Made by a program: the position numbers and the translations under genes. From NCBI GenBank assembly GCA_017621815.1, contig JAGASK010000039.1:124001-188000 (forward strand): a DNA stretch of 64,000 bases. The letters run 5' to 3'. Shown here one piece after another: positions 1 through 64,000 of the stretch. Each line of letters opens with the position of its first letter. The first letter of the stretch is position 1. Under the pieces are notes generated by a model. It was not told where the DNA came from. It ran no database searches and worked only from the letters and a program-made list of their open reading frames with translations. The stretch is from Lachnospiraceae bacterium (GTDB taxonomy: Bacteria > Bacillota > Clostridia > Lachnospirales > Lachnospiraceae).

Positions 1-589
1 GGGGCATTCCTGCCACAAGGTTGCTTTTAATAAAATTAGTCTCCCGAAGATTCAATACGTTGCCCCGCACCAGCCTGGCAATTCCCGGCCAGTCCACAAA
101 CCCGAGAATCAATATGATACTCCACAACCCGGGCTTAAAAATGGAGGCAGCCACCAGCACCAGCAAAATATACGGAAAAGACATTACCATATCCGTAAAA
201 CGCATGATAACCATATCAGCAGCACCTCCGAAGTAGCCTGCTATCAGGCCAAGAATCACTCCGATTACAGTAGAAATCAAAGTCGCCATAATTCCCACCA
301 GAAGGGAAATTCTCATGGCATATAAAAGCCTGCTCAGAACATCCCTGCCTATCTGGTCAGTGCCAAGCCAGAATTCTTTGCTTGGCGCCCCGCTGAAGGG
401 TCCTACAATTTCATTGGGGTCATGAGGTGCAATGAAAGGCGCAAAAAGCGCTGCTGCGCCTAATATAATCAATATAACCAGACTGACCGCTGCCAGACGA
501 TGATGCTTAAAACGCCTGAAAACTGTCTGCAAATAGCTCTCATTGACAATATCTATTTTTTTATTATTATTTTTCTTTTTATCTGCCAT
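1..589 (-). CDS. ABC importer permease, OppC/DppC type (partial)
   Basis: Membrane permease subunit of a peptide/nickel-family (Opp/Dpp/App) ABC importer. It is cut by the left edge of the window: 196 codons from the start are present. I read a Lys/Asn-rich cytoplasmic N-terminus (MADKKKNNNKK), a first membrane helix at about residues 33-53, then the family motif region FWLGTDQIGRDVLSRLLYAM typical of OppC, followed by further hydrophobic helices. The ATG at 587-589 is preceded by AGGAGGGG. It starts 9 bases after the upstream permease gene ends and is the last visible gene of a binding protein-ATPase-ATPase-permease-permease operon. Peptide is the default substrate for this family, but oligosaccharides are also known, so the substrate is not certain. 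Confidence 0.9.
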   Translation of the reverse strand, partial: MADKKKNNNKKIDIVNESYLQTVFRRFKHHRLAAVSLVILIILGAAALFAPFIAPHDPNEIVGPFSGAPSKEFWLGTDQIGRDVLSRLLYAMRISLLVGIMATLISTVIGVILGLIAGYFGGAADMVIMRFTDMVMSFPYILLVLVAASIFKPGLWSIILILGFVDWPGIARLVRGNVLNLRETNFIKSNLVAGMP

Positions 590-598
590 GTGCCCCTC

Positions 599-1546
599 CT
601 AATCAAGCTGAATTGTAGGGTCTACCAGCGCATACAGAATATCCGTAATTAAATTGGCCGCCAGAACAACCACCGCCGACAATAAACATACTCCCATAAT
701 CACGGGATAATCACGGCTGGTAATGGCGCTCATGGTCATGAGCCCAAGCCCCGGCCAGGAAAAAACCTGTTCAATAATAACCGCCCCGCCGAATAAAACG
801 GGGATTTCCATTCCGATTACCGTCACAATGGGTACCAGTGCATTGCGCAGGGCATGCTTATAAATCACTTTAAATCTTCCGATTCCCTTGGCCCTTGCCG
901 TTCTTAAATAGTCCTGCTGAAGTATTTCCAACACCGCGCTTCTGATATATCTGATATTGCTCCCTGCCATAGAGGTTGCCAGTACCAGAACCGGCATAAC
1001 CATATGCTTCGCCACATCCGCGGCTCCGCCCTCAGTTCCCAGTGTAGTCATTCCGCTTGACGGCAGCCAGCCAAGCTTTATGGTAAAAACATAAATCAGT
1101 AAAAGCGACAGGAAAAATCCGGGTATGCTGCTTCCAAGAAAGGAAAGTGTAACAACCGTATAGTCACCCTTGGAATACTGGTGAATCGCGCTGTAAATAC
1201 CTGCGGGCACCGCCATAAGAAGGCTTACAATCAGTGAAACACCCATAAGCAGCAGAGTAGGTCCCAAATGACTTGCTATCATGCTGCTGACAGACTGATA
1301 GGATTTAATGGAATATCCCATATTTCCCTGAAGAAGCTGCCCCAGCCAGATAAAATACTGTACATAAAAGGGCTTATCAAGCCCCAGCGCAATTTTCTTT
1401 GCTTCTACAGCCGCTTCCGATACTCTTGGTCCCTGCAGCATTTCCAGCGGACTTCCCGCCAGACACATAATGGCATAATCAATAATGGTAATGCCGATAA
1501 GTACGGGAATGGCAATCAGGATTCGCTTAATAATATATTTACTCAT
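599..1546 (-). CDS. ABC importer permease, OppB/DppB type
   Basis: Inner permease subunit of the same importer, 315 residues, the usual length for OppB/DppB. The start chosen is the ATG at 1544-1546 (MSKYIIKR), preceded by AAAGGAGG; the frame stays open 39 codons further upstream, but that stretch lies inside the ATPase gene and has no hydrophobic or family-like sequence. It has an N-terminal membrane helix (about residues 9-29), then the large loop typical of OppB, then five more helices. The EAA-type loop that contacts the ATPases is recognisable as YLRTARAKGIGRFKVIYKHALRNA-like sequence around residue 220. It overlaps the upstream ATPase gene by 4 bases (ATGA), implying coupled translation. 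Confidence 0.93.
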   Translation of the reverse strand: MSKYIIKRILIAIPVLIGITIIDYAIMCLAGSPLEMLQGPRVSEAAVEAKKIALGLDKPFYVQYFIWLGQLLQGNMGYSIKSYQSVSSMIASHLGPTLLLMGVSLIVSLLMAVPAGIYSAIHQYSKGDYTVVTLSFLGSSIPGFFLSLLLIYVFTIKLGWLPSSGMTTLGTEGGAADVAKHMVMPVLVLATSMAGSNIRYIRSAVLEILQQDYLRTARAKGIGRFKVIYKHALRNALVPIVTVIGMEIPVLFGGAVIIEQVFSWPGLGLMTMSAITSRDYPVIMGVCLLSAVVVLAANLITDILYALVDPTIQLD

Positions 1547-2547
1547 GACTGCTTGTCCTCCTTTAGCATGATAATAGGACAGGCTGCAAAATGGCCGCTG
1601 GAAACAGCAGTCTCCTGCAGCTGCGGCTCCTTCTGCCTGCATATTTCCGTGGCATAGGGACATCTTGGGTGAAACCTGCAGCCCTGGGGAGGATTCGTAC
1701 TGCTGCCGATTTCCCCCTGTAAAAGCCCTCTCTTTATCCCTTTTTCCTCCGGATCCGGTACCGGAACTGCGTTTAAGAGCGCCCTGGTATACGGATGGAC
1801 AGGATTGTTAAATATTTCCCTGGCTTCTCCTGTTTCCACGATTTTCCCAAGATACATAACCGCAATCCTGTCGCTGACATAATTCACAGCCCCCAGCCCG
1901 TGTCCTACAAAAAGCAGTGTCAGATTCAGTTCTTTCTGCAAGCTACGCAGCAGATTTAATATCTGCGCCTGAATAGAAACATCCAATGCGCTGACAGGTT
2001 CATCACAAACAATAAATTCCGGATTTAACGAAAGGGCTTTTGCAATGCCGATTCTCTGCCGCTGCCCTCCTGAAAACTCATGAGGATACCGTCCCAGCAC
2101 ATTTCTCTGCAGACCGACCATATCAAAAATCCTCAATATATCCTTCTCCACCGTATCCTTTGTTGAAATCTTATGATACAGCATAGGCTGCGCCAGGATT
2201 TCATAAATATGTTTCCTCGGATTCAATGAAGAATAAGGATCCTGAAATACCATCTGAAGTCTGGTGCGAATCTGTTTCATCTCTTCCTTTTTCAGTGAAG
2301 ATAAATCCCTGCCCCTGTAATAAATGGTACCTTCCGTGGGTCTTTCCAGCCCTACCAGCTGTCTTCCTATGGTGGATTTGCCGCAGCCTGATTCCCCCAC
2401 AAGTCCCAGGGTTTCACCTTCCATAATGGAAAAACTCACACCGTCCACCGCTTTTACGTGACCGGTAGTATGGGTGATAATTCCTCCCTTTATAGGATAA
2501 TACTTTTTCATATTCTCAACCTGAATCAAAGGATAATCAGTACTCAT
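1543..2547 (-). CDS. ABC importer ATPase, OppF/DppF type
   Basis: Second ATPase of the importer, 334 residues. Walker A is GESGCGKST near residue 53, the ABC signature is FSGGQRQRIGIAKAL and Walker B is FIVCDEPVSALD. The C-terminal oligopeptide/dipeptide domain with Cys-rich GCRFHPRCPYATEIC is the extension that in Opp/Dpp ATPases commonly binds an iron-sulphur cluster. OppF rather than OppD is favoured by the extended N-terminus containing MKKYYPIKGG and by gene order. One oddity is GHGLGAV in the H-loop position, where SHDLxxV is usual: His of the switch is present but is followed by Gly instead of Asp. The start overlaps the end of the partner ATPase gene by 11 bases. Confidence 0.93.
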   Translation of the reverse strand: MSTDYPLIQVENMKKYYPIKGGIITHTTGHVKAVDGVSFSIMEGETLGLVGESGCGKSTIGRQLVGLERPTEGTIYYRGRDLSSLKKEEMKQIRTRLQMVFQDPYSSLNPRKHIYEILAQPMLYHKISTKDTVEKDILRIFDMVGLQRNVLGRYPHEFSGGQRQRIGIAKALSLNPEFIVCDEPVSALDVSIQAQILNLLRSLQKELNLTLLFVGHGLGAVNYVSDRIAVMYLGKIVETGEAREIFNNPVHPYTRALLNAVPVPDPEEKGIKRGLLQGEIGSSTNPPQGCRFHPRCPYATEICRQKEPQLQETAVSSGHFAACPIIMLKEDKQS

Positions 2548-3523
2548 TGCCGGCCTCCCTTTTTTTCATGACAATACATTTGGCAGTATGCCCCGGTGTA
2601 AACTCATAATCTTCCTGAGGGTTATCACATTCCGGACATCTGTGGCTGCACCGCTGCGCAAAACGGCATCCTTTAATATCATCATAACTTTCCGGTACCA
2701 TTCCCGGTATGGAAACAAGCTGCCTCTGCGCACTGTCACGTATGGTAGGCACCGTGTCAAGGAGGGCTCTTGTGTAAGGATGCCTGGGATTTTTAAACAA
2801 TTCCTTCACAGGCGCTTCTTCAATAATTTGTCCGGCATACATCACAATAACACGGTCCGCCATATTGGCAACCAGACCGATATCATGCGTAATCAATATA
2901 ACAGCCATACCGCTTTCCTTTTGAAGCTCCAAAAGCAGCTTCATAATCTGTGCCTGTATTGTTACATCAAGGGCAGTTGTAGGTTCATCCGCAATCAAAA
3001 GCTGGGGATTGCAGGAAAGCGCCATGGCTATCATAACCCTCTGCCTCATTCCTCCCGAAAGCGTATGAGGGTATTTTTTCATGGTTCCTTTTGCGTCAGG
3101 CATACCCACTTTTTCAAGCAGTTCTTCCGCCTTCTTTGCCGCCTCTTCTTTGGTAATCTTCCTGTGGGTTCTGATACTCTCCGTAATCTGATTTCCCACC
3201 GTAAAAACAGGATTTAAAGAGGTCAGAGGATCCTGAAAAATCATGGTCATACTGTCCCCCCTGATTTCGTCCAGTTCCTTCTCAGACATCTCAAGCAGAT
3301 TTTTGCCGTCAAAACGGACAGAGCCGTCTATAACTGCCCCGCGCCTTGAAAGCAAACCCATAATTGACAGGCTTGTTACACTTTTTCCGCATCCTGATTC
3401 ACCTACAATGCAGACTACCTCTCCCTTGTCCACATGAAAGTGAACATGGTCTACACTGATATTAGTGCCGTAATCTCCCGTAAATGCGGTGGTGAGTCCT
3501 TCTACTTCCAGTAAATGTGCCAT
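2537..3523 (-). CDS. ABC importer ATPase, OppD/DppD type
   Basis: First ATPase of the importer, 328 residues, normal for OppD/DppD. Walker A is [11 protein letters not shown] (about residue 42), the Q-loop lies in [13 protein letters not shown], the signature is [15 protein letters not shown], Walker B is [12 protein letters not shown], and the switch His is in [10 protein letters not shown]. The C-terminal [15 protein letters not shown] segment is the Cys-rich oligopeptide-transporter domain. ATG at 3521-3523. It lies 124 bases downstream of the binding-protein gene, with no strong terminator seen between them, so it probably belongs to the same transcript. Confidence 0.93.
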
Positions 3524-3647
3524 GATTTTTCCTCACTTGCTGCAATATTCGTCTTTTTGAAACATTCTGACATCTGCACAAATACCACAGACCGGTATGA
3601 AACCTGCCTGCGGTATTTTAATAAATCTAAATTATCATGTTTTATAA

Positions 3648-5342
3648 TTATTCTGCAATATCCCATTCCTGAACATTGTTAAAGAAACCGTATACATTGG
3701 CATTGACACCTGTCAGACGCTTACTTACAGCTCCCTGCGCGCTGATAATGTAAGCGGAAAACATGGGAACATCTTCCTGAACTTTTTTGTCCACAATAGA
3801 ATAAAGCTCTTTGATTTCCTCTGTACTGCCTGCCGTCTGTGTCTTCTCCAGCGCTTCATTTACGGAATCATCTCCGTAACCGGTCCAGCTTCCTTCTCCG
3901 CCCAGCAGCCATGATACATCAGGATAAGGATCAACAGGTGCATAGGTATACTGAACTGCAAATAAATCATAATCAGTTGTTCCTGCAATCGTCATCAGTG
4001 TTGCCAGGTCCACAGTCTGAACTTCTACCTTGATGCCGACGGCAGCCCACTGTGCCACCATGACCTGTGCCGCATTCACAAAGGTACCGTCACCGGAATT
4101 TACATAAAAGCGCAGTGTCTGTGAACCGTCCCATCCAGCCTCTTCCAGTAATTCCTTAGCCTTTTCGGGATTATACTCTAATGGCACTATGCTGTCATCA
4201 TAGAAAGGACTTGCAGAAGAAAGGAATCCGTCTACCACTTCTCCGTGTCCTTTCATAAGCTGCTCTAAAATCTGGTTTCTGTCTATTGCATATACGAGAG
4301 CCTGGCGAACCTTTGCATCCGTAATGTTTGCAGTCTGAATAAATACAGACTGATTGGTTATAGGAGAACCATAAATGACATTCACATTTTCAAGGGCTTC
4401 GATGCTTTCATAGTCCTCCTGGGGAATTGCCGTCATGGTGTGATGTGTTACATCAATTTCACCTGACTGAAGTCCGGAATAAACCTGACTGGAATCCACT
4501 ATTTTGAAATTCAGTTTATCTATCCTGGGCGCACCCTTCCAATACTCCGTATTGGCAGTATAGGTAATATAATGATTTACATCATAATCTGTCAATCTGT
4601 AAGGACCGCTTACAACATCAGGATGGTTAAACCAGTCCGCTGTTGTGAGCTCTTCCTCACTGAACTGCTCAATTACATGCTTGGGCAGCGTATGCAGATA
4701 ACATGCATAAGTATTTTCAAAGGTAGTAAGCGCAATAGGATACTTGGTGGTAAACTGAATGGTCTTTTCATCAATGACCTTAACTCCTTCAACGCCGGTT
4801 GCCCCTTCTTCCACAAAGCCATCGTCTCCTACACCCTCAAAAGCATAAAGAAGCATGGTGGGATTTCCGACTACGGGGCTTGCCAGACGAAGAAATGTAT
4901 ATTCCACATCCTCTGCGGTAACAGGTGTGCCGTCTGACCACACCGCAGCATCATTAATGTGAACGATAAAGTTCTGATTATCTTCTGTGGTAATACTGTC
5001 CGCAAGCATGGGCTGGAACTCCAGATTTTCATCCAGATCAACCAGGGGCAGGAACTGAAGGCCTACCGCATACTTATTAATCCATGTCTGGTCGATAGTC
5101 AGAGGATTCACACCTCCCAGCGAGTCTGTCACACCGATATTGACAATCTTTTCACCGGAAGAAGAGACTTCTGCCTGTGTTTCCGCATCTGTTCCCTCTT
5201 CTGTACCTGCCTCTGCAGCAGTTCCTGTGCTGTTTTCAGATCCAGTGCCTTCCTGAGGCTCTGATGAAGAGCAGCCTGCCATAGTGAAAATCATCACTGC
5301 TGCCAGCATCAGACTGATTACTTTCCCGAATACTTTTTTCAT
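3648..5342 (-). CDS. Solute-binding lipoprotein of the Opp-type importer (SBP_bac_5)
   Basis: Extracellular binding lipoprotein of 564 residues that delivers substrate to the permeases. The N-terminus is a lipoprotein signal peptide with lipobox TMAGC (Cys at 24), followed by a Ser/Glu/Thr/Ala-rich linker to about residue 66, then a type-5 solute-binding domain with typical stretches such as WSDGTPVTAEDV and YNPEKAKELLEEAGW. The ATG at 5340-5342 has AAGGAGGA seven bases upstream. It is the first gene of the operon, as usual for OppA homologues, and sits behind a near-perfect sigma-A promoter. Family members bind peptides, but a few bind sugars or nickel; the ligand cannot be decided here. Confidence 0.93.
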   Translation of the reverse strand: MKKVFGKVISLMLAAVMIFTMAGCSSSEPQEGTGSENSTGTAAEAGTEEGTDAETQAEVSSSGEKIVNIGVTDSLGGVNPLTIDQTWINKYAVGLQFLPLVDLDENLEFQPMLADSITTEDNQNFIVHINDAAVWSDGTPVTAEDVEYTFLRLASPVVGNPTMLLYAFEGVGDDGFVEEGATGVEGVKVIDEKTIQFTTKYPIALTTFENTYACYLHTLPKHVIEQFSEEELTTADWFNHPDVVSGPYRLTDYDVNHYITYTANTEYWKGAPRIDKLNFKIVDSSQVYSGLQSGEIDVTHHTMTAIPQEDYESIEALENVNVIYGSPITNQSVFIQTANITDAKVRQALVYAIDRNQILEQLMKGHGEVVDGFLSSASPFYDDSIVPLEYNPEKAKELLEEAGWDGSQTLRFYVNSGDGTFVNAAQVMVAQWAAVGIKVEVQTVDLATLMTIAGTTDYDLFAVQYTYAPVDPYPDVSWLLGGEGSWTGYGDDSVNEALEKTQTAGSTEEIKELYSIVDKKVQEDVPMFSAYIISAQGAVSKRLTGVNANVYGFFNNVQEWDIAE

Positions 5343-5399
5343 AATTCTCCTCCTTATAATCCTCTTATTTCCTACTATTCTTATATAGATAGTTGATTT

Positions 5400-5428
5400 A
5401 TTATACTGTCACAGTAAATAAATGTCAA
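5400..5428 (-). promoter_or_regulatory. Consensus sigma-A promoter of the Opp-type operon
   Basis: On the minus strand TTGACA (5428-5423) and TATAAT (5405-5400) are separated by exactly 17 bases, a perfect vegetative consensus. Inside the spacer, ACTG (5405-5408) and CAGT (5412-5415) form a short dyad around TCA with partial A/T-rich extension on both sides, placed where a repressor could block RNA polymerase. The promoter is clear; the operator is an inference. Confidence 0.8.
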
Positions 5429-5462
5429 TAACTAAGGTAAAAAAATACCAAAACATATATTA

Positions 5463-5491
5463 TTGACAAATGTTACATTCCGCGATATATT
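5463..5491 (+). promoter_or_regulatory. Sigma-A promoter of the C39-like gene
   Basis: TTGACA (5463-5468), a 17-base spacer and TATATT (5486-5491) on the plus strand, 62 bases before the start codon at 5554. It is divergent from the Opp promoter and 35 bases away from it. Confidence 0.7.
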
Positions 5492-5553
5492 ACAATCACT
5501 TTGCAGCTTTATATTTTACTATACTTTTATAAAAAGGTATATAGGAACTTTCC

Positions 5554-6171
5554 ATGAAAAACTTACTTAATTATCAATCATCTGAATATGACTGCGGTCC
5601 GGTTTCCATTATTAACGGAATCCGCTATTTATATGAACGTGAGGAAATATACCCCGATATGATTAAGTTCATTATGCTCTATTGTATGGATACCTACAAC
5701 GAGGAAGGTGAATTATGCAAGCACGGCACTTCTCCTGCTGCCATGAATTACATGGCAAGCTGGCTCAATCATTTCGGCCAGGTAAAAAACTTTCCCATTC
5801 ACTGCGACTATTTGTCCGGCGAGACTGTTACTGTCTCAAAAGACAGTGCCATTTACGCTGCCCTGAAAAAAGGCGGTGTTGTAGTATTGCGTCTCTTTCT
5901 GGAAGTGGGCCATTACGTACTTTTGACAGGGGCGGAGGATGACAATGTACTGATGTTTGACCCCTTCTACGAAGAGGAGGATGACCCCGAATTCGATAAA
6001 GAATACTACGAGGAGGGCATTGCCTTCATAAATGACCAGCCCAAGCGGGCAAACCGGGCTGTATCTTTAGAACGCCTGAACCGTACCGGCAAAGGCTATT
6101 ATGAGATGGGCGAATACCCCTGCCGGGAGGCATTGATTATCTACAATACTTCAGTTTCTCCGGAAATATAA
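5554..6171 (+). CDS. C39-like cysteine peptidase family protein, cytoplasmic
   Basis: Protein of 205 residues resembling the peptidase C39-like fold. The N-terminal block YDCGPVSIINGIRYL puts a candidate nucleophile Cys at 14 next to Gly-Pro, as in C39 peptidases of bacteriocin exporters. Further on, EVGHYVLLTGAEDDNVLMFDPF supplies His120 and Asp136 in the order and spacing expected for the catalytic His and Asp. There is no signal peptide, no membrane helix and no attached ABC transporter, so it is not a classical bacteriocin-processing exporter. It stands alone between divergent and convergent neighbours with its own promoter and terminator. The target is unknown; peptidase activity is an inference from the triad. 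Confidence 0.8.
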   Translation: MKNLLNYQSSEYDCGPVSIINGIRYLYEREEIYPDMIKFIMLYCMDTYNEEGELCKHGTSPAAMNYMASWLNHFGQVKNFPIHCDYLSGETVTVSKDSAIYAALKKGGVVVLRLFLEVGHYVLLTGAEDDNVLMFDPFYEEEDDPEFDKEYYEEGIAFINDQPKRANRAVSLERLNRTGKGYYEMGEYPCREALIIYNTSVSPEI

Positions 6172-6210
6172 TTCATCCCCCTGAAAACATTCGTCGCTCG
6201 GCACACGACC

Positions 6211-6240
6211 AAAGGAGCTGCCCGCCTGCAGCTCCTTTCT
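6211..6240. terminator. Bidirectional terminator
   Basis: Inverted repeat AAAGGAGCTGC (6211-6221) and GCAGCTCCTTT (6228-6238) with a 6-base loop, A-rich on the left and T-rich on the right, between two convergent genes (C39-like on + and spoVT on -). Confidence 0.8.
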
Positions 6241-6251
6241 TATGACAATAT

Positions 6252-6797
6252 TTACTGCTCCATCTGCCTTCCCAAAAAACCCGATGCGGACTGAATCAGC
6301 TTCTGTTCCACTTCACCCATTTTTACTTTTTCATTGCTGCTGATTAAAACCACTGCACCAATCACGTCTCCCTCACAAATAATAGGACTTATGGCTTCAT
6401 GTAAAAATTCATCCGTAACATCCTGGGTCAGAGAAATAAAGCCTTTGTCACCCTTTGATGCAATTACTGTTTCCCTGTTATTGATTTTGTCCTCCAGTTC
6501 CCTGCTTAAAGATTTGCCGAGCAAATTTTTAAAGCCGCCGGATACAGCAATAAACTGGTCTCTGTCCGCTATCAGCGCCACATGCCCTGAAACCTGGCAA
6601 AGACTTTCCGCATATTGTTTTGCAAATGTATTCATTTCTCCGATAGGAGAATATTTCTTTAAAATAATTTCTCCTTCCCTGTCTGTAAAGATTTCAAGAG
6701 GGTCGCTTTCCCTGATGCGGAGCGTCCGCCTGATTTCCTTCGGTATTACGATTCTCCCCAAATCATCTATTCTTCTCACTATTCCTGTTGCTTTCAT
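6252..6797 (-). CDS. spoVT: Stage V sporulation protein T (SpoVT)
   Basis: Transcription factor of 181 residues that adjusts sigma-G-dependent gene expression in the forespore in Bacillus. The N-terminal 50 residues (MKATGIVRRIDDLGRIVIPK...) are the AbrB/SpoVT swapped-hairpin DNA-binding domain; residues about 60-178 are a GAF-like domain (CQVSGHVALIADRDQFIAVSG...). The length fits B. subtilis SpoVT (178). The start is the ATG at 6795-6797 with GGAGGAAA upstream; the open frame extends 28 codons further but overlaps the GGDEF gene and lacks family sequence. Its presence indicates a spore-forming lineage. It lies 70 bases after the GGDEF gene and may have its own promoter. Confidence 0.95.
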   Translation of the reverse strand: MKATGIVRRIDDLGRIVIPKEIRRTLRIRESDPLEIFTDREGEIILKKYSPIGEMNTFAKQYAESLCQVSGHVALIADRDQFIAVSGGFKNLLGKSLSRELEDKINNRETVIASKGDKGFISLTQDVTDEFLHEAISPIICEGDVIGAVVLISSNEKVKMGEVEQKLIQSASGFLGRQMEQ

Positions 6798-6867
6798 ATT
6801 AAATTTCCTCCATTTACTGTACTTACCATTTCTGGAAGTAGTATTTGTAAAAAATGGAGAATTATTC

Positions 6868-9174
6868 TTACTTTGCAACATCCTTCTTTCTGTACTTCTT
6901 TACCTCATATAATTTTTCATCAGCCAGAGTCAAAGCTTCCTTAAGCGCTATCTCATCTTTAGCATTCATCAGAAACGCGCCTGCAGAAACAGTGACATTA
7001 TAATTTTTCTCACTGCCTTCATTAAAATCTTCAAACCGCTGATATATTTTTTTTAGCAGGCTTTCACCTTCGTCCGCCATCCGGTATTCCAAAATACAGG
7101 CAAATTCATCTCCTCCGATTCTTCCCGCAATTCCTCCGTTCTTCATTTCGTCGGAAAGAATATCGCTAATCAGCTTAATGGAAAAATCTCCTTCCTCATG
7201 CCCGTATCTGTCATTAATGATTTTAAGGTTATTCATATCCACATAAACAACCAGAAGACTGCAGTCCTTTTCCCTGCCCTGCTGTATCAGCTTTTCCGCT
7301 TCCGCGTAAAAACCCCTGCGGTTCAATATTCCAGTAAGACCATCCGATTTAGACAGGGTATCCAGCACTATATTGTTCTCCTTCAGTATGGAAAGACTTT
7401 CTTCCAGTTCCTGCTGAATCCGCTCATTGGCTTTTAAGAGTGTAATCATTTTCGCAGCGGAGCTCATTTGATTAACCAGAAACTCACCGTTCAGAAAAAT
7501 CCCTTCCGTTAAATCACAAAGCAGAATACCATGAAGCATTTCATTGGAAAATAAAGGCATACACACATATGAGTATCTTTTTTCTCTGTCAATAAAGCTG
7601 TTGTCAAAAATTTCATTAAGCGCTGTCCGCTGCTTTAAGGAAGGCACTGAGCTGACCCTTCCTTCTTTGAGCACGGCTTTTAAAAACAGCTGTTTCGGAG
7701 GAATAAACTGCTCTCTGCATAAATGCATAACAGGTGCGCTGAAGGTATAAACATATGCATTTTTAATTCCCAGCCACTCAAGATTGCCAAGCATGGAGGT
7801 ATAGCTTAAATCATTCCCCTTTTCAAACTGAAGCACATCTCTGACGAACATTTTAATTGCATAGTTTTCTTTTTCCTGATTCTCTGATGTTTTGCCAAGC
7901 TGCGCATCGGTGGCACGGATAATTCTCCTGTAAATGGCAGAAAACATATCCTGAAGCTTCGCCCGCTCTCCCTTATCCTGAAGAGAACCTTTCAAATCAC
8001 GGTAGATTGTTTCAAAACAGTTCAGCAAATTGCTGATGTCCGCATATTCGATTGCGCCGTCATATAAAAATTTCCCCAGCGCAGTCTGAATTTCCATAAA
8101 ATTCTCAGGCGAATCATCTCCCTTTCCGTACACAAGTACCAGCGTTTCAATCAATTCTCTGAAAGAATCTTGTATGTTCTTCATTTTATCCTGAAAATTT
8201 TCATGTCTGTATCGATAAAAAATGTCATCAAAAAAAGCTTCAATTCCTTCAGGGCCAAACAGCCTGCCTCCCCTGATTTCCTCTTCTGTATCTCCCGTTC
8301 CGATTGAATCCCTTTTAATAAATCTGGTGGGCAGCACCTTGCTTTCCACCTTTTCTCCATGCACCAGCCTGATTGCCATTTTCAGCCCTTCTTCTCCAAG
8401 CTCTGCCCCATCTGCCCTGACAGAAGAAAGAGAAGGATTCACCTTTGTGGACAGAACAACATCATCATACCCAAATACATGAATATCCTTTCCAATCTGA
8501 AATCCCCTCTGATTTAATTCTTCGTATAAACCAAAGGCAGTGTCGTCATTTACACAAAAAACGGCTTCTAATCCGGGATTATTGTCCAGAAGCTCACGGA
8601 ATGCTTCCTTACTGTTTCTTGAAAAATTACCCGTAACATACATTTTTTCATCAAATGGAATGCCATGGCTTTCAAGCGTATCAACAAATGCTTTTCTTCT
8701 TTCAATGGCATCTGTATTATCAAGGCTCCCTCCCACCATTCCTATTTTTCTGCAGCCTGTTTTTTCAATCAGAAATTTAAGTCCGTCCTTTATTCCGTTG
8801 TAATTATCAAACTGAATATTAATGTAGCCATCCAGCTTATAGGAAATCAGGATGCAGGGAATATCCTGAAACTGCTTCAGCATTTTCTTCATGTATTCCT
8901 TCGTTGTAAAACAGCCGATAGACCCAGCCGCTACTATTATCGCATCCACATTTTCCTTTCCTGCATAAGAAAAAACAGAGTTAAATTGATATTCATACAT
9001 CAAATCCGGATTATCGGATACATCCCTGTCCACATATTTCCCCGGAAGCACTACAATATTCACATCCATCTGCTTGGCTGTCTGTAATATCCCGCTGCAT
9101 ATTAATTTAGAAAAATCGTCAGTAATGCCGCTGACAAGCACGCCTATTGTCATTCTTCTTTTTCCGGTGCCCAT
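6868..9174 (-). CDS. LacI-type sugar sensor fused to a GGDEF diguanylate cyclase
   Basis: Protein of 768 residues. Residues about 8-290 are a periplasmic-binding-protein-like (LacI/GalR effector) domain: MTIGVLVSGITDDFSKLI..., GMVGGSLDNTDAIERRKAF, and VFGYDDVVLSTKVNPSLSSVRAD, the classic C-terminal signature of this fold. No DNA-binding helix-turn-helix precedes it and there is no signal peptide or membrane helix, so it is cytoplasmic. A middle region (about 300-600) is GAF-like with a helical linker. The C-terminus carries DGLTGILNRRGF and GGDEF (687-691), an intact active-site motif. The RxxD inhibitory site expected five residues before GGDEF is absent. It presumably makes cyclic di-GMP in response to an intracellular sugar. 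It follows a GH3 gene by 35 bases; RBS AAGGAG. Confidence 0.88.
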   Translation of the reverse strand: MGTGKRRMTIGVLVSGITDDFSKLICSGILQTAKQMDVNIVVLPGKYVDRDVSDNPDLMYEYQFNSVFSYAGKENVDAIIVAAGSIGCFTTKEYMKKMLKQFQDIPCILISYKLDGYINIQFDNYNGIKDGLKFLIEKTGCRKIGMVGGSLDNTDAIERRKAFVDTLESHGIPFDEKMYVTGNFSRNSKEAFRELLDNNPGLEAVFCVNDDTAFGLYEELNQRGFQIGKDIHVFGYDDVVLSTKVNPSLSSVRADGAELGEEGLKMAIRLVHGEKVESKVLPTRFIKRDSIGTGDTEEEIRGGRLFGPEGIEAFFDDIFYRYRHENFQDKMKNIQDSFRELIETLVLVYGKGDDSPENFMEIQTALGKFLYDGAIEYADISNLLNCFETIYRDLKGSLQDKGERAKLQDMFSAIYRRIIRATDAQLGKTSENQEKENYAIKMFVRDVLQFEKGNDLSYTSMLGNLEWLGIKNAYVYTFSAPVMHLCREQFIPPKQLFLKAVLKEGRVSSVPSLKQRTALNEIFDNSFIDREKRYSYVCMPLFSNEMLHGILLCDLTEGIFLNGEFLVNQMSSAAKMITLLKANERIQQELEESLSILKENNIVLDTLSKSDGLTGILNRRGFYAEAEKLIQQGREKDCSLLVVYVDMNNLKIINDRYGHEEGDFSIKLISDILSDEMKNGGIAGRIGGDEFACILEYRMADEGESLLKKIYQRFEDFNEGSEKNYNVTVSAGAFLMNAKDEIALKEALTLADEKLYEVKKYRKKDVAK

Positions 9175-9209
9175 AATTACCTTACTCCTTATTGCCAGTT
9201 CCTTATTTT

Positions 9210-11414
9210 TCAGAAAGTCAGACAGAATTCCGCCTGATTCAAAGTTCTGCTGTTACCACCCACAAATACAGTAAATCTTCCCGGTTCTGCTGTATATTTC
9301 ATATTAATATCATGGAATTTCAGCATATTCTCGGTTATCGTGAAGCTGACCTCTTTTTCCTCTCCGGGATCAAGCCAAAGCTTTTCAAATCCCCGCAGTT
9401 CCCTGACAGGCCTTACCACACTGCCTTCTTCATCCCTGATATACAGCTGTACCGTCTCTGCCCCTTTTCTGCTGCCGATATTTTTTACGGTAACAGAAGC
9501 AGTAATTTTTCCGTTTCTTTCCAGATTGCCGCTGCTCAATTTCACACCGCTGTACGAAAACTCCGTATAGGACAATCCGTACCCGAAGGAATATAAAGGC
9601 TCATTAGGTATATCCATATATCTTGACTGAAAGCGGTTTTCCGGCTGATCAGGATTCATTCTTCTTCCTGTCTTAAATTCATTGTAAAATACAGGCACCT
9701 GTCCCACTGCATAGGGAAAACTCATAGGAAGTTTTCCGCTTGGGGCTGTTTCCCCATAAAGCACTTCGGCAATCGCGTTGCCGCCTTCTGTTCCCGGCAT
9801 CCATACCACCAGTACCGCCTTTGCCAGTTCCTTGATTTCCCTGATATCCAAAGGTCTTCCGTTAAACAATACCACTGCAATATTTTTATTTACCCTTGCA
9901 ATTTCCCGAAGAAGCTTTTTCTGTCCTTCGGGAATCGTAATGTCCGCCCGGCTTGCTGCCTCTCCCGTCTGAGCCATATGCTCACCGATACAAAGCACTA
10001 CTTTGTCTGCCTTCTGCGCAGCCTCCACCGCTTCATCAAGCATCATCTGCGCCTGTGTCTGTGTTCTGCTGCTTTCATAAATGAAATTCATCCCCGGCAT
10101 TACTGCGCCCGGTTCCAGAGAATCGCAGCCTTTTGCAAATATGGCATTGGCCCCGATAGCCGCCACGCCTTCTTTAACCGAAACGGCATCTTTTTCATCC
10201 GCGAAAATGCTCCATGCACCGATAATAGCCTTTTCTTCCGTAAAGGGTCCGATAAATGCCACCTTTTCTTCCTTTTTCAGCGGCAGAATTCCGTCATTTT
10301 CAAGCAGCACAAAGGTTTCCTTTGCCGCTTCTTTTGCTTTTCTTCTGTGTTCTTCACAAAGCAGCACTTTCTTTTCCGCTTCCTCATCCGCATCCTTATA
10401 AGGATTTTCAAAAAGTCCCAGTTTATTTTTCAGTTCCAGTACGCGCAGAACCGCTTCATCAAGAAGCGCTTCATCCAGTTCGCCGCTTTCAATCAGTTCC
10501 TTCAGATAGTTGGAATAGCAGGTGGTCATCATGTCAATATCCGTGCCTGCTAAAAGAGCCAGCTTCGCTGCTTCCTTTCTGTCCTTTGCAACGCCGTGAT
10601 TTCTGATTTCCTCAATCGCTGCCCAGTCGGAAATCACAGTTCCTTCAAAACCCATCTCACCCCTTAAGATATCCCTGAGCAGCCATTTATTGGCACTGGA
10701 GGGCATACGGTTTAAAGTATTAAAGGAAGTCATCACAAGCAGCGCCCCTGCCTTAACCGCCGCTTCATAGGCAGGCAGATAATCATCCCTTAAGGTTCTT
10801 TCCGAAAGCTCCACATTATTATAATCCCTGCCCGCAACAGGCGCCCCGTATGCCGCGAAATGCTTTACGCAGGCTCCTATTTTACCCGGCTGTTTCGGGT
10901 CATCCCCCTGATATCCTTCTACCAGCGCTTTTGCATAAACACTGTTTAAATAAGTATCCTCTCCGTTGGACTCCATTACCCTTCCCCACCTTGCATCCCT
11001 TACAAGGTCTAACATAGGTGAAAAGGTCACCTGAATTCCTGCCGCAGATGCCTCCTTGGCTGCCACTTCAGCTCCTTCTTTCGCCACCTTTGGGTTAAAG
11101 GCTGCTCCCTGTGCCAGCGGAATGGGAAATGCCGTTTTATATCCGTTTATAATATCTGCCATAAAGACAAGGGGAATGTGATGGGGATGATTTTCCATAT
11201 GTGCCTTTTGTATTTTCTTTATATTTTCCGCACCCACTATGCTTAAAACACTTCCCGCTTCCCGAATGGTCTTTTCCGAAAATCCCTGCTCGGATGCAGG
11301 ACCGGTTGCAATACTTCCGCCCTCATAAAAACTGCCGTTTCCCTGAAATAACTGGTTTATTTTCTCCTCCAGGGACATTTCCTCAAGTAATTCTAAAAGT
11401 TTCCGCTGTTCCAT
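9210..11414 (-). CDS. GH3 beta-glycosidase (beta-glucosidase/xylosidase type)
   Basis: Cytoplasmic family 3 glycoside hydrolase of 734 residues, no signal peptide. Domains in order: TIM barrel (about 1-310) with KHFAAYG and the nucleophile Asp263 in TVISDW; alpha/beta sandwich (about 360-590) with GEHMAQTGEAASR; C-terminal fibronectin-III-like domain (about 640-720), as in BglX-type enzymes. The start is the ATG at 11412-11414 with TGGAGGAAA; the 46 extra upstream codons overlap the radical SAM gene and are not family-like. Most such enzymes release terminal beta-glucose, but xylose, arabinose or GlcNAc specificities occur and cannot be separated here. Immediate linkage to a sugar-sensing GGDEF protein suggests the sugar it releases or cleaves may be sensed. 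Confidence 0.92.
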   Translation of the reverse strand: MEQRKLLELLEEMSLEEKINQLFQGNGSFYEGGSIATGPASEQGFSEKTIREAGSVLSIVGAENIKKIQKAHMENHPHHIPLVFMADIINGYKTAFPIPLAQGAAFNPKVAKEGAEVAAKEASAAGIQVTFSPMLDLVRDARWGRVMESNGEDTYLNSVYAKALVEGYQGDDPKQPGKIGACVKHFAAYGAPVAGRDYNNVELSERTLRDDYLPAYEAAVKAGALLVMTSFNTLNRMPSSANKWLLRDILRGEMGFEGTVISDWAAIEEIRNHGVAKDRKEAAKLALLAGTDIDMMTTCYSNYLKELIESGELDEALLDEAVLRVLELKNKLGLFENPYKDADEEAEKKVLLCEEHRRKAKEAAKETFVLLENDGILPLKKEEKVAFIGPFTEEKAIIGAWSIFADEKDAVSVKEGVAAIGANAIFAKGCDSLEPGAVMPGMNFIYESSRTQTQAQMMLDEAVEAAQKADKVVLCIGEHMAQTGEAASRADITIPEGQKKLLREIARVNKNIAVVLFNGRPLDIREIKELAKAVLVVWMPGTEGGNAIAEVLYGETAPSGKLPMSFPYAVGQVPVFYNEFKTGRRMNPDQPENRFQSRYMDIPNEPLYSFGYGLSYTEFSYSGVKLSSGNLERNGKITASVTVKNIGSRKGAETVQLYIRDEEGSVVRPVRELRGFEKLWLDPGEEKEVSFTITENMLKFHDINMKYTAEPGRFTVFVGGNSRTLNQAEFCLTF

Positions 11415-11439
11415 AGCTTTCCTCCATTTGTTTTTTCTT

Positions 11440-12357
11440 TCAGATTCCCTCTCCGCCAAAGTCCGGAATAAAGCTCTCCTTTGCTGTTTCACCTTCCTGA
11501 ATAAAGGCATTTTCCACTCCAAGGGAAAGAGCATAATCCACCACAGTTTCATATTCCCGCTTTGTCACCCTGCGGCAGAGTTCTTCACAACCTTTAAGCT
11601 CTTTCAGCCGCTCAAAGGGGGTATATTGATTCATCAGGCTCAAATAAACACGGTTTCCATACCTTTCATGCACATATTTAATAACCGCTTTGGCATTTTT
11701 CTTATGCCCCGGCAAAAGCAGGTGCCTTACAATCACGCCCTTTAACATCATTCCCTTTTCATCAAATTCCGGTTCTCCCGCTGTATATACCATAGCCTCA
11801 AGAGCCTTCTTTGCCACTTCAGGATAATCAGGCGCACGGGAATACTTTTCTGCCAGAGCCCCTTCCATATACTTAAAATCCGTAAGAAAAATATCCACGA
11901 TTCCTTTCAGGCTTTTTATGATTTCTCTTTTCTCATATCCGCTGCAATTATAAACAACAGGCAGCCCGAGACCCCTGCATCTGCTCTGCAAAACTGCCCG
12001 GATAATTTCTGTTACATAATGATCCGGCGTCACCAGATTAATATTTGCCGCTCCCTGCTCCTGCAGCGAAAGGAAAATATCAGCAAGTCCTGATACCGTA
12101 ATTTCTTTTCCCTGCCGTGCTGCCGCAATTTCAAAATTCTGGCAATAGACACAACGCAGGCTGCAGCCAGAAAAGAACACCGTTCCCGAGCCTGTCTTCC
12201 CTGAAATACAAGGCTCCTCCCACATATGCAGCGCTGCTCTCGCCACAATTATCTTATTATCCGAAAGACAATACCCTGTTTTTCCTTCTGCACGGTTCAC
12301 CATACAGTTTCTCGGGCAGAGATTACATGGGCTGTTGCTGAATTCCTTCCGTTCCAT
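11440..12357 (-). CDS. PflX-like radical SAM protein (COG1313)
   Basis: Radical S-adenosylmethionine protein of 305 residues related to pyruvate formate-lyase activating enzymes. The iron-sulphur motif is GCSLRCVYCQ with Cys65, Cys69 and Cys72. The N-terminus has additional cysteines (CNLCPRNC at 11-18, then Cys30 and Cys50), a feature of the uncharacterised PflX group, which may hold a second metal site. LLLPGHKKNAKAVIKYVHERYG and SLMNQYTP are family-conserved. No glycyl-radical enzyme lies nearby, so a substrate cannot be proposed. It sits 25 bases before GH3 and 8 bases after DUF6056, hence in the same probable operon. Confidence 0.85.
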   Translation of the reverse strand: MERKEFSNSPCNLCPRNCMVNRAEGKTGYCLSDNKIIVARAALHMWEEPCISGKTGSGTVFFSGCSLRCVYCQNFEIAAARQGKEITVSGLADIFLSLQEQGAANINLVTPDHYVTEIIRAVLQSRCRGLGLPVVYNCSGYEKREIIKSLKGIVDIFLTDFKYMEGALAEKYSRAPDYPEVAKKALEAMVYTAGEPEFDEKGMMLKGVIVRHLLLPGHKKNAKAVIKYVHERYGNRVYLSLMNQYTPFERLKELKGCEELCRRVTKREYETVVDYALSLGVENAFIQEGETAKESFIPDFGGEGI

Positions 12358-12365
12358 AAAAGTAA

Positions 12366-13769
12366 TTACTCCTCACCGCTGCCATACAGTTCATTCCATT
12401 CATCTCTCGGAATGGCTGTAATATTGCCTACGTCATAATATACCTCATAAAAACTGTTTATCCAGTAATCCTTATCCTCCGTTAAATCCGAATCGTGGGC
12501 ATTGCTGTAGGGATTTCTGAAAGCTTCCCTGTACTTGGGAATCACCACAATACCGTCTCCTTCCGGATCCGCTTTATCCGCTTCAATTAAAGCTATTCTT
12601 TCATTTTCTTCTCTGTATATTCTTGCAAGATTGACCAGATTTTCCAGATAAGTAAAAAACAACCACAGGCACAGTACGCTCACAAGACTGTATTTTGCCG
12701 TTCTGATAACAAGCTCCTTATCAGCTGCATCCATAATTCCCTGAATGCAGGCAATCATAAGAAATACTCCCGCTCCGAAAAAAGCCCTGTCTTCCGGGGT
12801 AGGCGCCAGAATCAGCGCATAGGCGGTTGCCGCTGCTGCCACCGTAAACAAAATGCTTTCATTCGTCCTTACAGCCTTCCAGCTGTTCATTCTCTTTTGA
12901 AGGACCTGAATTACAATTACAATAATCAGAATTACAAACAGGATAAAAAACAATTCTCTTACTGTCACAGTTGTTTTGTAAATCCGGGAAAGCAGCCCCA
13001 CAAGTCCGGTGTATTCCCCTGCCGACATAGTCTCACTTCTGTTTCGCACCCCCGGAGCGGAAATCATTCCCAGAATGCCGCAGCACATACCTAAGGCTCC
13101 CGTTATCATAAAAGGATAAACTGCTTTTTTTCCTGCCTTTTTATTTTCCCACCAGAAATTAAGCGCAAACAAAAGTGCCAGTAAAAGACCGCCGCCTGAA
13201 GTATTTTCATTGCACCAGCCTGCCAGTACCCCAAAGAAAAAGGCGCCTGCCGAAAGCGCTGCCGGATGCTTTATTTTATCAATATGCTCAAGAAAATATC
13301 TGTAAAAGGTAAAAAATCCGAGAATAAAAACACTTCCCCACAGATAATTGCAGGCACCGCAAATCCAAAGCATGGTCTGCCCGAAATCCACCGTAAATTT
13401 CCACAGGAAAGCAATGATTAAAAGCAGTACAAAAATATCATATTTCTTTTTTCTCCTGATATTATGATAAATCAGCAAAATCAGCGCTCCAAACATCCCG
13501 CTGTTAACCACATTAAAAACCTGCTTACCGGCTGAAAGGGAAAGTCTCACATTAAACTGTCCCACCACGCGTCCGCTGTTTGACAGATATTCACCGTACT
13601 GCTGCTTCACAAGCTCCCATAAAGAAGAAGCCTTCCTTACTTCATTCAGATAAGCATAATCATCCGAAAGATAAGGCGTCAGCAAGTTATAAACAAATAT
13701 CATCAGCACTGCAGCGCCCATAATCAGACAAAATATTATTTTTCTATGTTTTTCCACAAAAGATGCCAC
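12366..13769 (-). CDS. DUF6056-type polytopic membrane protein
   Basis: Integral membrane protein of 467 residues with about ten hydrophobic segments, the first at about 11-32. Directly after the first helix comes YLSDDYAYLNEV, an acidic SDDY motif resembling the DD/DE motif in the first outer loop of GT-C glycosyltransferases, and further on TMLWICGACNYLWG and GWCNENTSGGG, both seen in DUF6056 proteins. The start codon is GTG at 13767-13769 with AGAGGA upstream. Function is unknown; a lipid-linked sugar transferase role for a cell-surface polymer is a reasonable but unproven idea. It is the promoter-proximal gene of the leftward group. Confidence 0.75.
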   Translation of the reverse strand: MASFVEKHRKIIFCLIMGAAVLMIFVYNLLTPYLSDDYAYLNEVRKASSLWELVKQQYGEYLSNSGRVVGQFNVRLSLSAGKQVFNVVNSGMFGALILLIYHNIRRKKKYDIFVLLLIIAFLWKFTVDFGQTMLWICGACNYLWGSVFILGFFTFYRYFLEHIDKIKHPAALSAGAFFFGVLAGWCNENTSGGGLLLALLFALNFWWENKKAGKKAVYPFMITGALGMCCGILGMISAPGVRNRSETMSAGEYTGLVGLLSRIYKTTVTVRELFFILFVILIIVIVIQVLQKRMNSWKAVRTNESILFTVAAAATAYALILAPTPEDRAFFGAGVFLMIACIQGIMDAADKELVIRTAKYSLVSVLCLWLFFTYLENLVNLARIYREENERIALIEADKADPEGDGIVVIPKYREAFRNPYSNAHDSDLTEDKDYWINSFYEVYYDVGNITAIPRDEWNELYGSGEE

Positions 13770-13809
13770 AATTAAATCCTCTTCCGATATATTATTTTAC
13801 TATTTTATC

Positions 13810-13838
13810 ATTTTACCAAACCGCCCTTCATAATGCAA
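13810..13838 (-). promoter_or_regulatory. Promoter of the DUF6056-PflX-GH3-GGDEF group
   Basis: Minus-strand TTGCAT (13838-13833), 17-base spacer, TAAAAT (13815-13810), about 40 bases before the GTG start. Reasonable but not perfect sigma-A match. Confidence 0.5.
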
Positions 13839-13892
13839 CTTATGAAAAAAGACCTTTATACTCCGCAAATAATAGTATTCTTCCCTCAAATA

Positions 13893-13901
13893 TGCTATAC
13901 T
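13893..13901 (+). promoter_or_regulatory. Extended -10 promoter of mutS2
   Basis: TGCTATACT (13893-13901) is an extended -10 element; no good -35 is seen 17 bases upstream. It lies 52 bases before the mutS2 start and would serve mutS2 and probably the two-component system and trmL behind it. Confidence 0.5.
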
Positions 13902-13953
13902 AATATAACTATGTTTAAACAAGATTATCGAGAAAGTACCGGAATAAAGAATT

Positions 13954-16344
13954 ATGAATGAAAAAACTTTACAAACACTGGAATACACAAAAATAATTGA
14001 TACCCTGACGGAGAAAGCCACCTCTGAACCGGGCCGCGAGCTGTGCAGAAAGCTCATTCCCATGACGGATCTTTCCGCCATCGGGCTTGCCCAGACGCAG
14101 ACCGCAGATGCCCTTACCATGCTGTTTCAAAAAGGCTCCACTTCCTTTGGCGGAAACAAAAATGTTGCCATGGCACTGCGCTCTCTGGAAATCGGCAGCA
14201 CACTGTCTTCCTCAGAGCTTTTGAAAATTGCGGGACTCCTTGACAACGTAAACCGCATTAAGGCTTATGGCCGCAGCCAGAAGGAAGACGAAAAGGAAAC
14301 CTCTCTGACCGGTTTCTTTAATGCTTTGGAACCGCTGACCCTGCTGTCAGGAGAAATCAGGCGCTGTATCCTTTCCGAAGATGAAATAGCCGATGATGCC
14401 AGCGCCGGCTTAAAGCATATCCGCAGAAGCATTGCCCTTACAGGAGAAAAAATACACAGCCAGCTTACCTCCATGGTAAACGGATCCTACCGCAGCTACC
14501 TCCAGGACGCGGTAATTACCATGCGTGATAATCGTTACTGCATTCCTGTAAAGGCGGAGCACAAAGGACAGGTTCCCGGCATGGTACATGACCAGTCCTC
14601 CACCGGTTCCACCTTTTTCATTGAACCTGCCGCTGTTGTGGAGCTGAATAACCGTCTTAAAGAACTGGCCGTTCAGGAAAAGGAAGAAATCGAAGCAATT
14701 CTTGCTTCCTTAAGCGCACAAACAAAGGAACATGCCGCAGAAATTGCGGAAAACCAGAAAATTATGACTTTTCTTGACTTTACCTTTGCCAAAGCTTCTC
14801 TTGCCCTTGAGCAAAATGCCACAAGGCCCCTTTTTAATAAAGAACATTATATCAATATCAGGAAAGGCCGCCATCCCCTTCTGCCTGCAAAGAAGGCAGT
14901 GCCTATTGATATCCGGCTTGGGAAGGATTTTGATTTGCTGGTTATTACCGGTCCCAATACCGGCGGTAAAACGGTATCTTTAAAGACGGTGGGGCTTTTT
15001 ACCTTAATGGGGCAGGCAGGACTTCACATTCCTGCGCTGGACCGCTCGGAACTGTCCATTTTTACTGAGGTTTTTGCAGATATCGGGGACGAACAGAGCA
15101 TTGAGCAGAGCTTAAGTACCTTTTCTTCCCATATGACACGCATCGTTTCCATTTTAAAACAGGCTGATGAAAATTCCCTGTGCCTGTTTGACGAATTGTG
15201 TGCCGGAACTGACCCTACAGAAGGAGCGGCTCTTGCCATTGCCATTCTTGACCATCTTCACGGCAAAGGCATCCGCACCATAGCCACCACTCATTACAGT
15301 GAACTGAAGGTCTATGCCCTTACCACCGGCTTTGTGGAAAACGCATGCTGTGAATTTAACGTGGAGACTCTTTCTCCCACCTACCGGCTCTTAATCGGCA
15401 TTCCCGGCAAAAGCAATGCTTTTGCCATATCCTCTAAGCTGGGTCTCCCCGGCTATATTATCGAAGCGGCGGATAAACAGCTCAGCAGCGATGACAAGAG
15501 CTTTGAAGATTTACTGACGGATTTGGAACAGAGCAGGGTTACTATCGAAAAAGAACGTCTTGAAATTGCTTCTTATAAGGAAGAAATCAAGGACTTAAAG
15601 AAACGCCTGCAGGAGAAGAATGAAAAAATAGATAATGCCAAAGAGCGCATTCTGCGTCAGGCCAATGAACAGGCAAGGGAAATCCTGCAGGAAGCCAAGG
15701 ACGTTGCCGATGAAACCATTAAAGTCTTTCAAAAGGCCGGTCCCGGCGCTTCTTTGAAGGATTTGGAAAAATCCCGTGAAAAAATCAGAGGCAAAATTAA
15801 CGAAAAAAATGATAAACTGACTTTAAAAAGCAAAGAACCCGGGCAAAACAAAAAGCTTAAGCCTGAGCAGCTGAAAAAGGGTGACAGCATAAAGATTCTT
15901 TCCATGGGTCTTACAGGAACCGTAAGTACCCTGCCCGACCATAAAGGAAATCTTTTCGTTCAGTGCGGCATCATCCGCTCCCAGGTGAATATTAATGATC
16001 TGGTTCTCATTGATGATAATGATGCCGGCAGGAATGCTTCCTCCGCCTTACGCAGTTCACATACGGGAAAAATAAGGATGTCCAAGTCCTTAAACGTATC
16101 CCCGGAAATCAATCTTCTGGGCAAAACCGTGGACGAAGCTCTGGCAGAGCTTGATAAATATCTGGATGATGCCTATCTTGCCCATTTGTCCACAGTGCGC
16201 GTGGTACACGGCAAGGGAACCGGAGCTTTAAGAAGCGCCGTACAAAGCCATTTGAAACGAATCAAATACGTAAAAAGCTACCGTCTTGGCGAGTACGGCG
16301 AAGGCGATGCCGGTGTAACAATTGTAACTTTTAAAGAACAATAA
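13954..16344 (+). CDS. mutS2: MutS2 / RqcU-like ATPase-endonuclease
   Basis: MutS family protein of 796 residues without the mismatch-recognition domain, as in MutS2. Core helices (about 1-290) are followed by the ATPase with Walker A GPNTGGKT (333-340) and Walker B LCLFDELCAGTDPTEGA, a long coiled-coil region (about 515-640), a KOW-like segment (GDSIKILSMGLTGTV) and a C-terminal Smr nuclease domain (about 715-796) with VVHGKGTGALR. In Bacillus the homologue acts on collided ribosomes and in Helicobacter it suppresses recombination; either role is possible. In the first Smr motif the usual LDLxG is LLGKTVDEA. It heads a rightward gene group. Confidence 0.96.
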   Translation: MNEKTLQTLEYTKIIDTLTEKATSEPGRELCRKLIPMTDLSAIGLAQTQTADALTMLFQKGSTSFGGNKNVAMALRSLEIGSTLSSSELLKIAGLLDNVNRIKAYGRSQKEDEKETSLTGFFNALEPLTLLSGEIRRCILSEDEIADDASAGLKHIRRSIALTGEKIHSQLTSMVNGSYRSYLQDAVITMRDNRYCIPVKAEHKGQVPGMVHDQSSTGSTFFIEPAAVVELNNRLKELAVQEKEEIEAILASLSAQTKEHAAEIAENQKIMTFLDFTFAKASLALEQNATRPLFNKEHYINIRKGRHPLLPAKKAVPIDIRLGKDFDLLVITGPNTGGKTVSLKTVGLFTLMGQAGLHIPALDRSELSIFTEVFADIGDEQSIEQSLSTFSSHMTRIVSILKQADENSLCLFDELCAGTDPTEGAALAIAILDHLHGKGIRTIATTHYSELKVYALTTGFVENACCEFNVETLSPTYRLLIGIPGKSNAFAISSKLGLPGYIIEAADKQLSSDDKSFEDLLTDLEQSRVTIEKERLEIASYKEEIKDLKKRLQEKNEKIDNAKERILRQANEQAREILQEAKDVADETIKVFQKAGPGASLKDLEKSREKIRGKINEKNDKLTLKSKEPGQNKKLKPEQLKKGDSIKILSMGLTGTVSTLPDHKGNLFVQCGIIRSQVNINDLVLIDDNDAGRNASSALRSSHTGKIRMSKSLNVSPEINLLGKTVDEALAELDKYLDDAYLAHLSTVRVVHGKGTGALRSAVQSHLKRIKYVKSYRLGEYGEGDAGVTIVTFKEQ

Positions 16345-16361
16345 AAAATAAGGAGTGCCCT

Positions 16362-17060
16362 ATGGTTAATAAACAGAAAATTCTTATTGTAGATGATGAC
16401 AGCAATATCGCGGAACTGATATCCCTTTATCTCACCAAAGAGTGTTTTGACACCATGATAGCCGGAGACGGGGAGACCGCTCTTCTCTTAGCGGATTCCT
16501 TCGCCCCCAACTTAATCCTGCTTGACCTGATGCTGCCCGGTATTGACGGCTATCAGGTCTGCCGTGAAATCCGCGCCAGGTCCTCTACACCGATTATTAT
16601 GCTTTCCGCTAAAGGAGAGATTTTTGACAAGGTTCTGGGACTGGAACTTGGCGCCGATGACTATATGGAAAAGCCCTTCGATTCCAAAGAGCTTGTTGCC
16701 AGAGTGAAAGCAGTCCTCCGGCGTTACAAGCCTGCTCCCTCCATTCCTGCGGAAGCAGATGCAAAATGCGTGGAATATCCTGACCTTGTTATTAACCAGA
16801 CAAACTATTCTGTTATTTATAAAGGCAAGACTGTGGATATGCCGCCTAAAGAACTTGAGCTTTTATATTTCCTGGCATCTTCACCCAATCACGTTTTTAC
16901 AAGGGAGCAGCTTCTTGACCAGATTTGGGGCTATGAATACATTGGAGATACCAGGACTGTAGACGTACATATAAAGCGTCTGCGTGAAAAAATCAATGAC
17001 CATGCCAACTGGCGAATCGCCACCATTTGGGGAATCGGCTATAAGTTTGAGGTGCGGTAA
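16362..17060 (+). CDS. OmpR/PhoB-family response regulator
   Basis: Two-component response regulator of 232 residues. Receiver domain (1-120): acidic pair Asp11-Asp12, phosphorylation site Asp55 in LILLDLMLPG and Lys104 in MEKPF. Winged-helix DNA-binding domain (about 135-230): FTREQLLDQIWGYEYIGDTRTVDVHIKRLREKI in shortened form is diagnostic. RBS AAGGAG. The stop codon overlaps the start of the histidine kinase by one base (TAATG), so the two are a cognate pair. Targets are unknown. Confidence 0.96.
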   Translation: MVNKQKILIVDDDSNIAELISLYLTKECFDTMIAGDGETALLLADSFAPNLILLDLMLPGIDGYQVCREIRARSSTPIIMLSAKGEIFDKVLGLELGADDYMEKPFDSKELVARVKAVLRRYKPAPSIPAEADAKCVEYPDLVINQTNYSVIYKGKTVDMPPKELELLYFLASSPNHVFTREQLLDQIWGYEYIGDTRTVDVHIKRLREKINDHANWRIATIWGIGYKFEVR

Positions 17061-18481
17061 TGAGAAAAACCCTCTATTTAAAATTTCTGCTGGCTTATTT
17101 CATTTTTGGCTTTTTTGGTTTTGTCGTTGTGGCAACCTTTGTAAACAGCATGACCATGGAACACCTGAAAAGAGAAAAAGCGGACGCTTTATATAAAGAA
17201 GCTACCCTGATTGCAAATACCTATGCTTCCGATTTGTACAATAACGAAACTTCACTGGATACTGTAAAAAAACAGTTGGATGCCCTGGATGCTTATCTTT
17301 CCGCCACTTTATGGATTATCAATCCTTCCGGCCGAATGATTCTCGACTCTGACGCTCCGATTGATGTGGAGAATGAAACTGTTATTTCCGGCTTTGACCC
17401 TACCGTAACAGAAGGCTCCTATTATACTATCGGAAACTTCTTTGACAGCTTTACGGAAGAACAGCTCAGCGTTTTTGCTCCTATTACCTCAGCCTATAAG
17501 GTGCGCGGATATGTAGTTATTCATTATCCCATGAAGAACATTATTGCTTCCTGCAACAGCCTGTTAAACATTTCTTACCTTATGCTGGTAATACTGTTTT
17601 TACTTTCGTTGATTATTTTAATTTTTTTCACGGAAATGGTTTACCTCCCCCTGCGGAAAATTACGGAAGCCACCGAACAGTATGCCGCAGGAAATATGCA
17701 TTATGAATTTCAGGTAGAAAGCGAGGATGAAATAGGATATCTTGCCGCTTCCTTAAATTATATGGCAAGTGAAATTGCAAGGTCCGAGGATGACCAGAAA
17801 AAATTCGTGGCAAATGTATCCCACGATTTCCGTTCCCCTCTTACCTCCATTAAAGGATACCTGGAGGCAATGCTTGACGGCACCATTCCTCCTGAGCTGT
17901 ATGAAAAATATTTAAACATTGTATTAAATGAGACGGAGCGTTTAACCAAGCTTACTAACAGCCTGCTCACCTTAAATAATTTAAATACCAAAGGCATGAT
18001 GCTGGATAAAAGCATCTTTGATATCAATCACGTCATCCGGAATACTGCTGCCTCTTTTGAAGGTACCTGCCGTAAAAAGACCATTGCCATTGAATTGATC
18101 CTTACAAATGACAAGCTGTATGTAAATGCCGATGAGGGAAAAATTCAACAGGTGCTTTATAACCTCCTGGATAATGCCATTAAGTTCAGCCACCAGGATT
18201 CCATTATCAAAGTGGAAACCACAGAAAGGCACAACAAGATTTTCGTTTCCGTAAAGGACAGCGGAATCGGCATTCCAAAGGATGATTTAAAACTTATCTG
18301 GGACCGCTTTTATAAATCGGATTTATCCCGCGGCAAGGATAAAAAGGGCACCGGACTGGGATTGTCCATTACCAAAGAGATTATTAATGCCCACGGAGAA
18401 CATATTAATGTTATCAGCACGGAAGGAGTCGGTTCTGAATTTATTTTTTCCCTTCCCGTGGCAGAACACAATGAAGATTAA
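17060..18481 (+). CDS. Membrane sensor histidine kinase
   Basis: Sensor kinase of 473 residues paired with the preceding regulator. TM1 at about 9-29, an extracytoplasmic sensor domain of about 140 residues, TM2 at about 171-192, then a HAMP linker (MVYLPLRKITEATEQYAAG), HisKA domain with phospho-acceptor His255 in ANVSHDFRSPLTSI, and an HATPase_c domain with N-box LLDNAIKFS, G1 DSGIGI and G2 GTGLGLSI. All catalytic motifs are intact. The sensed signal is unknown; close linkage to mutS2 does not indicate a function. Confidence 0.96.
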   Translation: MRKTLYLKFLLAYFIFGFFGFVVVATFVNSMTMEHLKREKADALYKEATLIANTYASDLYNNETSLDTVKKQLDALDAYLSATLWIINPSGRMILDSDAPIDVENETVISGFDPTVTEGSYYTIGNFFDSFTEEQLSVFAPITSAYKVRGYVVIHYPMKNIIASCNSLLNISYLMLVILFLLSLIILIFFTEMVYLPLRKITEATEQYAAGNMHYEFQVESEDEIGYLAASLNYMASEIARSEDDQKKFVANVSHDFRSPLTSIKGYLEAMLDGTIPPELYEKYLNIVLNETERLTKLTNSLLTLNNLNTKGMMLDKSIFDINHVIRNTAASFEGTCRKKTIAIELILTNDKLYVNADEGKIQQVLYNLLDNAIKFSHQDSIIKVETTERHNKIFVSVKDSGIGIPKDDLKLIWDRFYKSDLSRGKDKKGTGLGLSITKEIINAHGEHINVISTEGVGSEFIFSLPVAEHNED

Positions 18482-18501
18482 CATGCAGAAAAGAGGAAAA
18501 A

Positions 18502-18999
18502 ATGCACATTATATTACATCAGCCGGAAATTCCGGCAAATACGGGAAATATAGGAAGAACCTGCGTTGCAACAGGAACGGATTTACATCTGATAGAGCCC
18601 TTGGGCTTTCGTCTTACTGAAAAAGAAATTAAAAGAGCCGGTATGGATTACTGGGAACATCTTAATGTAACCAGATATATGAACTTTAATGAATTTAAAG
18701 AATTACACCCCGGCGCCAGAATCTGGATGGCAACCACCAAGGCAAAACATGTCTATACAGATGTTTCCTTTCGTCCCGACGATTTTATTATGTTCGGAAA
18801 GGAAAGTGCAGGCATCCCCGAAGAAATCCTTGTGGATTACGAGGAAACCTGCATCCGTATTCCCATGGAGCCGGAAATCCGCTCCTTAAATTTGTCCAAT
18901 TCAGTGGCTATTGTGCTGTACGAAGCTCTCCGTCAGCAAAACTTTGCCCATATGCAGATGGAAGGTGCGCTTCACAGGCTGCATTGGAAAAGTGAGTAA
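18502..18999 (+). CDS. trmL: tRNA (cytidine/uridine-34 2'-O)-methyltransferase TrmL
   Basis: SPOUT-class RNA methyltransferase of 165 residues that methylates the ribose of the wobble base in tRNA-Leu. The N-terminus MHIILHQPEIPANTGNIGRT is the TrmL signature; FGKESAGIPEEIL and IPMEPEIRSLNLSNSVAIVLYEALRQ form the SAM-binding trefoil knot. The start has AGAGGA upstream and lies 20 bases after the kinase gene. It ends two bases before the end of the convergent SIMPL gene. Confidence 0.95.
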   Translation: MHIILHQPEIPANTGNIGRTCVATGTDLHLIEPLGFRLTEKEIKRAGMDYWEHLNVTRYMNFNEFKELHPGARIWMATTKAKHVYTDVSFRPDDFIMFGKESAGIPEEILVDYEETCIRIPMEPEIRSLNLSNSVAIVLYEALRQQNFAHMQMEGALHRLHWKSE

Positions 19000-19001
19000 A
19001 A

Positions 19002-19820
19002 CTACTTGACAATCAGCTGATATTCCACTACAATCCCGGCTTCCACCTGAATTTCTCCCGGCATAATACCGCTGGTATCGGCGGCGGCGTCCAGTTTCGC
19101 CTCCATGAGAGAGTTCATTTGTCCTGAACGGGCATAGTCCGTATAGCGGGCTTCGGAATATCCGCCGGTTTCCTGAATGCTGATTACATTTCCTATTTCT
19201 GCCCCGGAAGCTGCTGCCAGCACCTGCGCTTTTTCCCGGGCGGATGCCACGGCTTTCGTCAATGCCTCCTGATAGCTTTTATCATACTGACTTGCCTGAT
19301 AAGTAATGGACTGTATTGTGTTGATACCCGAGGTTACTGACTTTTCCAGAATCTCATCCAGATTATCAATAGGCAAATCTGACACCGTCAATGTGGATAT
19401 TGCTTCATATCCCGTCAGCCTGGGAGTATTTCCGCTGTAATTATATACCGGATTCATATAATAATCAGATGTTTGGATAGAAGCTTCTTCCACATTCAGG
19501 CTTTTCAGCTGCTCTATCACCTGACTTACGGCTTCTGCATTTTTCTGCTGGCATCCTGCAGCAGTACTGTCTTTCGTTCTTACAGAATAAACAACTTCCG
19601 CAATATCAGGCACTATCGCCACTTCTTCGCTGCTGTTAACAATAATTGTATTATGTACGTCGGCAATCTGATTCTGAATGTCCCGGGTCTCTGCCGAAAA
19701 ATCATCTGAACCTGCTGCCGTATTGCTTTCGTCCGGCGGATTCCCGGCTGCCTGATTTCCGCATGCGGCTAATCCCAAAGTCATAAGCGTTAAACATAAA
19801 GTCAATAATAGTCTCTTCAT
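19002..19820 (-). CDS. SIMPL-domain (DUF541) lipoprotein
   Basis: Lipoprotein of 272 residues: signal peptide MKRLLLTLCLTLMTLG with lipobox LAAC (Cys20), then a SIMPL/DUF541 domain from about residue 60 (SSEEVAIVPDIAEVVYSVRTK...), with Y-N-Y and QYDKSYQEALTKAVASAREKAQVLAAASG typical of the family. Members form ring-like oligomers outside the membrane; the physiological role is poorly defined. RBS AAGGAGG. Monocistronic and convergent with trmL. Confidence 0.9.
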   Translation of the reverse strand: MKRLLLTLCLTLMTLGLAACGNQAAGNPPDESNTAAGSDDFSAETRDIQNQIADVHNTIIVNSSEEVAIVPDIAEVVYSVRTKDSTAAGCQQKNAEAVSQVIEQLKSLNVEEASIQTSDYYMNPVYNYSGNTPRLTGYEAISTLTVSDLPIDNLDEILEKSVTSGINTIQSITYQASQYDKSYQEALTKAVASAREKAQVLAAASGAEIGNVISIQETGGYSEARYTDYARSGQMNSLMEAKLDAAADTSGIMPGEIQVEAGIVVEYQLIVK

Positions 19821-19884
19821 AAAAAACCTCCTTATAAGTATTTCTGTATAAGATACGAAGGAGGCTTTTTCTATTTATGGCATT

Positions 19885-19918
19885 TGCAAAAACACTTTTC
19901 ATAATGGTCGTTTTTGCA
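19885..19918. promoter_or_regulatory. Dyad and candidate AraC operator before the RG importer
   Basis: Inverted repeat TGCAAAAAC (19885-19893) / GTTTTTGCA (19910-19918). Its right half contains ATGGTCG-N3-TTGC (19904-19917), which recurs on the minus strand at 30395-30382, between rhaM and GH28 of the same locus. It lies about 45 bases upstream of the -10 element at 19963, a usual position for AraC activation. Operator function is inferred from recurrence and position. Confidence 0.45.
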
Positions 19919-19962
19919 CAATTTGCGAAACATATTGCTTAGAAAGGACTGTCAATTTATCC

Positions 19963-19968
19963 TATAAT
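19963..19968 (+). promoter_or_regulatory. -10 element of the RG importer operon
   Basis: TATAAT at 19963-19968 with no convincing -35 at 16-18 bases upstream, as expected for an activator-dependent promoter. Start codon follows at 20044. Confidence 0.5.
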
Positions 19969-20043
19969 AAGTTCACAAGCACCAAATAAATATACAATAT
20001 TAACAAAAATAAGCGTTAATTTTGATTGAGAGAGGATGATTTT

Positions 20044-20988
20044 ATGGCAAAGTTAAAGTCGGGCACTTCCAATGTGCAAACCAAAACCTCCTGGAAAAAA
20101 GCCCTGAAACGGGACTGGCAGTTTTATGTGCTTTTGCTCATACCGCTGGTATTGGTAATTGTTTTTAATTATGCGGCATATCCGGGTCTTAGAATGGTAT
20201 TCATGGATTACAAACCTGCCAAAGGCTACGATGGCAGCAACTGGGTGGGACTTGCAATCTTTCAGAAAATGTTTAAGGATGCAGACTTTATCCGCGCCCT
20301 GCGAAATTCCCTTGTATTTAACTTCCTGGATTTGCTGGTTGGCTTTCCCATGCCGATTATCCTGGCCTTGATGCTCAATGAACTGCGTTATCCCAGATTT
20401 AAGAAAGTAACTCAGACTATTCTTTACCTGCCGCATTTTCTTTCCTGGGTTATCGTGGGAAGCGTAGCTTACCAGCTTTTCAAACCCAGCAGCGGTATTA
20501 TCAATGTACTTTTAACAAATATGGGTGTTGAATCAGTTCCCTTCCTGACAGAAAAATGGCACTGGGCAGTAACCTACCTTTTAATTGGTGTATGGCAGAC
20601 CATGGGATGGGGCACCATTATCTACCTGGCTGCAATTACCAGCATCAGCAATGAATTATATGAAGCTGCCATGATTGACGGAGCGGGAAGATGGAAACGT
20701 ATGTGGCACATTACTCTCCCCGGTATTAAAGGAACCATTGTTACTCTGCTGATAATGAACCTGGGACGTGTTATGAACAGTAACTTTGAACGTCTTGACG
20801 TTTTCGGCAATACACAGGTTAAGGACTTCCAATACCAGCTGGCTATTTACATATATGAAAAGGGTCTTGGCAACGCACAGTTTTCCATGTCCACGGCAGT
20901 TGGTTTATTCCAGTCTATAGTAGGACTGATTCTGGTTCTTGCAGCAGACAAAGTCGCCAAGCTTCTTGGTGAAGAAGGTTTGATTTAA
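20044..20988 (+). CDS. Sugar ABC permease, YteP/LplB type
   Basis: Permease of 314 residues of the carbohydrate-uptake (CUT1) subfamily that includes B. subtilis YteP and LplB. Six membrane helices; the ATPase-contacting loop is YEAAMIDGAGRWKRMWHITLPGI. The ATG at 20044 has AGAGAGG eight bases upstream; an in-frame TTG at 20026 lies in the RBS region and is not used. It is followed 13 bases later by the partner permease. As usual for this group, no ATPase gene is in the operon; a shared MsmX-type ATPase elsewhere would energise it. In Bacillus the YteP-YtcP-YtcQ system imports rhamnogalacturonan fragments, which matches the neighbouring enzymes here. Confidence 0.93.
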   Translation: MAKLKSGTSNVQTKTSWKKALKRDWQFYVLLLIPLVLVIVFNYAAYPGLRMVFMDYKPAKGYDGSNWVGLAIFQKMFKDADFIRALRNSLVFNFLDLLVGFPMPIILALMLNELRYPRFKKVTQTILYLPHFLSWVIVGSVAYQLFKPSSGIINVLLTNMGVESVPFLTEKWHWAVTYLLIGVWQTMGWGTIIYLAAITSISNELYEAAMIDGAGRWKRMWHITLPGIKGTIVTLLIMNLGRVMNSNFERLDVFGNTQVKDFQYQLAIYIYEKGLGNAQFSMSTAVGLFQSIVGLILVLAADKVAKLLGEEGLI

Positions 20989-21001
20989 GGAGGGACGGAA
21001 A

Positions 21002-21931
21002 ATGGCTAAGAAAAAAAATGAAGTGATTCGCGATGCTGAAAATACATCCGAGGGCAGCAGAGCCATCAATAAGTTCCGCATAAGCGACGGATTAATTATG
21101 GTTTTTCTGGCATTGTTATGCCTTACCTGTATTTTCCCCTTTATCCACCTGGCAGCCAAATCCATTTCCAGCAACAGCGCTGTTTTGGCAAAGTCAGTTT
21201 ATCTGTGGCCTAAGGAAATTACATTTGATGCTTATACTTCCTTAATTAAGGACGGTACCATGGTTTATTCAATGATATACAGCGTGATTGTAACAGCAGT
21301 ATTTACCCTTTTAGGCATGATTGCCTGTACCTGTGCTGCTTACCCGCTGTCAAAAAAGAGACTGAAAGGAAGAAACTTATTTACTTTCCTTTTAATGTTT
21401 CCCATGTATTTCAATGCCGGACTGATTCCTACTTACTTGTTGTTCAAGGGACTGAATCTTTTAGATAATGTATGGGTACTTATTCTGCCGCTTATTTATT
21501 CGCCCTATAACATGCTGATTATGAAGACATATCTTCAGTCCAGCATACCGGACAGCCTGGAAGAATCCGCTTATCTGGATGGTGCCAGTAATTTCCAGAT
21601 TCTGGGACGCATTATACTGCCTTTGTCCAAACCGATTATTGCCACACTGTCTTTGTTCTATGCTGTAGGCCGTTGGAATGCATATGCGGATAATAAATAC
21701 TATATCAAAACAGATACCTTAAAAATGATACAATACAAGCTTTACCAAATGGTTGCTTCTGCTACAGAGGCTCAGACCACTACACTTTCCGAAGCGGCTG
21801 CAGTAACAAGTACGCCGGAGGTATTACAGGCGGCGTCCATTATGTTCGTAACCATACCTATTATCTGCATCTACCCTTTCCTTCAGAAATATTTTGTAAA
21901 GGGCGTTATGGTCGGTGCAGTCAAAGGTTAA
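21002..21931 (+). CDS. Sugar ABC permease, YtcP/LplC type
   Basis: Second permease, 309 residues, CUT1 family. A charged cytoplasmic N-terminus (MAKKKNEVIRDAENT) precedes six helices; the coupling loop is EESAYLDGASNFQILGRIILPLSKP. The C-terminus FVKGVMVGAVKG is the hallmark ending of YtcP/LplC proteins. RBS GGAGGG. An unusual Thr/Glu/Ala-rich stretch (SATEAQTTTLSEAAAVTSTPEV, about 255-276) forms the last outer loop, common in this group. Confidence 0.93.
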   Translation: MAKKKNEVIRDAENTSEGSRAINKFRISDGLIMVFLALLCLTCIFPFIHLAAKSISSNSAVLAKSVYLWPKEITFDAYTSLIKDGTMVYSMIYSVIVTAVFTLLGMIACTCAAYPLSKKRLKGRNLFTFLLMFPMYFNAGLIPTYLLFKGLNLLDNVWVLILPLIYSPYNMLIMKTYLQSSIPDSLEESAYLDGASNFQILGRIILPLSKPIIATLSLFYAVGRWNAYADNKYYIKTDTLKMIQYKLYQMVASATEAQTTTLSEAAAVTSTPEVLQAASIMFVTIPIICIYPFLQKYFVKGVMVGAVKG

Positions 21932-22017
21932 CAGTTTTTCTTAACTCAGGTAGTTTTCCGGCAAACGGATTAACTATACATAACTTCTAAACAATTAATT
22001 TAAAAGGAGGATTTATT

Positions 22018-23754
22018 ATGAAGAGAAATTTTCTTCGCAAAATTTTGGTGCTTGCGCTTACCGGCTCCATGGTAATGGGAATGCTCAGCGGATGTGGAAG
22101 CAGCAATTCTAACGAATCATCTGAAACTACAACTGCTGCTGAATCAGAAAGCACCAATACTGAAACAGCTGAAACTGAAAGCTCTTCCGGTGAAGCAGCT
22201 GAAACAGCCGGTGTTGCCGGCATTGATGGCTGGGAAGCTTTTGCTGACAATGTTACCTTAAGAGTTGCGGTTTATGACAGAGGTGTGGAAGGCGTTCCTA
22301 CTGTTAATGACAACTACTGGACAAAATGGATTCAGGAAAACTTTGGTGATAAATACAACATTACCGTTGAATTCGTACCGATTACCAGAACTGATGTTAT
22401 GACAGACTACGCTCTTTTAGCTGCTGCAGGCGATTTACCTACTATCCTTATGGAATATGATTATCCCAAGCTTGCACAGTGGGCTAACGACGGATACCTG
22501 ACCACTTACAGTCTTGATGAATTTGCTCAGGTCGCTCCTACCTACTACAACAGAATGGTTGAGAACAACCAGCTTGTTTATACCGAAATGGGCGGCGAAA
22601 CCTACTTTGCCCTGGCAGAAAGACCTTATTACGATTCCACTTATACTTACCAGACATTTGTTCGTCTTGACTGGTTGAAGGAAGTTGGTTATGACTCTGT
22701 ACCTACTACTCATGATGACCTGGTAGATGCACTTACCAAGATTAAAGAAGCAGGCCTTTGTGACTATCCCGGCGGTCTGGCTATTCAGAACCGTATGGTA
22801 TCCACCGGTGCAGATACTCAGAACTACGCTTACAGAACTTATCCTTTAAATGAAGAAGAATGGGCTGTTTACGGCGATTATAACATCGTATCCATGAACT
22901 GGGAGCCTACTTATAATATGCTGAAGCTGGCAAACGAAGCTTATAACCTTGGAATTACCAATCCTGAATATTATATTACTGATGACGAAACCTACAAGGC
23001 TAACTTTATTAACGGAAGCTCTTATTCATATGCTAATTATATTTCCGCAAATATGGACTGGCTTGTTTCCTTCTATGAGAACAATCCTGATGCTGAATTA
23101 GCTATTGTTCCTGCTGATGTTACCTATGCCGGTTCCAGCGCATACCGTACAAATAACCCCTTCGGTATGATTATCGGTTTCTCTTCTTCCGCTACGGCTG
23201 ACGAATTAAAGGCTGCATGGATGTATATGGAATGGATGACACAGGAAGATGTTCTGTTCACAATGCAGTGGGGTATTGAAGGTGAAAACTATACCTTAGA
23301 TGATAAGGGACTTCCCGTATCAGTAGCTGACTATTCAGGTGATTACACACAGGGCTTCAATAACAGCAAAGACTACTGGTGTGTAACAATCGAAAGCAGA
23401 AATGCCGGTACTATTGAAGATATGATTGCTTCCGTATCTCCTCAGGGTCTTCCTCAGGACTTCACACAGGACATCATTGATTTCTACTACAAGCAGCTTG
23501 AAAATGCAGAAGCAGGTCTTGCATGTACCGATGCCATTTATGCTGTAGCAGTTAATGCTGAATCCGAATATTCAGGAACACTTGCATCTCTGTGGACAGA
23601 ATACTATGATACATTGACAATGGCTGACCCTGCAGAATTTGATTCTCTCTATGAAGATTTAACCCAGAAATATCTGGATGCAGGTTATCAGGCAGTCATT
23701 GATGAAAGAACAGAGGCTTATAAAGCCGGCAATACCACAAAGCTTGCAAACTAA
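22018..23754 (+). CDS. Sugar-binding lipoprotein, YtcQ/LplA type
   Basis: Extracellular oligosaccharide-binding lipoprotein of 578 residues. Signal peptide with lipobox MLSGC (Cys26), a Ser/Thr/Glu-rich linker to about 70, then a large family-1 solute-binding domain. RBS AAAGGAGG. The sequence uses more A/T-ending and highly regular codons than its neighbours, typical of a highly expressed gene. Size and operon position match YtcQ of B. subtilis, whose ligands are rhamnogalacturonan disaccharides; the ligand here is inferred from the adjoining GH105, GH28, CE12 and RhaM genes. Confidence 0.92.
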   Translation: MKRNFLRKILVLALTGSMVMGMLSGCGSSNSNESSETTTAAESESTNTETAETESSSGEAAETAGVAGIDGWEAFADNVTLRVAVYDRGVEGVPTVNDNYWTKWIQENFGDKYNITVEFVPITRTDVMTDYALLAAAGDLPTILMEYDYPKLAQWANDGYLTTYSLDEFAQVAPTYYNRMVENNQLVYTEMGGETYFALAERPYYDSTYTYQTFVRLDWLKEVGYDSVPTTHDDLVDALTKIKEAGLCDYPGGLAIQNRMVSTGADTQNYAYRTYPLNEEEWAVYGDYNIVSMNWEPTYNMLKLANEAYNLGITNPEYYITDDETYKANFINGSSYSYANYISANMDWLVSFYENNPDAELAIVPADVTYAGSSAYRTNNPFGMIIGFSSSATADELKAAWMYMEWMTQEDVLFTMQWGIEGENYTLDDKGLPVSVADYSGDYTQGFNNSKDYWCVTIESRNAGTIEDMIASVSPQGLPQDFTQDIIDFYYKQLENAEAGLACTDAIYAVAVNAESEYSGTLASLWTEYYDTLTMADPAEFDSLYEDLTQKYLDAGYQAVIDERTEAYKAGNTTKLAN

Positions 23755-23782
23755 ATTGAAAGAAATAAACAGTGAACAAAAC

Positions 23783-23832
23783 AGAGGACAGATGCAGAAA
23801 TGTATCTGTCCTCTCAGGCTGTTCCTTTTTTA
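23783..23832 (+). terminator. Stem-loop after the binding-protein gene
   Basis: An 11-base inverted repeat AGAGGACAGAT (23783-23793) / ATCTGTCCTCT (23804-23814), 10-base loop, followed after nine bases by a T-run (23824-23830). The gap before the T-run makes it a weak terminator or an mRNA 3' end stabiliser; it would lower araC expression relative to the binding protein. Confidence 0.55.
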
Positions 23833-23922
23833 TTCTGCTGTATCCCTTGATTTTAACAGTAAGAATTGATATAAATAAAGCAATAGAAACTTCTGCTTAA
23901 TGAATTCCTAATGGAGATAGCT

Positions 23923-24882
23923 ATGGCAAAACCTGTAAATACTATTACTGAATACCGAAACTATTATCTGGCCCCCCATTTTCCCGTGCTGCTTCTAACC
24001 GGAAGCCATTGGAAGGTTTCAGATATTCCCAGCGGCCGCCTTCACTTCCATAATTGTCTGGAATTCGGAATCTGCCATACTGACAGCGGCTTTATGGAAT
24101 TTTATGGAGAACGCATTCCTTTTCATGCAGGCGATATTACGGTCATTCCCCGCAATGTACCCCATACCACATACAGCAGTCAGGGAGAGACAAGTCTCTG
24201 GTCCTGGATTTTCATAGATCCGGGAGAGCTTTTCCGCCATTCTCTGCCCGCAACCTGGAAAAATTATGACCTTCTGCCTTATAACTTTAAGAGTTTTAAA
24301 TATATTCTCAGCAAAGAACAATATCCTACTGTCTATCAGCTGTTTACAGTAATTATAAAGGAACTGCAGTCACAAAATCTTGGATATCAGTTTTCTGCTA
24401 AAGGTCTGCTGCTGGCTTTATATATAGAAATTTACCGTATTCAATCCCAGGAGGAAACGAAAAACTCTGATGAATGGCTTTCTGATTCTGTCAGTCCATT
24501 ATCTGTAGCGCCTGCACTTGATTATATTGAAAATAATTACATGCACCAGTTCAGCATTGAACACCTGGCAGATTTATGCCACTGGAGCCCCACGCATTTC
24601 AGACGCATGTTTAACTCCATTATGAAAATGTCACCTTTAAATTATGTCAACAGTACCCGCATTATTAAATCCTGCAATCTCCTTTGCAGCACGGAGGATT
24701 CTATCCTGAGCATTTCGGAAGCAGTGGGTTTTCAGTCTGTTTCCAGCTATAACCGCTACTTTGTCCGCATTATGCAGCAGTCTCCCAGGGAATACCGCCA
24801 GAAGATGCTCCAAAGCGACAAGCAGCAGGTTCAAAACCTGTCCATACTGGAATATTCAGGATGGATGGAACCGGAATATTAA
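23923..24882 (+). CDS. AraC-family transcriptional regulator
   Basis: Regulator of 319 residues. The N-terminal cupin (about 20-165) contains the sugar-sensing AraC_binding fold (LHFHNCLEFGICH..., FHAGDITVIPRNVPHTTYS). The C-terminal AraC DNA-binding domain (about 215-315) has both helix-turn-helices: IEHLADLCHWSPTHFRRMFNSIM and ISEAVGFQSVSSYNRYFVRIMQQSPREYR. I chose the ATG at 23923, which has GGAG six bases upstream; another ATG four codons earlier (23911) has no RBS. It probably activates the importer and the enzyme genes downstream in response to a rhamnogalacturonan-derived sugar. Confidence 0.9.
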   Translation: MAKPVNTITEYRNYYLAPHFPVLLLTGSHWKVSDIPSGRLHFHNCLEFGICHTDSGFMEFYGERIPFHAGDITVIPRNVPHTTYSSQGETSLWSWIFIDPGELFRHSLPATWKNYDLLPYNFKSFKYILSKEQYPTVYQLFTVIIKELQSQNLGYQFSAKGLLLALYIEIYRIQSQEETKNSDEWLSDSVSPLSVAPALDYIENNYMHQFSIEHLADLCHWSPTHFRRMFNSIMKMSPLNYVNSTRIIKSCNLLCSTEDSILSISEAVGFQSVSSYNRYFVRIMQQSPREYRQKMLQSDKQQVQNLSILEYSGWMEPEY

Positions 24883-24917
24883 AAGAGCTGACGCATTTAA
24901 CCGTCAGCTCTTTTTTC
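24881..24917. terminator. Bidirectional terminator
   Basis: AAAAGAGCTGACG (24881-24893) and CGTCAGCTCTTTTTT (24902-24916) form a strong hairpin with flanking A- and T-runs between convergent araC and GH112 genes. Confidence 0.85.
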
Positions 24918-24925
24918 TGTATATT

Positions 24926-27082
24926 CTATAAGTTTACAAATACCGTCTGATAAGGCTCCAGTTCCAGTTCCTTTACTCCCGCCTCGGTGTTTATCCGCGT
25001 TTTCTGAGCACATTCACTGTTGTTAATCACTACCAGCTTACTGCTTTTAGGGTAATATGCGCATTCCGTAAAGAAATTATCCGTCATGTACATACCTGTA
25101 ACTTCTTCCCCTCCTGCGTAACGGATCAGCTGATATAACAGACGCGTATTGGCAGAAGAAAGCTGAAAGGAAGAAAGATAAATTCCTTTTCCCTTTCCGA
25201 AATCATGAACCGTCAGTACAGGCTGTCCTTCTTCTTCCAACAGCACCTGTGCCTTTCCATCTGTAAGATATCGATTCTGTTTCACTGCAAGTCTTACACC
25301 CTCCGGCACCAGTCCTTCCGTATCAGCGGTTGTAAAGCTCCATTTTCCGTGGCAGATTCTTTCTCCGGTATCCTCATCTATGCCGAGCACATGGGCCATA
25401 CGGAAATAAGTATCGTACCCTGTTACTGCTGACGGCTCATTGACACCTAAAAACACACCGCCCTGATAAACCCATTCTGTCAAAACCTCAACCAGTTTTT
25501 CATCTTTCCAGGCATCTCCGCCGCTCCATGCGCTTCCTGCGTAACCGGCATTAATCACCACATCCACATCCTTTAATGCGCCGTTTTTCACATCTTCAAA
25601 GGAAAGGAAGCTTACCTCCACCGGCAGTCCCGCAAGGGCTTCATTGATATGAATCAGGTCATGCTGCCAGCTCTCATGAAAATGGCCGGAAAGCGTCCAG
25701 GAACGCAGCGCTCCCCAATAATGCAGTACCGCAACTCTTGTCTTAATACAATAAGGTTTTCCTTCTTTATGGAAATCCTGTATCATATGAAATTCATCAG
25801 TAACCTGCTCAATATAATTGCAGAAATCCGGAAAACCTTCCGTCAGGTGAAGGTATCCGCCAAGCCCTATTCTGTCCACCGGGCAGCGCAGCAGGGCTCT
25901 TCTGATTTGATTCCAATACCGCTTTGCTTCCGCCGTCGGGTTTCCTCCTTCCATAAAGGTAGGCGCCCCTCCAAGCCCCACAGGAAACAAATAAGGATGC
26001 AGGCGCAGCTCGTGTACAGGAACCTTTACTCCGGCACAAAGCCTTGCCTCATAACCGGAAAATACACATTTAATCAAACCGTCGAAGCCGAATTCCTCAA
26101 ATCTTCCATTATAAGGCTCAATCCCTACCCAGCTGTCGTCATAAAATACGTATGCCTTTTTTCCATATTCATGCACAATATCTATCAACTGCTTTCCAAA
26201 GGAAATCACAAAATCATTGATAAATTTCATCCAGTCCAGCTTACGGGCATTTCCCGGCATATGGGTCACATGGCGCTTTCCCTGATTGATAAAGTCCTCC
26301 GCTGTCATGGAATAACCATATTCCGCAGCGAATTCGTCAAGCGCCCTTTCGCTTACGGTAAAATCATAAGAACCCCAGTCTGTAAAAAGGTGGCGGCATT
26401 CTTCATGGGAACCCCATATCCAGACAAAATTGTAAAACAGCGATGTAAAACGGACCACTGTGGTATCCGGGTGGGCTTCACACCATTCTTTCATCCATTT
26501 AAGGAGATATTCCCTTGTTTCAGGATATCTGGGGTCAATCTGCATCAAATGCTCTTTATCCCAATGATTTGTGGTGTGATTATACATGGAAATTTCTTCC
26601 CAGATTCTGTAAGCCAAAAAGCTCACCGTATATTTATGCCATGGTATCGCTCTTTGCACCGTAACGCTGCCCGTTTCCCTGTTATAAGTCCAATCCCCTG
26701 AGCTGACGGGCTCATTTACCGTTCTGTCATAAACCTGCCAGTACTTCATTGCCTCACAACAGTCATTAACCGCGAACTGTTCTTCAAAAAAATCGTCCAT
26801 CAGACTTATTGTAAGTTCTTCACCTGTTGCTGCCACTACAGGAGATGTACATAAAAATGTCTGCTGCAGCTTATCTTTGTTTTTCCCTGCCCATTCATTG
26901 TGTTCCCGAATTACGCAAAGAGTAGAATAAATGCCGTATCCTGCATGTATAATGTCTTCAGAAAGCTGTGTGCCGTCGCTGTCACGGATTACATCCGCTC
27001 CCCATTTTTCTGCCAGCTTTAAAGTCAGTTCCTCATAGCCTGATTCTCCCGGCAGCGTAAAGCCGCCTTTTCTTTTACTCAT
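24926..27082 (-). CDS. GH112 phosphorylase, likely galactosyl-beta-1,4-L-rhamnose phosphorylase
   Basis: Cytoplasmic GH112 enzyme of 718 residues. The N-terminus GGFTLPGESGYEELT... KWGADVIRDSDGT is characteristic, and Asp316 in DDSWVGIEPY aligns with the general acid of Bifidobacterium lacto-N-biose phosphorylase (Asp313). GH112 enzymes phosphorolyse beta-galactosides to galactose-1-phosphate: lacto-N-biose/galacto-N-biose in one group, galactosyl-1,4-rhamnose in another known from Clostridium phytofermentans. The operon (RhaM, GH105, CE12) points to the rhamnose type; this is inference, since specificity cannot be read directly. Start: ATG 27080-27082 with GGGAGG; the 25 codons upstream of it in the open frame lie in the gap and in the neighbour. 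Last gene of the operon. Confidence 0.88.
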   Translation of the reverse strand: MSKRKGGFTLPGESGYEELTLKLAEKWGADVIRDSDGTQLSEDIIHAGYGIYSTLCVIREHNEWAGKNKDKLQQTFLCTSPVVAATGEELTISLMDDFFEEQFAVNDCCEAMKYWQVYDRTVNEPVSSGDWTYNRETGSVTVQRAIPWHKYTVSFLAYRIWEEISMYNHTTNHWDKEHLMQIDPRYPETREYLLKWMKEWCEAHPDTTVVRFTSLFYNFVWIWGSHEECRHLFTDWGSYDFTVSERALDEFAAEYGYSMTAEDFINQGKRHVTHMPGNARKLDWMKFINDFVISFGKQLIDIVHEYGKKAYVFYDDSWVGIEPYNGRFEEFGFDGLIKCVFSGYEARLCAGVKVPVHELRLHPYLFPVGLGGAPTFMEGGNPTAEAKRYWNQIRRALLRCPVDRIGLGGYLHLTEGFPDFCNYIEQVTDEFHMIQDFHKEGKPYCIKTRVAVLHYWGALRSWTLSGHFHESWQHDLIHINEALAGLPVEVSFLSFEDVKNGALKDVDVVINAGYAGSAWSGGDAWKDEKLVEVLTEWVYQGGVFLGVNEPSAVTGYDTYFRMAHVLGIDEDTGERICHGKWSFTTADTEGLVPEGVRLAVKQNRYLTDGKAQVLLEEEGQPVLTVHDFGKGKGIYLSSFQLSSANTRLLYQLIRYAGGEEVTGMYMTDNFFTECAYYPKSSKLVVINNSECAQKTRINTEAGVKELELEPYQTVFVNL

Positions 27083-27132
27083 CCCGAATTCCTCCCGCAC
27101 TCTGTTATTGTTAATGAATACTTCTCTTCCGG

Positions 27133-28887
27133 CTATTGAATTTTCAGCCGCCGGCATATTTGGGCCCCGCGCTCACGGCTGATATTCCCATCCAGCTGGT
27201 CTTCTCCGTCCTTTGCCAGTACTCCCAGCTGGCATGCCGCTGAAATATAAATTTTAATTTCATCAGGAATTTTATCATCATAAGGACTGGCCTGCTGCTC
27301 CGGTAAGGTTCTTCTGCCCGCATATGCCAGCATCAGAAAAATCACAAAATCCAAAAGTGTTACAGGCTCTGACGGACGGAATTTCCTGCCTCCGCAAAGC
27401 CGCTCAGTCACTATTCCGTTCTGCAGTCCGCATTCCACCACTCCCGCATACCATTCATGTCCGATAACATCTGTAAATAAATCATTGTACACGTTTGTCA
27501 TAAAAAAGCCTGCTCTGCGGATAACCATATCAAGAGCTTCCGCTCTCAGCAAAGGCTCTGATGGTCTTTCCGGCTGCTCATATCCCTCATTTTCACTTTC
27601 ATTTCCTTCAAAGCCTTCCGGCTTTTCCAGAGGCTTTATGATTGACGGTTCTTCCCATAATTCAAGGGTATCCGCTATCTGTTCCGCCAGCCATTTATAG
27701 CCTGCGCTGTGGCTGCCGCATACGCGTTTGATTTCCCGGCAGATCATTGCCGCCATTCTCTGTGCGCCGAAATCATTATAATGTGTATAATCAGAAGGAA
27801 AAAAATATTTTTTTGCACCTTCTTTTTTCAGTTCAGTTACAAATTCCATGCTGAGTTTATGCAAATCAAGCACCGGAACCTTCAGTTTATCTCCGATTTC
27901 AAGACAGGCATCTGCATATTCTGCCAATAAATCATTATAGCTTCCGTCGCTTCCCCTCCAGCTGTTGCGCGCCACCGGCGTCACCAATACAGGAAAAGCC
28001 TTCTTGTCCCTGCATTCGGCAATATAGGTTTCCAGATTCCGGCAATACCCCTCCCGGGCTTTTAAATGCATCAGCTTCTGGTCATTGTGTCCAAATTGAA
28101 AGAGCACAAAGTCTCCTGCTTTCAAATGTTCCTGAAGAATCCGGTAATGTCCTTCCTGTTTGAAGCTTTCCGTAGTCAGCCCGGAATGAGCATGATTGGA
28201 AACCGCAAGCTCTCCTTTGATAAAACAGGGAAACATCTGTCCCCAGCCCGCATAACTGGCGCCGGGCGCATAAGGATATTCCGCAGACTGGTCTGTTACC
28301 GTAGAATCTCCCGCAATATAAAGTACCGGACAGTTTATCTCTTCAATTTCAACTTCACTTAAACAAGGGTTGTCAGCCGTTACAGCCAGTTCTATACAGC
28401 AATTATCATAAGCGTTTTCTTTTCCTCTGGGTATAATAGGGCACACCTCAATGTAAGCTTCGCTGCACCATTTTTCTCCTGCGGAAAGCTTTTCCCGATA
28501 AGCCGCAAGGCTTCTCCTGCCTGTAAAAACACGGATATCATTCATATCTTCCCGGGCATGAATCACTACCTTAATCCGATAGCTGCCATTCCCCGGTACA
28601 TCACATTTAAAACGCAGCGGAATCTGCCTGTCTTTGATTTCCCTGTTTTCCTGCCTGACAGCGCAGCCGGTGCTTTCCTGCGAAATCACGGTAAGCTCCC
28701 GTGAACGGTACCAGGGAGCAGGTACAAAGCCTCCGTTTAATTCCGGGAGCTGCAAAGGAGCCTGCTGTTCCATATTTTTTTCTGTTACAAAACCATAGCC
28801 CCTCGCCGGAGCATATAAATCCTCCGCTCCGACAATGCATCCTTCCTCTTTACTGCCTGGAAAAAACAAATATTTCTTTCTGTACAT
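27133..28887 (-). CDS. CE12-type rhamnogalacturonan acetylesterase with SLH-like C-terminus
   Basis: SGNH-fold esterase of 584 residues. Residues about 15-185 are a beta-sandwich-like N-terminal domain as in YesT/CE12 enzymes; the catalytic domain (about 187-392) has block I GDST (Ser195), GHND (Asn268) and the Asp366-His369 pair in SDYTH. After a Glu/Pro-rich linker (410-448) comes a segment (about 465-584) resembling an S-layer homology repeat: FTDVIGHEWYAGVVECGLQNGIV, then FRPSEPVTLLDFVIFLMLAY. No signal peptide is present, so a surface-anchoring role for this tail is unexpected. Start: ATG at 28885-28887 with GGAG; the frame opens at a TTG eight codons earlier. One base separates it from GH105. 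Expected reaction: removal of acetyl groups from galacturonate in imported RG-I fragments. Confidence 0.87.
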   Translation of the reverse strand: MYRKKYLFFPGSKEEGCIVGAEDLYAPARGYGFVTEKNMEQQAPLQLPELNGGFVPAPWYRSRELTVISQESTGCAVRQENREIKDRQIPLRFKCDVPGNGSYRIKVVIHAREDMNDIRVFTGRRSLAAYREKLSAGEKWCSEAYIEVCPIIPRGKENAYDNCCIELAVTADNPCLSEVEIEEINCPVLYIAGDSTVTDQSAEYPYAPGASYAGWGQMFPCFIKGELAVSNHAHSGLTTESFKQEGHYRILQEHLKAGDFVLFQFGHNDQKLMHLKAREGYCRNLETYIAECRDKKAFPVLVTPVARNSWRGSDGSYNDLLAEYADACLEIGDKLKVPVLDLHKLSMEFVTELKKEGAKKYFFPSDYTHYNDFGAQRMAAMICREIKRVCGSHSAGYKWLAEQIADTLELWEEPSIIKPLEKPEGFEGNESENEGYEQPERPSEPLLRAEALDMVIRRAGFFMTNVYNDLFTDVIGHEWYAGVVECGLQNGIVTERLCGGRKFRPSEPVTLLDFVIFLMLAYAGRRTLPEQQASPYDDKIPDEIKIYISAACQLGVLAKDGEDQLDGNISRERGAQICRRLKIQ

Positions 28888-28888
28888 A

Positions 28889-29938
28889 TTAAAGAGCTCC
28901 GTCTTTTTCAATCGTGGAAGAAATCAGCACTCCGCTGAAAAATGCAAGGGCAAGACCCTGTCCCCAGCCCTGAATCCAGCGTCTGGAAATACCTCTGTAA
29001 CCTTCCACATCCTTCATAACAGCTGTGCCGCCCGACACATTCATTACTCTGCCGTCTTCACTGACATTTGCAAGCAGTCCCTGAATTGCTTTATTGATAT
29101 AACGGGTATGTAAAGGATTTCCTCTTTCCAGCATTGCTGCGGCAATGCCTGCGGAAGCCGAAATTTCCTCATAGGATTCTTCATCGTTTAATACCGTTCT
29201 CCAAAGACCGTTTTCAGTCTGTACAGTTTTAAGGGCAGAGAGCTGGTCATTTAATGAACCTGCTATATCAAGGTATTTTGGATAAAGATAACATTCCGGC
29301 AAAATACCGCCTACCTTTGACATGGTATAGGCTGCCCATGCATTTGCCCTGCCCCAATAAATGCCGGACATATGGTCCCCGGTTATATTATTATAGCCAT
29401 GGTAATAAAAGCCTGTCTTTTCATCCTGCAGATAATTGATATGCCAGTACCACTGATTTAAGGCATCCTCTATCATATCCTCATCTTTATTCATAACACC
29501 CACACGAAGCAGAAGAAAAGCTGCCATAAACAAGGTATCCGCCCACGCCTGTTCCGGAAAATCGTTATTGGCAGACACTGTATGCTGAAGGACATTGTCT
29601 CCAAAGCGGAGTGCATCCTTTCTGATATATTCTATTTTGCTCATAAGAATGTCGTAATATTTTTCTTCACCGGTTGCCTGATACAAAGTAATCAGACAAT
29701 GACCCATGGCACAGGCATTTACTGTCCACACCTTAGGCAGACCCAGCTCAATCAATTCATCCACCCGCTCTTTTAAAAGCGACAGATATCTTTCGTTTCC
29801 TGTTTTTTCATAGGCCTCACTGATTCCATAGTACGCAACGCCGCAGGGCCAGTCCCAGGTCAAATCCATTTTCATGGTTTTTTCTACAATTTTATCTATT
29901 ACATTTTCGATTTGTTCTTTATTATATTCAAGTTTCAT
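28889..29938 (-). CDS. GH105 unsaturated rhamnogalacturonyl hydrolase (YteR-like)
   Basis: Cytoplasmic hydrolase of 349 residues with the (alpha/alpha)6 barrel of GH105. AWADTLFMAAFLLLRVG places Asp134 at the position of the catalytic Asp of B. subtilis YteR; NHYNNITGD-like sequence, GIYWGRANAW and RRWIQGWGQGLALAF are family marks. It cleaves the unsaturated galacturonyl residue from rhamnose in disaccharides produced by rhamnogalacturonan lyases. RBS GGGAGG. The lyase itself is not in the window, so the disaccharide probably comes from outside or from a distant gene. Confidence 0.92.
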   Translation of the reverse strand: MKLEYNKEQIENVIDKIVEKTMKMDLTWDWPCGVAYYGISEAYEKTGNERYLSLLKERVDELIELGLPKVWTVNACAMGHCLITLYQATGEEKYYDILMSKIEYIRKDALRFGDNVLQHTVSANNDFPEQAWADTLFMAAFLLLRVGVMNKDEDMIEDALNQWYWHINYLQDEKTGFYYHGYNNITGDHMSGIYWGRANAWAAYTMSKVGGILPECYLYPKYLDIAGSLNDQLSALKTVQTENGLWRTVLNDEESYEEISASAGIAAAMLERGNPLHTRYINKAIQGLLANVSEDGRVMNVSGGTAVMKDVEGYRGISRRWIQGWGQGLALAFFSGVLISSTIEKDGAL

Positions 29939-29980
29939 GATTCATGCCTCCCAATTCTATTTATGCTTCTTCAACTGCTT

Positions 29981-30292
29981 TCAATCCAGGTGGAACAGCA
30001 AATCCAAATCCACACTGACAGGACTGTTATCGGGATTGGTTTCCATGATATCTGCCATGAAATCCCACCATTTTCTGTTAATTGCGGTATCAGCGCCTTT
30101 CGCCCAAAGCTCTTCATCCTCAATCTCAATATAACCAAATAGCGTCAGCGTTTCTTTATCAAGAAAAATAGAATAATTTTTGCCGCCGTGCTCATGAATC
30201 ATATCCTTCATTTCCTGCCATAATTCATTGTGGCGCCTTTCATATTCAGCTTCCTGTCCGGGATACAATTTCATTTTAAATCCTTTATACAT
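29981..30292 (-). CDS. rhaM: L-rhamnose mutarotase
   Basis: Small enzyme of 103 residues that interconverts alpha- and beta-L-rhamnose. The sequence follows E. coli RhaM throughout: KMKLYPGQEAEYERRHNELW with the conserved His21, NYSIFLDKETLTLFGYIEIE, and the diagnostic WWDFMADIMETNPDNSPV. RBS AAAGGAGAGG. First gene of the leftward RG-I operon; it directly supports rhamnose as a released product. The remaining rhamnose catabolic genes (rhaA, rhaB, rhaD) are not in this window. Confidence 0.96.
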   Translation of the reverse strand: MYKGFKMKLYPGQEAEYERRHNELWQEMKDMIHEHGGKNYSIFLDKETLTLFGYIEIEDEELWAKGADTAINRKWWDFMADIMETNPDNSPVSVDLDLLFHLD

Positions 30293-30330
30293 AACACCCT
30301 CTCCTTTCGCATTTTCCCCACTTTATTTTT

Positions 30331-30359
30331 ATTATACAAAACCGCTTTTCCACCTTCAA
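30331..30359 (-). promoter_or_regulatory. Promoter of rhaM-GH105-CE12-GH112
   Basis: Minus-strand TTGAAG (30359-30354), 17-base spacer, TATAAT (30336-30331), about 40 bases upstream of rhaM. The candidate AraC motif at 30395-30382 lies just upstream. Confidence 0.6.
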
Positions 30360-30381
30360 TTTGCTTTCATTCAAAAACACA

Positions 30382-30395
30382 GCAATTTCGACCAT
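30382..30395 (-). promoter_or_regulatory. Candidate AraC operator in the rhaM/GH28 divergent region
   Basis: Minus strand reads ATGGTCG-N3-TTGC, the same 11 fixed bases at the same spacing as at 19904-19917 before the importer. It lies 23 bases upstream of the rhaM -35 and 16 bases upstream of the GH28 -35, so one factor bound here could act on both. Confidence 0.45.
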
Positions 30396-30410
30396 ATTGC
30401 GTTTTTTTAT

Positions 30411-30437
30411 TTGACTTATACCCTGTATGTGTATTAT
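30411..30437 (+). promoter_or_regulatory. Promoter of GH28
   Basis: TTGACT (30411-30416) and TATTAT (30432-30437) preceded by TGTG, giving an extended -10 with a short 15-base spacer. RBS AAAGGAGG follows just before the ATG at 30481. Confidence 0.5.
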
Positions 30438-30480
30438 TCTGATAAGTAACTTTATTTTATAATAAAAAAAGGAGGCCGTC

Positions 30481-31956
30481 ATGCCACACTCCATACACAG
30501 CCTTGTAACAGATACTTCCATTACTCTCTGGTGGGAAAGACCTGCTCTTTCTCCCTCACAATATCAGGTTTTTTTAGAAGATACACTGACACAGACAACA
30601 GATAAAACGCATGTGATTTTGAGCGGTTTGAACCCGGATTGTCTATATGGAATACGCATTGAACCTCTGGGGCTTAAGCTTGAATTAAAGACTTCTGCCG
30701 CAAAACGGCGGCTGAATGTAACGAAAGCTCCCTATCTTGCTGTAGGTGATGGAAGCACCATGAATACTCATGTGCTTCAGCAGGCCATAGACAGCTGCGG
30801 AGAAAATGACGTTGTATATTTTCCTGCCGGTATTTACATGACCGGTGCTTTACGCTTGCACAGCAATATGGAAATATATCTGGATGAAGGCGCCGTTCTT
30901 CAGGGAACTGACGACCCGGAGGATTATCTGCCCCGCATTCCCAGCCGCTTTGAAGGCACCGAAATGGAATGCTACAGCAGCCTTCTGAATTTAGGCCAGC
31001 TTGACCACACCTCCGGGGCAAACTGCGAAAACGTATTGATTCACGGACACGGAACCATAGCAAGCGGCGGCCAGAGCCTTGGTCTTCGGATTATAGAAGA
31101 AGAAAAAATACGTTTAAAAGGCTATCTGGAATCCCTCGGGGATAAAATCAAAGAATGTGAAAATGACAATACCATTCCGGGCAGGGTACGTCCCCGCCTG
31201 ATTAATTTAAGTAATTGCCGCAATGTGCGCATCAGCGGACTGACCCTGAAAAACGGAGCCTGTTGGAACGTCCACATGATTTATTGCGACAACATCACCA
31301 CAGACCACTGTACCTTCCGTTCAGAGGGCGTATGGAACGGCGACGGTTGGGACCCTGATTCCTCCGTCAACTGTACTCTTTTTGCCAGTGAATTTTATAC
31401 GGGAGATGATGCGGTAGCTATTAAATCCGGCAAAAATCCTGAAGGCAATGTCATTAACCGCCCCTGTGAACATATCCGTGTTTTTGACTGCTACAGCGCT
31501 TTCGGCCACGGCATCTGCATCGGCAGCGAAATGAGCGGCGGAGTAAATGATGTAAAAATCTGGGACTGTGATTTACAGCACTCCATGAGCGGGCTGGAAA
31601 TCAAGGGAACCAAAAAACGCGGCGGCTATGTCCGCAATATTCAGGTATCTAACTGTATCCTTCCCCGGGTTCAGATACATTCGGTAGGGTATAATGATGA
31701 CGGAATCGGTGCATCCCTGCCGCCTGTGTTTGAGAATTGTCTTTTTGAAGACCTTCATCTCACCGGACTTTTCCAGGACTGCCATGGTGACGGTAAGGAA
31801 CATCCCTGCCCTGTCATTACTTTAGAGGGATTTGATGTGCCGGGACATGCTGTTAAAAATATTACTTTTAAGGATATTACACTTGCCCCCGGTACGCAGC
31901 AGAATATCGTGCTGAGCTGCTGTGAAGGAATTTGTTTTGAGGGGATAAAGGCTTAA
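30481..31956 (+). CDS. GH28 polygalacturonase / rhamnogalacturonan hydrolase family
   Basis: Family 28 glycoside hydrolase of 491 residues. Residues about 5-75 look like a small fibronectin-III-type domain; the right-handed beta-helix follows from about 80 (APYLAVGDGSTMNTHVLQQAI). Catalytic motifs are complete: NGDGWDPDS (Asp288, Asp291), GDD (309-310), GHG (His343) and IKG (Lys375). No signal peptide, so it works on imported oligosaccharides. In this setting cleavage of galacturonic acid from RG-I or homogalacturonan fragments is likely; exact linkage specificity cannot be read. Start ATG with AAAGGAGG. Divergent from rhaM. Confidence 0.92.
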   Translation: MPHSIHSLVTDTSITLWWERPALSPSQYQVFLEDTLTQTTDKTHVILSGLNPDCLYGIRIEPLGLKLELKTSAAKRRLNVTKAPYLAVGDGSTMNTHVLQQAIDSCGENDVVYFPAGIYMTGALRLHSNMEIYLDEGAVLQGTDDPEDYLPRIPSRFEGTEMECYSSLLNLGQLDHTSGANCENVLIHGHGTIASGGQSLGLRIIEEEKIRLKGYLESLGDKIKECENDNTIPGRVRPRLINLSNCRNVRISGLTLKNGACWNVHMIYCDNITTDHCTFRSEGVWNGDGWDPDSSVNCTLFASEFYTGDDAVAIKSGKNPEGNVINRPCEHIRVFDCYSAFGHGICIGSEMSGGVNDVKIWDCDLQHSMSGLEIKGTKKRGGYVRNIQVSNCILPRVQIHSVGYNDDGIGASLPPVFENCLFEDLHLTGLFQDCHGDGKEHPCPVITLEGFDVPGHAVKNITFKDITLAPGTQQNIVLSCCEGICFEGIKA

Positions 31957-31979
31957 AAAGAGCCCGCTTATGCGGGCTC
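31955..31979 (-). terminator. Terminator of the XRE-PurM gene
   Basis: GAGCCCGC (31960-31967) / GCGGGCTC (31972-31979) with TTAT loop; on the minus strand it is followed by a T-run (31959-31955). It overlaps the stop codon of GH28. Confidence 0.8.
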
Positions 31980-31982
31980 AGG

Positions 31983-33227
31983 CTACCATTGTATATGATT
32001 TTTAAACACAACTTTTTTCTTCCCTGCCATAACTTTTCCTATTTCATAACAGTCATAATACCTTGAAATTTTTTCTATTACCTTATCCTTATATTTCTTA
32101 TCCACCACAATATTTAAACCCACACCGCAGTTAAAGGTGGACAGCATTTCCTCTTCTTTAATATTCCCGACTTTCTGAATATAAGAGAATATGGACAGGG
32201 GTTTCACTTTAGCCAAATCTATTTCCGCTGACAGTCCCTCCGGTATAATCCTGCACAGATTTCCTTCAATTCCCCCTCCGGTTATATGCGCCATCCCATG
32301 CACCTGACTATCTCCTGTGATATGCTTTACAGCCCGGTAATAAGGCGTATGGGGCTTCATAATCTGCTCAATGAAGGTTTCTCCCTCAATCTTTTCCAGT
32401 TTTATCTGAGGCATCTTATCCATCAGCATCCTAACCAGTGAATACCCGTTGGTATGAAGTCCGTTAGATGCCACTGCCAGAACAATATCTCCTTCCTTTA
32501 CTGCTGAGCCGTCAATAATGGCTTGCCTTGAGATTATACCGGCAATACTGGAGGTCAGAATATATACGCCTTTATCCACCACCTGGGGTTGTATGGAGGT
32601 TTCACCGCCTGCCAGTACACACTCATTTTCCCTGCAGGCCTGTGAAATCCCTTTTACAAAAGCTTTAATTGTTTCCTTTTCCGCATTGCCGCAGACTATG
32701 GTATCCAACACTGCCAAAGGCTTCGCTCCCATGACTGCAATGTCATTTACCAGATGATTAATCATGTCATGGCAAATAGATTCACTGTAGCCGTATTCCA
32801 TTGCCAGCTTCTGTTTGGAGCCCGGTTCTTCTGACTTCAGCACCAATACCGGGTCTGCAATCTCAGGAAAGCTGATATCATACAAGGAAGCAAAAGGCCC
32901 CAACCCGTTTAATACTCTTTTATCCTCCGATTTCAAATAAACTGACATTTCTCTTTTCATGGCATCTGTATAGGAGATATCCACTCCCGCTTTGCTATAG
33001 GAAAAATTTTCTCCTCCCTTTTCCCGTCCTGCCAGAATTTCATCCACTGTTACATTCAAAAGTCCGGCAAGTTCCACAAGCATCTCCACATTAGGCAGCG
33101 TTCCGTTTTCCCATTTGGAAACCGCCTGAAAGGACACCTGAAGCCTTTCTGCAATTTCTGCCTGGGTCAGTCCCAGTTCCTTCCTTTTATTTGTGATAAA
33201 CTCCGCAATTTTCTGATTATTCAGCAT
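31983..33227 (-). CDS. XRE helix-turn-helix fused to a PurM-like AIR synthase
   Basis: Single frame of 414 residues. Residues 1-62 are an XRE/Cro helix-turn-helix (LGLTQAEIAERLQVSFQAVSKWENG). From about 76 to the end it follows phosphoribosylformylglycinamidine cyclo-ligase: YSKAGVDISYTDA, VLNGLGPFASLYDI, HLVNDIAVMGAKPLA, LAGGETS, GLHTNGYSLVR, HITGGGIEGNLCRIIP and STFNCGVGLNIVV. However, the ATP-binding GTDGVGTK motif reads KSEEPGSK, losing the conserved Asp and glycines, and the loop after GGET lacks the usual MPGMY. No methionine lies at the junction, so it is not two genes. It may be a purine-nucleotide-sensing regulator or an active enzyme with DNA-binding; neither is established. Own promoter and terminator. 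Confidence 0.85.
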   Translation of the reverse strand: MLNNQKIAEFITNKRKELGLTQAEIAERLQVSFQAVSKWENGTLPNVEMLVELAGLLNVTVDEILAGREKGGENFSYSKAGVDISYTDAMKREMSVYLKSEDKRVLNGLGPFASLYDISFPEIADPVLVLKSEEPGSKQKLAMEYGYSESICHDMINHLVNDIAVMGAKPLAVLDTIVCGNAEKETIKAFVKGISQACRENECVLAGGETSIQPQVVDKGVYILTSSIAGIISRQAIIDGSAVKEGDIVLAVASNGLHTNGYSLVRMLMDKMPQIKLEKIEGETFIEQIMKPHTPYYRAVKHITGDSQVHGMAHITGGGIEGNLCRIIPEGLSAEIDLAKVKPLSIFSYIQKVGNIKEEEMLSTFNCGVGLNIVVDKKYKDKVIEKISRYYDCYEIGKVMAGKKKVVFKNHIQW

Positions 33228-33260
33228 AAAAACAGCCTCCCTTTTGCATCCTGTATCTTT

Positions 33261-33289
33261 ATTCTACGCAAAAGAAAAGCCGCTTACAA
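33261..33289 (-). promoter_or_regulatory. Promoter of the XRE-PurM gene
   Basis: Minus-strand TTGTAA (33289-33284), 17-base spacer, TAGAAT (33266-33261), 34 bases upstream of the ATG at 33227. Confidence 0.6.
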
Positions 33290-33352
33290 TAACCGGATAT
33301 TTGAAGTTATGAAATAAATTCTACCGTGAGTTGATTAGAATTACGGCAAAAT

Positions 33353-33952
33353 TCACTTTTTATGAATTGCAAGCAACTCTTCATCCGACAACTTCACCAT
33401 CAGCAATTCCTCCAATTCAGCAACTGCCTCCTCCACAGTCTTATCTGCCTGTACCTTTCCGCCCATATAATCCTGCTTTTGCAGTACCGGCATAAATAAA
33501 GGAACCTTTTTCCCGTCATCATCTTCTAAATACAACAGGGAAGCCCTTTTCATAGCGCTTCCGTCAGCAATTTTTTCATGAGCAATTTTCAGATATCCGG
33601 GTATCGTTAACAGTTCTTTCAAATAAGGCTCAAGGGTATATATATCCAATGTCCATGCCACGTTTTTAATGGCGTTATAAATAATGCTTTTTATAACCAT
33701 GTCCTGTGCATCAGATAGCAACTTTATATATCCCCACCCATACCTGCCCTCCAAATCGCTGAAAAAGGAATAATCCTTTTTTCCCAATTCCTGATTATTT
33801 ATCTCAGACAGTTCCTGTGATATATAGTTATATAAATTTACTTTTGCCAGCTTCTTCATTCTTGCGTTAAAGATTATTCCTGCCGCTATCAATAATCCTT
33901 CTGTCAATATTAAAAACCTAAGAACAGTCACAGCCCTTCCTGCCTTTCTCAA
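33353..33952 (-). CDS. Unknown protein with N-terminal hydrophobic segment
   Basis: Not recognised. The longest frame has 199 residues from a TTG at 33952: a basic start and a hydrophobic segment (about 10-29, VLRFLILTEGLLIAAGIIFNA) that would anchor it, then a mixed charged soluble domain with EGRYGWGYIKLLSDAQDMV, an Ile/Val-rich helix and a C-terminal acidic helix. The start is uncertain: neither TTG 33952 nor the GTG seven codons later has a strong RBS, and the first ATG (33859) would remove the anchor. It is divergent from a small XRE regulator, and the regulator's candidate operators lie on its promoter, so it is probably the regulated target. Confidence 0.6.
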   Translation of the reverse strand: MRKAGRAVTVLRFLILTEGLLIAAGIIFNARMKKLAKVNLYNYISQELSEINNQELGKKDYSFFSDLEGRYGWGYIKLLSDAQDMVIKSIIYNAIKNVAWTLDIYTLEPYLKELLTIPGYLKIAHEKIADGSAMKRASLLYLEDDDGKKVPLFMPVLQKQDYMGGKVQADKTVEEAVAELEELLMVKLSDEELLAIHKK

Positions 33953-33975
33953 AGCATACTTTTTCTTTGCTTGCT

Positions 33976-34017
33976 ACCGTATGGTGGCTTTTCAGAATAA
34001 AAATACCACCAAATGGT
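33976..34017. promoter_or_regulatory. Paired dyad operators for the small XRE regulator
   Basis: Two copies of ACC-N4-GGT (33976-33985 and 34008-34017), 32 bases apart centre to centre (three helical turns), embedded in a longer imperfect inverted repeat (33975-33987 / 34006-34018). The right copy sits in the spacer of the minus-strand promoter 34000-34028, the left copy just after its expected start site, a repressor-type layout. Confidence 0.5.
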
Positions 34018-34028
34018 AACATTGTCAA
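34000..34028 (-). promoter_or_regulatory. Promoter of the unknown gene 33353-33952
   Basis: Minus-strand TTGACA (34028-34023), 17-base spacer, TATTTT (34005-34000). One dyad operator overlaps the spacer. Confidence 0.6.
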
Positions 34029-34048
34029 CATAAGGAGTTGATAGGAAT

Positions 34049-34255
34049 TTGTATTTTAAACGTTTGGAAGATTTAAGAATTGATAAAGATTTGACACAAC
34101 AGCAGGTCGCCGATATTTTAAACTGTAAGCGGGAGGTTTACCGCAGATATGAAAAAGGTATCCGCGAGCTGCCTCTTTCCTACGCCATTATTCTTGCGAA
34201 ATATTATTCCGTATCGCTGGATTATCTGGTTGGGATTTCAGATGTAAAACAATAG
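34049..34255 (+). CDS. Small XRE-family regulator
   Basis: Stand-alone helix-turn-helix protein of 68 residues: MYFKRLEDLRIDKDLTQQQVADIL, with the recognition helix around CKREVYRRYEKG, and the family ending SLDYLVGISD. The start is TTG at 34049, 11 bases after AAGGAG; the translated N-terminus matches that of related proteins, which supports it. Divergent from gene 33353-33952, with paired operators between, implying autoregulation and control of that gene. Confidence 0.8.
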   Translation: MYFKRLEDLRIDKDLTQQQVADILNCKREVYRRYEKGIRELPLSYAIILAKYYSVSLDYLVGISDVKQ

Positions 34256-34306
34256 GAAATACATTTCCTGCAGACTGCATAATTAAATAAAATTTATTAA
34301 AAGCAA

Positions 34307-34335
34307 TTGACAAATACTAAAGTTTTATTTATGAT
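34307..34335 (+). promoter_or_regulatory. Promoter of the Rpn-family gene
   Basis: TTGACA (34307-34312), 17-base spacer, TATGAT (34330-34335). Predicted start near 34342 gives a leader of about 150 bases, unusually long for the window. Confidence 0.7.
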
Positions 34336-34380
34336 AAATTCATCAGAAAAATTCAAAATATTGTGTATTTCATACATTCA

Positions 34381-34490
34381 GGCAGTTTCTGCCAGATTTT
34401 TCTTTTATTACATTAAATATGGCAGGAACTGATATGTACCAGTAAGGAAATGACGCCTTTCAGTATCCTGCCAGCATACAGGGAGGATAC
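34381..34490 (+). promoter_or_regulatory. Leader with competing hairpins that can hide the RBS
   Basis: Segments seen: GGCAG (34381-34385) and CTGCCA (34389-34394), a short hairpin followed by a T-rich run; TGGCAGGA (34420-34427) with CTGA (34429-34432); GTATCCTGCC (34463-34472); GGGAGGATAC (34481-34490) containing the RBS. The last two pair over 9 of 10 positions with an 8-base loop and would hide GGGAGG. TGGCAGGA pairs perfectly with TCCTGCCA (34466-34473), freeing the RBS, and can alternatively pair with CTGCCA (34389-34394). A switch is inferred from these mutually exclusive pairings; no known riboswitch class was recognised. Confidence 0.45.
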
Positions 34491-34493
34491 TAT

Positions 34494-35420
34494 ATGAAGA
34501 AATCTTTGCGTAACTTTTTTTACAATTGGCATGGGAGAAGACAGTATAAGGTCCACCGCCAGATTAAAGACAGGCTTTTCCGCTTTCTTTTCGAAAAAGA
34601 CAGGGAAGCATTGCTGCAGCTTTATAATGCATTGAATGGCACTGATTATACAGATGCATCTATGCTAAGAGTGGTAACAATTGAGAGTGCCGTTTATGTG
34701 GTAATGAAAAATGATTTGGCATTTATCATTGCCGGAGTTTTAAATATGTATGAACATCAAAGTTCCGTTAACCCTAATATGCCGGTTCGTTTCCTGATTT
34801 ATCTGGCTAAGGAATATCAGGGAATTATAGAAAAAGCCCAGGAAAGTCTTTACGGTTCTAAGCAGATTGTACTTCCCACACCACACTGTGTTGTGTTTTA
34901 CAATGGTGATAAGGAAATACCTGAAGAACAGATTTTGAGGCTTTCTGACGCTTTTGAAAATAAAGCCCAAAAATCAGATATTGAGTTAACGGTAAGAGTG
35001 CTGAATATAAACTATGGACATAATTTAAAATTAATGAATCAATGTAAAATTCTTAAGGAATATGCAGAATTTGTAAATATTACAAAATCTTTTGTATCAA
35101 AGGCATCTGATAGAAAATCAGCCTTAAATGATGCGATTGAATACTGCATACAAAACCACATTCTTGAAGAATTTCTCAGAAAATATCGTATGGAGGTGCT
35201 TGGAATGTTATTGGAAGAATTTGATGCAGATAAGTATGAACGTTCTTTAAAAGAAGAAGGGCGTGAGGAAGGATTTGTAGAGGGACGTGAGGAAGGAGAG
35301 ACACAACTCTTAAAGCTCCTTGAACATTTATTTTCGGATAATCGTCCGGAAGATGTCAAGCTTGCCGTAAACGATAAGAGCATAAGAGAAAAGCTCTACA
35401 AAGAATATAATATAAAGTAG
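34494..35420 (+). CDS. Rpn-family PD-(D/E)XK nuclease-like protein
   Basis: Protein of 308 residues of the recombination-promoting nuclease / PD-(D/E)XK transposase-like family, common in multiple copies in Lachnospiraceae. It has KDRLFRFLFEKDREALLQLYNALNGTDYTD, then the candidate metal-binding Asp74 in KNDLAFIIAG and Glu87-His-Gln89 in LNMYEHQSSVNPNMPVR, all typical. The C-terminus has a charged helix and the EEGREEGFVEGREEG repeat found in this family. RBS GGGAGG lies in a potential hairpin. It precedes a 68-residue protein by 11 bases. Biological role is not settled; E. coli relatives are DNA endonucleases. Confidence 0.85.
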   Translation: MKKSLRNFFYNWHGRRQYKVHRQIKDRLFRFLFEKDREALLQLYNALNGTDYTDASMLRVVTIESAVYVVMKNDLAFIIAGVLNMYEHQSSVNPNMPVRFLIYLAKEYQGIIEKAQESLYGSKQIVLPTPHCVVFYNGDKEIPEEQILRLSDAFENKAQKSDIELTVRVLNINYGHNLKLMNQCKILKEYAEFVNITKSFVSKASDRKSALNDAIEYCIQNHILEEFLRKYRMEVLGMLLEEFDADKYERSLKEEGREEGFVEGREEGETQLLKLLEHLFSDNRPEDVKLAVNDKSIREKLYKEYNIK

Positions 35421-35431
35421 CAGGAACGCAT

Positions 35432-35638
35432 ATGGAAAATCAGTATTTTAATGAATCACTTCAAAATTTTGTCAGGGATTTCGCTTACGGCGGCGCCATC
35501 AGGCACCTGGCAGACCTTGGCTATGATACGGACAGAATCATCAAAGAATATCATTATCCTCTTCCGAGAGATGTGATAGATAAAATGGTACAGGAGCATT
35601 TAAAAAGCAAATTACCGCCCCGCACCACCGATAAATGA
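35432..35638 (+). CDS. Small protein of unknown function
   Basis: Frame of 68 residues, ATG at 35432 with AGGA upstream, starting 11 bases after the Rpn-family gene. Acidic N-terminus (NQYFNESLQNFVRDFAYGGAIRHLADLGYDTDRI) and a basic tail (EHLKSKLPPRTTDK); no membrane segment, no cysteines. The GGAIRHLADLGY stretch looks like a conserved core, which I have a sense of having seen in other clostridial small proteins but cannot name. Coding is supported by its RBS, codon usage and tight spacing; function unknown, possibly co-expressed with Rpn. Confidence 0.6.
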   Translation: MENQYFNESLQNFVRDFAYGGAIRHLADLGYDTDRIIKEYHYPLPRDVIDKMVQEHLKSKLPPRTTDK

Positions 35639-35693
35639 TTTCTTTAAATGATTCTGCCGTTATTCTTTTTGCCGGAAATATTCTATTACAATA

Positions 35694-36866
35694 TTATTTC
35701 TTCTCTTCCCTGAGCCTTCCGATAAAATTACCTATTTTATCCATGGCAATTTTCAGATTCTCCAGAGAGTAAGCATAAGAAATTCTAAGGAAGCCTTCTC
35801 CGCAGTCACCAAATGCAGTACCGGGAACTACCGCTACCTTCTCCTCATGGAGAAGCCTTTCCGCAAACTCATCGCTGCTCATGCCGAATTCTTTAATACA
35901 GGGAAATACATAAAAAGCTCCGTAAGGCTCAAAGCACTGCAGACCCAGTTCCTTAAAAGTATGCATAAGAAATCTTCTTCTCTGATTATAAGCTTCCCGC
36001 ATATTGGCCACATCATCATCCCCGTTACGCAAAGCCTCAACAGCTGCATACTGGCTGGTTGTAGGCGCACACATAATGGCAAACTGGTGAATTTTTGTCA
36101 TCTGCTCCATAATCACAGCAGGTGCACAGGCATACCCAAGTCTCCAGCCTGTCATGGCATAGGATTTGGAAAAGCCGTTTATAAGAACGGTTCTTTCCTG
36201 CATACCGGGCAGGCTCACGATAGAAACATGCTTTCCTTTATAGCTAAGCTCCGAATAAATTTCATCGGATATCACAAAAATATCCTTTTCGCGGATAACC
36301 TCTGCAATTGCTTCCAAATCTTCCTTTTCCATAATAGCACCGGTAGGATTATTGGGAAATGGAAGAATCAATACCTTGGTTTTATCGGTAATGGCATCTC
36401 TAAGTTCCTGAGCCGTCAGTCTGAATTCGTTTTCCTCCTTCAGTTCAATTATGACCGGCTTTGCATCTGCCAGAATTGCACAGGGTTCATAGGAAACATA
36501 GCTGGGCTGGGGAATCAATACCTCTTCGCCGGGATTTATCATGGCACGCAGGGCAATGTCAATTGCCTCGGAACCGCCTACCGTAACAAGCACCTCATGT
36601 GCTGCGTCATAAGCAACGCCCTGAGTTCTTTTTATGTATTTTGTAATCTCGGTCCTCAGTTCTTTTAAACCGGAGTTAGAAGTATAAAAAGTTCTTCCTT
36701 TTTCCAGAGAATAAATACCCTCATCACGGATATGCCAGGGTGTATCAAAATCAGGCTCACCTACTCCCAAAGAAATAGCGTCCTCCATTTCATTTACTAT
36801 ATCAAAAAATTTACGGATACCGGAGGGCTTGATATCCACAATTTTATCTGCTAACGGATTTCTCAT
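35694..36866 (-). CDS. PLP-dependent class I/II aminotransferase
   Basis: Fold-type I aminotransferase of 390 residues related to aspartate/aromatic (AAT-I gamma) enzymes. Substrate and PLP motifs: SLGVGEPDFDTP, FPNNPTGA, VISDEIYSELSY, and the PLP-binding Lys in NGFSKSYAMTGWRLGY; the C-terminal carboxylate-binding Arg is in GFLRISYA. Start ATG overlaps the Lrp gene by four bases, so it is likely the direct target or partner of that regulator. Cytoplasmic. Amino-acid specificity cannot be read. Confidence 0.92.
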   Translation of the reverse strand: MRNPLADKIVDIKPSGIRKFFDIVNEMEDAISLGVGEPDFDTPWHIRDEGIYSLEKGRTFYTSNSGLKELRTEITKYIKRTQGVAYDAAHEVLVTVGGSEAIDIALRAMINPGEEVLIPQPSYVSYEPCAILADAKPVIIELKEENEFRLTAQELRDAITDKTKVLILPFPNNPTGAIMEKEDLEAIAEVIREKDIFVISDEIYSELSYKGKHVSIVSLPGMQERTVLINGFSKSYAMTGWRLGYACAPAVIMEQMTKIHQFAIMCAPTTSQYAAVEALRNGDDDVANMREAYNQRRRFLMHTFKELGLQCFEPYGAFYVFPCIKEFGMSSDEFAERLLHEEKVAVVPGTAFGDCGEGFLRISYAYSLENLKIAMDKIGNFIGRLREEKK

Positions 36867-37345
36867 GGTGTCACCTTCTCCCTTGTATCTTCATATTTTT
36901 TTGTTAAAATTGTTCCGTGATCCTTATACTTTTTAAGAATAAAATGAGTTGCGGTACTGAGCACTCCATCCAATGTGGAAAGCTTATCGGAAACAAAACT
37001 GGACACTGCCTTTAAGGATTTTCCATCCAGTGTTACCAGCAAATCATAGCCGCCGGAAATCAAATACACACTGTTTACTTCAGGGTATTTATAAATTCTT
37101 TCTGCAATATTATCATAACCCTGGCCTCTTTGAGGAGTAATTCTTACTTCAATCAATGCCGTTACTTTCTCAATAGAAGTCTTCTCCCAGTCTATCATGG
37201 TATGATAGCCGCAGATAACACCTTCCTCCTCTAATGCCTTCAATTCATTGGCAATATCTATTTCTTCCACTCCCAGTATAACAGCCAGTTCTTTAATATC
37301 AATCCGGCTGTTCTTTTCAATAATTGATAAAATCTGTTCTCTCAT
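36863..37345 (-). CDS. Lrp/AsnC-family regulator
   Basis: Regulator of 160 residues: N-terminal winged helix (1-60; IEKNSRIDIKELAVILGVEEIDIANELKALEEEGVI) and RAM ligand-binding domain (about 70-145; VTALIEVRITPQRGQGYDNIAERIYKYPEVNSVYLISGGYDLLVT). RBS AGGAGGA. Lrp-aminotransferase pairs with a four-base overlap are frequent in Clostridia, suggesting amino-acid-responsive control of the aminotransferase. Fourteen bases behind the AIR-synthase-like gene. Confidence 0.93.
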   Translation of the reverse strand: MREQILSIIEKNSRIDIKELAVILGVEEIDIANELKALEEEGVICGYHTMIDWEKTSIEKVTALIEVRITPQRGQGYDNIAERIYKYPEVNSVYLISGGYDLLVTLDGKSLKAVSSFVSDKLSTLDGVLSTATHFILKKYKDHGTILTKKYEDTREKVTP

Positions 37346-37359
37346 CTGAAGATTCCTCC

Positions 37360-38421
37360 TTAATTAAATGATACTTTGAATATTTCATCCGGCTTCGCAG
37401 GCTCTAAAAATCTGGTTTCATCATCATTTAAAATCACTTTGTCATTGCCGGCTGCGGTCCTGCCAATGACTGCTGAAGAAATTCCTTCCCTTTCAAGATT
37501 CTTCACCAGTTCTTTTCCAGCTGCAGTAACAATCAAAAGACATCCGCCCGATAATAATTCATATGGATTCAAATCAAAAAACTCGCAAATCTCTATAGTT
37601 TCCTGTTTTACCGGAATTTTTTTTAAATCTATGGAAAGTCCAACGCCCATACTTCTTGAAAGCTCCCACAAAGCCCCGAACACTCCGCCATTTCTGACAT
37701 CATGCATCATATAAACGCCGGACTTACGGGCGGTGGCGGCCTCCGGCAGAATAGGCAGATATTTTTCAAAACCCTGTGCCGCTGTTATAAGGGGAAGGGG
37801 ATACCTCGATAAAAGCTCCTTCTCCTTTTCCTTCGCCAATATTACCGTTCCTTCAAGGCCAATCCATTTCGTCATCACAATATCCATATTTTCAGGATTG
37901 CATGATACCCTGTTATCTTCAGGATTCCTCTTACTACCTTCCTTCTGACTAAAAGACTGACCGGGAAGCTGCCTGCCCGCCTTTCCGACTGCAGTTACCG
38001 TAATGACCGGAGTTCTTACAGAATCCGTAACCTCCGTATGCCCCCCTGCTATTTGTATTCCAAACACTTTACACGTATTTTCAATCTGCTTCATCAATTC
38101 CTGAAGCTGTATTTCAAGCGCTTCCTCCGGCAGGGTAACAGCTACTGTAACCGCAAAGGCTTCCGCTCCTGCCGCCGCCAGATTATTGACTGCCGCATAC
38201 ACCGAAAGGCTCCCTGCATTCCTCACAGGAAGGGATACTGTCTGCGTGGAAACTGCTAAAACATTATTTTCTAAAAGTGGCTCTTCTTCCCCACATACAC
38301 ACTTCAAAAAGGCGCAGTCTGATCCTATGTCTGCACCTTTTATTATTTCTTCTCTCTGTGTACGGATATATTTTAAAACGGAACGTTTTAATATGCTTTC
38401 TGAAATTTTACCTTTTTTCAT
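37360..38421 (-). CDS. AIR synthase-related protein (HypE/ThiL-like)
   Basis: Protein of 353 residues of the PurM/HypE/ThiL/SelD superfamily. Seen: KGADIGSDCAFLK (superfamily ATP-site region), VYAAVNNLAAAGAEAFAV, IAGGHTEVTDSVRTPVITVTAVG, VMTKWIGLEGTVILA, MHDVRNGGVFGALWELSRSMGVGLSID and ELLSGGCLLIV. The conserved block GGHTEVTD resembles HypE-type GGxTE. No other hydrogenase-maturation gene is near, so HypE function is unlikely; this resembles the clostridial AIR-synthase-related group of unknown reaction. Start ATG at 38421 with GAGG; the upstream in-frame TTG overlaps vanW. Together with the XRE-PurM protein it is the second PurM-fold protein in the window. Confidence 0.8.
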   Translation of the reverse strand: MKKGKISESILKRSVLKYIRTQREEIIKGADIGSDCAFLKCVCGEEEPLLENNVLAVSTQTVSLPVRNAGSLSVYAAVNNLAAAGAEAFAVTVAVTLPEEALEIQLQELMKQIENTCKVFGIQIAGGHTEVTDSVRTPVITVTAVGKAGRQLPGQSFSQKEGSKRNPEDNRVSCNPENMDIVMTKWIGLEGTVILAKEKEKELLSRYPLPLITAAQGFEKYLPILPEAATARKSGVYMMHDVRNGGVFGALWELSRSMGVGLSIDLKKIPVKQETIEICEFFDLNPYELLSGGCLLIVTAAGKELVKNLEREGISSAVIGRTAAGNDKVILNDDETRFLEPAKPDEIFKVSFN

Positions 38422-38455
38422 TGCTGCCTCGCTTTCTCCTTTGGGAGGCAACCGG

Positions 38456-39988
38456 TTACTCGGCCGGTGTCTCTGCCGCCGGAACTTCTGCCGGTATTTC
38501 TGCCGGAGGTGTTACGGTTTCTGCTGGAGGCGCCGCCGCGGCTGCAAGTGCTGCAGCAACATTTTTTACATGGTCAATATTATTAGTTGAAATGGCTGCC
38601 ATAATTTCATTATAAGCATTGGGGTCAGCTGTTGCAACTCCAACTGTTGCTGACCTGGGAGCCATCTTATAAACGCTGGAATTTATCATTTCCCGGCTTA
38701 CTTCCAGGTTATTTTTATAAACCACTTTCCAGAGATTGGCCTTGTATCCAATATGTGCGGACTGCACGGATACAGAGCCTACCGGTGCAGATTCATTCAC
38801 ATAAATAATCTCAGTATCAGGATAAGTCTTGCTGACCACTTCGCTTTCATATACCACCTTTCGGTCGATGTCCCTTGTTTCCATACCGTAAATGGTAAAG
38901 CCAATCTGTTTGTCATCGGTAGTATACCCTTCAATATAAATAGGCGCTTCCGTATTATTGACAAAACGGAAGTCCTTTCCTGCCGATTCAGAAATAGCAG
39001 CATCGGCGGAAGGGTCCACATAAGTAACAATCATAGAATGATTATGACGTTCAGTCACTTCAAGTTCAGCTAAAAGCACAGCATTATAAAGGGTGGTCGA
39101 CACCTGGCAAATGCCGCCGCCCAGACTGTCCACTACCTGTCCGTTCAAATAAGAGCCTGCCATATAATAACCGTTGGCTTCCGAAAAAGGAGAAACCATA
39201 TCATAGGTTGAAAATTCTTCTCCCGGATACAAGGTTGTTCCGTTAATCAAAGCACAGCCGTTTCTTACATTGGCACTTCTGGAGGAATTTGATGTCTTAA
39301 AGCTGGTAGTGAAACTTCCAAGTACATCCTTTACCTTTGAAAGCTCTTCTTCCGTTCCAAGGGGCTCATCCACTTCAACAGCCAGTTCAAGTGACGTTGC
39401 CTGCCCGTTCCACTCTTTTGTTATGTAATTATAAATCAGTGCAAGGGAATCTTCTTCCTTCACCTTATAACCGATTTGACCCTGATGCACCACAAAGCTG
39501 CCGTTTTCTCTTGAAAGCGTAGCATTCTCAGCTTCCACATTATAGACAGAGCATTGATCTGCAAGCACGTGCCTGATTAATTCCTTATCCGCATCAAACT
39601 CCAGTTCAAACCTTTTATTCTCAAACTGCAAATCCTTCTCAGCTTTATACCGCTGTACAATATTGCCGCCTTTGCCGATACTGGCTGCCTGTTTGACAAC
39701 GTCTCTGTTACTCCATGTAAATCCAATATCTGCCGGAGTAATCGTCACTTCATTTCCGTTTACTGTTCTGAGCGTAATATTCTGAGTAAGCAGAGCAGCC
39801 ACATAATCATTTACCATAGCTTCTGCTTCTTCAACCGTCTTACCCTCTAAAGACATATCTTCTATATAAATTCCGGATAAAATTTTGTCCTTATCACTGG
39901 CCTGTGACTGAAAATCAGAAACTAAAAATACCGTCAGGATAATCCCAAAACAGGTAATACTCTTAATTAATTTTTTCATAATTTGCAT
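38456..39988 (-). CDS. VanW-family cell-wall protein with G5 domain
   Basis: Secreted or anchored protein of 510 residues. An N-terminal hydrophobic helix (about 5-25) acts as signal/anchor. Two PG_binding_4-like repeats (about 30-200; LSGIYIEDMSLEGKTVEEAEAMVNDYV) precede the VanW domain (about 225-360; NGTTLYPGEEFS, GGGICQVSTTLYNAVLLAELEVTERHNHS), then a G5-like domain (KVVYESEVVSKTYPDTEIIYV). The tail is a run of Ala and Pro-Ala-Glu repeats. Such proteins are thought to act on or bind peptidoglycan; VanW itself accompanies some vancomycin-resistance clusters but no van genes are here, so no resistance is implied. RBS AAGGAG. Confidence 0.9.
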   Translation of the reverse strand: MQIMKKLIKSITCFGIILTVFLVSDFQSQASDKDKILSGIYIEDMSLEGKTVEEAEAMVNDYVAALLTQNITLRTVNGNEVTITPADIGFTWSNRDVVKQAASIGKGGNIVQRYKAEKDLQFENKRFELEFDADKELIRHVLADQCSVYNVEAENATLSRENGSFVVHQGQIGYKVKEEDSLALIYNYITKEWNGQATSLELAVEVDEPLGTEEELSKVKDVLGSFTTSFKTSNSSRSANVRNGCALINGTTLYPGEEFSTYDMVSPFSEANGYYMAGSYLNGQVVDSLGGGICQVSTTLYNAVLLAELEVTERHNHSMIVTYVDPSADAAISESAGKDFRFVNNTEAPIYIEGYTTDDKQIGFTIYGMETRDIDRKVVYESEVVSKTYPDTEIIYVNESAPVGSVSVQSAHIGYKANLWKVVYKNNLEVSREMINSSVYKMAPRSATVGVATADPNAYNEIMAAISTNNIDHVKNVAAALAAAAAPPAETVTPPAEIPAEVPAAETPAE

Positions 39989-40022
39989 CTTATGCTCCTT
40001 CTCACGCCTTCCGGCGATTGCC

Positions 40023-40130
40023 TTAATACATAAAATATGCTAAAGTTGGAATTATCATAGCAAGTATTAAGAGAATGATGATGACGGATGAAATTATTCT
40101 TTTATTTTTATTGCTGTTAAAGTTAAACAT
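40023..40130 (-). CDS. 35-residue single-helix membrane mini-protein
   Basis: Short gene read by eye: a basic, Asn/Lys-rich start (MFNFNSNKNKR) followed by one continuous hydrophobic helix (residues 12-34, IISSVIIILLILAMIIP then TLAYFMY). ATG at 40128-40130 with GAGG nine bases upstream and a promoter (40166-40194) just before it; it ends 34 bases before vanW starts. Topology is N-in with a membrane-spanning helix, similar in style to tiny membrane proteins of Firmicutes. Function unknown; the RBS, promoter and charge pattern argue for a real gene. Confidence 0.65.
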   Translation of the reverse strand: MFNFNSNKNKRIISSVIIILLILAMIIPTLAYFMY

Positions 40131-40165
40131 TTAAATTCGCCTCATTATTGTTTCTTTGAAAGGAT

Positions 40166-40194
40166 ATTATATATGAAGTTCCCTTTTTTTGCAA
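40166..40194 (-). promoter_or_regulatory. Promoter of the mini-protein-vanW operon
   Basis: Minus-strand TTGCAA (40194-40189), 17-base spacer, TATAAT (40171-40166). It overlaps the first codons of the divergent gene 40173-40784. Confidence 0.6.
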
Positions 40195-40784
40195 GTTTTA
40201 TCGTTTTCTGCATATGGCTTTCCTTTGAAATCCGCAAACACCGAAGAATTCAGGAAAAAGCCTCGGATTCCTTCTGGGAAAAAGAAGCAGCCGCAAACAA
40301 TACACGCCGTAAACCTCTTGATGACCTCAATTATATTCACATTCCTTTTGACAGCCTTCCCATGGATGTCCTTAAAGAAGACCCCGGTGTTGCCCAGTGC
40401 CATGAAACCCTGTACACATTATCAAAAGACCCCATTGTAAACCTTACGGGAATCAGCAATACAGACTTAAAACTGAAATACGGTGCGCCGAATATTGATT
40501 TATTGTCCTGCTACGACCAGCGCTACACTACTCTGGCAAGAACCCTGCAAACCTGGGCAAATATATTATATGAAAATGGATTCGTTTCAGAAGCATGCAC
40601 TGTTCTTGAATTTGCTGTAGAAACCCACACTGATGTGAGTTCCTCTTATAAGCTTCTTTCTTCCATTTACCGGCAAAATGGACAGATTGACAAAATACGC
40701 AGCCTGATTCCCATTGCTTCACAATTAAATTCCGTCTTATCGGGACACATTGTGGCTTCATTAGAAGAAGCAATTAAACAATAA
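40173..40784 (+). CDS. Membrane-anchored protein with TPR-like helices
   Basis: Protein of 203 residues: one N-terminal membrane helix (about 3-19), a basic juxtamembrane stretch (EIRKHRRIQEKA), then a soluble helical domain. Residues about 125-200 (LQTWANILYENGFVSEACTVLEFAVETHTDVSSSYKLLSSIYRQNGQIDKI) have the size and spacing of tetratricopeptide helices. RBS GAAAGGA. The protein type is common in Lachnospiraceae, but I cannot give it a name or function. Convergent with the exonuclease gene, four bases apart. Confidence 0.75.
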   Translation: MKFPFFASFIVFCIWLSFEIRKHRRIQEKASDSFWEKEAAANNTRRKPLDDLNYIHIPFDSLPMDVLKEDPGVAQCHETLYTLSKDPIVNLTGISNTDLKLKYGAPNIDLLSCYDQRYTTLARTLQTWANILYENGFVSEACTVLEFAVETHTDVSSSYKLLSSIYRQNGQIDKIRSLIPIASQLNSVLSGHIVASLEEAIKQ

Positions 40785-40788
40785 GCTG

Positions 40789-41493
40789 CTATGCCTGCAG
40801 CCTGCCATATTTTGAAATAATTTTATCCGTCATCCGGCTGGCCTCGTTTCTGGTCAGCTTGTCTATGTCATAGTCTATTACCAGTTTATGCCGGTTTATC
40901 AGTTTATATAACCTCTCCTTTTGCATCTGGGTAATAGGACTTTCTTTTTTTACCTTATAAATCAGGGCAACCGGTTTATAAGCTTCCTCTTCAGGAAAAT
41001 TATCCATAAGCTTAAAGTAAAGCCGGGCTGCCGCAAAGGCATCACTTCCTGCCCGGTGCGCATCATATTTAATCCCGTAATATTCACATAAAAAAGGCAG
41101 CTTCCGGCTTTCAAGCTCCGGCAAAAACCTCCTTGCAATTTTCAGCGTATCAATTCCCTGCTTTTCAAACCTTAAATTATTATTCACTGCCGCCCTCTTT
41201 ATAAAAGAGTAATCAAACAGGATTCTATGCCCCAACAGCACATCATCCCCGCAAAAAACCAATAATTCTGGAAGAATATCTTCAATGTAAGGAGCCTGTT
41301 CCAGTTCTTTATCCGTAATTCCTGTCAGTTGTATAATTCTTTCCTCCAGTTTTCTTGCCGGATTTACCAATTTTTCAAACCGCTGAGTTTCCTTTCCGTC
41401 TCTTATTTTAACGGCTCCGATTTCAATTATTTTATCTCTTTTAGGGTCAAGCCCTGTGGTTTCAATATCTAATGCAACAAAATCACGAATCAC
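40789..41493 (-). CDS. DnaQ-like 3'-5' exonuclease (DEDDh)
   Basis: Exonuclease of 234 residues. Exo I motif is ALDIETTGLDP (Asp8, Glu10), Exo II is LLGHRILFDYSFI (with the acidic residue in FDYSF), and Exo III is HRAGSDAFAAA (His and Asp), so all DEDDh residues are present. Similar to the epsilon proofreading domain and to stand-alone PolC-like exonucleases. A C-terminal extension (about 170-234) is basic and helical. Overlaps nth by four bases, pointing to a DNA-repair pair. Confidence 0.9.
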   Translation of the reverse strand: MIRDFVALDIETTGLDPKRDKIIEIGAVKIRDGKETQRFEKLVNPARKLEERIIQLTGITDKELEQAPYIEDILPELLVFCGDDVLLGHRILFDYSFIKRAAVNNNLRFEKQGIDTLKIARRFLPELESRKLPFLCEYYGIKYDAHRAGSDAFAAARLYFKLMDNFPEEEAYKPVALIYKVKKESPITQMQKERLYKLINRHKLVIDYDIDKLTRNEASRMTDKIISKYGRLQA

Positions 41494-42137
41494 TTTTTCC
41501 CCTTCCGCTCCCTGGCTGCAAATTCAGGGCACAAATCCTGTAAAAAACATTCTTCACATTTAGGTGTGGGTGCCTTGCATATTGTTCTTCCTAATGTAAT
41601 AATGTGAATATTCCAGAGAATCCAATGATCCTTTGGAAGCTTTTTCATTAAATCCATTTCTACCTTTACGGGATCATCTTCTTCGGTAATCCCCAGTTTT
41701 TTGGAAATTCTTTTGACATGAGTATCCACTACAATACTGGGTTCATGATAAATATTACCTCTGATTACATTAGCTGTTTTTCTTCCCACGCCCGCCAGGG
41801 AGGTAAGCTCCTCAATGCTTTCCGGAACCTCTCCGCCGAATTTATCTCTGAGCTCCCTGCAGCAGGCAATGATATTTTTCGCCTTATTATGATAAAATCC
41901 GGTAGAATGAATATCCTGCTCAAGCTCTTTCAAGTCCGCATTTGCAAAATCATCAATGCTCTGATACTTTTGAAACAAATCTTTTGTGACAATATTTACC
42001 CTTGCATCGGTGCACTGTGCACTGAGCATAGTAGCAATCAGAAGCTGCCAGGCATTTTCATGATTTAAGTAGCATATATATTCTGTTCCGTATTCTTTAT
42101 CCAAACGCTCCAGTATCTTCTGTACATGACTTGTCAT
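41490..42137 (-). CDS. nth: Endonuclease III
   Basis: DNA glycosylase/AP lyase of 215 residues removing oxidised pyrimidines. The helix-hairpin-helix LAGVGRKTANVI contains the catalytic Lys, VDTHVKRISKKLG contains the catalytic Asp, and CKAPTPKCEECFLQDLC gives the four [4Fe-4S] cysteines with C-x6-C-x2-C-x5-C spacing. Length matches E. coli Nth (211). Confidence 0.96.
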   Translation of the reverse strand: MTSHVQKILERLDKEYGTEYICYLNHENAWQLLIATMLSAQCTDARVNIVTKDLFQKYQSIDDFANADLKELEQDIHSTGFYHNKAKNIIACCRELRDKFGGEVPESIEELTSLAGVGRKTANVIRGNIYHEPSIVVDTHVKRISKKLGITEEDDPVKVEMDLMKKLPKDHWILWNIHIITLGRTICKAPTPKCEECFLQDLCPEFAARERKGKK

Positions 42138-42153
42138 ATAGTTCTCCCCTGCG

Positions 42154-42185
42154 CAAAAGGGCGTACCGGCACTGGCCGATACGCC
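42154..42185 (-). terminator. Terminator of the hrcA-grpE-dnaK-dnaJ operon
   Basis: Nearly perfect stem on the minus strand: GGCGTA (42185-42180) with TACGCC (42165-42160) and inner CGGC/GCCG, followed by CTTTTG. Lies between dnaJ and nth. Confidence 0.7.
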
Positions 42186-42193
42186 TGTTTATA

Positions 42194-43363
42194 TTACTTC
42201 CAAAATTTCTTTTTCTTAGTATCCTTACTGTCCGCAGCTTTATCCGGCTGTACATTCTTAGCCGCATTCAGGCTGTCACCCGTAACAGCATCAAACTGTT
42301 TAAGCAATTCCTTAGCTTCATGGGAAAGCTTATCAGGCGTCTGCACTACAAGCGTCACATAATGGTCACCGCGCGCTTCCTTATTCCTGAGTGAAGGTAC
42401 ACCCTTGCCTTTTAACCTTACCTTGGTATCCGTTTGAGTTCCGGCCTTAACTTCATATATAACCTTGCCGTCCACAGTGTCCACCACTACATCTCCGCCA
42501 AGTGCCGCCACGGCAAAGGAAACGGGTACTGTAGAATATATATCATAGTCCTGTCTCTGGAAAATAGGATGACGTCCCACAATAACCTCAACCAGCAAGT
42601 CTCCTCTCGGCCCGCCGTTTAAACCGGGTTCGCCCTTGTCTCTGATACGAACGCTCTGCCCGTTATCAATACCCGCCGGAATAGATACCTGTATTTTCTT
42701 ACGGCTTGCGATATAACCGGAGCCATGACAATCAGCACATTTTTCTTTAATAACCTTACCGGTTCCGTTACATTCAGGACAAGTCTGCACATTTCGCACT
42801 GTTCCGAAAAATGACTGCTGCGTGAATACTACCTGCCCCTTACCGCCGCACTTAGAGCAGGTTTCCGGGCTGGTTCCCGGTTTTGCCCCACTGCCGTGAC
42901 AGGTTTTACATTCATCCTTCAATGTCAGTTCAATCTCTTTATCAACGCCGAATACAGCCTCCTCAAAGGTAATGCGCACACTGGTACGGATATTTGCCCC
43001 CTTCATCGGGCCGCTGCTGTTTCTTCCTCTCCTTCCGCCGCCAAAGAAATCGCCGAAAATATCGCCGAAAATATCACTGAAATCTGCGCTGTTAAAATCG
43101 AAACCGCCAAAGCCGCCGCCACCGGCGCCGCCTTCAAATGCTGCATGACCAAACTGGTCATACTGCTTTCTTTTTTCGGGATCACTTAAAATTGCATAAG
43201 CTTCAGACGCCTCCTTAAACTTTTTCTCTGCTTCAGCATCTCCCGGATTCATATCAGGATGGTATTTTTTGGCCAGTACCCTGTATGCCTTTTTAATTGC
43301 GGCATCGTCCGCAGTTTTATCCACTCCAAGGACTTCATAATAGTCGCGTTTTTGTTCTGCCAT
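42194..43363 (-). CDS. dnaJ: Chaperone protein DnaJ
   Basis: Hsp40 co-chaperone of 389 residues that stimulates DnaK ATPase. J domain (about 5-70) with HPD in [11 protein letters not shown], Gly/Phe-rich region (about 75-120), zinc domain with four CxxCxGxG repeats ([32 protein letters not shown]), then the C-terminal substrate-binding domains. Start ATG 43361-43363 with GGAGGA; ten upstream in-frame codons are not DnaJ-like. Last gene of the heat-shock operon. Confidence 0.97.
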
Positions 43364-43394
43364 TAGACTATCCTCCATGTTACATACATACAAA

Positions 43395-43472
43395 GAAGAA
43401 TGGCTTTTGCCATTCTTCCCGAGAAAGCATCAGTTCTTCGAAGGCGGCATACTCTGCCGCCCCGGAAGAACT
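43395..43472 (-). other. Two tandem stem-loops between dnaK and dnaJ
   Basis: First on the minus strand: AGTTCTTC (43472-43465 with 43439-43432) around GGCGGCA/TGCCGCC (43461-43455 with 43449-43443), no T-run. Second: GAAGAATGGC-AAAA-GCCATTCTTC (43418-43395), followed only by TTTG. They probably set the dnaK:dnaJ ratio by partial termination or mRNA processing. Confidence 0.6.
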
Positions 43473-43490
43473 CTTTCCCGCTTTTCTATT

Positions 43491-45371
43491 TTATACTTCT
43501 CTGTAGTCTCCGTCAACTACATCATCTGCGGGACCTGCATCTGCTCCCATATCAGGACCTGCCTGACCGCCCATACCGCTCATATCAGGACCTGCGCCGC
43601 CGGCCTGCTGCATGTTCTCATACATCTTTGTGAAAAGTGCCTGAGCGCTGTTTGTCAGCTTTTCTTTCGCAGCTTTTAATTCATCAATATCGCTGTCAGA
43701 CATTTCCTGATCTTTTGTTCTGTCAAGAATTGCCTTAACGGCTGCTACATCTGCTTCTACTGTAGATTTGGCAGAAGCATCAATCTTATCGCCTACTTCA
43801 TTTAAAGCTTTTTCTGTCTGGAATACGAAGGAGTCAGCTTCATTTCTTACATCGATTGCTTCCTTTCTCTTCTTATCCTGTGCTTCAAATTCAGCTGCTT
43901 CCTTTACTGCCTTATCAATTTCTTCGTCAGACATATTAGAGCCTGCTGTAATTGTAATGTGCTGTTCTTTTCCTGTTCCCAAATCCTTTGCGGAAACATT
44001 TACAATACCGTTGGCATCAATATCAAAGGTAACTTCAATCTGAGGTACACCGCGCATTGCCGGAGGAATACCATCCAGTCTGAATTGGCCTAAGGATTTA
44101 TTGTCTCTCGCAAACTGTCTTTCACCCTGTACTACGTTAATATCTACAGCTGTCTGATTATCTGCTGCTGTGGAGAAAATCTGGCTCTTCTTAGTAGGGA
44201 TTGTTGTATTTCTTTCAATCAGTCTGGTTGCAATGCCGCCCATTGTTTCAATAGACAATGACAAAGGTGTAACATCCAGAAGAAGGATTTCACCTGCACC
44301 GGCATCGCCTGCCAGCTTACCGCCCTGAATAGAAGCACCAAGCGCTACGCATTCATCAGGGTTAAGGCTCTTGCTGGGTTCCTTACCTGTTAACTGTCTA
44401 ACCTTATCCTGTACAGCGGGAATACGTGTAGAACCGCCTACAAGAAGCACCTGACCCAAATCTGCATTGGTAAGGCCTGCATCCTTCATTGCATTCTGTA
44501 CAGGTATAGCAGTTTTTTCTACAAGGTCATGTGTTAATTCATCAAATTTTGCTCTTGAAAGAGTCATATCAAAGTGAAGAGGACCGCTTGCATTCATGCT
44601 GATGAAAGGAAGGTTGATATTAGTGGTTGTTGCACTGGAGAGCTCCTTCTTTGCTTTTTCAGCAGCTTCCTTTAATCTCTGAAGAGCCATCTTATCCTGA
44701 GATAAGTCAATGCCGTTTGCATTCTTAAATTCACTTACCATCCAGTCAATCAGCTTCTGGTCAAAATCGTCACCGCCAAGCCGTGTATCTCCGTTAGTTG
44801 ACAATACTTCAATGACACCGTCGCCGATTTCAATAATAGAAACATCGAAAGTACCGCCGCCTAAGTCGTATACCATGATTTTCTGTTCTTTTTCATTATC
44901 AAGACCATAAGCAAGGGCTGCTGCCGTAGGCTCGTTAATAATACGCTTTACATCAAGTCCTGCAATCTTACCTGCATCTTTGGTCGCCTGACGCTGTGCA
45001 TCATTGAAATATGCAGGAACTGTAATAACTGCTTCTGTTACCTTTTCACCAAGATAGCTTTCCGCATCTGCTTTTAACTTCTGCAGAATCATAGCGGAAA
45101 TCTGCTGAGGTGAATATTTCTTTCCGTCAATGGTACGTCCTCTGTCTGTACCCATATCTCTCTTAATGGATGCAATTGTCTTTTCTGCATTGGTTACTGC
45201 CTGACGCTTTGCAGGTTCACCGATTAATCTTTCTCCTGTTTTAGTAAATGCTACAACAGAGGGTGTTGTTCTTGCACCTTCTGTATTTGCGATAACTGTG
45301 GGTTTACCGCCTTCCATAACTGCAACGCAGCTGTTTGTTGTACCTAAGTCGATACCGATTATTTTACTCAT
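43491..45371 (-). CDS. dnaK: Chaperone protein DnaK (Hsp70)
   Basis: Hsp70 of 626 residues. ATPase domain (about 1-380): [27 protein letters not shown] and [14 protein letters not shown]; substrate-binding domain (about 385-500) with [17 protein letters not shown]; helical lid; tail rich in Gly/Ala/Met/Pro ending in [10 protein letters not shown], near the canonical EEVKDDK-type end. RBS GGAGGA. Third gene of the CIRCE-controlled operon. Confidence 0.98.
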
Positions 45372-45447
45372 GATTGTCTCCTCCTACATCATTGAATTTA
45401 TTTATGTTTCAAAAAAACTTATTGCCTGTAAATCTGTGTCTGCTTCT

Positions 45448-46119
45448 CTAGCTTACAACAGCCACCATGCTGTGCCTTACTACACTGTCCCTGTAAGTGT
45501 AACCCTTCTGCAGCTCCTGGGCTACTACACCGGATTCATACTCATCACTTTCCACCTGCATTACTGCATTGTGCAGCTCCGGATTAAATTCCTCTCCGAC
45601 AGCGGGAATAGGTTTTACTTCCATCTTCTCAAGCTCTGAAATAAGCTGCTTATATATCATTTCCATTCCTTCTGCAAAAGGCTTTCCCTTTTCATCCTCA
45701 GGTATGGCAGCCAGACCTCTTTCAAAATTATCCACTACAGGAAGTATCTTTTCAATAACACTTTTGGCTCCTGTTTCAAACATAGCAGTCTTTTCTTTAT
45801 CAGTACGTTTACGGAAATTATCGAATTCAGCCATCTGCCGTTTTACTCTGTCTTCAAGCTCCTCAATTTTTTCTTTCATGGCATCCTGCTTTTTGTCTGT
45901 CTTCTGTTTTTTCTTGAAAAGCTTTTTATCTGCTTTGTCATCCTGTTCTTCTTCGGATTTTTCTTCTGATTCCTCTTCAGATTCTTCATCCGAAAAATCT
46001 GTCTCCTCTTCTCCTGCGATAGGCTCCGGAGACTCCTCAGTTTTTTCTGTCACTTCTTCATTTTCCGTACTTTCTATAGTTATATCTTCCTGTAAATCTT
46101 CATTTCTCGTATCTTCCAT
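45448..46119 (-). CDS. grpE: Nucleotide exchange factor GrpE
   Basis: GrpE of 223 residues. A very acidic Glu/Ser-rich N-terminus (about 1-70) precedes the long coiled coil (KEKIEELEDRVKRQMAEFDNFRKRTDKEK) and the beta domain ending in VVAQELQKGYTYRDSVVRHSMVAV, which is family-diagnostic. It releases ADP from DnaK. Twenty-two bases after hrcA. Confidence 0.97.
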   Translation of the reverse strand: MEDTRNEDLQEDITIESTENEEVTEKTEESPEPIAGEEETDFSDEESEEESEEKSEEEQDDKADKKLFKKKQKTDKKQDAMKEKIEELEDRVKRQMAEFDNFRKRTDKEKTAMFETGAKSVIEKILPVVDNFERGLAAIPEDEKGKPFAEGMEMIYKQLISELEKMEVKPIPAVGEEFNPELHNAVMQVESDEYESGVVAQELQKGYTYRDSVVRHSMVAVVS

Positions 46120-46141
46120 TTGTTCTCATTCCTTTCCTTTG

Positions 46142-47170
46142 TTATTTCTTTTTATATAAATCATCCAGCTGATGCGTAATAGTCTTTAAAGTACCGATTA
46201 CCTTATCATAATCCATCCGCTTGGGACCTATGATACCAATGGTTCCCCGCATGCCCTCGCCCAGCTCATAAGTAGCGGTTACCACACTGCAGTCCTTCAT
46301 GGTCTGAATCGGAGTTTCATTTCCGATATAAACCTGAATTCCTGTATTGGATTCATCGGAAAGAGTATCCTGCACCAGTTCCGTAAGCATCTGCTTTTCT
46401 TCAAAGGTATTAATAATTTCACTTGCCTTCTGCTGGTCGGCCAGTTCCGGATATCTGAAAATATTATTGGCACCGCTTGTATAAATCTCTAAATCTTCAT
46501 CTGCTTTTATGCCCTCAGCTATGGCATCTATCACATCGCTTACAATCGCGCTGTGAATTCCGGCCTGCTGCTTCATTGCCGATATGGTGCCTAAATTTAT
46601 TTCCTCCAGTGCCAGTCCGTTTAAATGCGTATTCAGCAGTATATTCAACTTTAAAATCGTTTCATCATTTAATTCCTCTGCCACCTGAAGGATATTGTTC
46701 TTAATTACATTTCCTTCCATTACAATTACAGCAAGCAGTTGATTTACATCCACTCTGGAAAGCTGAATAAACTTTAACTTATTTCTGTGAACTGCAGGAG
46801 CGGATACCATAGTTGCATAATTTGTATTTACTGCCAGAAGCTTTGCAACCTGCTTTAAGAGATTATCCATTTTATCCTCTTTTTCAAGCATCATTTCCTT
46901 CAGTTCTTCCAGTTCCTTATCCTTTTCCTCCATCATGGTATCCACATATAACCGATACCCTTTATCGGAAGGGATTCGCCCTGCGGAAGTATGCGGCTGT
47001 AAAATATACCCCATTTCCTCCAAATCTGCCATTTCATTCCGAATGGTTGCTGAACTTAAATTCAAATCCGTATACTTGGAAATAGTACGGCTTCCTACCG
47101 GTTCTCCTGTTTCAAGATAATTACGGATAATGGCCTGCATGATTTTAATTTTTCTTTCATCTAACTGCAT
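46142..47170 (-). CDS. hrcA: Heat-inducible transcription repressor HrcA
   Basis: Repressor of 342 residues that binds CIRCE. Winged helix at the N-terminus (LDERKIKIMQAIIRNYLETGEPVGSRTISK, LSSATIRNEMADLEEMGYI, PHTSAGRIPSDKGYRLYVD) and GAF-like C-terminal domain ending in GPKRMDYDKVIGTLK. I chose the ATG at 47170 (MQLDERK), nine bases after AAAGGG; another ATG at 47179 directly abuts that RBS. A perfect CIRCE element lies 46 bases upstream of the start, so the operon is autoregulated. Confidence 0.96.
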   Translation of the reverse strand: MQLDERKIKIMQAIIRNYLETGEPVGSRTISKYTDLNLSSATIRNEMADLEEMGYILQPHTSAGRIPSDKGYRLYVDTMMEEKDKELEELKEMMLEKEDKMDNLLKQVAKLLAVNTNYATMVSAPAVHRNKLKFIQLSRVDVNQLLAVIVMEGNVIKNNILQVAEELNDETILKLNILLNTHLNGLALEEINLGTISAMKQQAGIHSAIVSDVIDAIAEGIKADEDLEIYTSGANNIFRYPELADQQKASEIINTFEEKQMLTELVQDTLSDESNTGIQVYIGNETPIQTMKDCSVVTATYELGEGMRGTIGIIGPKRMDYDKVIGTLKTITHQLDDLYKKK

Positions 47171-47215
47171 CTCCACCATCCCTTTCCATATCTTCTATAA
47201 GAAAACTTTTCTTTG

Positions 47216-47242
47216 TTAGCACTCAACTCATTAGAGTGCTAA
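47216..47242. promoter_or_regulatory. CIRCE element
   Basis: TTAGCACTC (47216-47224), nine-base spacer, GAGTGCTAA (47234-47242): the perfect HrcA operator, between the hrcA promoter and the hrcA start codon. Confidence 0.97.
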
Positions 47243-47256
47243 CACCTTCTTAACAT

Positions 47257-47285
47257 AAAATATCACTTACCCTATTTATTGTCAA
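47257..47285 (-). promoter_or_regulatory. Promoter of the hrcA operon
   Basis: Minus-strand TTGACA (47285-47280), 17-base spacer, TATTTT (47262-47257). The predicted start lies close to the CIRCE element. Confidence 0.7.
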
Positions 47286-47359
47286 CACATATGGATAAAA
47301 ATAATTATTAAAAAATTATAAATAATAGAAATACGCTTTACAGGCAGTCTTACTGAATG

Positions 47360-47390
47360 AAAAAAACAGACTCTGCCAAAACAGAGTCTG
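47360..47390 (-). terminator. Terminator of the DUF6465 gene
   Basis: CAGACTCTG (47367-47375) / CAGAGTCTG (47382-47390), six-base loop, followed on the minus strand by a run of seven T (47366-47360). Confidence 0.85.
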
Positions 47391-47436
47391 CTCTTCCGCT
47401 TTCATATCCTTCAATTTAATAATTCATTGTTTCCTA

Positions 47437-47874
47437 TTAAATAAAGAAGCTTCCCGTAATATTTCCGTTAATTACATAGTATGTAGTATTCTCTTCAGGC
47501 TTAACATATAATTCAACGGATTTGAAATCCTCTTCCTTACCGTTTAAGTCGTATTTCCAAACATCCTTGCAAATCTTTAACAGGTCTTCGGAAGTATAAG
47601 ACTTACCGCTGAACTGGAAATGAACTGCTTCCTTAACAGTTTCCTTCTTTGCAGCTGTTGCTTTCTTAACAGGCGCTTTCTTTTCTGCTGCGGCTGCCTT
47701 GGCAGGTGCCTTTTTAGCTGCTGCTTTCTTGGGAGCTGCCTTCTTTGTTTCTGCCTTAGGTGCTTCCTTAACTTCTGCCTTAACCTCTGCTGCTTTTACT
47801 TCAACCTTCTTTTCTTCTTCCTTAGCAGGTGCTGCTTTAGCAACAACCTTAGCTGCTTTTTTAACTTCTGCCAT
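47437..47874 (-). CDS. DUF6465 protein with histone-H1-like N-terminus
   Basis: Protein of 145 residues. The first about 85 are almost only Ala, Lys, Glu, Pro and Val, with PKKAAAKKAPAK-type repeats as in eukaryotic H1 tails and bacterial Hc1/AlgP proteins. The last about 60 (VHFQFSGKSYTSEDLLKICKDVW... YYVINGNITGSFFI) form the DUF6465 fold typical of Lachnospiraceae. Start: ATG at 47872-47874 with AAAGGAG; another ATG six codons earlier is inside the RBS region. A near-consensus promoter and strong terminator make it monocistronic and probably highly expressed. Nucleoid binding is suggested by composition only. Confidence 0.85.
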   Translation of the reverse strand: MAEVKKAAKVVAKAAPAKEEEKKVEVKAAEVKAEVKEAPKAETKKAAPKKAAAKKAPAKAAAAEKKAPVKKATAAKKETVKEAVHFQFSGKSYTSEDLLKICKDVWKYDLNGKEEDFKSVELYVKPEENTTYYVINGNITGSFFI

Positions 47875-47955
47875 ATCAATGACTCCTTTCATACATGTTC
47901 ATAATGAACAGGTAACTAAACTCTACTCCTCAAAAGTCCTTATTTCTTGGGAAAC

Positions 47956-47984
47956 AGTGTACTCCATATTTTAAAGATTGTCAA
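47956..47984 (-). promoter_or_regulatory. Promoter of the DUF6465 gene
   Basis: Minus-strand TTGACA (47984-47979), 17-base spacer, TACACT (47961-47956), about 80 bases upstream of the start codon. Confidence 0.7.
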
Positions 47985-48015
47985 CTTTTTATTTGATTTT
48001 GAGTTTTTTAGGTTA

Positions 48016-48867
48016 TTAGCTTAATACCAGAAAATAAAACAATACAACTGCCCCAAGCACAATACGATACCATCCGAATACCTTAAAATCATGCTTCTTG
48101 ATATATCCCATCAGGAACTTAATTACAATAACCGAAACCACAAATGCCGTAACCATACCTGTAACAAGTATCATCAGCTCACTGCCCGAAAAAGAAAATC
48201 CGAATTTTACTATTTTAAGAAGGCTGGCTCCCAGCATTACGGGAATCGCAAGAAAGAAGGTAAATTCCGCTGCCACGGTTCTGGAAACTCCAATTAAAAG
48301 CGCACCTAAAATAGTAGCTCCGGAGCGTGAGGTTCCGGGAAAAATTGCTGCAATCAGCTGAAAAACACCGATAATAAGCGCAGTTTGATAAGTGATTTCA
48401 GGCAAAGAATTAATTTTTGCCTTTGTTCCCTTATTTTTATTTTCAATAATTATAAACCCCACACCAAAAACAATAAGCGCAACAGCAACACACACACCAT
48501 TGTAGAACAGGCTTTCAAAGAATTCGTCAAAGAGCAGTCCGATAACTGCCGCAGGTACGCAGGCAACAATTATTTTAAACCACATCTGCCAGATATCTTT
48601 TTTACAATAGGATAGAAGTCCGGTTTTTGCCACAGGATACCGGTTGCTCTTTTTCCCGAAGGGCCAAATCTGATTCCAGAAAAGAACTACTACTGCCAGA
48701 ATCGCCCCCAGCTGAATTACTACCAGAAACATTTCCCAAAACTCCGGTGTTACATCAAGCTTTACAAATTCGTCCAAAAGTATCATATGCCCGGTGCTGC
48801 TGATGGGAAGCCATTCCGTAATACCTTCCACAATACCAAACAGTACTGCCTTCAAAAACTCCAACAT
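48016..48867 (-). CDS. uppP: Undecaprenyl-diphosphatase
   Basis: Membrane phosphatase of 283 residues (BacA/UppP) that regenerates undecaprenyl phosphate for cell-wall synthesis. The two active-site motifs are present: GIVEGITEWLPISSTGHM near the N-terminus and PGTSRSGATILGALLIGVSR at about 180. Eight or so membrane helices. RBS GGAGGA lies in the end of the patatin gene, four bases away; both are likely co-transcribed. Overexpression of the family gives bacitracin tolerance, but here it is simply the housekeeping enzyme. Confidence 0.96.
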   Translation of the reverse strand: MLEFLKAVLFGIVEGITEWLPISSTGHMILLDEFVKLDVTPEFWEMFLVVIQLGAILAVVVLFWNQIWPFGKKSNRYPVAKTGLLSYCKKDIWQMWFKIIVACVPAAVIGLLFDEFFESLFYNGVCVAVALIVFGVGFIIIENKNKGTKAKINSLPEITYQTALIIGVFQLIAAIFPGTSRSGATILGALLIGVSRTVAAEFTFFLAIPVMLGASLLKIVKFGFSFSGSELMILVTGMVTAFVVSVIVIKFLMGYIKKHDFKVFGWYRIVLGAVVLFYFLVLS

Positions 48868-48871
48868 CTTT

Positions 48872-49726
48872 CTAATCCTCCAAAAATTTTATTAAGTCCT
48901 CATAACATTCCCCGGCCTGCACATATCCTTCCTCATAAAGCGCCCTGAGTTTATTTACATCTTTCTCAATTCTTCCCACATTACTTTTTATCCTGGGCTG
49001 AATCAGAAAGACAGTGCCTCTTTTTACCTCATCCGCTATAAAATCAAGAGTTTCGTTATAAGAAGTGTGCCTGTTTTTCATAAGTGTATACACCTCAGGA
49101 TATTTTCTATAACGAAGCTTTATAAGCCGTGTCATGGATGAGGGCTGCCTGCGGTATCCGACTTCCTTCGTCATTACCACCACATTTTTGACATTGCCGT
49201 CTTTCATGGATTTCCTTAGGGGAATTGCATCGGACATTCCTCCATCCAAATACAGCTTATCCTTATATTTTACATTCCGGGATACAAGGGGAAGAGAAGC
49301 TGACGCACGAATCGCATCAATATCATTCTTCATATCTTTTATAGGAATATATTCGGGATATCCTGTTTCTATGTTAGTGACAACGCTGTAAAAAGCACCC
49401 TGATATTTATTATAAGTTTCGTAATCATAAGGATAAAGCTCATCCGGTATCCTGTGATAACACATATCTGCTCCGAATAAGTCACCCGTTTTCAGCAGAC
49501 TGTACACGCTGCAGTAATTTTTATCATCCAGATAATCCACATTAACGTGATATGCCCTGCCCCTTTGCTTTGACAAAAAGCTGCACAGACAGCAGGCACC
49601 TGCAGAAACACCGTAGCAGGAAGAAAATTCTATGCCTTTATCAAGGAAGAAATCAAGCACACCTGCAGTATATACCCCTTTCATGCCGCCGCCCTCCAAA
49701 ACAAGACCGGCCTGATACATAATCAT
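48872..49726 (-). CDS. Patatin-like phospholipase (RssA/YjjU-like)
   Basis: Serine lipid acyl hydrolase of 284 residues. Oxyanion loop LEGGGMKGVYTAG, nucleophile elbow GVSAGA and catalytic Asp in LDGGMSDAIPL (DGG) complete the Ser-Asp dyad. No signal peptide. The start is ambiguous among GTG 49729, ATG 49726 and ATG 49720; ATG 49726 sits five bases after GGAAAG. Substrate is unknown. Lies between an aminotransferase and uppP. Confidence 0.9.
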   Translation of the reverse strand: MIMYQAGLVLEGGGMKGVYTAGVLDFFLDKGIEFSSCYGVSAGACCLCSFLSKQRGRAYHVNVDYLDDKNYCSVYSLLKTGDLFGADMCYHRIPDELYPYDYETYNKYQGAFYSVVTNIETGYPEYIPIKDMKNDIDAIRASASLPLVSRNVKYKDKLYLDGGMSDAIPLRKSMKDGNVKNVVVMTKEVGYRRQPSSMTRLIKLRYRKYPEVYTLMKNRHTSYNETLDFIADEVKRGTVFLIQPRIKSNVGRIEKDVNKLRALYEEGYVQAGECYEDLIKFLED

Positions 49727-49768
49727 CACTTCTTTCCAATTCTAATAGCAGCAAATTTATAAGCTCAT

Positions 49769-50953
49769 TTAATAATTCTCTTTTACAAATCTTCTGAGCG
49801 CCTCCAAAGAGCGTTCCACCTTTTCCGTATCAATGCAGTATGCCATGCGGAAATATCCGGACACACCAAAACTGTCGGAAGGCACTAGTACCAAATCATA
49901 TTTCAAAGCCTTTTTACAAAAAGCAGCTGCGTCCTCTTCTAAGGCCTTGGGGAAAATATAAAAGGTTCCGCCGGGTTTCACACAGTCAAATCCAAGGGAG
50001 GTAAGCTCCTTATATAAAATATTCATATTAGTTTCATATACACTCATATCGGATGTTATATCAAGTACCTCTGCCACTGCCAGCTGAATGATAGAGGGAG
50101 GACAGTTATGCCCGATTCCCCTTGAAATCTGCCCGCACATAGCACTGATTAATTCTGCATCCGTACATTTCGGATTTGCTGCCACATAACCGATACGTTC
50201 ACCGGGCAGAGACAGTGATTTGGAATAGGAATAACAGGACAGGGTATTGTCATAAAACTTTGATACATAAGGTGCATCAACCCCGTCAAAAACAATTTCC
50301 CTGTAAGGTTCATCGGATATAATAAAAATATCATGTCCATATTCCTTCTGTTTTCTGCTTAAAAGCTCCGCAAGGGCTTTTAATGTTTCTGTATTGTATA
50401 CAGCGCCCGAAGGGTTATTGGGAGTATTGATTAAAAGAGCTGCTGTTTTTTCATTCAGCATTTCTTCCAGTTTTTCAAAATTTATCTGAAAATTCTCCGT
50501 ATTGGCAGGAACTACCTTTAAAACGGCTCCTGTCATATTAATATAAAGATTATATTCCGGGAAATAGGGCGCAAAAGTAAGCACTTCGTCCCCGGGCTTT
50601 GTCACACAGCGCACCGCATGAGCCACTGCTCCTGCCGCACCTGTCGTGGGAAAAATATGGTTCCCTGTATAATCCATTCCGAATCTTTTATTTAAAGATT
50701 CCGCAATTTTCTCTTTTACCGATGCTATGCCAAGGCTGGGACTATAGCCGTGAAGCTCCATGGAGCTTTTGTTTTTCAGCAAGTCAATCATCGTCTCCGT
50801 AAACTTTTCCGGTACCGGTACGGATGGATTTCCGAGACTGTAATCAAACACATTTTCATAACCGATTTCTTTTCCTCTGGCTGTGGCAAATTCAGACAGC
50901 TCCCTGATAACAGATTTTCCCTTTAACATTTCCTTATATTGTTCGTTAATCAT
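49769..50953 (-). CDS. PLP-dependent aminotransferase (aspartate aminotransferase-like)
   Basis: Fold-type I aminotransferase of 394 residues, different from the one at 35694. Motifs: YSLGNPSVPVPE, HGYSPSLG, FPTTGAAGAVAHAV, NTPNNPSGAVY, IISDEPYREIVFDG, PLP Lys in SYSKSLSLPGERIGY, and GYFRMAYC near the C-terminus. Belongs to a clostridial group annotated only as PLP-dependent aminotransferase; donor and acceptor not determined. Confidence 0.92.
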   Translation of the reverse strand: MINEQYKEMLKGKSVIRELSEFATARGKEIGYENVFDYSLGNPSVPVPEKFTETMIDLLKNKSSMELHGYSPSLGIASVKEKIAESLNKRFGMDYTGNHIFPTTGAAGAVAHAVRCVTKPGDEVLTFAPYFPEYNLYINMTGAVLKVVPANTENFQINFEKLEEMLNEKTAALLINTPNNPSGAVYNTETLKALAELLSRKQKEYGHDIFIISDEPYREIVFDGVDAPYVSKFYDNTLSCYSYSKSLSLPGERIGYVAANPKCTDAELISAMCGQISRGIGHNCPPSIIQLAVAEVLDITSDMSVYETNMNILYKELTSLGFDCVKPGGTFYIFPKALEEDAAAFCKKALKYDLVLVPSDSFGVSGYFRMAYCIDTEKVERSLEALRRFVKENY

Positions 50954-51042
50954 AGCTTTCCCTCTCTTAAAAATTCATTTGCAAATAAACAGCAAGATAT
51001 AAAAAATTCCCGAATGCATTTATTGCCTAACTCACGTTTTTA

Positions 51043-51051
51043 ATTGTAGCA
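51043..51051 (-). promoter_or_regulatory. Extended -10 promoter of aminotransferase-patatin-uppP
   Basis: Minus strand TGC-TACAAT (51051-51043), an extended -10 about 90 bases upstream of the ATG at 50953; no clear -35. Confidence 0.45.
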
Positions 51052-51056
51052 TAGAA

Positions 51057-51090
51057 AAATAGCTTTGAAAATACTGCTTCAAAGCTATTT
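51057..51090 (-). terminator. Terminator at the end of the mannan operon
   Basis: AAATAGCTTTGA (51057-51068) / TCAAAGCTATTT (51079-51090) with a ten-base loop; on the minus strand it is followed by TTC after TATTT. Lies just after the GH1-PMI gene. Confidence 0.8.
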
Positions 51091-51111
51091 CTTTTTTCTA
51101 CTACAATATAA

Positions 51112-53418
51112 TTATTTCACAGAAGACGCAATCAACGTCATCTCTCCCTGCATATCCACTTCTCCGAATCCGTCCGGCAGAATAAAGTGGTCACCCTTCT
51201 TAATCATCTGTCCGTTAATCAGTCCTTCCCCTTCAATGACGCTCATAATCAGGAAAGGATGTGTCTGCTCAAAGGACACAGGCTTTGTCACCTCTAATTT
51301 CCATACCTTATAATAGTCGCAGGAAATCAGTTCGTTTAAGGTGTTTTCAGGCAGATTAAGAGCTGACTTTACGCTGTCTGCGGCAGAAGGGGCAGGCACC
51401 GTAATCACATCAATGCTCTGCTCTACATGAAGCTGGCGGGGCTTGCCGTCCGTCAGTCTGTCATAATCATAAACACGATACGTGATATCGCTGTTCTGCT
51501 GGGTCTCCAGAATCATCAGTCCGCCCTTAATGGCATGTACCGTACCGGGATTAATCTGGATAAAGTCTCCTTTTTTAACGGGAACTTCACGAATCAGTTC
51601 AGACCACCTTCCCTGATGAATCATATCCTGAAGCTCCTCTTTTGTTTTTGCATTATGTCCCACCACTAAGGATGCATTCTCGGGACAATCCAAAATATAC
51701 CAGCATTCCGTCTTACCCAGAGAACCGTTCTCATGCTCTCCGGCATAAGCGTCATCAGGATGCACCTGAATGCTTAAATCCTCCCTGGCATCAATGATTT
51801 TGATTAACAGAGGGAATCTGTCAAGCTCACTGTTTCCGAATAATTCTGGCTCTTCCTTCCAAAGCTGTGAAAGTGTCCTGCCCTCATAAATACCTTCTTT
51901 CACGGTGCAGTCGCCGTTCGGATGGGCGCTGACTGCCCAGCACTCTCCTGTTTTATCCCCGGGAATCTCATAGCCAAACTTATCCTTAAGCTGGCTTCCT
52001 CCCCAAATCATCTGTTTAAATACGGGATTCAAAAATAGAATAGGTCTCATCTTTTTATTAATGGTTAATTCCCTTCCATTGGATTCAATAATCTTCTGAT
52101 ACCAAAATGCGGAATCCTTAACAATTCTCTTCTGAGTCGTAAAGTCTACATGAACAATTCCGAATCTTTCCGTATATCCCTTATCCCATTCAAAATTATC
52201 AAGGAAGGTCCACAGGAAATAACCTCTTACATCCACACCCTCATCATTGGCTTTCTGAAGGGCTGAAATATATAAATCCAAAAAGTTCTGACGGTTCGGG
52301 TCATGAACCCTGCCGTCAAGTGAAACATCATCATGACAGGACATGCCGTTTTCCGTAATATATAAAGGCATCTGATATCTTTCATACAAGAACTTTACGC
52401 CCCAGTAAAAGCATCCCGGCGTTACCGGCCAGTTTGCAGCGGTTTTGGCAAGTCCCACCGGTCTGTCCACATATTCCGGCTCACCATCCGCACCCTGTCT
52501 CATCATGTAGCCATTGTAAATATTCTGTCCCATGAAATCAAGGGGCTGGGAAATCAGCTTCATATCTTCATCGGTAATTTCAGGCAGATACTCTGCAAAT
52601 TTTTTCAGCCCTTCTTCCGGGTATTTTCCAAGGAAAACAGGGTCATTGAACCATGCCACATTCCAGGTCCAGTTATCCATAGGCTGATAAAAGCCAAATA
52701 AAGTTTTTCTTGCCGCCTCAATGTCCTCCGGCTTATCTGTTGCAGGATATGCCATTCCGCAAGTAGGTGCATATCCTACCTTAATGGGCCTGCAGGCATA
52801 TTTTCTTAAATTAATAACAGCCTGCCCATGAGCCCGAAGTGCATTGTGGGCAATCTGAAATACATCCTTATAAGGCAGCTTCATTCCGGGAGCATGAACC
52901 CCTGACAAATGTCCCAGACCAACGAAGCACTCAGGCTCGTTTAACGTAATAAAGTACTCACAGATATCCGAAAAATTCTCAGCAACCACTCTGGCATATT
53001 CACCGAACCACTCAATGACTTCTTCATTCAGCCATCCGCCCTTGTCCTGCAGCGCCTGGGGAAACTCCCAGTGATACATGGTAATATAAGGCTCAATGCC
53101 GTTCTTTTTCATTTCCAGTATCATATCCCTGTATAAGGCAATAGCCTTCTCATTTACCTTCCCGGTTCCCTTCGGCAGGATTCTTGCCCAACTCATGGAA
53201 AAACGGTAAGCTTTAATGCCAAGCATTCTCATCAGCGCATAATCTTCTTTATACTTATGCATATGGTCGCAGGCTGTCCGGGAATCATTTCCATCCAGAA
53301 TCCTTCCTTCTTCCGTGAAGGTATCCCAGATATTTTTCCCGCATCCGTCACCTTCTTCTCTTCCTTCCACCTGATAGGCGCTGCTTGCCACACCCCATAC
53401 AAAATCATCGCGAAACAT
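51112..53418 (-). CDS. GH1 beta-glycosidase fused to mannose-6-phosphate isomerase
   Basis: One uninterrupted frame of 768 residues. Residues 1-445 are a complete GH1 barrel: WGVASSAYQVEG, acid/base Glu161 in TLNEPE, nucleophile Glu356 in YITENGM, and FLWTFLDNFEWDKGY. From about 457 (MRPILFLNPVFKQMIWGGSQL) it is a type I phosphomannose isomerase with zinc ligands Gln551 and His553 in QVHPDD, Glu571 in GKTECWY and His in NPGTVHAIKGG. The linker (about 446-456) has no RBS ahead of Met457, so a single polypeptide is expected. It would cleave beta-mannosides or beta-glucosides and convert mannose-6-phosphate to fructose-6-phosphate, both fitting the GH130/epimerase genes upstream. Last gene of the operon. 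Confidence 0.93.
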   Translation of the reverse strand: MFRDDFVWGVASSAYQVEGREEGDGCGKNIWDTFTEEGRILDGNDSRTACDHMHKYKEDYALMRMLGIKAYRFSMSWARILPKGTGKVNEKAIALYRDMILEMKKNGIEPYITMYHWEFPQALQDKGGWLNEEVIEWFGEYARVVAENFSDICEYFITLNEPECFVGLGHLSGVHAPGMKLPYKDVFQIAHNALRAHGQAVINLRKYACRPIKVGYAPTCGMAYPATDKPEDIEAARKTLFGFYQPMDNWTWNVAWFNDPVFLGKYPEEGLKKFAEYLPEITDEDMKLISQPLDFMGQNIYNGYMMRQGADGEPEYVDRPVGLAKTAANWPVTPGCFYWGVKFLYERYQMPLYITENGMSCHDDVSLDGRVHDPNRQNFLDLYISALQKANDEGVDVRGYFLWTFLDNFEWDKGYTERFGIVHVDFTTQKRIVKDSAFWYQKIIESNGRELTINKKMRPILFLNPVFKQMIWGGSQLKDKFGYEIPGDKTGECWAVSAHPNGDCTVKEGIYEGRTLSQLWKEEPELFGNSELDRFPLLIKIIDAREDLSIQVHPDDAYAGEHENGSLGKTECWYILDCPENASLVVGHNAKTKEELQDMIHQGRWSELIREVPVKKGDFIQINPGTVHAIKGGLMILETQQNSDITYRVYDYDRLTDGKPRQLHVEQSIDVITVPAPSAADSVKSALNLPENTLNELISCDYYKVWKLEVTKPVSFEQTHPFLIMSVIEGEGLINGQMIKKGDHFILPDGFGEVDMQGEMTLIASSVK

Positions 53419-53489
53419 ATTTCAAGTCCTCTCTTTCCAGTTGATGTAATTTATATGATGCCCCGCCAGCTTGCCGCAGGGCATTTAAC

Positions 53490-56400
53490 TTAAATATAAA
53501 ATTGAAACCAGTTAAAATCAAAGCAGCTTCCCGGCATAAAGATAAAGCTTAAATCGCCTTTTCCCTTCAGTCCTTCTATTTCAAATGCCTGCTCTCCATA
53601 TTCATGGTTCTCAGCCGCTTCCACCACCTGAATGCTGCTGCCGGTATCACTTACGAAACGTATCTGCACAGGATTTAAACTCTGATAAGAACGGCAGTTT
53701 AATATAATTCTGCCTGCTCCCTGCTTTCCGAAATCCATCTGCTTAAATACAAGGGAAACATTGTTTCCAATTTTCTCCACTCTGCCCTGATTGATTTCAT
53801 AGCCATCACCGTAAATAGTATCACACTGCGCAGCTTCAAGTCTGGCATAGGCCTTTTCCTGCTTTGTAAAATATATGCTCCTTAGCTGAAAACTGCAGTC
53901 AGTTGCTATATACAAAGGTATATTTCCCTTGATTCTCTTTCTCAGTTTATAGGGCTGCTCCTTGAAAACCATCCATTCAGGCACCTTATGATAAAAGCAG
54001 TCTGCCAAAAGCTCACTGCCTGCTTTTTCCGGATTACCCTCCCAAATCTGAAAAGTGACGGCATCATTGGTGTTTGCAAAAATGGAAAGCACGATTTCAT
54101 CAGTGCCGAAATCACCGAAATCAATGTCTGTAAATCCAACAACACACTGATATGTTCCCTGATTGCTGTTGTTATCACAGCCCAGGAAATTCACTCCGTG
54201 CTCTATGCCTTCCCCGGCTCTTTCTGTCCTGAATCCGCACAATCCGGCGGGTATCTCTTTATAAGGATTCAGATAAGCCTTTCCGATTCCCTCTGCGCTC
54301 ATCTCCAATTCGGAACAGACACTGACGGCAGAACCTCCGTTTCGCGAACAGCACTTAACCCTGAATTTTCCATCCCCCGAGGCCTTCACTCTTGCTCCGC
54401 CTTCAAAGGGAATAACTTCCGCGAAATTTACAGTTATGCCTGTATCATTTACAGCCTTCCACTCCAGCTCCCTGTAAGCTGCATTTTCAGGATATAACAT
54501 CACACGAATTTCCGCTTCCGGCTTTTCCTTCGTGAGAATATTGCTCCCTTTGAGCTGAAGCTCCGCTTTTCTTACCGGTATTTCCTGACATCCCTTTTCC
54601 AGTACCTGTCCTTTAGAGCCGCCTCCGTAAACAGGATATTCTTTGTTTTCTTCCGCAGCCGAAACCTCTTCTGCCCCGAAAACGCCCTCCTGCTTTTCTA
54701 CAGGAAGTGCCTGCAATGTCAGTCTGCATTCCTTACATCCGGGAGAAGTTATTATTACATTGATTTCACCTGCTTCTTTTTTACTTCCGATAATTGCCAG
54801 CAGCTTTCCCCCGAAAAGTCTTTTGCTTTTTCCTTTAAAGGCATCAAAATCCGCGCTGTCTCCATTGTCAAGGCCGATTAACCTGCCGGCCCCCCGAACC
54901 TCCACATGCATACGGTTATTGGCATTTTCCACAGGATATCCCTGTTCATCCAGTACGCTTATTTCCACAAAAATCAGCTCCTGTCCGTTCCCGTGCATTT
55001 CATATTTATCAGCAGATGCAATGATTCGAACCGCATCCGAAAAGGAATGTCTGGTCTTTCTTGCAATTTCCTTTCCCGATAAATCATAAGCTGCGGCGGT
55101 TATTTCACCTTTTTCATAAGGCACCAGCCATCTTCCTGCCTGATTTCTTCCATGAACATGGTCAATTTTATGGCGCCCCATGCTTTTTCCGTTAACAAAC
55201 AATTCCACTTCCGGCGCATTGGAGCACACCTGCACATCAATGTTCTGCCCTTCATTAAAATCCCAGTACGGAAACACATGCACCATGGGCTTTTCCCTGT
55301 AATCCGTCCATTCCGACTGAAAAATATAAAAAGAATCCTTAGGGAAGCCTGCGGTATCTATCTGACCGTAATAACTGTTTTTGGTCTCATAGGGCGTGGA
55401 TTCCCCAATATAATCAAAGCCCGTCCAGATAAACTGTCCCAGGGAAAACTCTGCATCCCTGTCATCGCAGATACAGGCTTCATAACTTGCCGCTCCCCAG
55501 CCTGTAATGCTGTTTCCAAGGGCTGAACACTGCTCATCCTCATCTGTGAGAATCGACTTTTCCAAAGGGAAATGATAAATTCCCCTGCTTGCAAGCACAG
55601 AGGCTGTCTCACTGCCGTAAATAATCCAGTCCTTATGGGTTTTATGATGTTCTTCATACAAATATTCAGAGTAATTATATCCCACGCAGTCAAGCTCTTT
55701 TGCGCATTCCTGAGGGTTCTCCCACTTCATAAAATTAGAACCCAGGGTAACAGGCGCATGATTTTTATAATCATGCTTTCTGACAGCATTTTTTAAACTC
55801 ATGGTAATTTCCAGTCCCCGCTCTTTCACAAGAGTATCCTGTATCTCATTACCGATGCTCCACATCATAAGGCTTGCATGGTTCCTGTCCCTTCTAATCC
55901 AGGAAGCCACATCTTTTTCATACCAGTCATTAAAAAATCTTGCATAGTCATATGCGGTCTTAGGTTTTTCCCACATATCAAAAGCCTCAGATACAATCAG
56001 AAAGCCCATTTCATCTGCAAGCTCCATAAATTCAGCCGCCGGCATATTATGGGAAAAGCGGACAGCGTTTACTCCCATTTCCCGCAAGTTTTTCAGCTTA
56101 CGCCTTGCCGCCTCCTTATAAAAGGCAGCCCCCAGGGCTCCCAGGTCGTGATGCTCACAGACGCCCTTTACCTTTACTTTCCTTCCGTTAAGTAAAAAAC
56201 CTTTATCCGGAAAAAATTCCATGGTACGGAAACCAATGCTTTGTTCTTCCGTTTCAAGCACTTCTTTTCCGTTTAAAAGCTGCGTGGTTACCTGATATAA
56301 ATTCCCTTTTCCGATGTCCCAAAGCGCGGGATTTATTACAGGAGCCAGGCTCTGGCTGATAATAATGCTGCCTTCTTTCAAATTATCAATGCTTTTCTCC

Positions 56401-56996
56401 TCTTCCGCTATCAGATTTCCCTGCGGGTCAGTAAGGTACTGTTTCAGAAAAAAAAGCGCTCCTTTATCTGCTTCCTTCACCAGAACCTCCGTGTCAACTT
56501 CCACACTCCAGGTATTATCCTTCAACTTTACAGGCGTAATATAAATTCCGTCAGATGCAATATGAATTTTCTTCCGTTTTTTCAACCAGACATTGCGGTA
56601 AATACCTGCCCCCGAATACCATCTGGTATTCGGTTCACGATACACGACACGTACGCAAATCAGATTTTCCCCTTTCTTCAGAAACGGCGTTATTTCCACC
56701 TCAAAGGCGGAATAACCATACTTCCACTCCCCTGCCGGATTTCCGTTAACAAACACAGCGGAATCCATGTACACGCCGTCAAACCGGAGGACAATTTCTT
56801 CCTCCTTTTCCACAATCAGCTTTTTACGGTACCAGCCAATACTGTTTCGATACAGATTATGGGTATCATAAATCATCCAGTCATGAGGAATATCCACTTT
56901 CCTCCATGATGCTTTTTCCGGCATCCGGAAGTTCTGCTCATCAAGTTCCAGCTCACAGAACTCCCAGCCGTCATTCCATAACAATTTTAAAGCCAT
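53490..56996 (-). CDS. GH2 beta-galactosidase-like enzyme with DUF4982 and C-terminal CBM-like domains
   Basis: Large GH2 of 1168 residues, no signal peptide. Sugar-binding domain (about 1-145), immunoglobulin-like domain, TIM barrel (about 265-560) with acid/base Glu384 in MMWSIGNE and nucleophile Glu463 in YGSETAS, followed by DUF4982 (about 575-660, with VELFVNGKSMGRHK) and a GH2 C-terminal domain (VENANNRMHVEVRGAGRLIGLDNGDSAD). Two further beta-sandwich, CBM6-like segments end the protein (about 930-1045 and 1050-1168). The layout is that of beta-galactosidases; galactose side chains occur on galactomannan, but those are alpha-linked, so another substrate, such as beta-galactosyl units of galactoglucomannan or xyloglucan, is possible. 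Confidence 0.88.
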   Translation of the reverse strand: MALKLLWNDGWEFCELELDEQNFRMPEKASWRKVDIPHDWMIYDTHNLYRNSIGWYRKKLIVEKEEEIVLRFDGVYMDSAVFVNGNPAGEWKYGYSAFEVEITPFLKKGENLICVRVVYREPNTRWYSGAGIYRNVWLKKRKKIHIASDGIYITPVKLKDNTWSVEVDTEVLVKEADKGALFFLKQYLTDPQGNLIAEEEKSIDNLKEGSIIISQSLAPVINPALWDIGKGNLYQVTTQLLNGKEVLETEEQSIGFRTMEFFPDKGFLLNGRKVKVKGVCEHHDLGALGAAFYKEAARRKLKNLREMGVNAVRFSHNMPAAEFMELADEMGFLIVSEAFDMWEKPKTAYDYARFFNDWYEKDVASWIRRDRNHASLMMWSIGNEIQDTLVKERGLEITMSLKNAVRKHDYKNHAPVTLGSNFMKWENPQECAKELDCVGYNYSEYLYEEHHKTHKDWIIYGSETASVLASRGIYHFPLEKSILTDEDEQCSALGNSITGWGAASYEACICDDRDAEFSLGQFIWTGFDYIGESTPYETKNSYYGQIDTAGFPKDSFYIFQSEWTDYREKPMVHVFPYWDFNEGQNIDVQVCSNAPEVELFVNGKSMGRHKIDHVHGRNQAGRWLVPYEKGEITAAAYDLSGKEIARKTRHSFSDAVRIIASADKYEMHGNGQELIFVEISVLDEQGYPVENANNRMHVEVRGAGRLIGLDNGDSADFDAFKGKSKRLFGGKLLAIIGSKKEAGEINVIITSPGCKECRLTLQALPVEKQEGVFGAEEVSAAEENKEYPVYGGGSKGQVLEKGCQEIPVRKAELQLKGSNILTKEKPEAEIRVMLYPENAAYRELEWKAVNDTGITVNFAEVIPFEGGARVKASGDGKFRVKCCSRNGGSAVSVCSELEMSAEGIGKAYLNPYKEIPAGLCGFRTERAGEGIEHGVNFLGCDNNSNQGTYQCVVGFTDIDFGDFGTDEIVLSIFANTNDAVTFQIWEGNPEKAGSELLADCFYHKVPEWMVFKEQPYKLRKRIKGNIPLYIATDCSFQLRSIYFTKQEKAYARLEAAQCDTIYGDGYEINQGRVEKIGNNVSLVFKQMDFGKQGAGRIILNCRSYQSLNPVQIRFVSDTGSSIQVVEAAENHEYGEQAFEIEGLKGKGDLSFIFMPGSCFDFNWFQFYI

Positions 56997-57019
56997 ACAT
57001 CCTTCTCCGGTGATAAAAT

Positions 57020-59221
57020 TTATACCTTAAATTTTTCAATGGACTCATTTAGCTGCTGCGCATCCTCTTTCAGCTTCTCTACCTCATCCTTTAAACTCTG
57101 AATAACGGAAACCTGTTCGCCCAGCGTTGCCGTAACCTCCTGGGTGGAGGCTGCCACTTCTTCGGAAACAGCCGAAATATTCTGAATGGAACCCTGCACC
57201 ATTTCTTTTTCTTCCATTATGGTTTTAAGCCGAAGGGTAATGGCACGTATGCCTTCTACCAGTTCCCCTACACAGGAATGAATTGAACCGAACACTTCTA
57301 CAGTCTGAGAAAGGGCTGCTGCCTGCTCATTGACCATCTCTTCCGCTTTCTTTGCGGAAACCGTAGTCTTATCCGTAGTGCTTCCTATGTTTTCCACGAT
57401 TTCCCGGATCCTGTTGCCTGATTCCTTGGATTGGTCGGCCAGCTTTCTGATTTCTTCTGCTACAACCGCAAAGCCTCTTCCTGCTTCGCCTGCCCTTGCG
57501 GCTTCGATGGAAGCATTCAAAGACAATAGATTGGTCTGTCCGGCAATGCTGTTAATCACATCCACGAAGCTCTTGATTTCTTCCGAGCTTTGCTGTACCG
57601 CACTGATATCTTCCACCAGTACTCTGGTAAGTGAAACCGTAGTATCTGACTTGCTGCTTAAATCCTGTACAATTACCTTTCCTTTTTCCACAGCATCAAT
57701 TGCTTTATCCGCAGCCGTACCCATATCCCCGGTTTTCTCTGTTACCGCATTGATGTTGTCGGAGAAATCCAGCATTTTCTCATTACTGGTTTCCGTGTCC
57801 TCGGCCTGGTTCTGCACACCCTTGGCAACTTCATCCATGGCAACCGCAATGTCCCCCATAGAGGTACTGACGGCTGTCGTTTTATCGGAAACATCCACAG
57901 AAAGTTCGTTTACCTTGGTGCCAAACCCTTTCATATCCAGCATCAGCGTTCTCATGCTTCCTATCATAGCATTCAGGCTGGAGGTCAGTATCTTAAACTC
58001 GTCTTCTCTCTTTGTGACAAAATCTTTTGATAAATCTCCTTCAGCTACAGCTGCAAGTCCCGTTGTCATGGATTTCACCGTTTTGCTGATACCCATGGAA
58101 ATATATGCTCCGATAGCCAAAGCTGCGCCTGCTGCTAAAATTACCATGATAATAGTAATATATTTAATCGTTCCTACCTGGCCCAAAAGATTGCTTCTGG
58201 GAATCAACGCACATATCATGGCGCCTGTTTTTCCTACGGGAGTATAAATATATACATACTTCTTACCGTTCAGCTTTACGTCCCTGCTTCCCGTTTCTTC
58301 CGCTGATTTGGACTCTTCAAAAAACGCGTTGCCAATAAAATAGGTTTCTTCTACAGGTTCTTCCTTTCCCTGAACGGACACAGTTTCCCTTCCGTCTTCC
58401 GATACCAGCGCCCTGATGCTTCCGTTTCCAAAGTCCATCTGGTCAAGCATCTCCATAGCCACGCTCATGTCAACATCCAATACAAGAACCGTATTATTCT
58501 TCAGCATTCTCTGATAAAAAACAAGGGCATATTTTTCCGGTGTGCTGTTCATATTGTCATCCAGATATGTATGATATCCCATCCACTTATTTCTTATGGA
58601 CGCATTTTCCGCAAAAAAGCTTCCTTCTGATGTTTCTGTAAAATCACTGTAGGGGTTATCCGTCATGCCGCCCGTCAGGGTTGATAAATAAGAACCTCCC
58701 TCCGGTATTACGGAACAGCTGAAAACATATTTATTAGTTGATTTCGTATTGCTGATTATGGATTTAGCACTCCGGAAAGCCTCCATTGCATCGCCATCCT
58801 GCTTCTTATAATATTTTTCATAATAATTGCCTACATCACTGTTTGTAACAAGCTCAAGCGCCTTGCCTGATATGGAATCACACACAAGATTACAGTAATT
58901 CCCCACCGCTGACACTGTAGACATGGCAGATTCTTTGTACTTGGACAGAATACCGGAAGAGGCTGTATTATAAGATACAATTCCCAGGGCAACCATTAAA
59001 ATTACCGGTACCAGAAAGCCCAAAAGAAGGGTCTGCATAATACTGCGCTTGCTGTTTCCCCTCACATCCTTTACAGCCTGCACCGTATATTTTGCATCCT
59101 GTTTCTTTTTCTTTATCTTTTTTTCAGCTTTATCCCTGACAGCTTTTTTGGCTGCCTTCTTTTCTTCTTTACTTACAACTGCCCTCTTATGATCCTTCAT
59201 TTCGTTTTTGTTTCTTGCCAT
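57020..59221 (-). CDS. Methyl-accepting chemotaxis protein
   Basis: Chemoreceptor of 733 residues. An unusual Lys-rich cytoplasmic N-terminus (about 1-60, runs such as KKIKKKK) precedes TM1 (about 63-85), an extracellular dCache-like sensor (about 86-345), TM2 (about 347-370), a HAMP domain (SMGISKTVKSMTTGLAAVAEGDLSKDF) and a signalling domain whose hairpin tip reads INSIAGQTNLLSLNASIEAARAGEAGRGFAVVAEEIRKLA. No other chemotaxis genes are nearby. Its location inside a mannan operon suggests co-expression with mannan use, and possibly taxis toward those sugars. Confidence 0.93.
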   Translation of the reverse strand: MARNKNEMKDHKRAVVSKEEKKAAKKAVRDKAEKKIKKKKQDAKYTVQAVKDVRGNSKRSIMQTLLLGFLVPVILMVALGIVSYNTASSGILSKYKESAMSTVSAVGNYCNLVCDSISGKALELVTNSDVGNYYEKYYKKQDGDAMEAFRSAKSIISNTKSTNKYVFSCSVIPEGGSYLSTLTGGMTDNPYSDFTETSEGSFFAENASIRNKWMGYHTYLDDNMNSTPEKYALVFYQRMLKNNTVLVLDVDMSVAMEMLDQMDFGNGSIRALVSEDGRETVSVQGKEEPVEETYFIGNAFFEESKSAEETGSRDVKLNGKKYVYIYTPVGKTGAMICALIPRSNLLGQVGTIKYITIIMVILAAGAALAIGAYISMGISKTVKSMTTGLAAVAEGDLSKDFVTKREDEFKILTSSLNAMIGSMRTLMLDMKGFGTKVNELSVDVSDKTTAVSTSMGDIAVAMDEVAKGVQNQAEDTETSNEKMLDFSDNINAVTEKTGDMGTAADKAIDAVEKGKVIVQDLSSKSDTTVSLTRVLVEDISAVQQSSEEIKSFVDVINSIAGQTNLLSLNASIEAARAGEAGRGFAVVAEEIRKLADQSKESGNRIREIVENIGSTTDKTTVSAKKAEEMVNEQAAALSQTVEVFGSIHSCVGELVEGIRAITLRLKTIMEEKEMVQGSIQNISAVSEEVAASTQEVTATLGEQVSVIQSLKDEVEKLKEDAQQLNESIEKFKV

Positions 59222-59281
59222 ATCTTATCCCCCGCTTTTCTCAATTTACAACAGAAAGCATGCTCTGCGAACTTTCTATTG

Positions 59282-60412
59282 TTATGAATCAGAACCGATT
59301 ACCGAAACCAGATAAAACGGCACCACATCCTTATCATGAGATTCAATTATAGTGATTTCCACCGTATGTTTTCCCGGTTCCATATGTTTTGTCACAGTAT
59401 CAATATATAAACAATCTCCCCAGTCTTCATCAAAATTGCCGTCAAGTATTACAGCTTCGTTTTCCCTGCCGTCTACCACTGCCTTCGCAACGCAGGTAGG
59501 CTGTTTTACCGATTTTCTATACTGTACGGCAACACCTGTACAATCAAAGGTAAAAGTGATTTTATCTCCCGTTTTCCACGCTGTCCAGCCATTTCTGAAA
59601 ACATCCCGTATATCGCTTTGAGGCGCCTTATCTGCGGCAAAGCCTTTTGTCTCAGGTGAGGAATTAAAGTTCTGATAACGTACAGATTTCTCATAGGCAT
59701 TGGCTGTAATGGGATCAGGCAGTATTTTTCCTCCGAAGTCAAAAGGTTTTTCTTCTGTTTCAATACCCTCATAAACATCTTCAAGAAAGGCAGTAATAAC
59801 CTGAGCCACCAGCTTATGACCTGCATCATTGGGATGTAAATCATCCGGTGTAATTTCCCGATTGGGAATTCTGCCGCTTTCCACCTCAGGCCAAATCGTG
59901 CTTTTCATGCTGACCATGGGAAGTTCATAAGCCTTTGCAACCTTAAGATGCATTTCCTGGGCATTTACTCCATTGTCATACCGCACATTGTTCATCAGCA
60001 TAAGCGCCGGTGAACATTTATCACCGAGAGTCCTGCGGACAAGACCTTCATAGGTTTCCGCAAAAAACTCCGTATTATCATCATTTACCGCAAATTCTAT
60101 CAACACGAAATCAGGATTATATTTAAGCAAGTGCTCTTCTACCCTCGAAACACCAAATTGAGAAGTAGTTCCACCGATTCCCGCATTGATAAATGTGATT
60201 TCCGATTTCGGAAATTTATTTTTCCACCATTCATATACAAGATAGGCATAACATGTTTCCGGTGTGGAAGAAAGACTTCCCTGCGTGATGGAACCGCCCA
60301 GGAATCCTACTGTAATTTTTTCTCCCTGCAGTGCCTTTTTCATACATTTCTTGATACGATACCAGTTTCCCCTGTTGATCATTCCCTTTTCAGGATGTAC
60401 ATTATATGCCAT
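59282..60412 (-). CDS. SGNH acetylesterase with C-terminal CBM35-like domain (CE17-like)
   Basis: Esterase of 376 residues without signal peptide. SGNH domain (about 30-215): block I GGSITQG (Ser41), Gly79-80 in NAGIGGT, Asn110 in FAVND and Asp191-His193 in DDLHPND. From about 225 a beta-sandwich (ANAYEKSVRYQNF... GWTAWKTGDKITFTFDCTGVAVQY... PFYLVSVIG) resembles a CBM35-type module. In Roseburia intestinalis a two-domain SGNH+CBM35 esterase (CE17) removes 2-O-acetyl groups from manno-oligosaccharides; position next to GH130 genes makes the same role likely here. Follows GH130_2 after a terminator-like hairpin. Confidence 0.85.
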   Translation of the reverse strand: MAYNVHPEKGMINRGNWYRIKKCMKKALQGEKITVGFLGGSITQGSLSSTPETCYAYLVYEWWKNKFPKSEITFINAGIGGTTSQFGVSRVEEHLLKYNPDFVLIEFAVNDDNTEFFAETYEGLVRRTLGDKCSPALMLMNNVRYDNGVNAQEMHLKVAKAYELPMVSMKSTIWPEVESGRIPNREITPDDLHPNDAGHKLVAQVITAFLEDVYEGIETEEKPFDFGGKILPDPITANAYEKSVRYQNFNSSPETKGFAADKAPQSDIRDVFRNGWTAWKTGDKITFTFDCTGVAVQYRKSVKQPTCVAKAVVDGRENEAVILDGNFDEDWGDCLYIDTVTKHMEPGKHTVEITIIESHDKDVVPFYLVSVIGSDS

Positions 60413-60454
60413 TTCACCAATCTCCTTTATCTAATAAATACGAAGACTTTCTTT

Positions 60455-60488
60455 GCTAAAAAAGGGCCTGCCCTATGGCAAGCCCTTT
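60455..60488 (-). terminator. Intra-operon terminator-like hairpin after GH130_2
   Basis: AAAGGGC (60461-60467) / GCCCTTT (60482-60488) with inner TGCC/GGCA; on the minus strand a T-run follows (about 60463-60458). No strong promoter is seen between it and the esterase gene, so it probably attenuates the downstream genes. Confidence 0.7.
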
Positions 60489-60513
60489 CTTCTTGCACAC
60501 GCAAGTGCAACTA

Positions 60514-61536
60514 TTATCTTCTTCCGATTTCGGTATCAGATTCTGTTACTACACTGTTCTCCTTGATATAAGCCATGATATCTTCAAACTGTGTAAATGC
60601 AAGTCCTACATAGCTGTCTGCACAACCATAATAAATAGCAATCTTTCCGCTTTCAGGGTCATGAATTGTTGCGCAGGGGAAGCACACGTTAGGAACAAAA
60701 CCTCTTTCTTCATACCATTCTTCAGGTGTCAGAAGGAAATTCTCGCATCTGTATTTAACAATAGAAGGATTCTCAAGGTCTAAGATAGCCCCTCCGATGG
60801 AGTATACAAAACCGTTGCAGGTTCCGCTTACACCGTGATAGAACAGAAGCCATCCTTCGCTGGTTTCAATAGGCGCTGCGCCGCCGCCGATTTTAACTGA
60901 CTCCCACCATTCATTACCTTTGCCCATTACATGTCTGTGCTTGCCCCAGTATACAAGGTCAGGACTTTCGCTTAAAAAGATATCGCCGAAGGGTGTATGT
61001 CCGCTGTCAGAAGGACGGCTCAGCAGCATAAAGTTTCCGTTAATCTTTCTGGGGAACAATACCGCATTTCTGTTATAAGGAATAAAAGGATTTTCAAGTC
61101 TTGTAAATGTCTTGAAATCAGTGGTTTTAGCCATACCGATTGCTGCGCCGTAAAAATCCTGACACCAGATAATATAATAGGTATCTTCTACCTTAACCAG
61201 TCTGGGGTCATATGCATATCTGGGCATGAAAGGCTTACCTTCCTCATCCACAAAAGGAATCTTTTCTTCATCGAAATCCCAGTGAATGGCATCCTTACTT
61301 CTTCCCATATAAATATAAGGAATACCGTTCGTCTGCTCACCGCGGAATACGCCGATAAACTCATCCCCATAAGGCATTACCGCACTGTTAAAAATTCTTG
61401 CAACATTTTTTACCGGATTTCTGCCGATAATGGGATTTTCCGTATATCTCCAAACAGGTGCTCCCTTAAGGTTTGCAGGTCTTTCCTGCCAGGGTACATT
61501 TTTGACTGCAGGGGCAATCATTTTAATCTCACTCAT
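60514..61536 (-). CDS. GH130_2 beta-1,4-mannooligosaccharide phosphorylase
   Basis: Phosphorylase of 340 residues with five-bladed beta-propeller. Marks: NPIIGRNPVKNVARIFNSAV, FRGEQTNG, and AYDPRLVKVEDTYY with Asp110 as the general acid; LSRPSDSGHTPFGDI and YYGCADSYVGLA are typical of subfamily 2. It removes mannose from the non-reducing end of beta-1,4-mannooligosaccharides, giving mannose-1-phosphate. Cytoplasmic. Paired with GH130_1 and the epimerase as in Ruminococcus albus and Roseburia. Confidence 0.93.
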   Translation of the reverse strand: MSEIKMIAPAVKNVPWQERPANLKGAPVWRYTENPIIGRNPVKNVARIFNSAVMPYGDEFIGVFRGEQTNGIPYIYMGRSKDAIHWDFDEEKIPFVDEEGKPFMPRYAYDPRLVKVEDTYYIIWCQDFYGAAIGMAKTTDFKTFTRLENPFIPYNRNAVLFPRKINGNFMLLSRPSDSGHTPFGDIFLSESPDLVYWGKHRHVMGKGNEWWESVKIGGGAAPIETSEGWLLFYHGVSGTCNGFVYSIGGAILDLENPSIVKYRCENFLLTPEEWYEERGFVPNVCFPCATIHDPESGKIAIYYGCADSYVGLAFTQFEDIMAYIKENSVVTESDTEIGRR

Positions 61537-61585
61537 CTTTTCCTCATTTCTGCGCCATGGGCGCGTTTTTTATATTTATTTATCA

Positions 61586-62761
61586 TTACTGCCGGGCTAA
61601 GAACTCCAGATTCTTCTTAATCAAATCACATCTTTGCGCTACACACTCTACACTTCTTAAGGGGTCTTCAGGTGTATTAAAGACATAATCAATTAATTTG
61701 TCTATTGTAGTAGTTGCTACATGCATTCTTGTATCGCTGGAAGCATAATAAATAAATACTTCACCTTTTTCATTTGCAACAGCGCCGTTAGTAAATACTA
61801 CATTGGATACATCTCCTACCCTTTCACCGCCTCTGGGTCCGATAAGAAGTCCTGAAGGCTCTGCAATCACCCTGGAAGGGTCATTTAAATCCGTTGCGAA
61901 AGCATATATTACATAACGAAGACCTGCAGCGGTATTTCTTACACCATGCGCAATATGAATCCAGCCCTTTTCCGTCTTAATAGGTACTGCTCCTGCACCG
62001 TTCTTAGCCTCTGTAATCGTATGATACTTACGAAGGCTTGTCATTTTTTCCTCATCAATTACGGCATGTGTAATATCATCGCAAAGTCCGAAACCAATTC
62101 CTCCGCCTGAACCTGTCTCGATAAAATCATCCATAGGTCTTGTGTAGAAAGCATATTTACCGTTTACAAATTCCGGATGAAGCACTACATTTCTCTGCTG
62201 GGGAGAATTCAGGGTAACAAGATTGGGAAGCCTTTCCCATGTCTTTAAATCCTTTGTTCTTACAATTCCTGCCGCTGCCACTGCCGCAGACAAATCATTA
62301 ACGGAGGTATCCTTGCTTTCAGAACAGAACACACCGTAAATATATCCATCCTCATGCTTAGTCAGACGCATATCATAAACATTGGTTTCCTCCGGGCAGG
62401 TATCAGGAAGCAGAATAGGGTAATCCCAGAAACGGAAACCGTCCACACCGTTATCGCTTTCTGCCACCCCGAAGAAAGACTTACGGTCATCTCCTTCAAT
62501 TCTGGCTACCAGATAATATTTTCCGTTAAGTTCAATGGCGCCTGAATTCATTACTGCATTAATGCCCAGTCTTTTCATAAAATAAGGATTGGTTTCAGGG
62601 TTCAAATCATACTGCCATGTAAGCGGAATATGCTCCCTTGTAAGCACCGGATATTTATATTTGTCATATACGCCGTTATAAAAATCCGTGTCCACTTCAT
62701 TTTTTCTGTTAATCAGAGCTTCATATTTTTTGAGCTCTTCCGTATATTTCTTATGCAACAT
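61586..62761 (-). CDS. GH130_1 4-O-beta-D-mannosyl-D-glucose phosphorylase
   Basis: Phosphorylase of 391 residues. The sequence follows Bacteroides fragilis MGP and R. albus RaMP1: [30 protein letters not shown], and [17 protein letters not shown] with general acid Asp130 (Asp131 in BfMGP), plus [18 protein letters not shown] and [15 protein letters not shown]. It converts mannosyl-beta-1,4-glucose and phosphate to mannose-1-phosphate and glucose, acting after the epimerase. RBS GAAAGAGG. Cytoplasmic. Confidence 0.95.
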
Positions 62762-62790
62762 CTTACACCTCTTTCCGAAATTAGTTTAAA

Positions 62791-63954
62791 TCAGCTTCTC
62801 CTTATCACCTCAAAACACATTCTACCATTATGGTAAGGACATTTCCAGGGTTCTACAATAGGTCTTCCCTCAAAAGGCTTTCCTTTTGCATCCACCTCCC
62901 AGAACCATTCTGAGCCGTTTCTCTTATCAATTACATGTTCTCTGATAAAATTCCATTCGGCCTTGGCCGCTTCCAGATATTCCGGTTTATCGGGATTTTT
63001 CTGCCAGCCGTTTAAGAAACCTACTACAGTCTCCGCCTGTACCCACCAGATACGGTGAGTATTTACCACTCCCTTTTCGCACTCATTAGCAAGGGAATGT
63101 CCGTCAAAAGCCACCTTATAAATCTGAGCCGTCAAATCCTTTGTAATAGGCGTCATTTTTTCTTCATACTTCTTTTCGCCTAAAATTTCCACGCCCCTGT
63201 CAATCAGCCATGCGGTTTCAATATCATGTCCATAGGAATGTAAATCAATAATGGAGTTCATATTGGCATCAAAAAACACTTCCTGTCTGTGGAGCACCGG
63301 ATTATATACTTTATCTGCAAAAGTATCCATAATCCATTTAAGCCTTTCTTTTACCTCCGGCATTCCCGACACTCTGTAAAGCTCCGTATAGGCTTCAAAT
63401 ACATGGAGCAGAGTATTCATTGTTTTTTCTGCAATAACACCGTTTTCAGAAAGCTTATCATTTTCAATTTCATGAAATCCCTTGTCAAAGGCTTCCTTAT
63501 AACCGATTTCATCGGTACATTTTGTTTCAATAATGCGAAACAGTTCCTTTGCCATGGAAAGCGCCTCTTCATCTCCCGATGCTTCATAATAGGAGGAAAG
63601 AGCATAGATGGAAAAGGCCTGATTATAAGTGTGTTTAGTAGTATCCTCCGGCTCACCGTTATATTTAATTGACCAGTAAATACCGCCGTTTTCTTTATCC
63701 ATGCAATGCTCTTTCATGAAGGCAAATCCATGTTTTGCTTCTTCTAAAAGACTTTCATCCTTTAAAAGTGTATAAGCATTGGAGAAGAACCATGTAATTC
63801 GGCTGTTTAAAATGCATCCCTTCACTGCCTTTTTATCCAGCTTAAGGTCATAATCCATCCATCCATAGTAGCCGCCAAATTCATCATCCCTTAATGCTTT
63901 CCAAAAAGGAATAATGTTTTCTGTCAAATGAGACCTTATTTCTTCTACCATCAT
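62791..63954 (-). CDS. Cellobiose/mannobiose 2-epimerase (AGE family)
   Basis: Epimerase of 387 residues with (alpha/alpha)6 barrel. Catalytic His243 in LHSYGHDIETAWL and His375 in WKCPYHNGRMCFEV match the two essential His of R. albus cellobiose 2-epimerase (243 and 374); NTHRIWWVQAETVVGF is also conserved. It converts mannobiose to mannosyl-beta-1,4-glucose, the substrate of the adjoining GH130_1 enzyme. Start: ATG at 63954, with AGGAG eight bases upstream; the next codon is also ATG. Confidence 0.94.
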   Translation of the reverse strand: MMVEEIRSHLTENIIPFWKALRDDEFGGYYGWMDYDLKLDKKAVKGCILNSRITWFFSNAYTLLKDESLLEEAKHGFAFMKEHCMDKENGGIYWSIKYNGEPEDTTKHTYNQAFSIYALSSYYEASGDEEALSMAKELFRIIETKCTDEIGYKEAFDKGFHEIENDKLSENGVIAEKTMNTLLHVFEAYTELYRVSGMPEVKERLKWIMDTFADKVYNPVLHRQEVFFDANMNSIIDLHSYGHDIETAWLIDRGVEILGEKKYEEKMTPITKDLTAQIYKVAFDGHSLANECEKGVVNTHRIWWVQAETVVGFLNGWQKNPDKPEYLEAAKAEWNFIREHVIDKRNGSEWFWEVDAKGKPFEGRPIVEPWKCPYHNGRMCFEVIRRS

Positions 63955-63973
63955 TTCACTATCTCCTCTCTGA

Positions 63974-64000
63974 TTAACCCTTAACAGCTCCCGCCGTAAG
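63974..64000 (-). CDS. C-terminus of a sugar ABC permease (partial)
   Basis: Only the last eight codons and the stop are in the window: LTAGAVKG followed by TAA. The ending GAVKG is the hallmark C-terminus of LplC/YtcP-type permeases (compare the permease ending at 21931), so the mannan operon very likely starts with an ABC importer for manno-oligosaccharides to the right. Confidence 0.6.
   Translation of the reverse strand, partial: LTAGAVKG

Follow-up and report, generated by a model that had tools for sequence, protein, structure and literature searches.

A family 1 glycoside hydrolase fused in frame to a class I phosphomannose isomerase at the end of a predicted beta-mannan operon in Lachnospiraceae

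In this work, we followed up by computation a gene that lies in a 64,000-nucleotide stretch of DNA from a gut bacterium of the Lachnospiraceae (the window, by which we mean the whole stretch that was analysed). At positions 51112 to 53418 the minus strand carries a single open reading frame (ORF) with an ATG start, 768 codons for amino acids and zero internal stops. The initial annotation, which gave no strand, had claimed a 768-residue frame with an intact glycoside hydrolase family 1 (GH1) enzyme and an intact phosphomannose isomerase (PMI), and the ORF, Pfam and NCBIfam bear this out. The gene, its parts and its neighbours are as follows.

51112..53418, minus strand: fused GH1-PMI gene, 768 aa (ORF, Pfam and NCBIfam)
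52066..53415, minus strand: GH1 domain, residues 2-451, with Glu161 at 52936-52938 and Glu356 at 52351-52353
52048..52065, minus strand: linker, residues 452-457, ending in Met457, with no Shine-Dalgarno-like run upstream of Met457
51115..52047, minus strand: class I PMI domain, residues 458-768 (Pfam, NCBIfam and solved-structure match)
49769..50953, minus strand: aminotransferase, in the genus often found downstream of PMI, fused or not
53490..56996, minus strand: GH2 family enzyme, 1168 aa (Pfam)
57020..59221, minus strand: methyl-accepting chemotaxis protein (MCPsignal, HAMP), inside the predicted mannan operon
59282..60412, minus strand: SGNH/GDSL esterase, given the working label CE2 but without CE2_N by Pfam; we presume it to be CE17-like
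60514..61536, minus strand: GH130 mannoside phosphorylase, 340 aa (Pfam, NCBIfam)
61586..62761, minus strand: GH130 phosphorylase, 391 aa (Pfam, NCBIfam), which we take to be probably of the mannosylglucose type
62791..63954, minus strand: cellobiose/mannobiose 2-epimerase-like protein (best NCBIfam match EpiA, below its cut-off)

Pfam matches on the 768-residue protein comprise GH1 (residues 2-448), PMI_typeI_cat (462-559) and MPI_cupin_dom (697-766), with only about six residues at the domain join. The N-terminal half matches the GH1 profile over its full length (463.5 bits against a Pfam cut-off of 22.6) with both catalytic glutamates present, which places it in family GH1, and it passes the NCBIfam model for GH1 beta-glucosidases (BGL, TIGR03356; 493 bits against 478.5). 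The C-terminal half passes the model for class I mannose-6-phosphate isomerases (manA, TIGR00218; 232.7 bits against 116.2), and its best solved match, among the best 60 of 195 chains, is the stand-alone class I mannose-6-phosphate isomerase PDB 1qwr (residues 460-766), presumably from Bacillus subtilis. The motifs that had been pointed out were all found where they had been placed, that is, TLNEP (Glu161), ITENG (Glu356), QVHPDD at 551, TECWY at 570 and GTVHAI at 625. The metal-ligand residues of the PMI half, Q551, H553, E571 and H628, which we take to bind zinc, are all present and are invariant wherever they are aligned among the fused proteins. With GH1 followed by a class I PMI in one frame, the protein has the architecture of the published RiGH1 (discussed below) and is a genuine fusion of a complete GH1 and a complete class I PMI.

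Assembly error, frameshift or chance can be ruled out as the source of this frame, because ten other genomes of the genus carry the fusion uninterrupted at 84-92% identity; the stop or frameshift near 52050 that the initial annotation had kept in view is not there. Within the genus, 11 of 37 genomes (source genome included) have the whole fusion, 13 an unfused PMI (67-85% identity), 10 distant PMIs only (∼40-44%) and 3 no PMI match, so that the expectation of GH1 and ManA as normally separate proteins is not supported, at least in this genus. Across the family, the fusion is a minority arrangement, found in one frame in 11 of 250 genomes (source genome included; by our tally each genome represents a different genus) and, additionally, in two overlapping pieces on two contigs of genome G042. 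In the class sample it occurs in only 4 of 391 genomes, all of the same family; none was found outside the family in these 391 genomes at E values up to 1e-80, and none among the 70 genomes searched of one other Clostridia family. A second collection overlaps in part with the first genome set; of its best 79 loci, 66 have both domains in a single ORF, counting ORFs that are broken or cut by contig ends. Carriers include Roseburia hominis An869 (locus L043), R. faecis M72, R. inulinivorans DSM 16841, Kineothrix alysoides and Mobilisporobacter senegalensis, and two fused copies labelled Ruminococcus sp. (L027) and Bacillus sp. (L051) group with Lachnospiraceae copies in our trees. The draft copy of R. 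inulinivorans DSM 16841 has a frame break near residue 520 (L099:11551-11563), either a sequencing error or a true break. In the source genome (completeness 91.55%), the fusion is the only GH1 match and also the only type I PMI (PF20511) match.

Judged by gene content, the fusion appears to end a beta-mannan utilisation operon, as had been proposed. Past the window, in the same upstream direction, follow two ABC permeases (one of them Pfam-tested), a solute-binding protein, AraC-type and LacI-type regulators, and two GH36-like alpha-galactosidases (Melibiase). The phosphomannomutase that had not been seen here is probably encoded elsewhere in the genome, where a gene with PGM/PMM domains on another contig (G000:C26:23389-25089) is 61% identical to a mannan-operon copy. 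Of 66 loci, 56 have the esterase near the fusion, 31 a GH130 or epimerase (21 of 35 among loci with full flanks) and 1 a relative of the GH2 enzyme. A close GH130 (at least 79% identity) is present in 21 of 22 genomes with the fusion and in 20 of 34 where PMI is unfused (Fisher p 0.002), where the choice of genomes was ours, the test ignores relatedness and the 79% line was fixed after the data had been seen (at 69%, the unfused count is 23 of 34). Mobilisporobacter (G135) is without a close GH130, its best match being 39%, which together with the 31 of 66 loci means that the link to mannan is not universal. The parts also occur unfused: one operon (L209) has epimerase, GH130, esterases, GH1, a PGM/PMM gene and PMI all as separate genes, and four mannan operons of the same genus (L104, L107, L109 and L111) have no GH1 at this place, though other GH1 genes (57-58% identity) lie elsewhere in, for example, the genomes of L104 (G001) and L107 (G027). 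In G008 this place has neither the mannan genes nor GH1, with PMI immediately framed by the flanking genes, and a different contig carries a GH130 at 81%. Scanning 50900-53700 for promoters and terminators gave 13 promoter-like sites against 5.7 expected, a result that was set aside as evidence.

Fusions of this kind have already been published in Roseburia, with a measured PMI activity in R. intestinalis (PMC6385246) and a protein name in R. hominis (PMC9784577). La Rosa et al. (2019) described RiGH1 (ROSINTL182_05469/70) of R. intestinalis L1-82, which like the fusion studied here has 768 residues, an N-terminal GH1, a C-terminal PMI and a place in a mannan locus (MULL), and for which PMI activity was measured; its locus also has phosphomutase and GH113 genes (PMC6385246), whereas the probable mutase here is on another contig. 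As reported there, RiGH1 was divided into residues 1-246 (D1), inactive on the substrates tried, including G4, M4, M5, M6P, G6P and F6P, and residues 247-768, active as PMI, which fits because this piece holds the whole PMI domain (PMC6385246). RhGH1-M6P from a manno-oligosaccharide locus of R. hominis A2-183 was named a bifunctional GH1 and Man6P isomerase in 2022, the two parts that are joined here; the copy of strain An869 is in our sample as L043, and the available text of its paper yielded no assay of it (PMC9784577). FpGH1 from a mannan locus of Faecalibacterium prausnitzii is likened to the fusion solely through the term "GH1 isomerase" applied to it (PMC8262883). The boundary used for RiGH1 was placed on the window as follows.

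52680..52681, minus strand: where the D1/D2 cut of RiGH1 (residues 246/247) would fall, within GH1, by transferred numbering

The numbering was carried over from the R. intestinalis protein on the grounds of equal length and a nearly gap-free GH1 alignment of relatives. So placed, the published cut would fall inside GH1, between the acid/base Glu161 and the nucleophile Glu356, and the inactivity of D1 would therefore say nothing about the intact GH1 half.

The best-scoring solved GH1 match (phmmer) is the beta-glucosidase Ks5A7 (PDB 9l0q; 547 bits over residues 2-451), which, unlike the fusion, is a stand-alone enzyme of 452 residues, from a metagenome, and has catalytic Glu163 and Glu357 equivalent to Glu161 and Glu356 here (PMC4468940). 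Its published description reports no activity on pNP-beta-mannopyranoside and loss of pNP-glucoside activity when either catalytic glutamate is replaced by glutamine (PMC4468940). Because Ks5A7 is inactive on the beta-mannoside and the BGL cut-off is passed, the GH1 half is likelier to be a beta-glucosidase than a beta-mannosidase. A 6-phospho-beta-glycosidase was considered and rejected, as the best such model scores 300.1 against a cut-off of 610 and five other 6-phospho models fall far below theirs. No assay of an intact GH1 half was found in the open literature searched, a scope that leaves most subscription papers outside.

For conservation, we aligned 76 fused proteins with that of the window (77 in all), drawn from 98 ORFs after removal of open-ended, identical and the window's own sequences. 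All 75 proteins that cover the first catalytic position have Glu161, which L087 and L090 do not cover, and 76 of 77 have Glu356, the exception being a lysine in L052. Glu410/Trp411, which we take to bind a non-phosphorylated sugar, are present in all 77. Identity to the window averages 77.1% for the GH1 half and 72.3% for the PMI half, GH1 being the better conserved in 65 of 74 proteins. Against ten congeners, dN/dS was 0.012-0.046 for GH1 (7 finite values) and 0.035-0.069 for PMI (9 finite values); these ratios are rough because all dS values are ∼1.5 or above (saturated), and they indicate purifying selection on both halves. The L090 copy (L090:10001-11947, Lachnospiraceae bacterium A4) has an intact PMI and lacks ∼107 residues of its GH1 half (about 100-206), Glu161 included; misassembly may be the source of this internal deletion.

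Taken as a whole, the locus is best explained, with a probability of about 0.72, by a bifunctional protein of beta-glucosidase-type GH1 and PMI that arose by a GH1-manA join in a mannan operon. On this account, which starts from the observed frame, domains, catalytic residues, conservation and operon, a single and presumably cytoplasmic protein would carry in its N-terminal half an intact retaining exo-beta-glycosidase, most likely a beta-glucosidase, that may act on gluco-manno-oligosaccharides or cello-type disaccharides brought in by the mannan system and trim off their terminal beta-glucosyl units. The C-terminal half would be the cell's class I PMI and convert Man6P to Fru6P; this Man6P could be made from free mannose by a kinase, or from Man1P by a phosphomannomutase whose gene lies elsewhere. 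That this half serves a later step of the mannose-phosphate branch, as the initial annotation had it, is supported by analogy with the PMI activity of the R. intestinalis homologue (PMC6385246). GH1, as the last gene of the mannan operon, may have been joined in frame, by read-through, to a manA just downstream, and the gain would most likely be joint expression at fixed stoichiometry, not substrate channelling. Against this account stand the count of only 31 of 66 loci with GH130 or epimerase near the fusion, the lack of a close GH130 in Mobilisporobacter, the mannan operons of the genus that have no GH1 at this place, the two fused copies with a lost or replaced catalytic glutamate (L090 and L052), and the two GH3 beta-glucosidases that R. 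intestinalis (PMC6385246) and F. prausnitzii (PMC8262883) are reported to have for the proposed task.

The history of the join was approached through trees of PMI and GH1 domains, from which PMI matches below ∼280 residues, GH1 matches below ∼400 residues and identical sequences were dropped. Fused and unfused copies are intermixed among 119 PMI domains, and among 135 GH1 domains the fused copies are mostly together. In a more careful tree of 47 PMIs, all but one of 24 fused copies fall in a clade of 30 (23 fused, 7 unfused; support 99/96). The nesting of unfused PMIs inside the fused clade, from which the direction is read, suggests repeated loss of GH1, and the PMI half appears to be the resident gene. 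In Mobilisporobacter, the fused PMI forms a pair with an unfused PMI of G135 (100/100); the two are 74.6% identical, whereas the closest of the other fused copies reaches 63.8%. This suggests that the fusion arose separately there, though gene conversion may also have produced the pairing. A single clade of fused PMIs was rejected (AU p 3e-47, with 24 of 77 fused sequences used and the bootstrap not settled), and most of this rejection can be attributed to GH1 loss within one fused clade. Candidate GH1 remnants before unfused PMIs (L098, L103 and L104; matches from about residues 419-442) looked by eye like other upstream sequence, not GH1.

Other joins were seen among the same families. The same GH1 lineage is joined in frame to a CE2-type esterase, not to PMI, in L084:10001-12415 and L086:10001-12421; PMI is fused to GH5 in L188:4797-7268 (823 aa), to a ROK-family kinase in L171:5193-7046 (beside an unfused GH1) and L190:4580-6457, and to PHP in L187; and L197 has a GH1-GH5 fusion. 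A wider reading, which we offer tentatively and regard as somewhat doubtful, is that PMI has repeatedly served as a fusion partner in Clostridia that use mannan: GH1 would have joined the resident manA at least twice, separately in Mobilisporobacter, as the same GH1 lineage joined a CE2 esterase and PMI joined GH5, ROK kinase and PHP; the intact GH1 would be an active glycosidase whose role in mannan use was overlooked because the published construct cut its barrel, and in some lineages an internal ribosome site would also give free PMI.

The initial annotation had suggested, as one possibility, a GH1 half that acts, as beta-mannosidase or mannosyl-glucose hydrolase, on the same sugars as the GH130 phosphorylases. 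The gene's place inside the mannan operon speaks for this, as do unfused GH1 relatives near a PGM/PMM gene and PMI (L209) or beside the PMI-ROK gene (L171), but we consider it unlikely, given the inactivity of Ks5A7 on pNP-beta-mannoside, the passed BGL model and the R. intestinalis GH130 pair and epimerase, which are reported already to use manno-oligosaccharides, mannobiose and mannosyl-glucose (PMC6385246).

We also consider it unlikely that some lineages make a separate PMI, in addition to the fusion or in its place, from an internal start of translation close to the junction. Of 76 fused genes, 29 have at the junction a start codon preceded by a Shine-Dalgarno-like run of at least 5 bases, compared to 2.0% of 7033 random stretches of those genes and 10.8 of 76 expected when the protein is fixed and codons are shuffled; in R. 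hominis An869, GGAAGGAG lies 7 bases ahead of an in-frame ATG. Yet ATG, GTG or TTG is absent at residues 447-461 in 19 of 76 genes, and weighting by 29 clusters (80% identity) brings the count to 4.1, where 1.5 would be expected. Only a few lineages account for the excess, because 23 of the 29 clusters show no such start. As for the separate translation from Met457 that had been raised, the best run before this codon in the window is 1 base and position 457 is Met in only 7 of 77 fused proteins. Since junction starts are concentrated in few lineages and absent before Met457, we favour one product in the source genome, with a second product possible elsewhere.

That the GH1 half is a vestigial, inactive passenger, as the published D1 result (residues 1-246 inactive; PMC6385246), the fused copy without residues ∼100-206 and the copy with Glu356 as Lys might suggest, is highly improbable: D1 is without the nucleophile, Ks5A7 loses its pNP-glucoside activity if either glutamate becomes glutamine, and the GH1 half, which is the better conserved of the two, shows strong purifying selection. 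The channelling of sugar from GH1 to PMI that had been suggested fits the chemistry poorly. A GH1 of the non-6-phospho type releases neutral sugar and PMI uses Man6P, with a kinase or a phosphorylase-plus-mutase step between, and because this phosphorylation step separates the two reactions, and the 6-phospho-glycosidase models stay far below cut-off and Glu410/Trp411 are kept in 77 of 77, direct channelling is very unlikely despite a join of only ∼6 residues.

These data correct a published domain boundary in a well-studied mannan pathway of the gut; new here are the cut-site analysis, the sole GH1 and type I PMI in a genome, PMI as the apparent resident, the selection on both halves and the preference for a beta-glucosidase. 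They tie a central-metabolism enzyme, apparently the genome's only type I PMI, to a facultative sugar operon; in related bacteria the fusion seems to have been lost repeatedly and, at least once, gained independently. In 14 of 19 genus loci, an aminotransferase similar to that of the window follows fused or unfused PMI within 211 bp; in 4 it is 2-4.4 kb off, and in 1 none is seen. Of 66 loci, 16, R. hominis L043 among them, have a chemotaxis receptor gene similar to that of the window (at least 30% identity) near the fusion.
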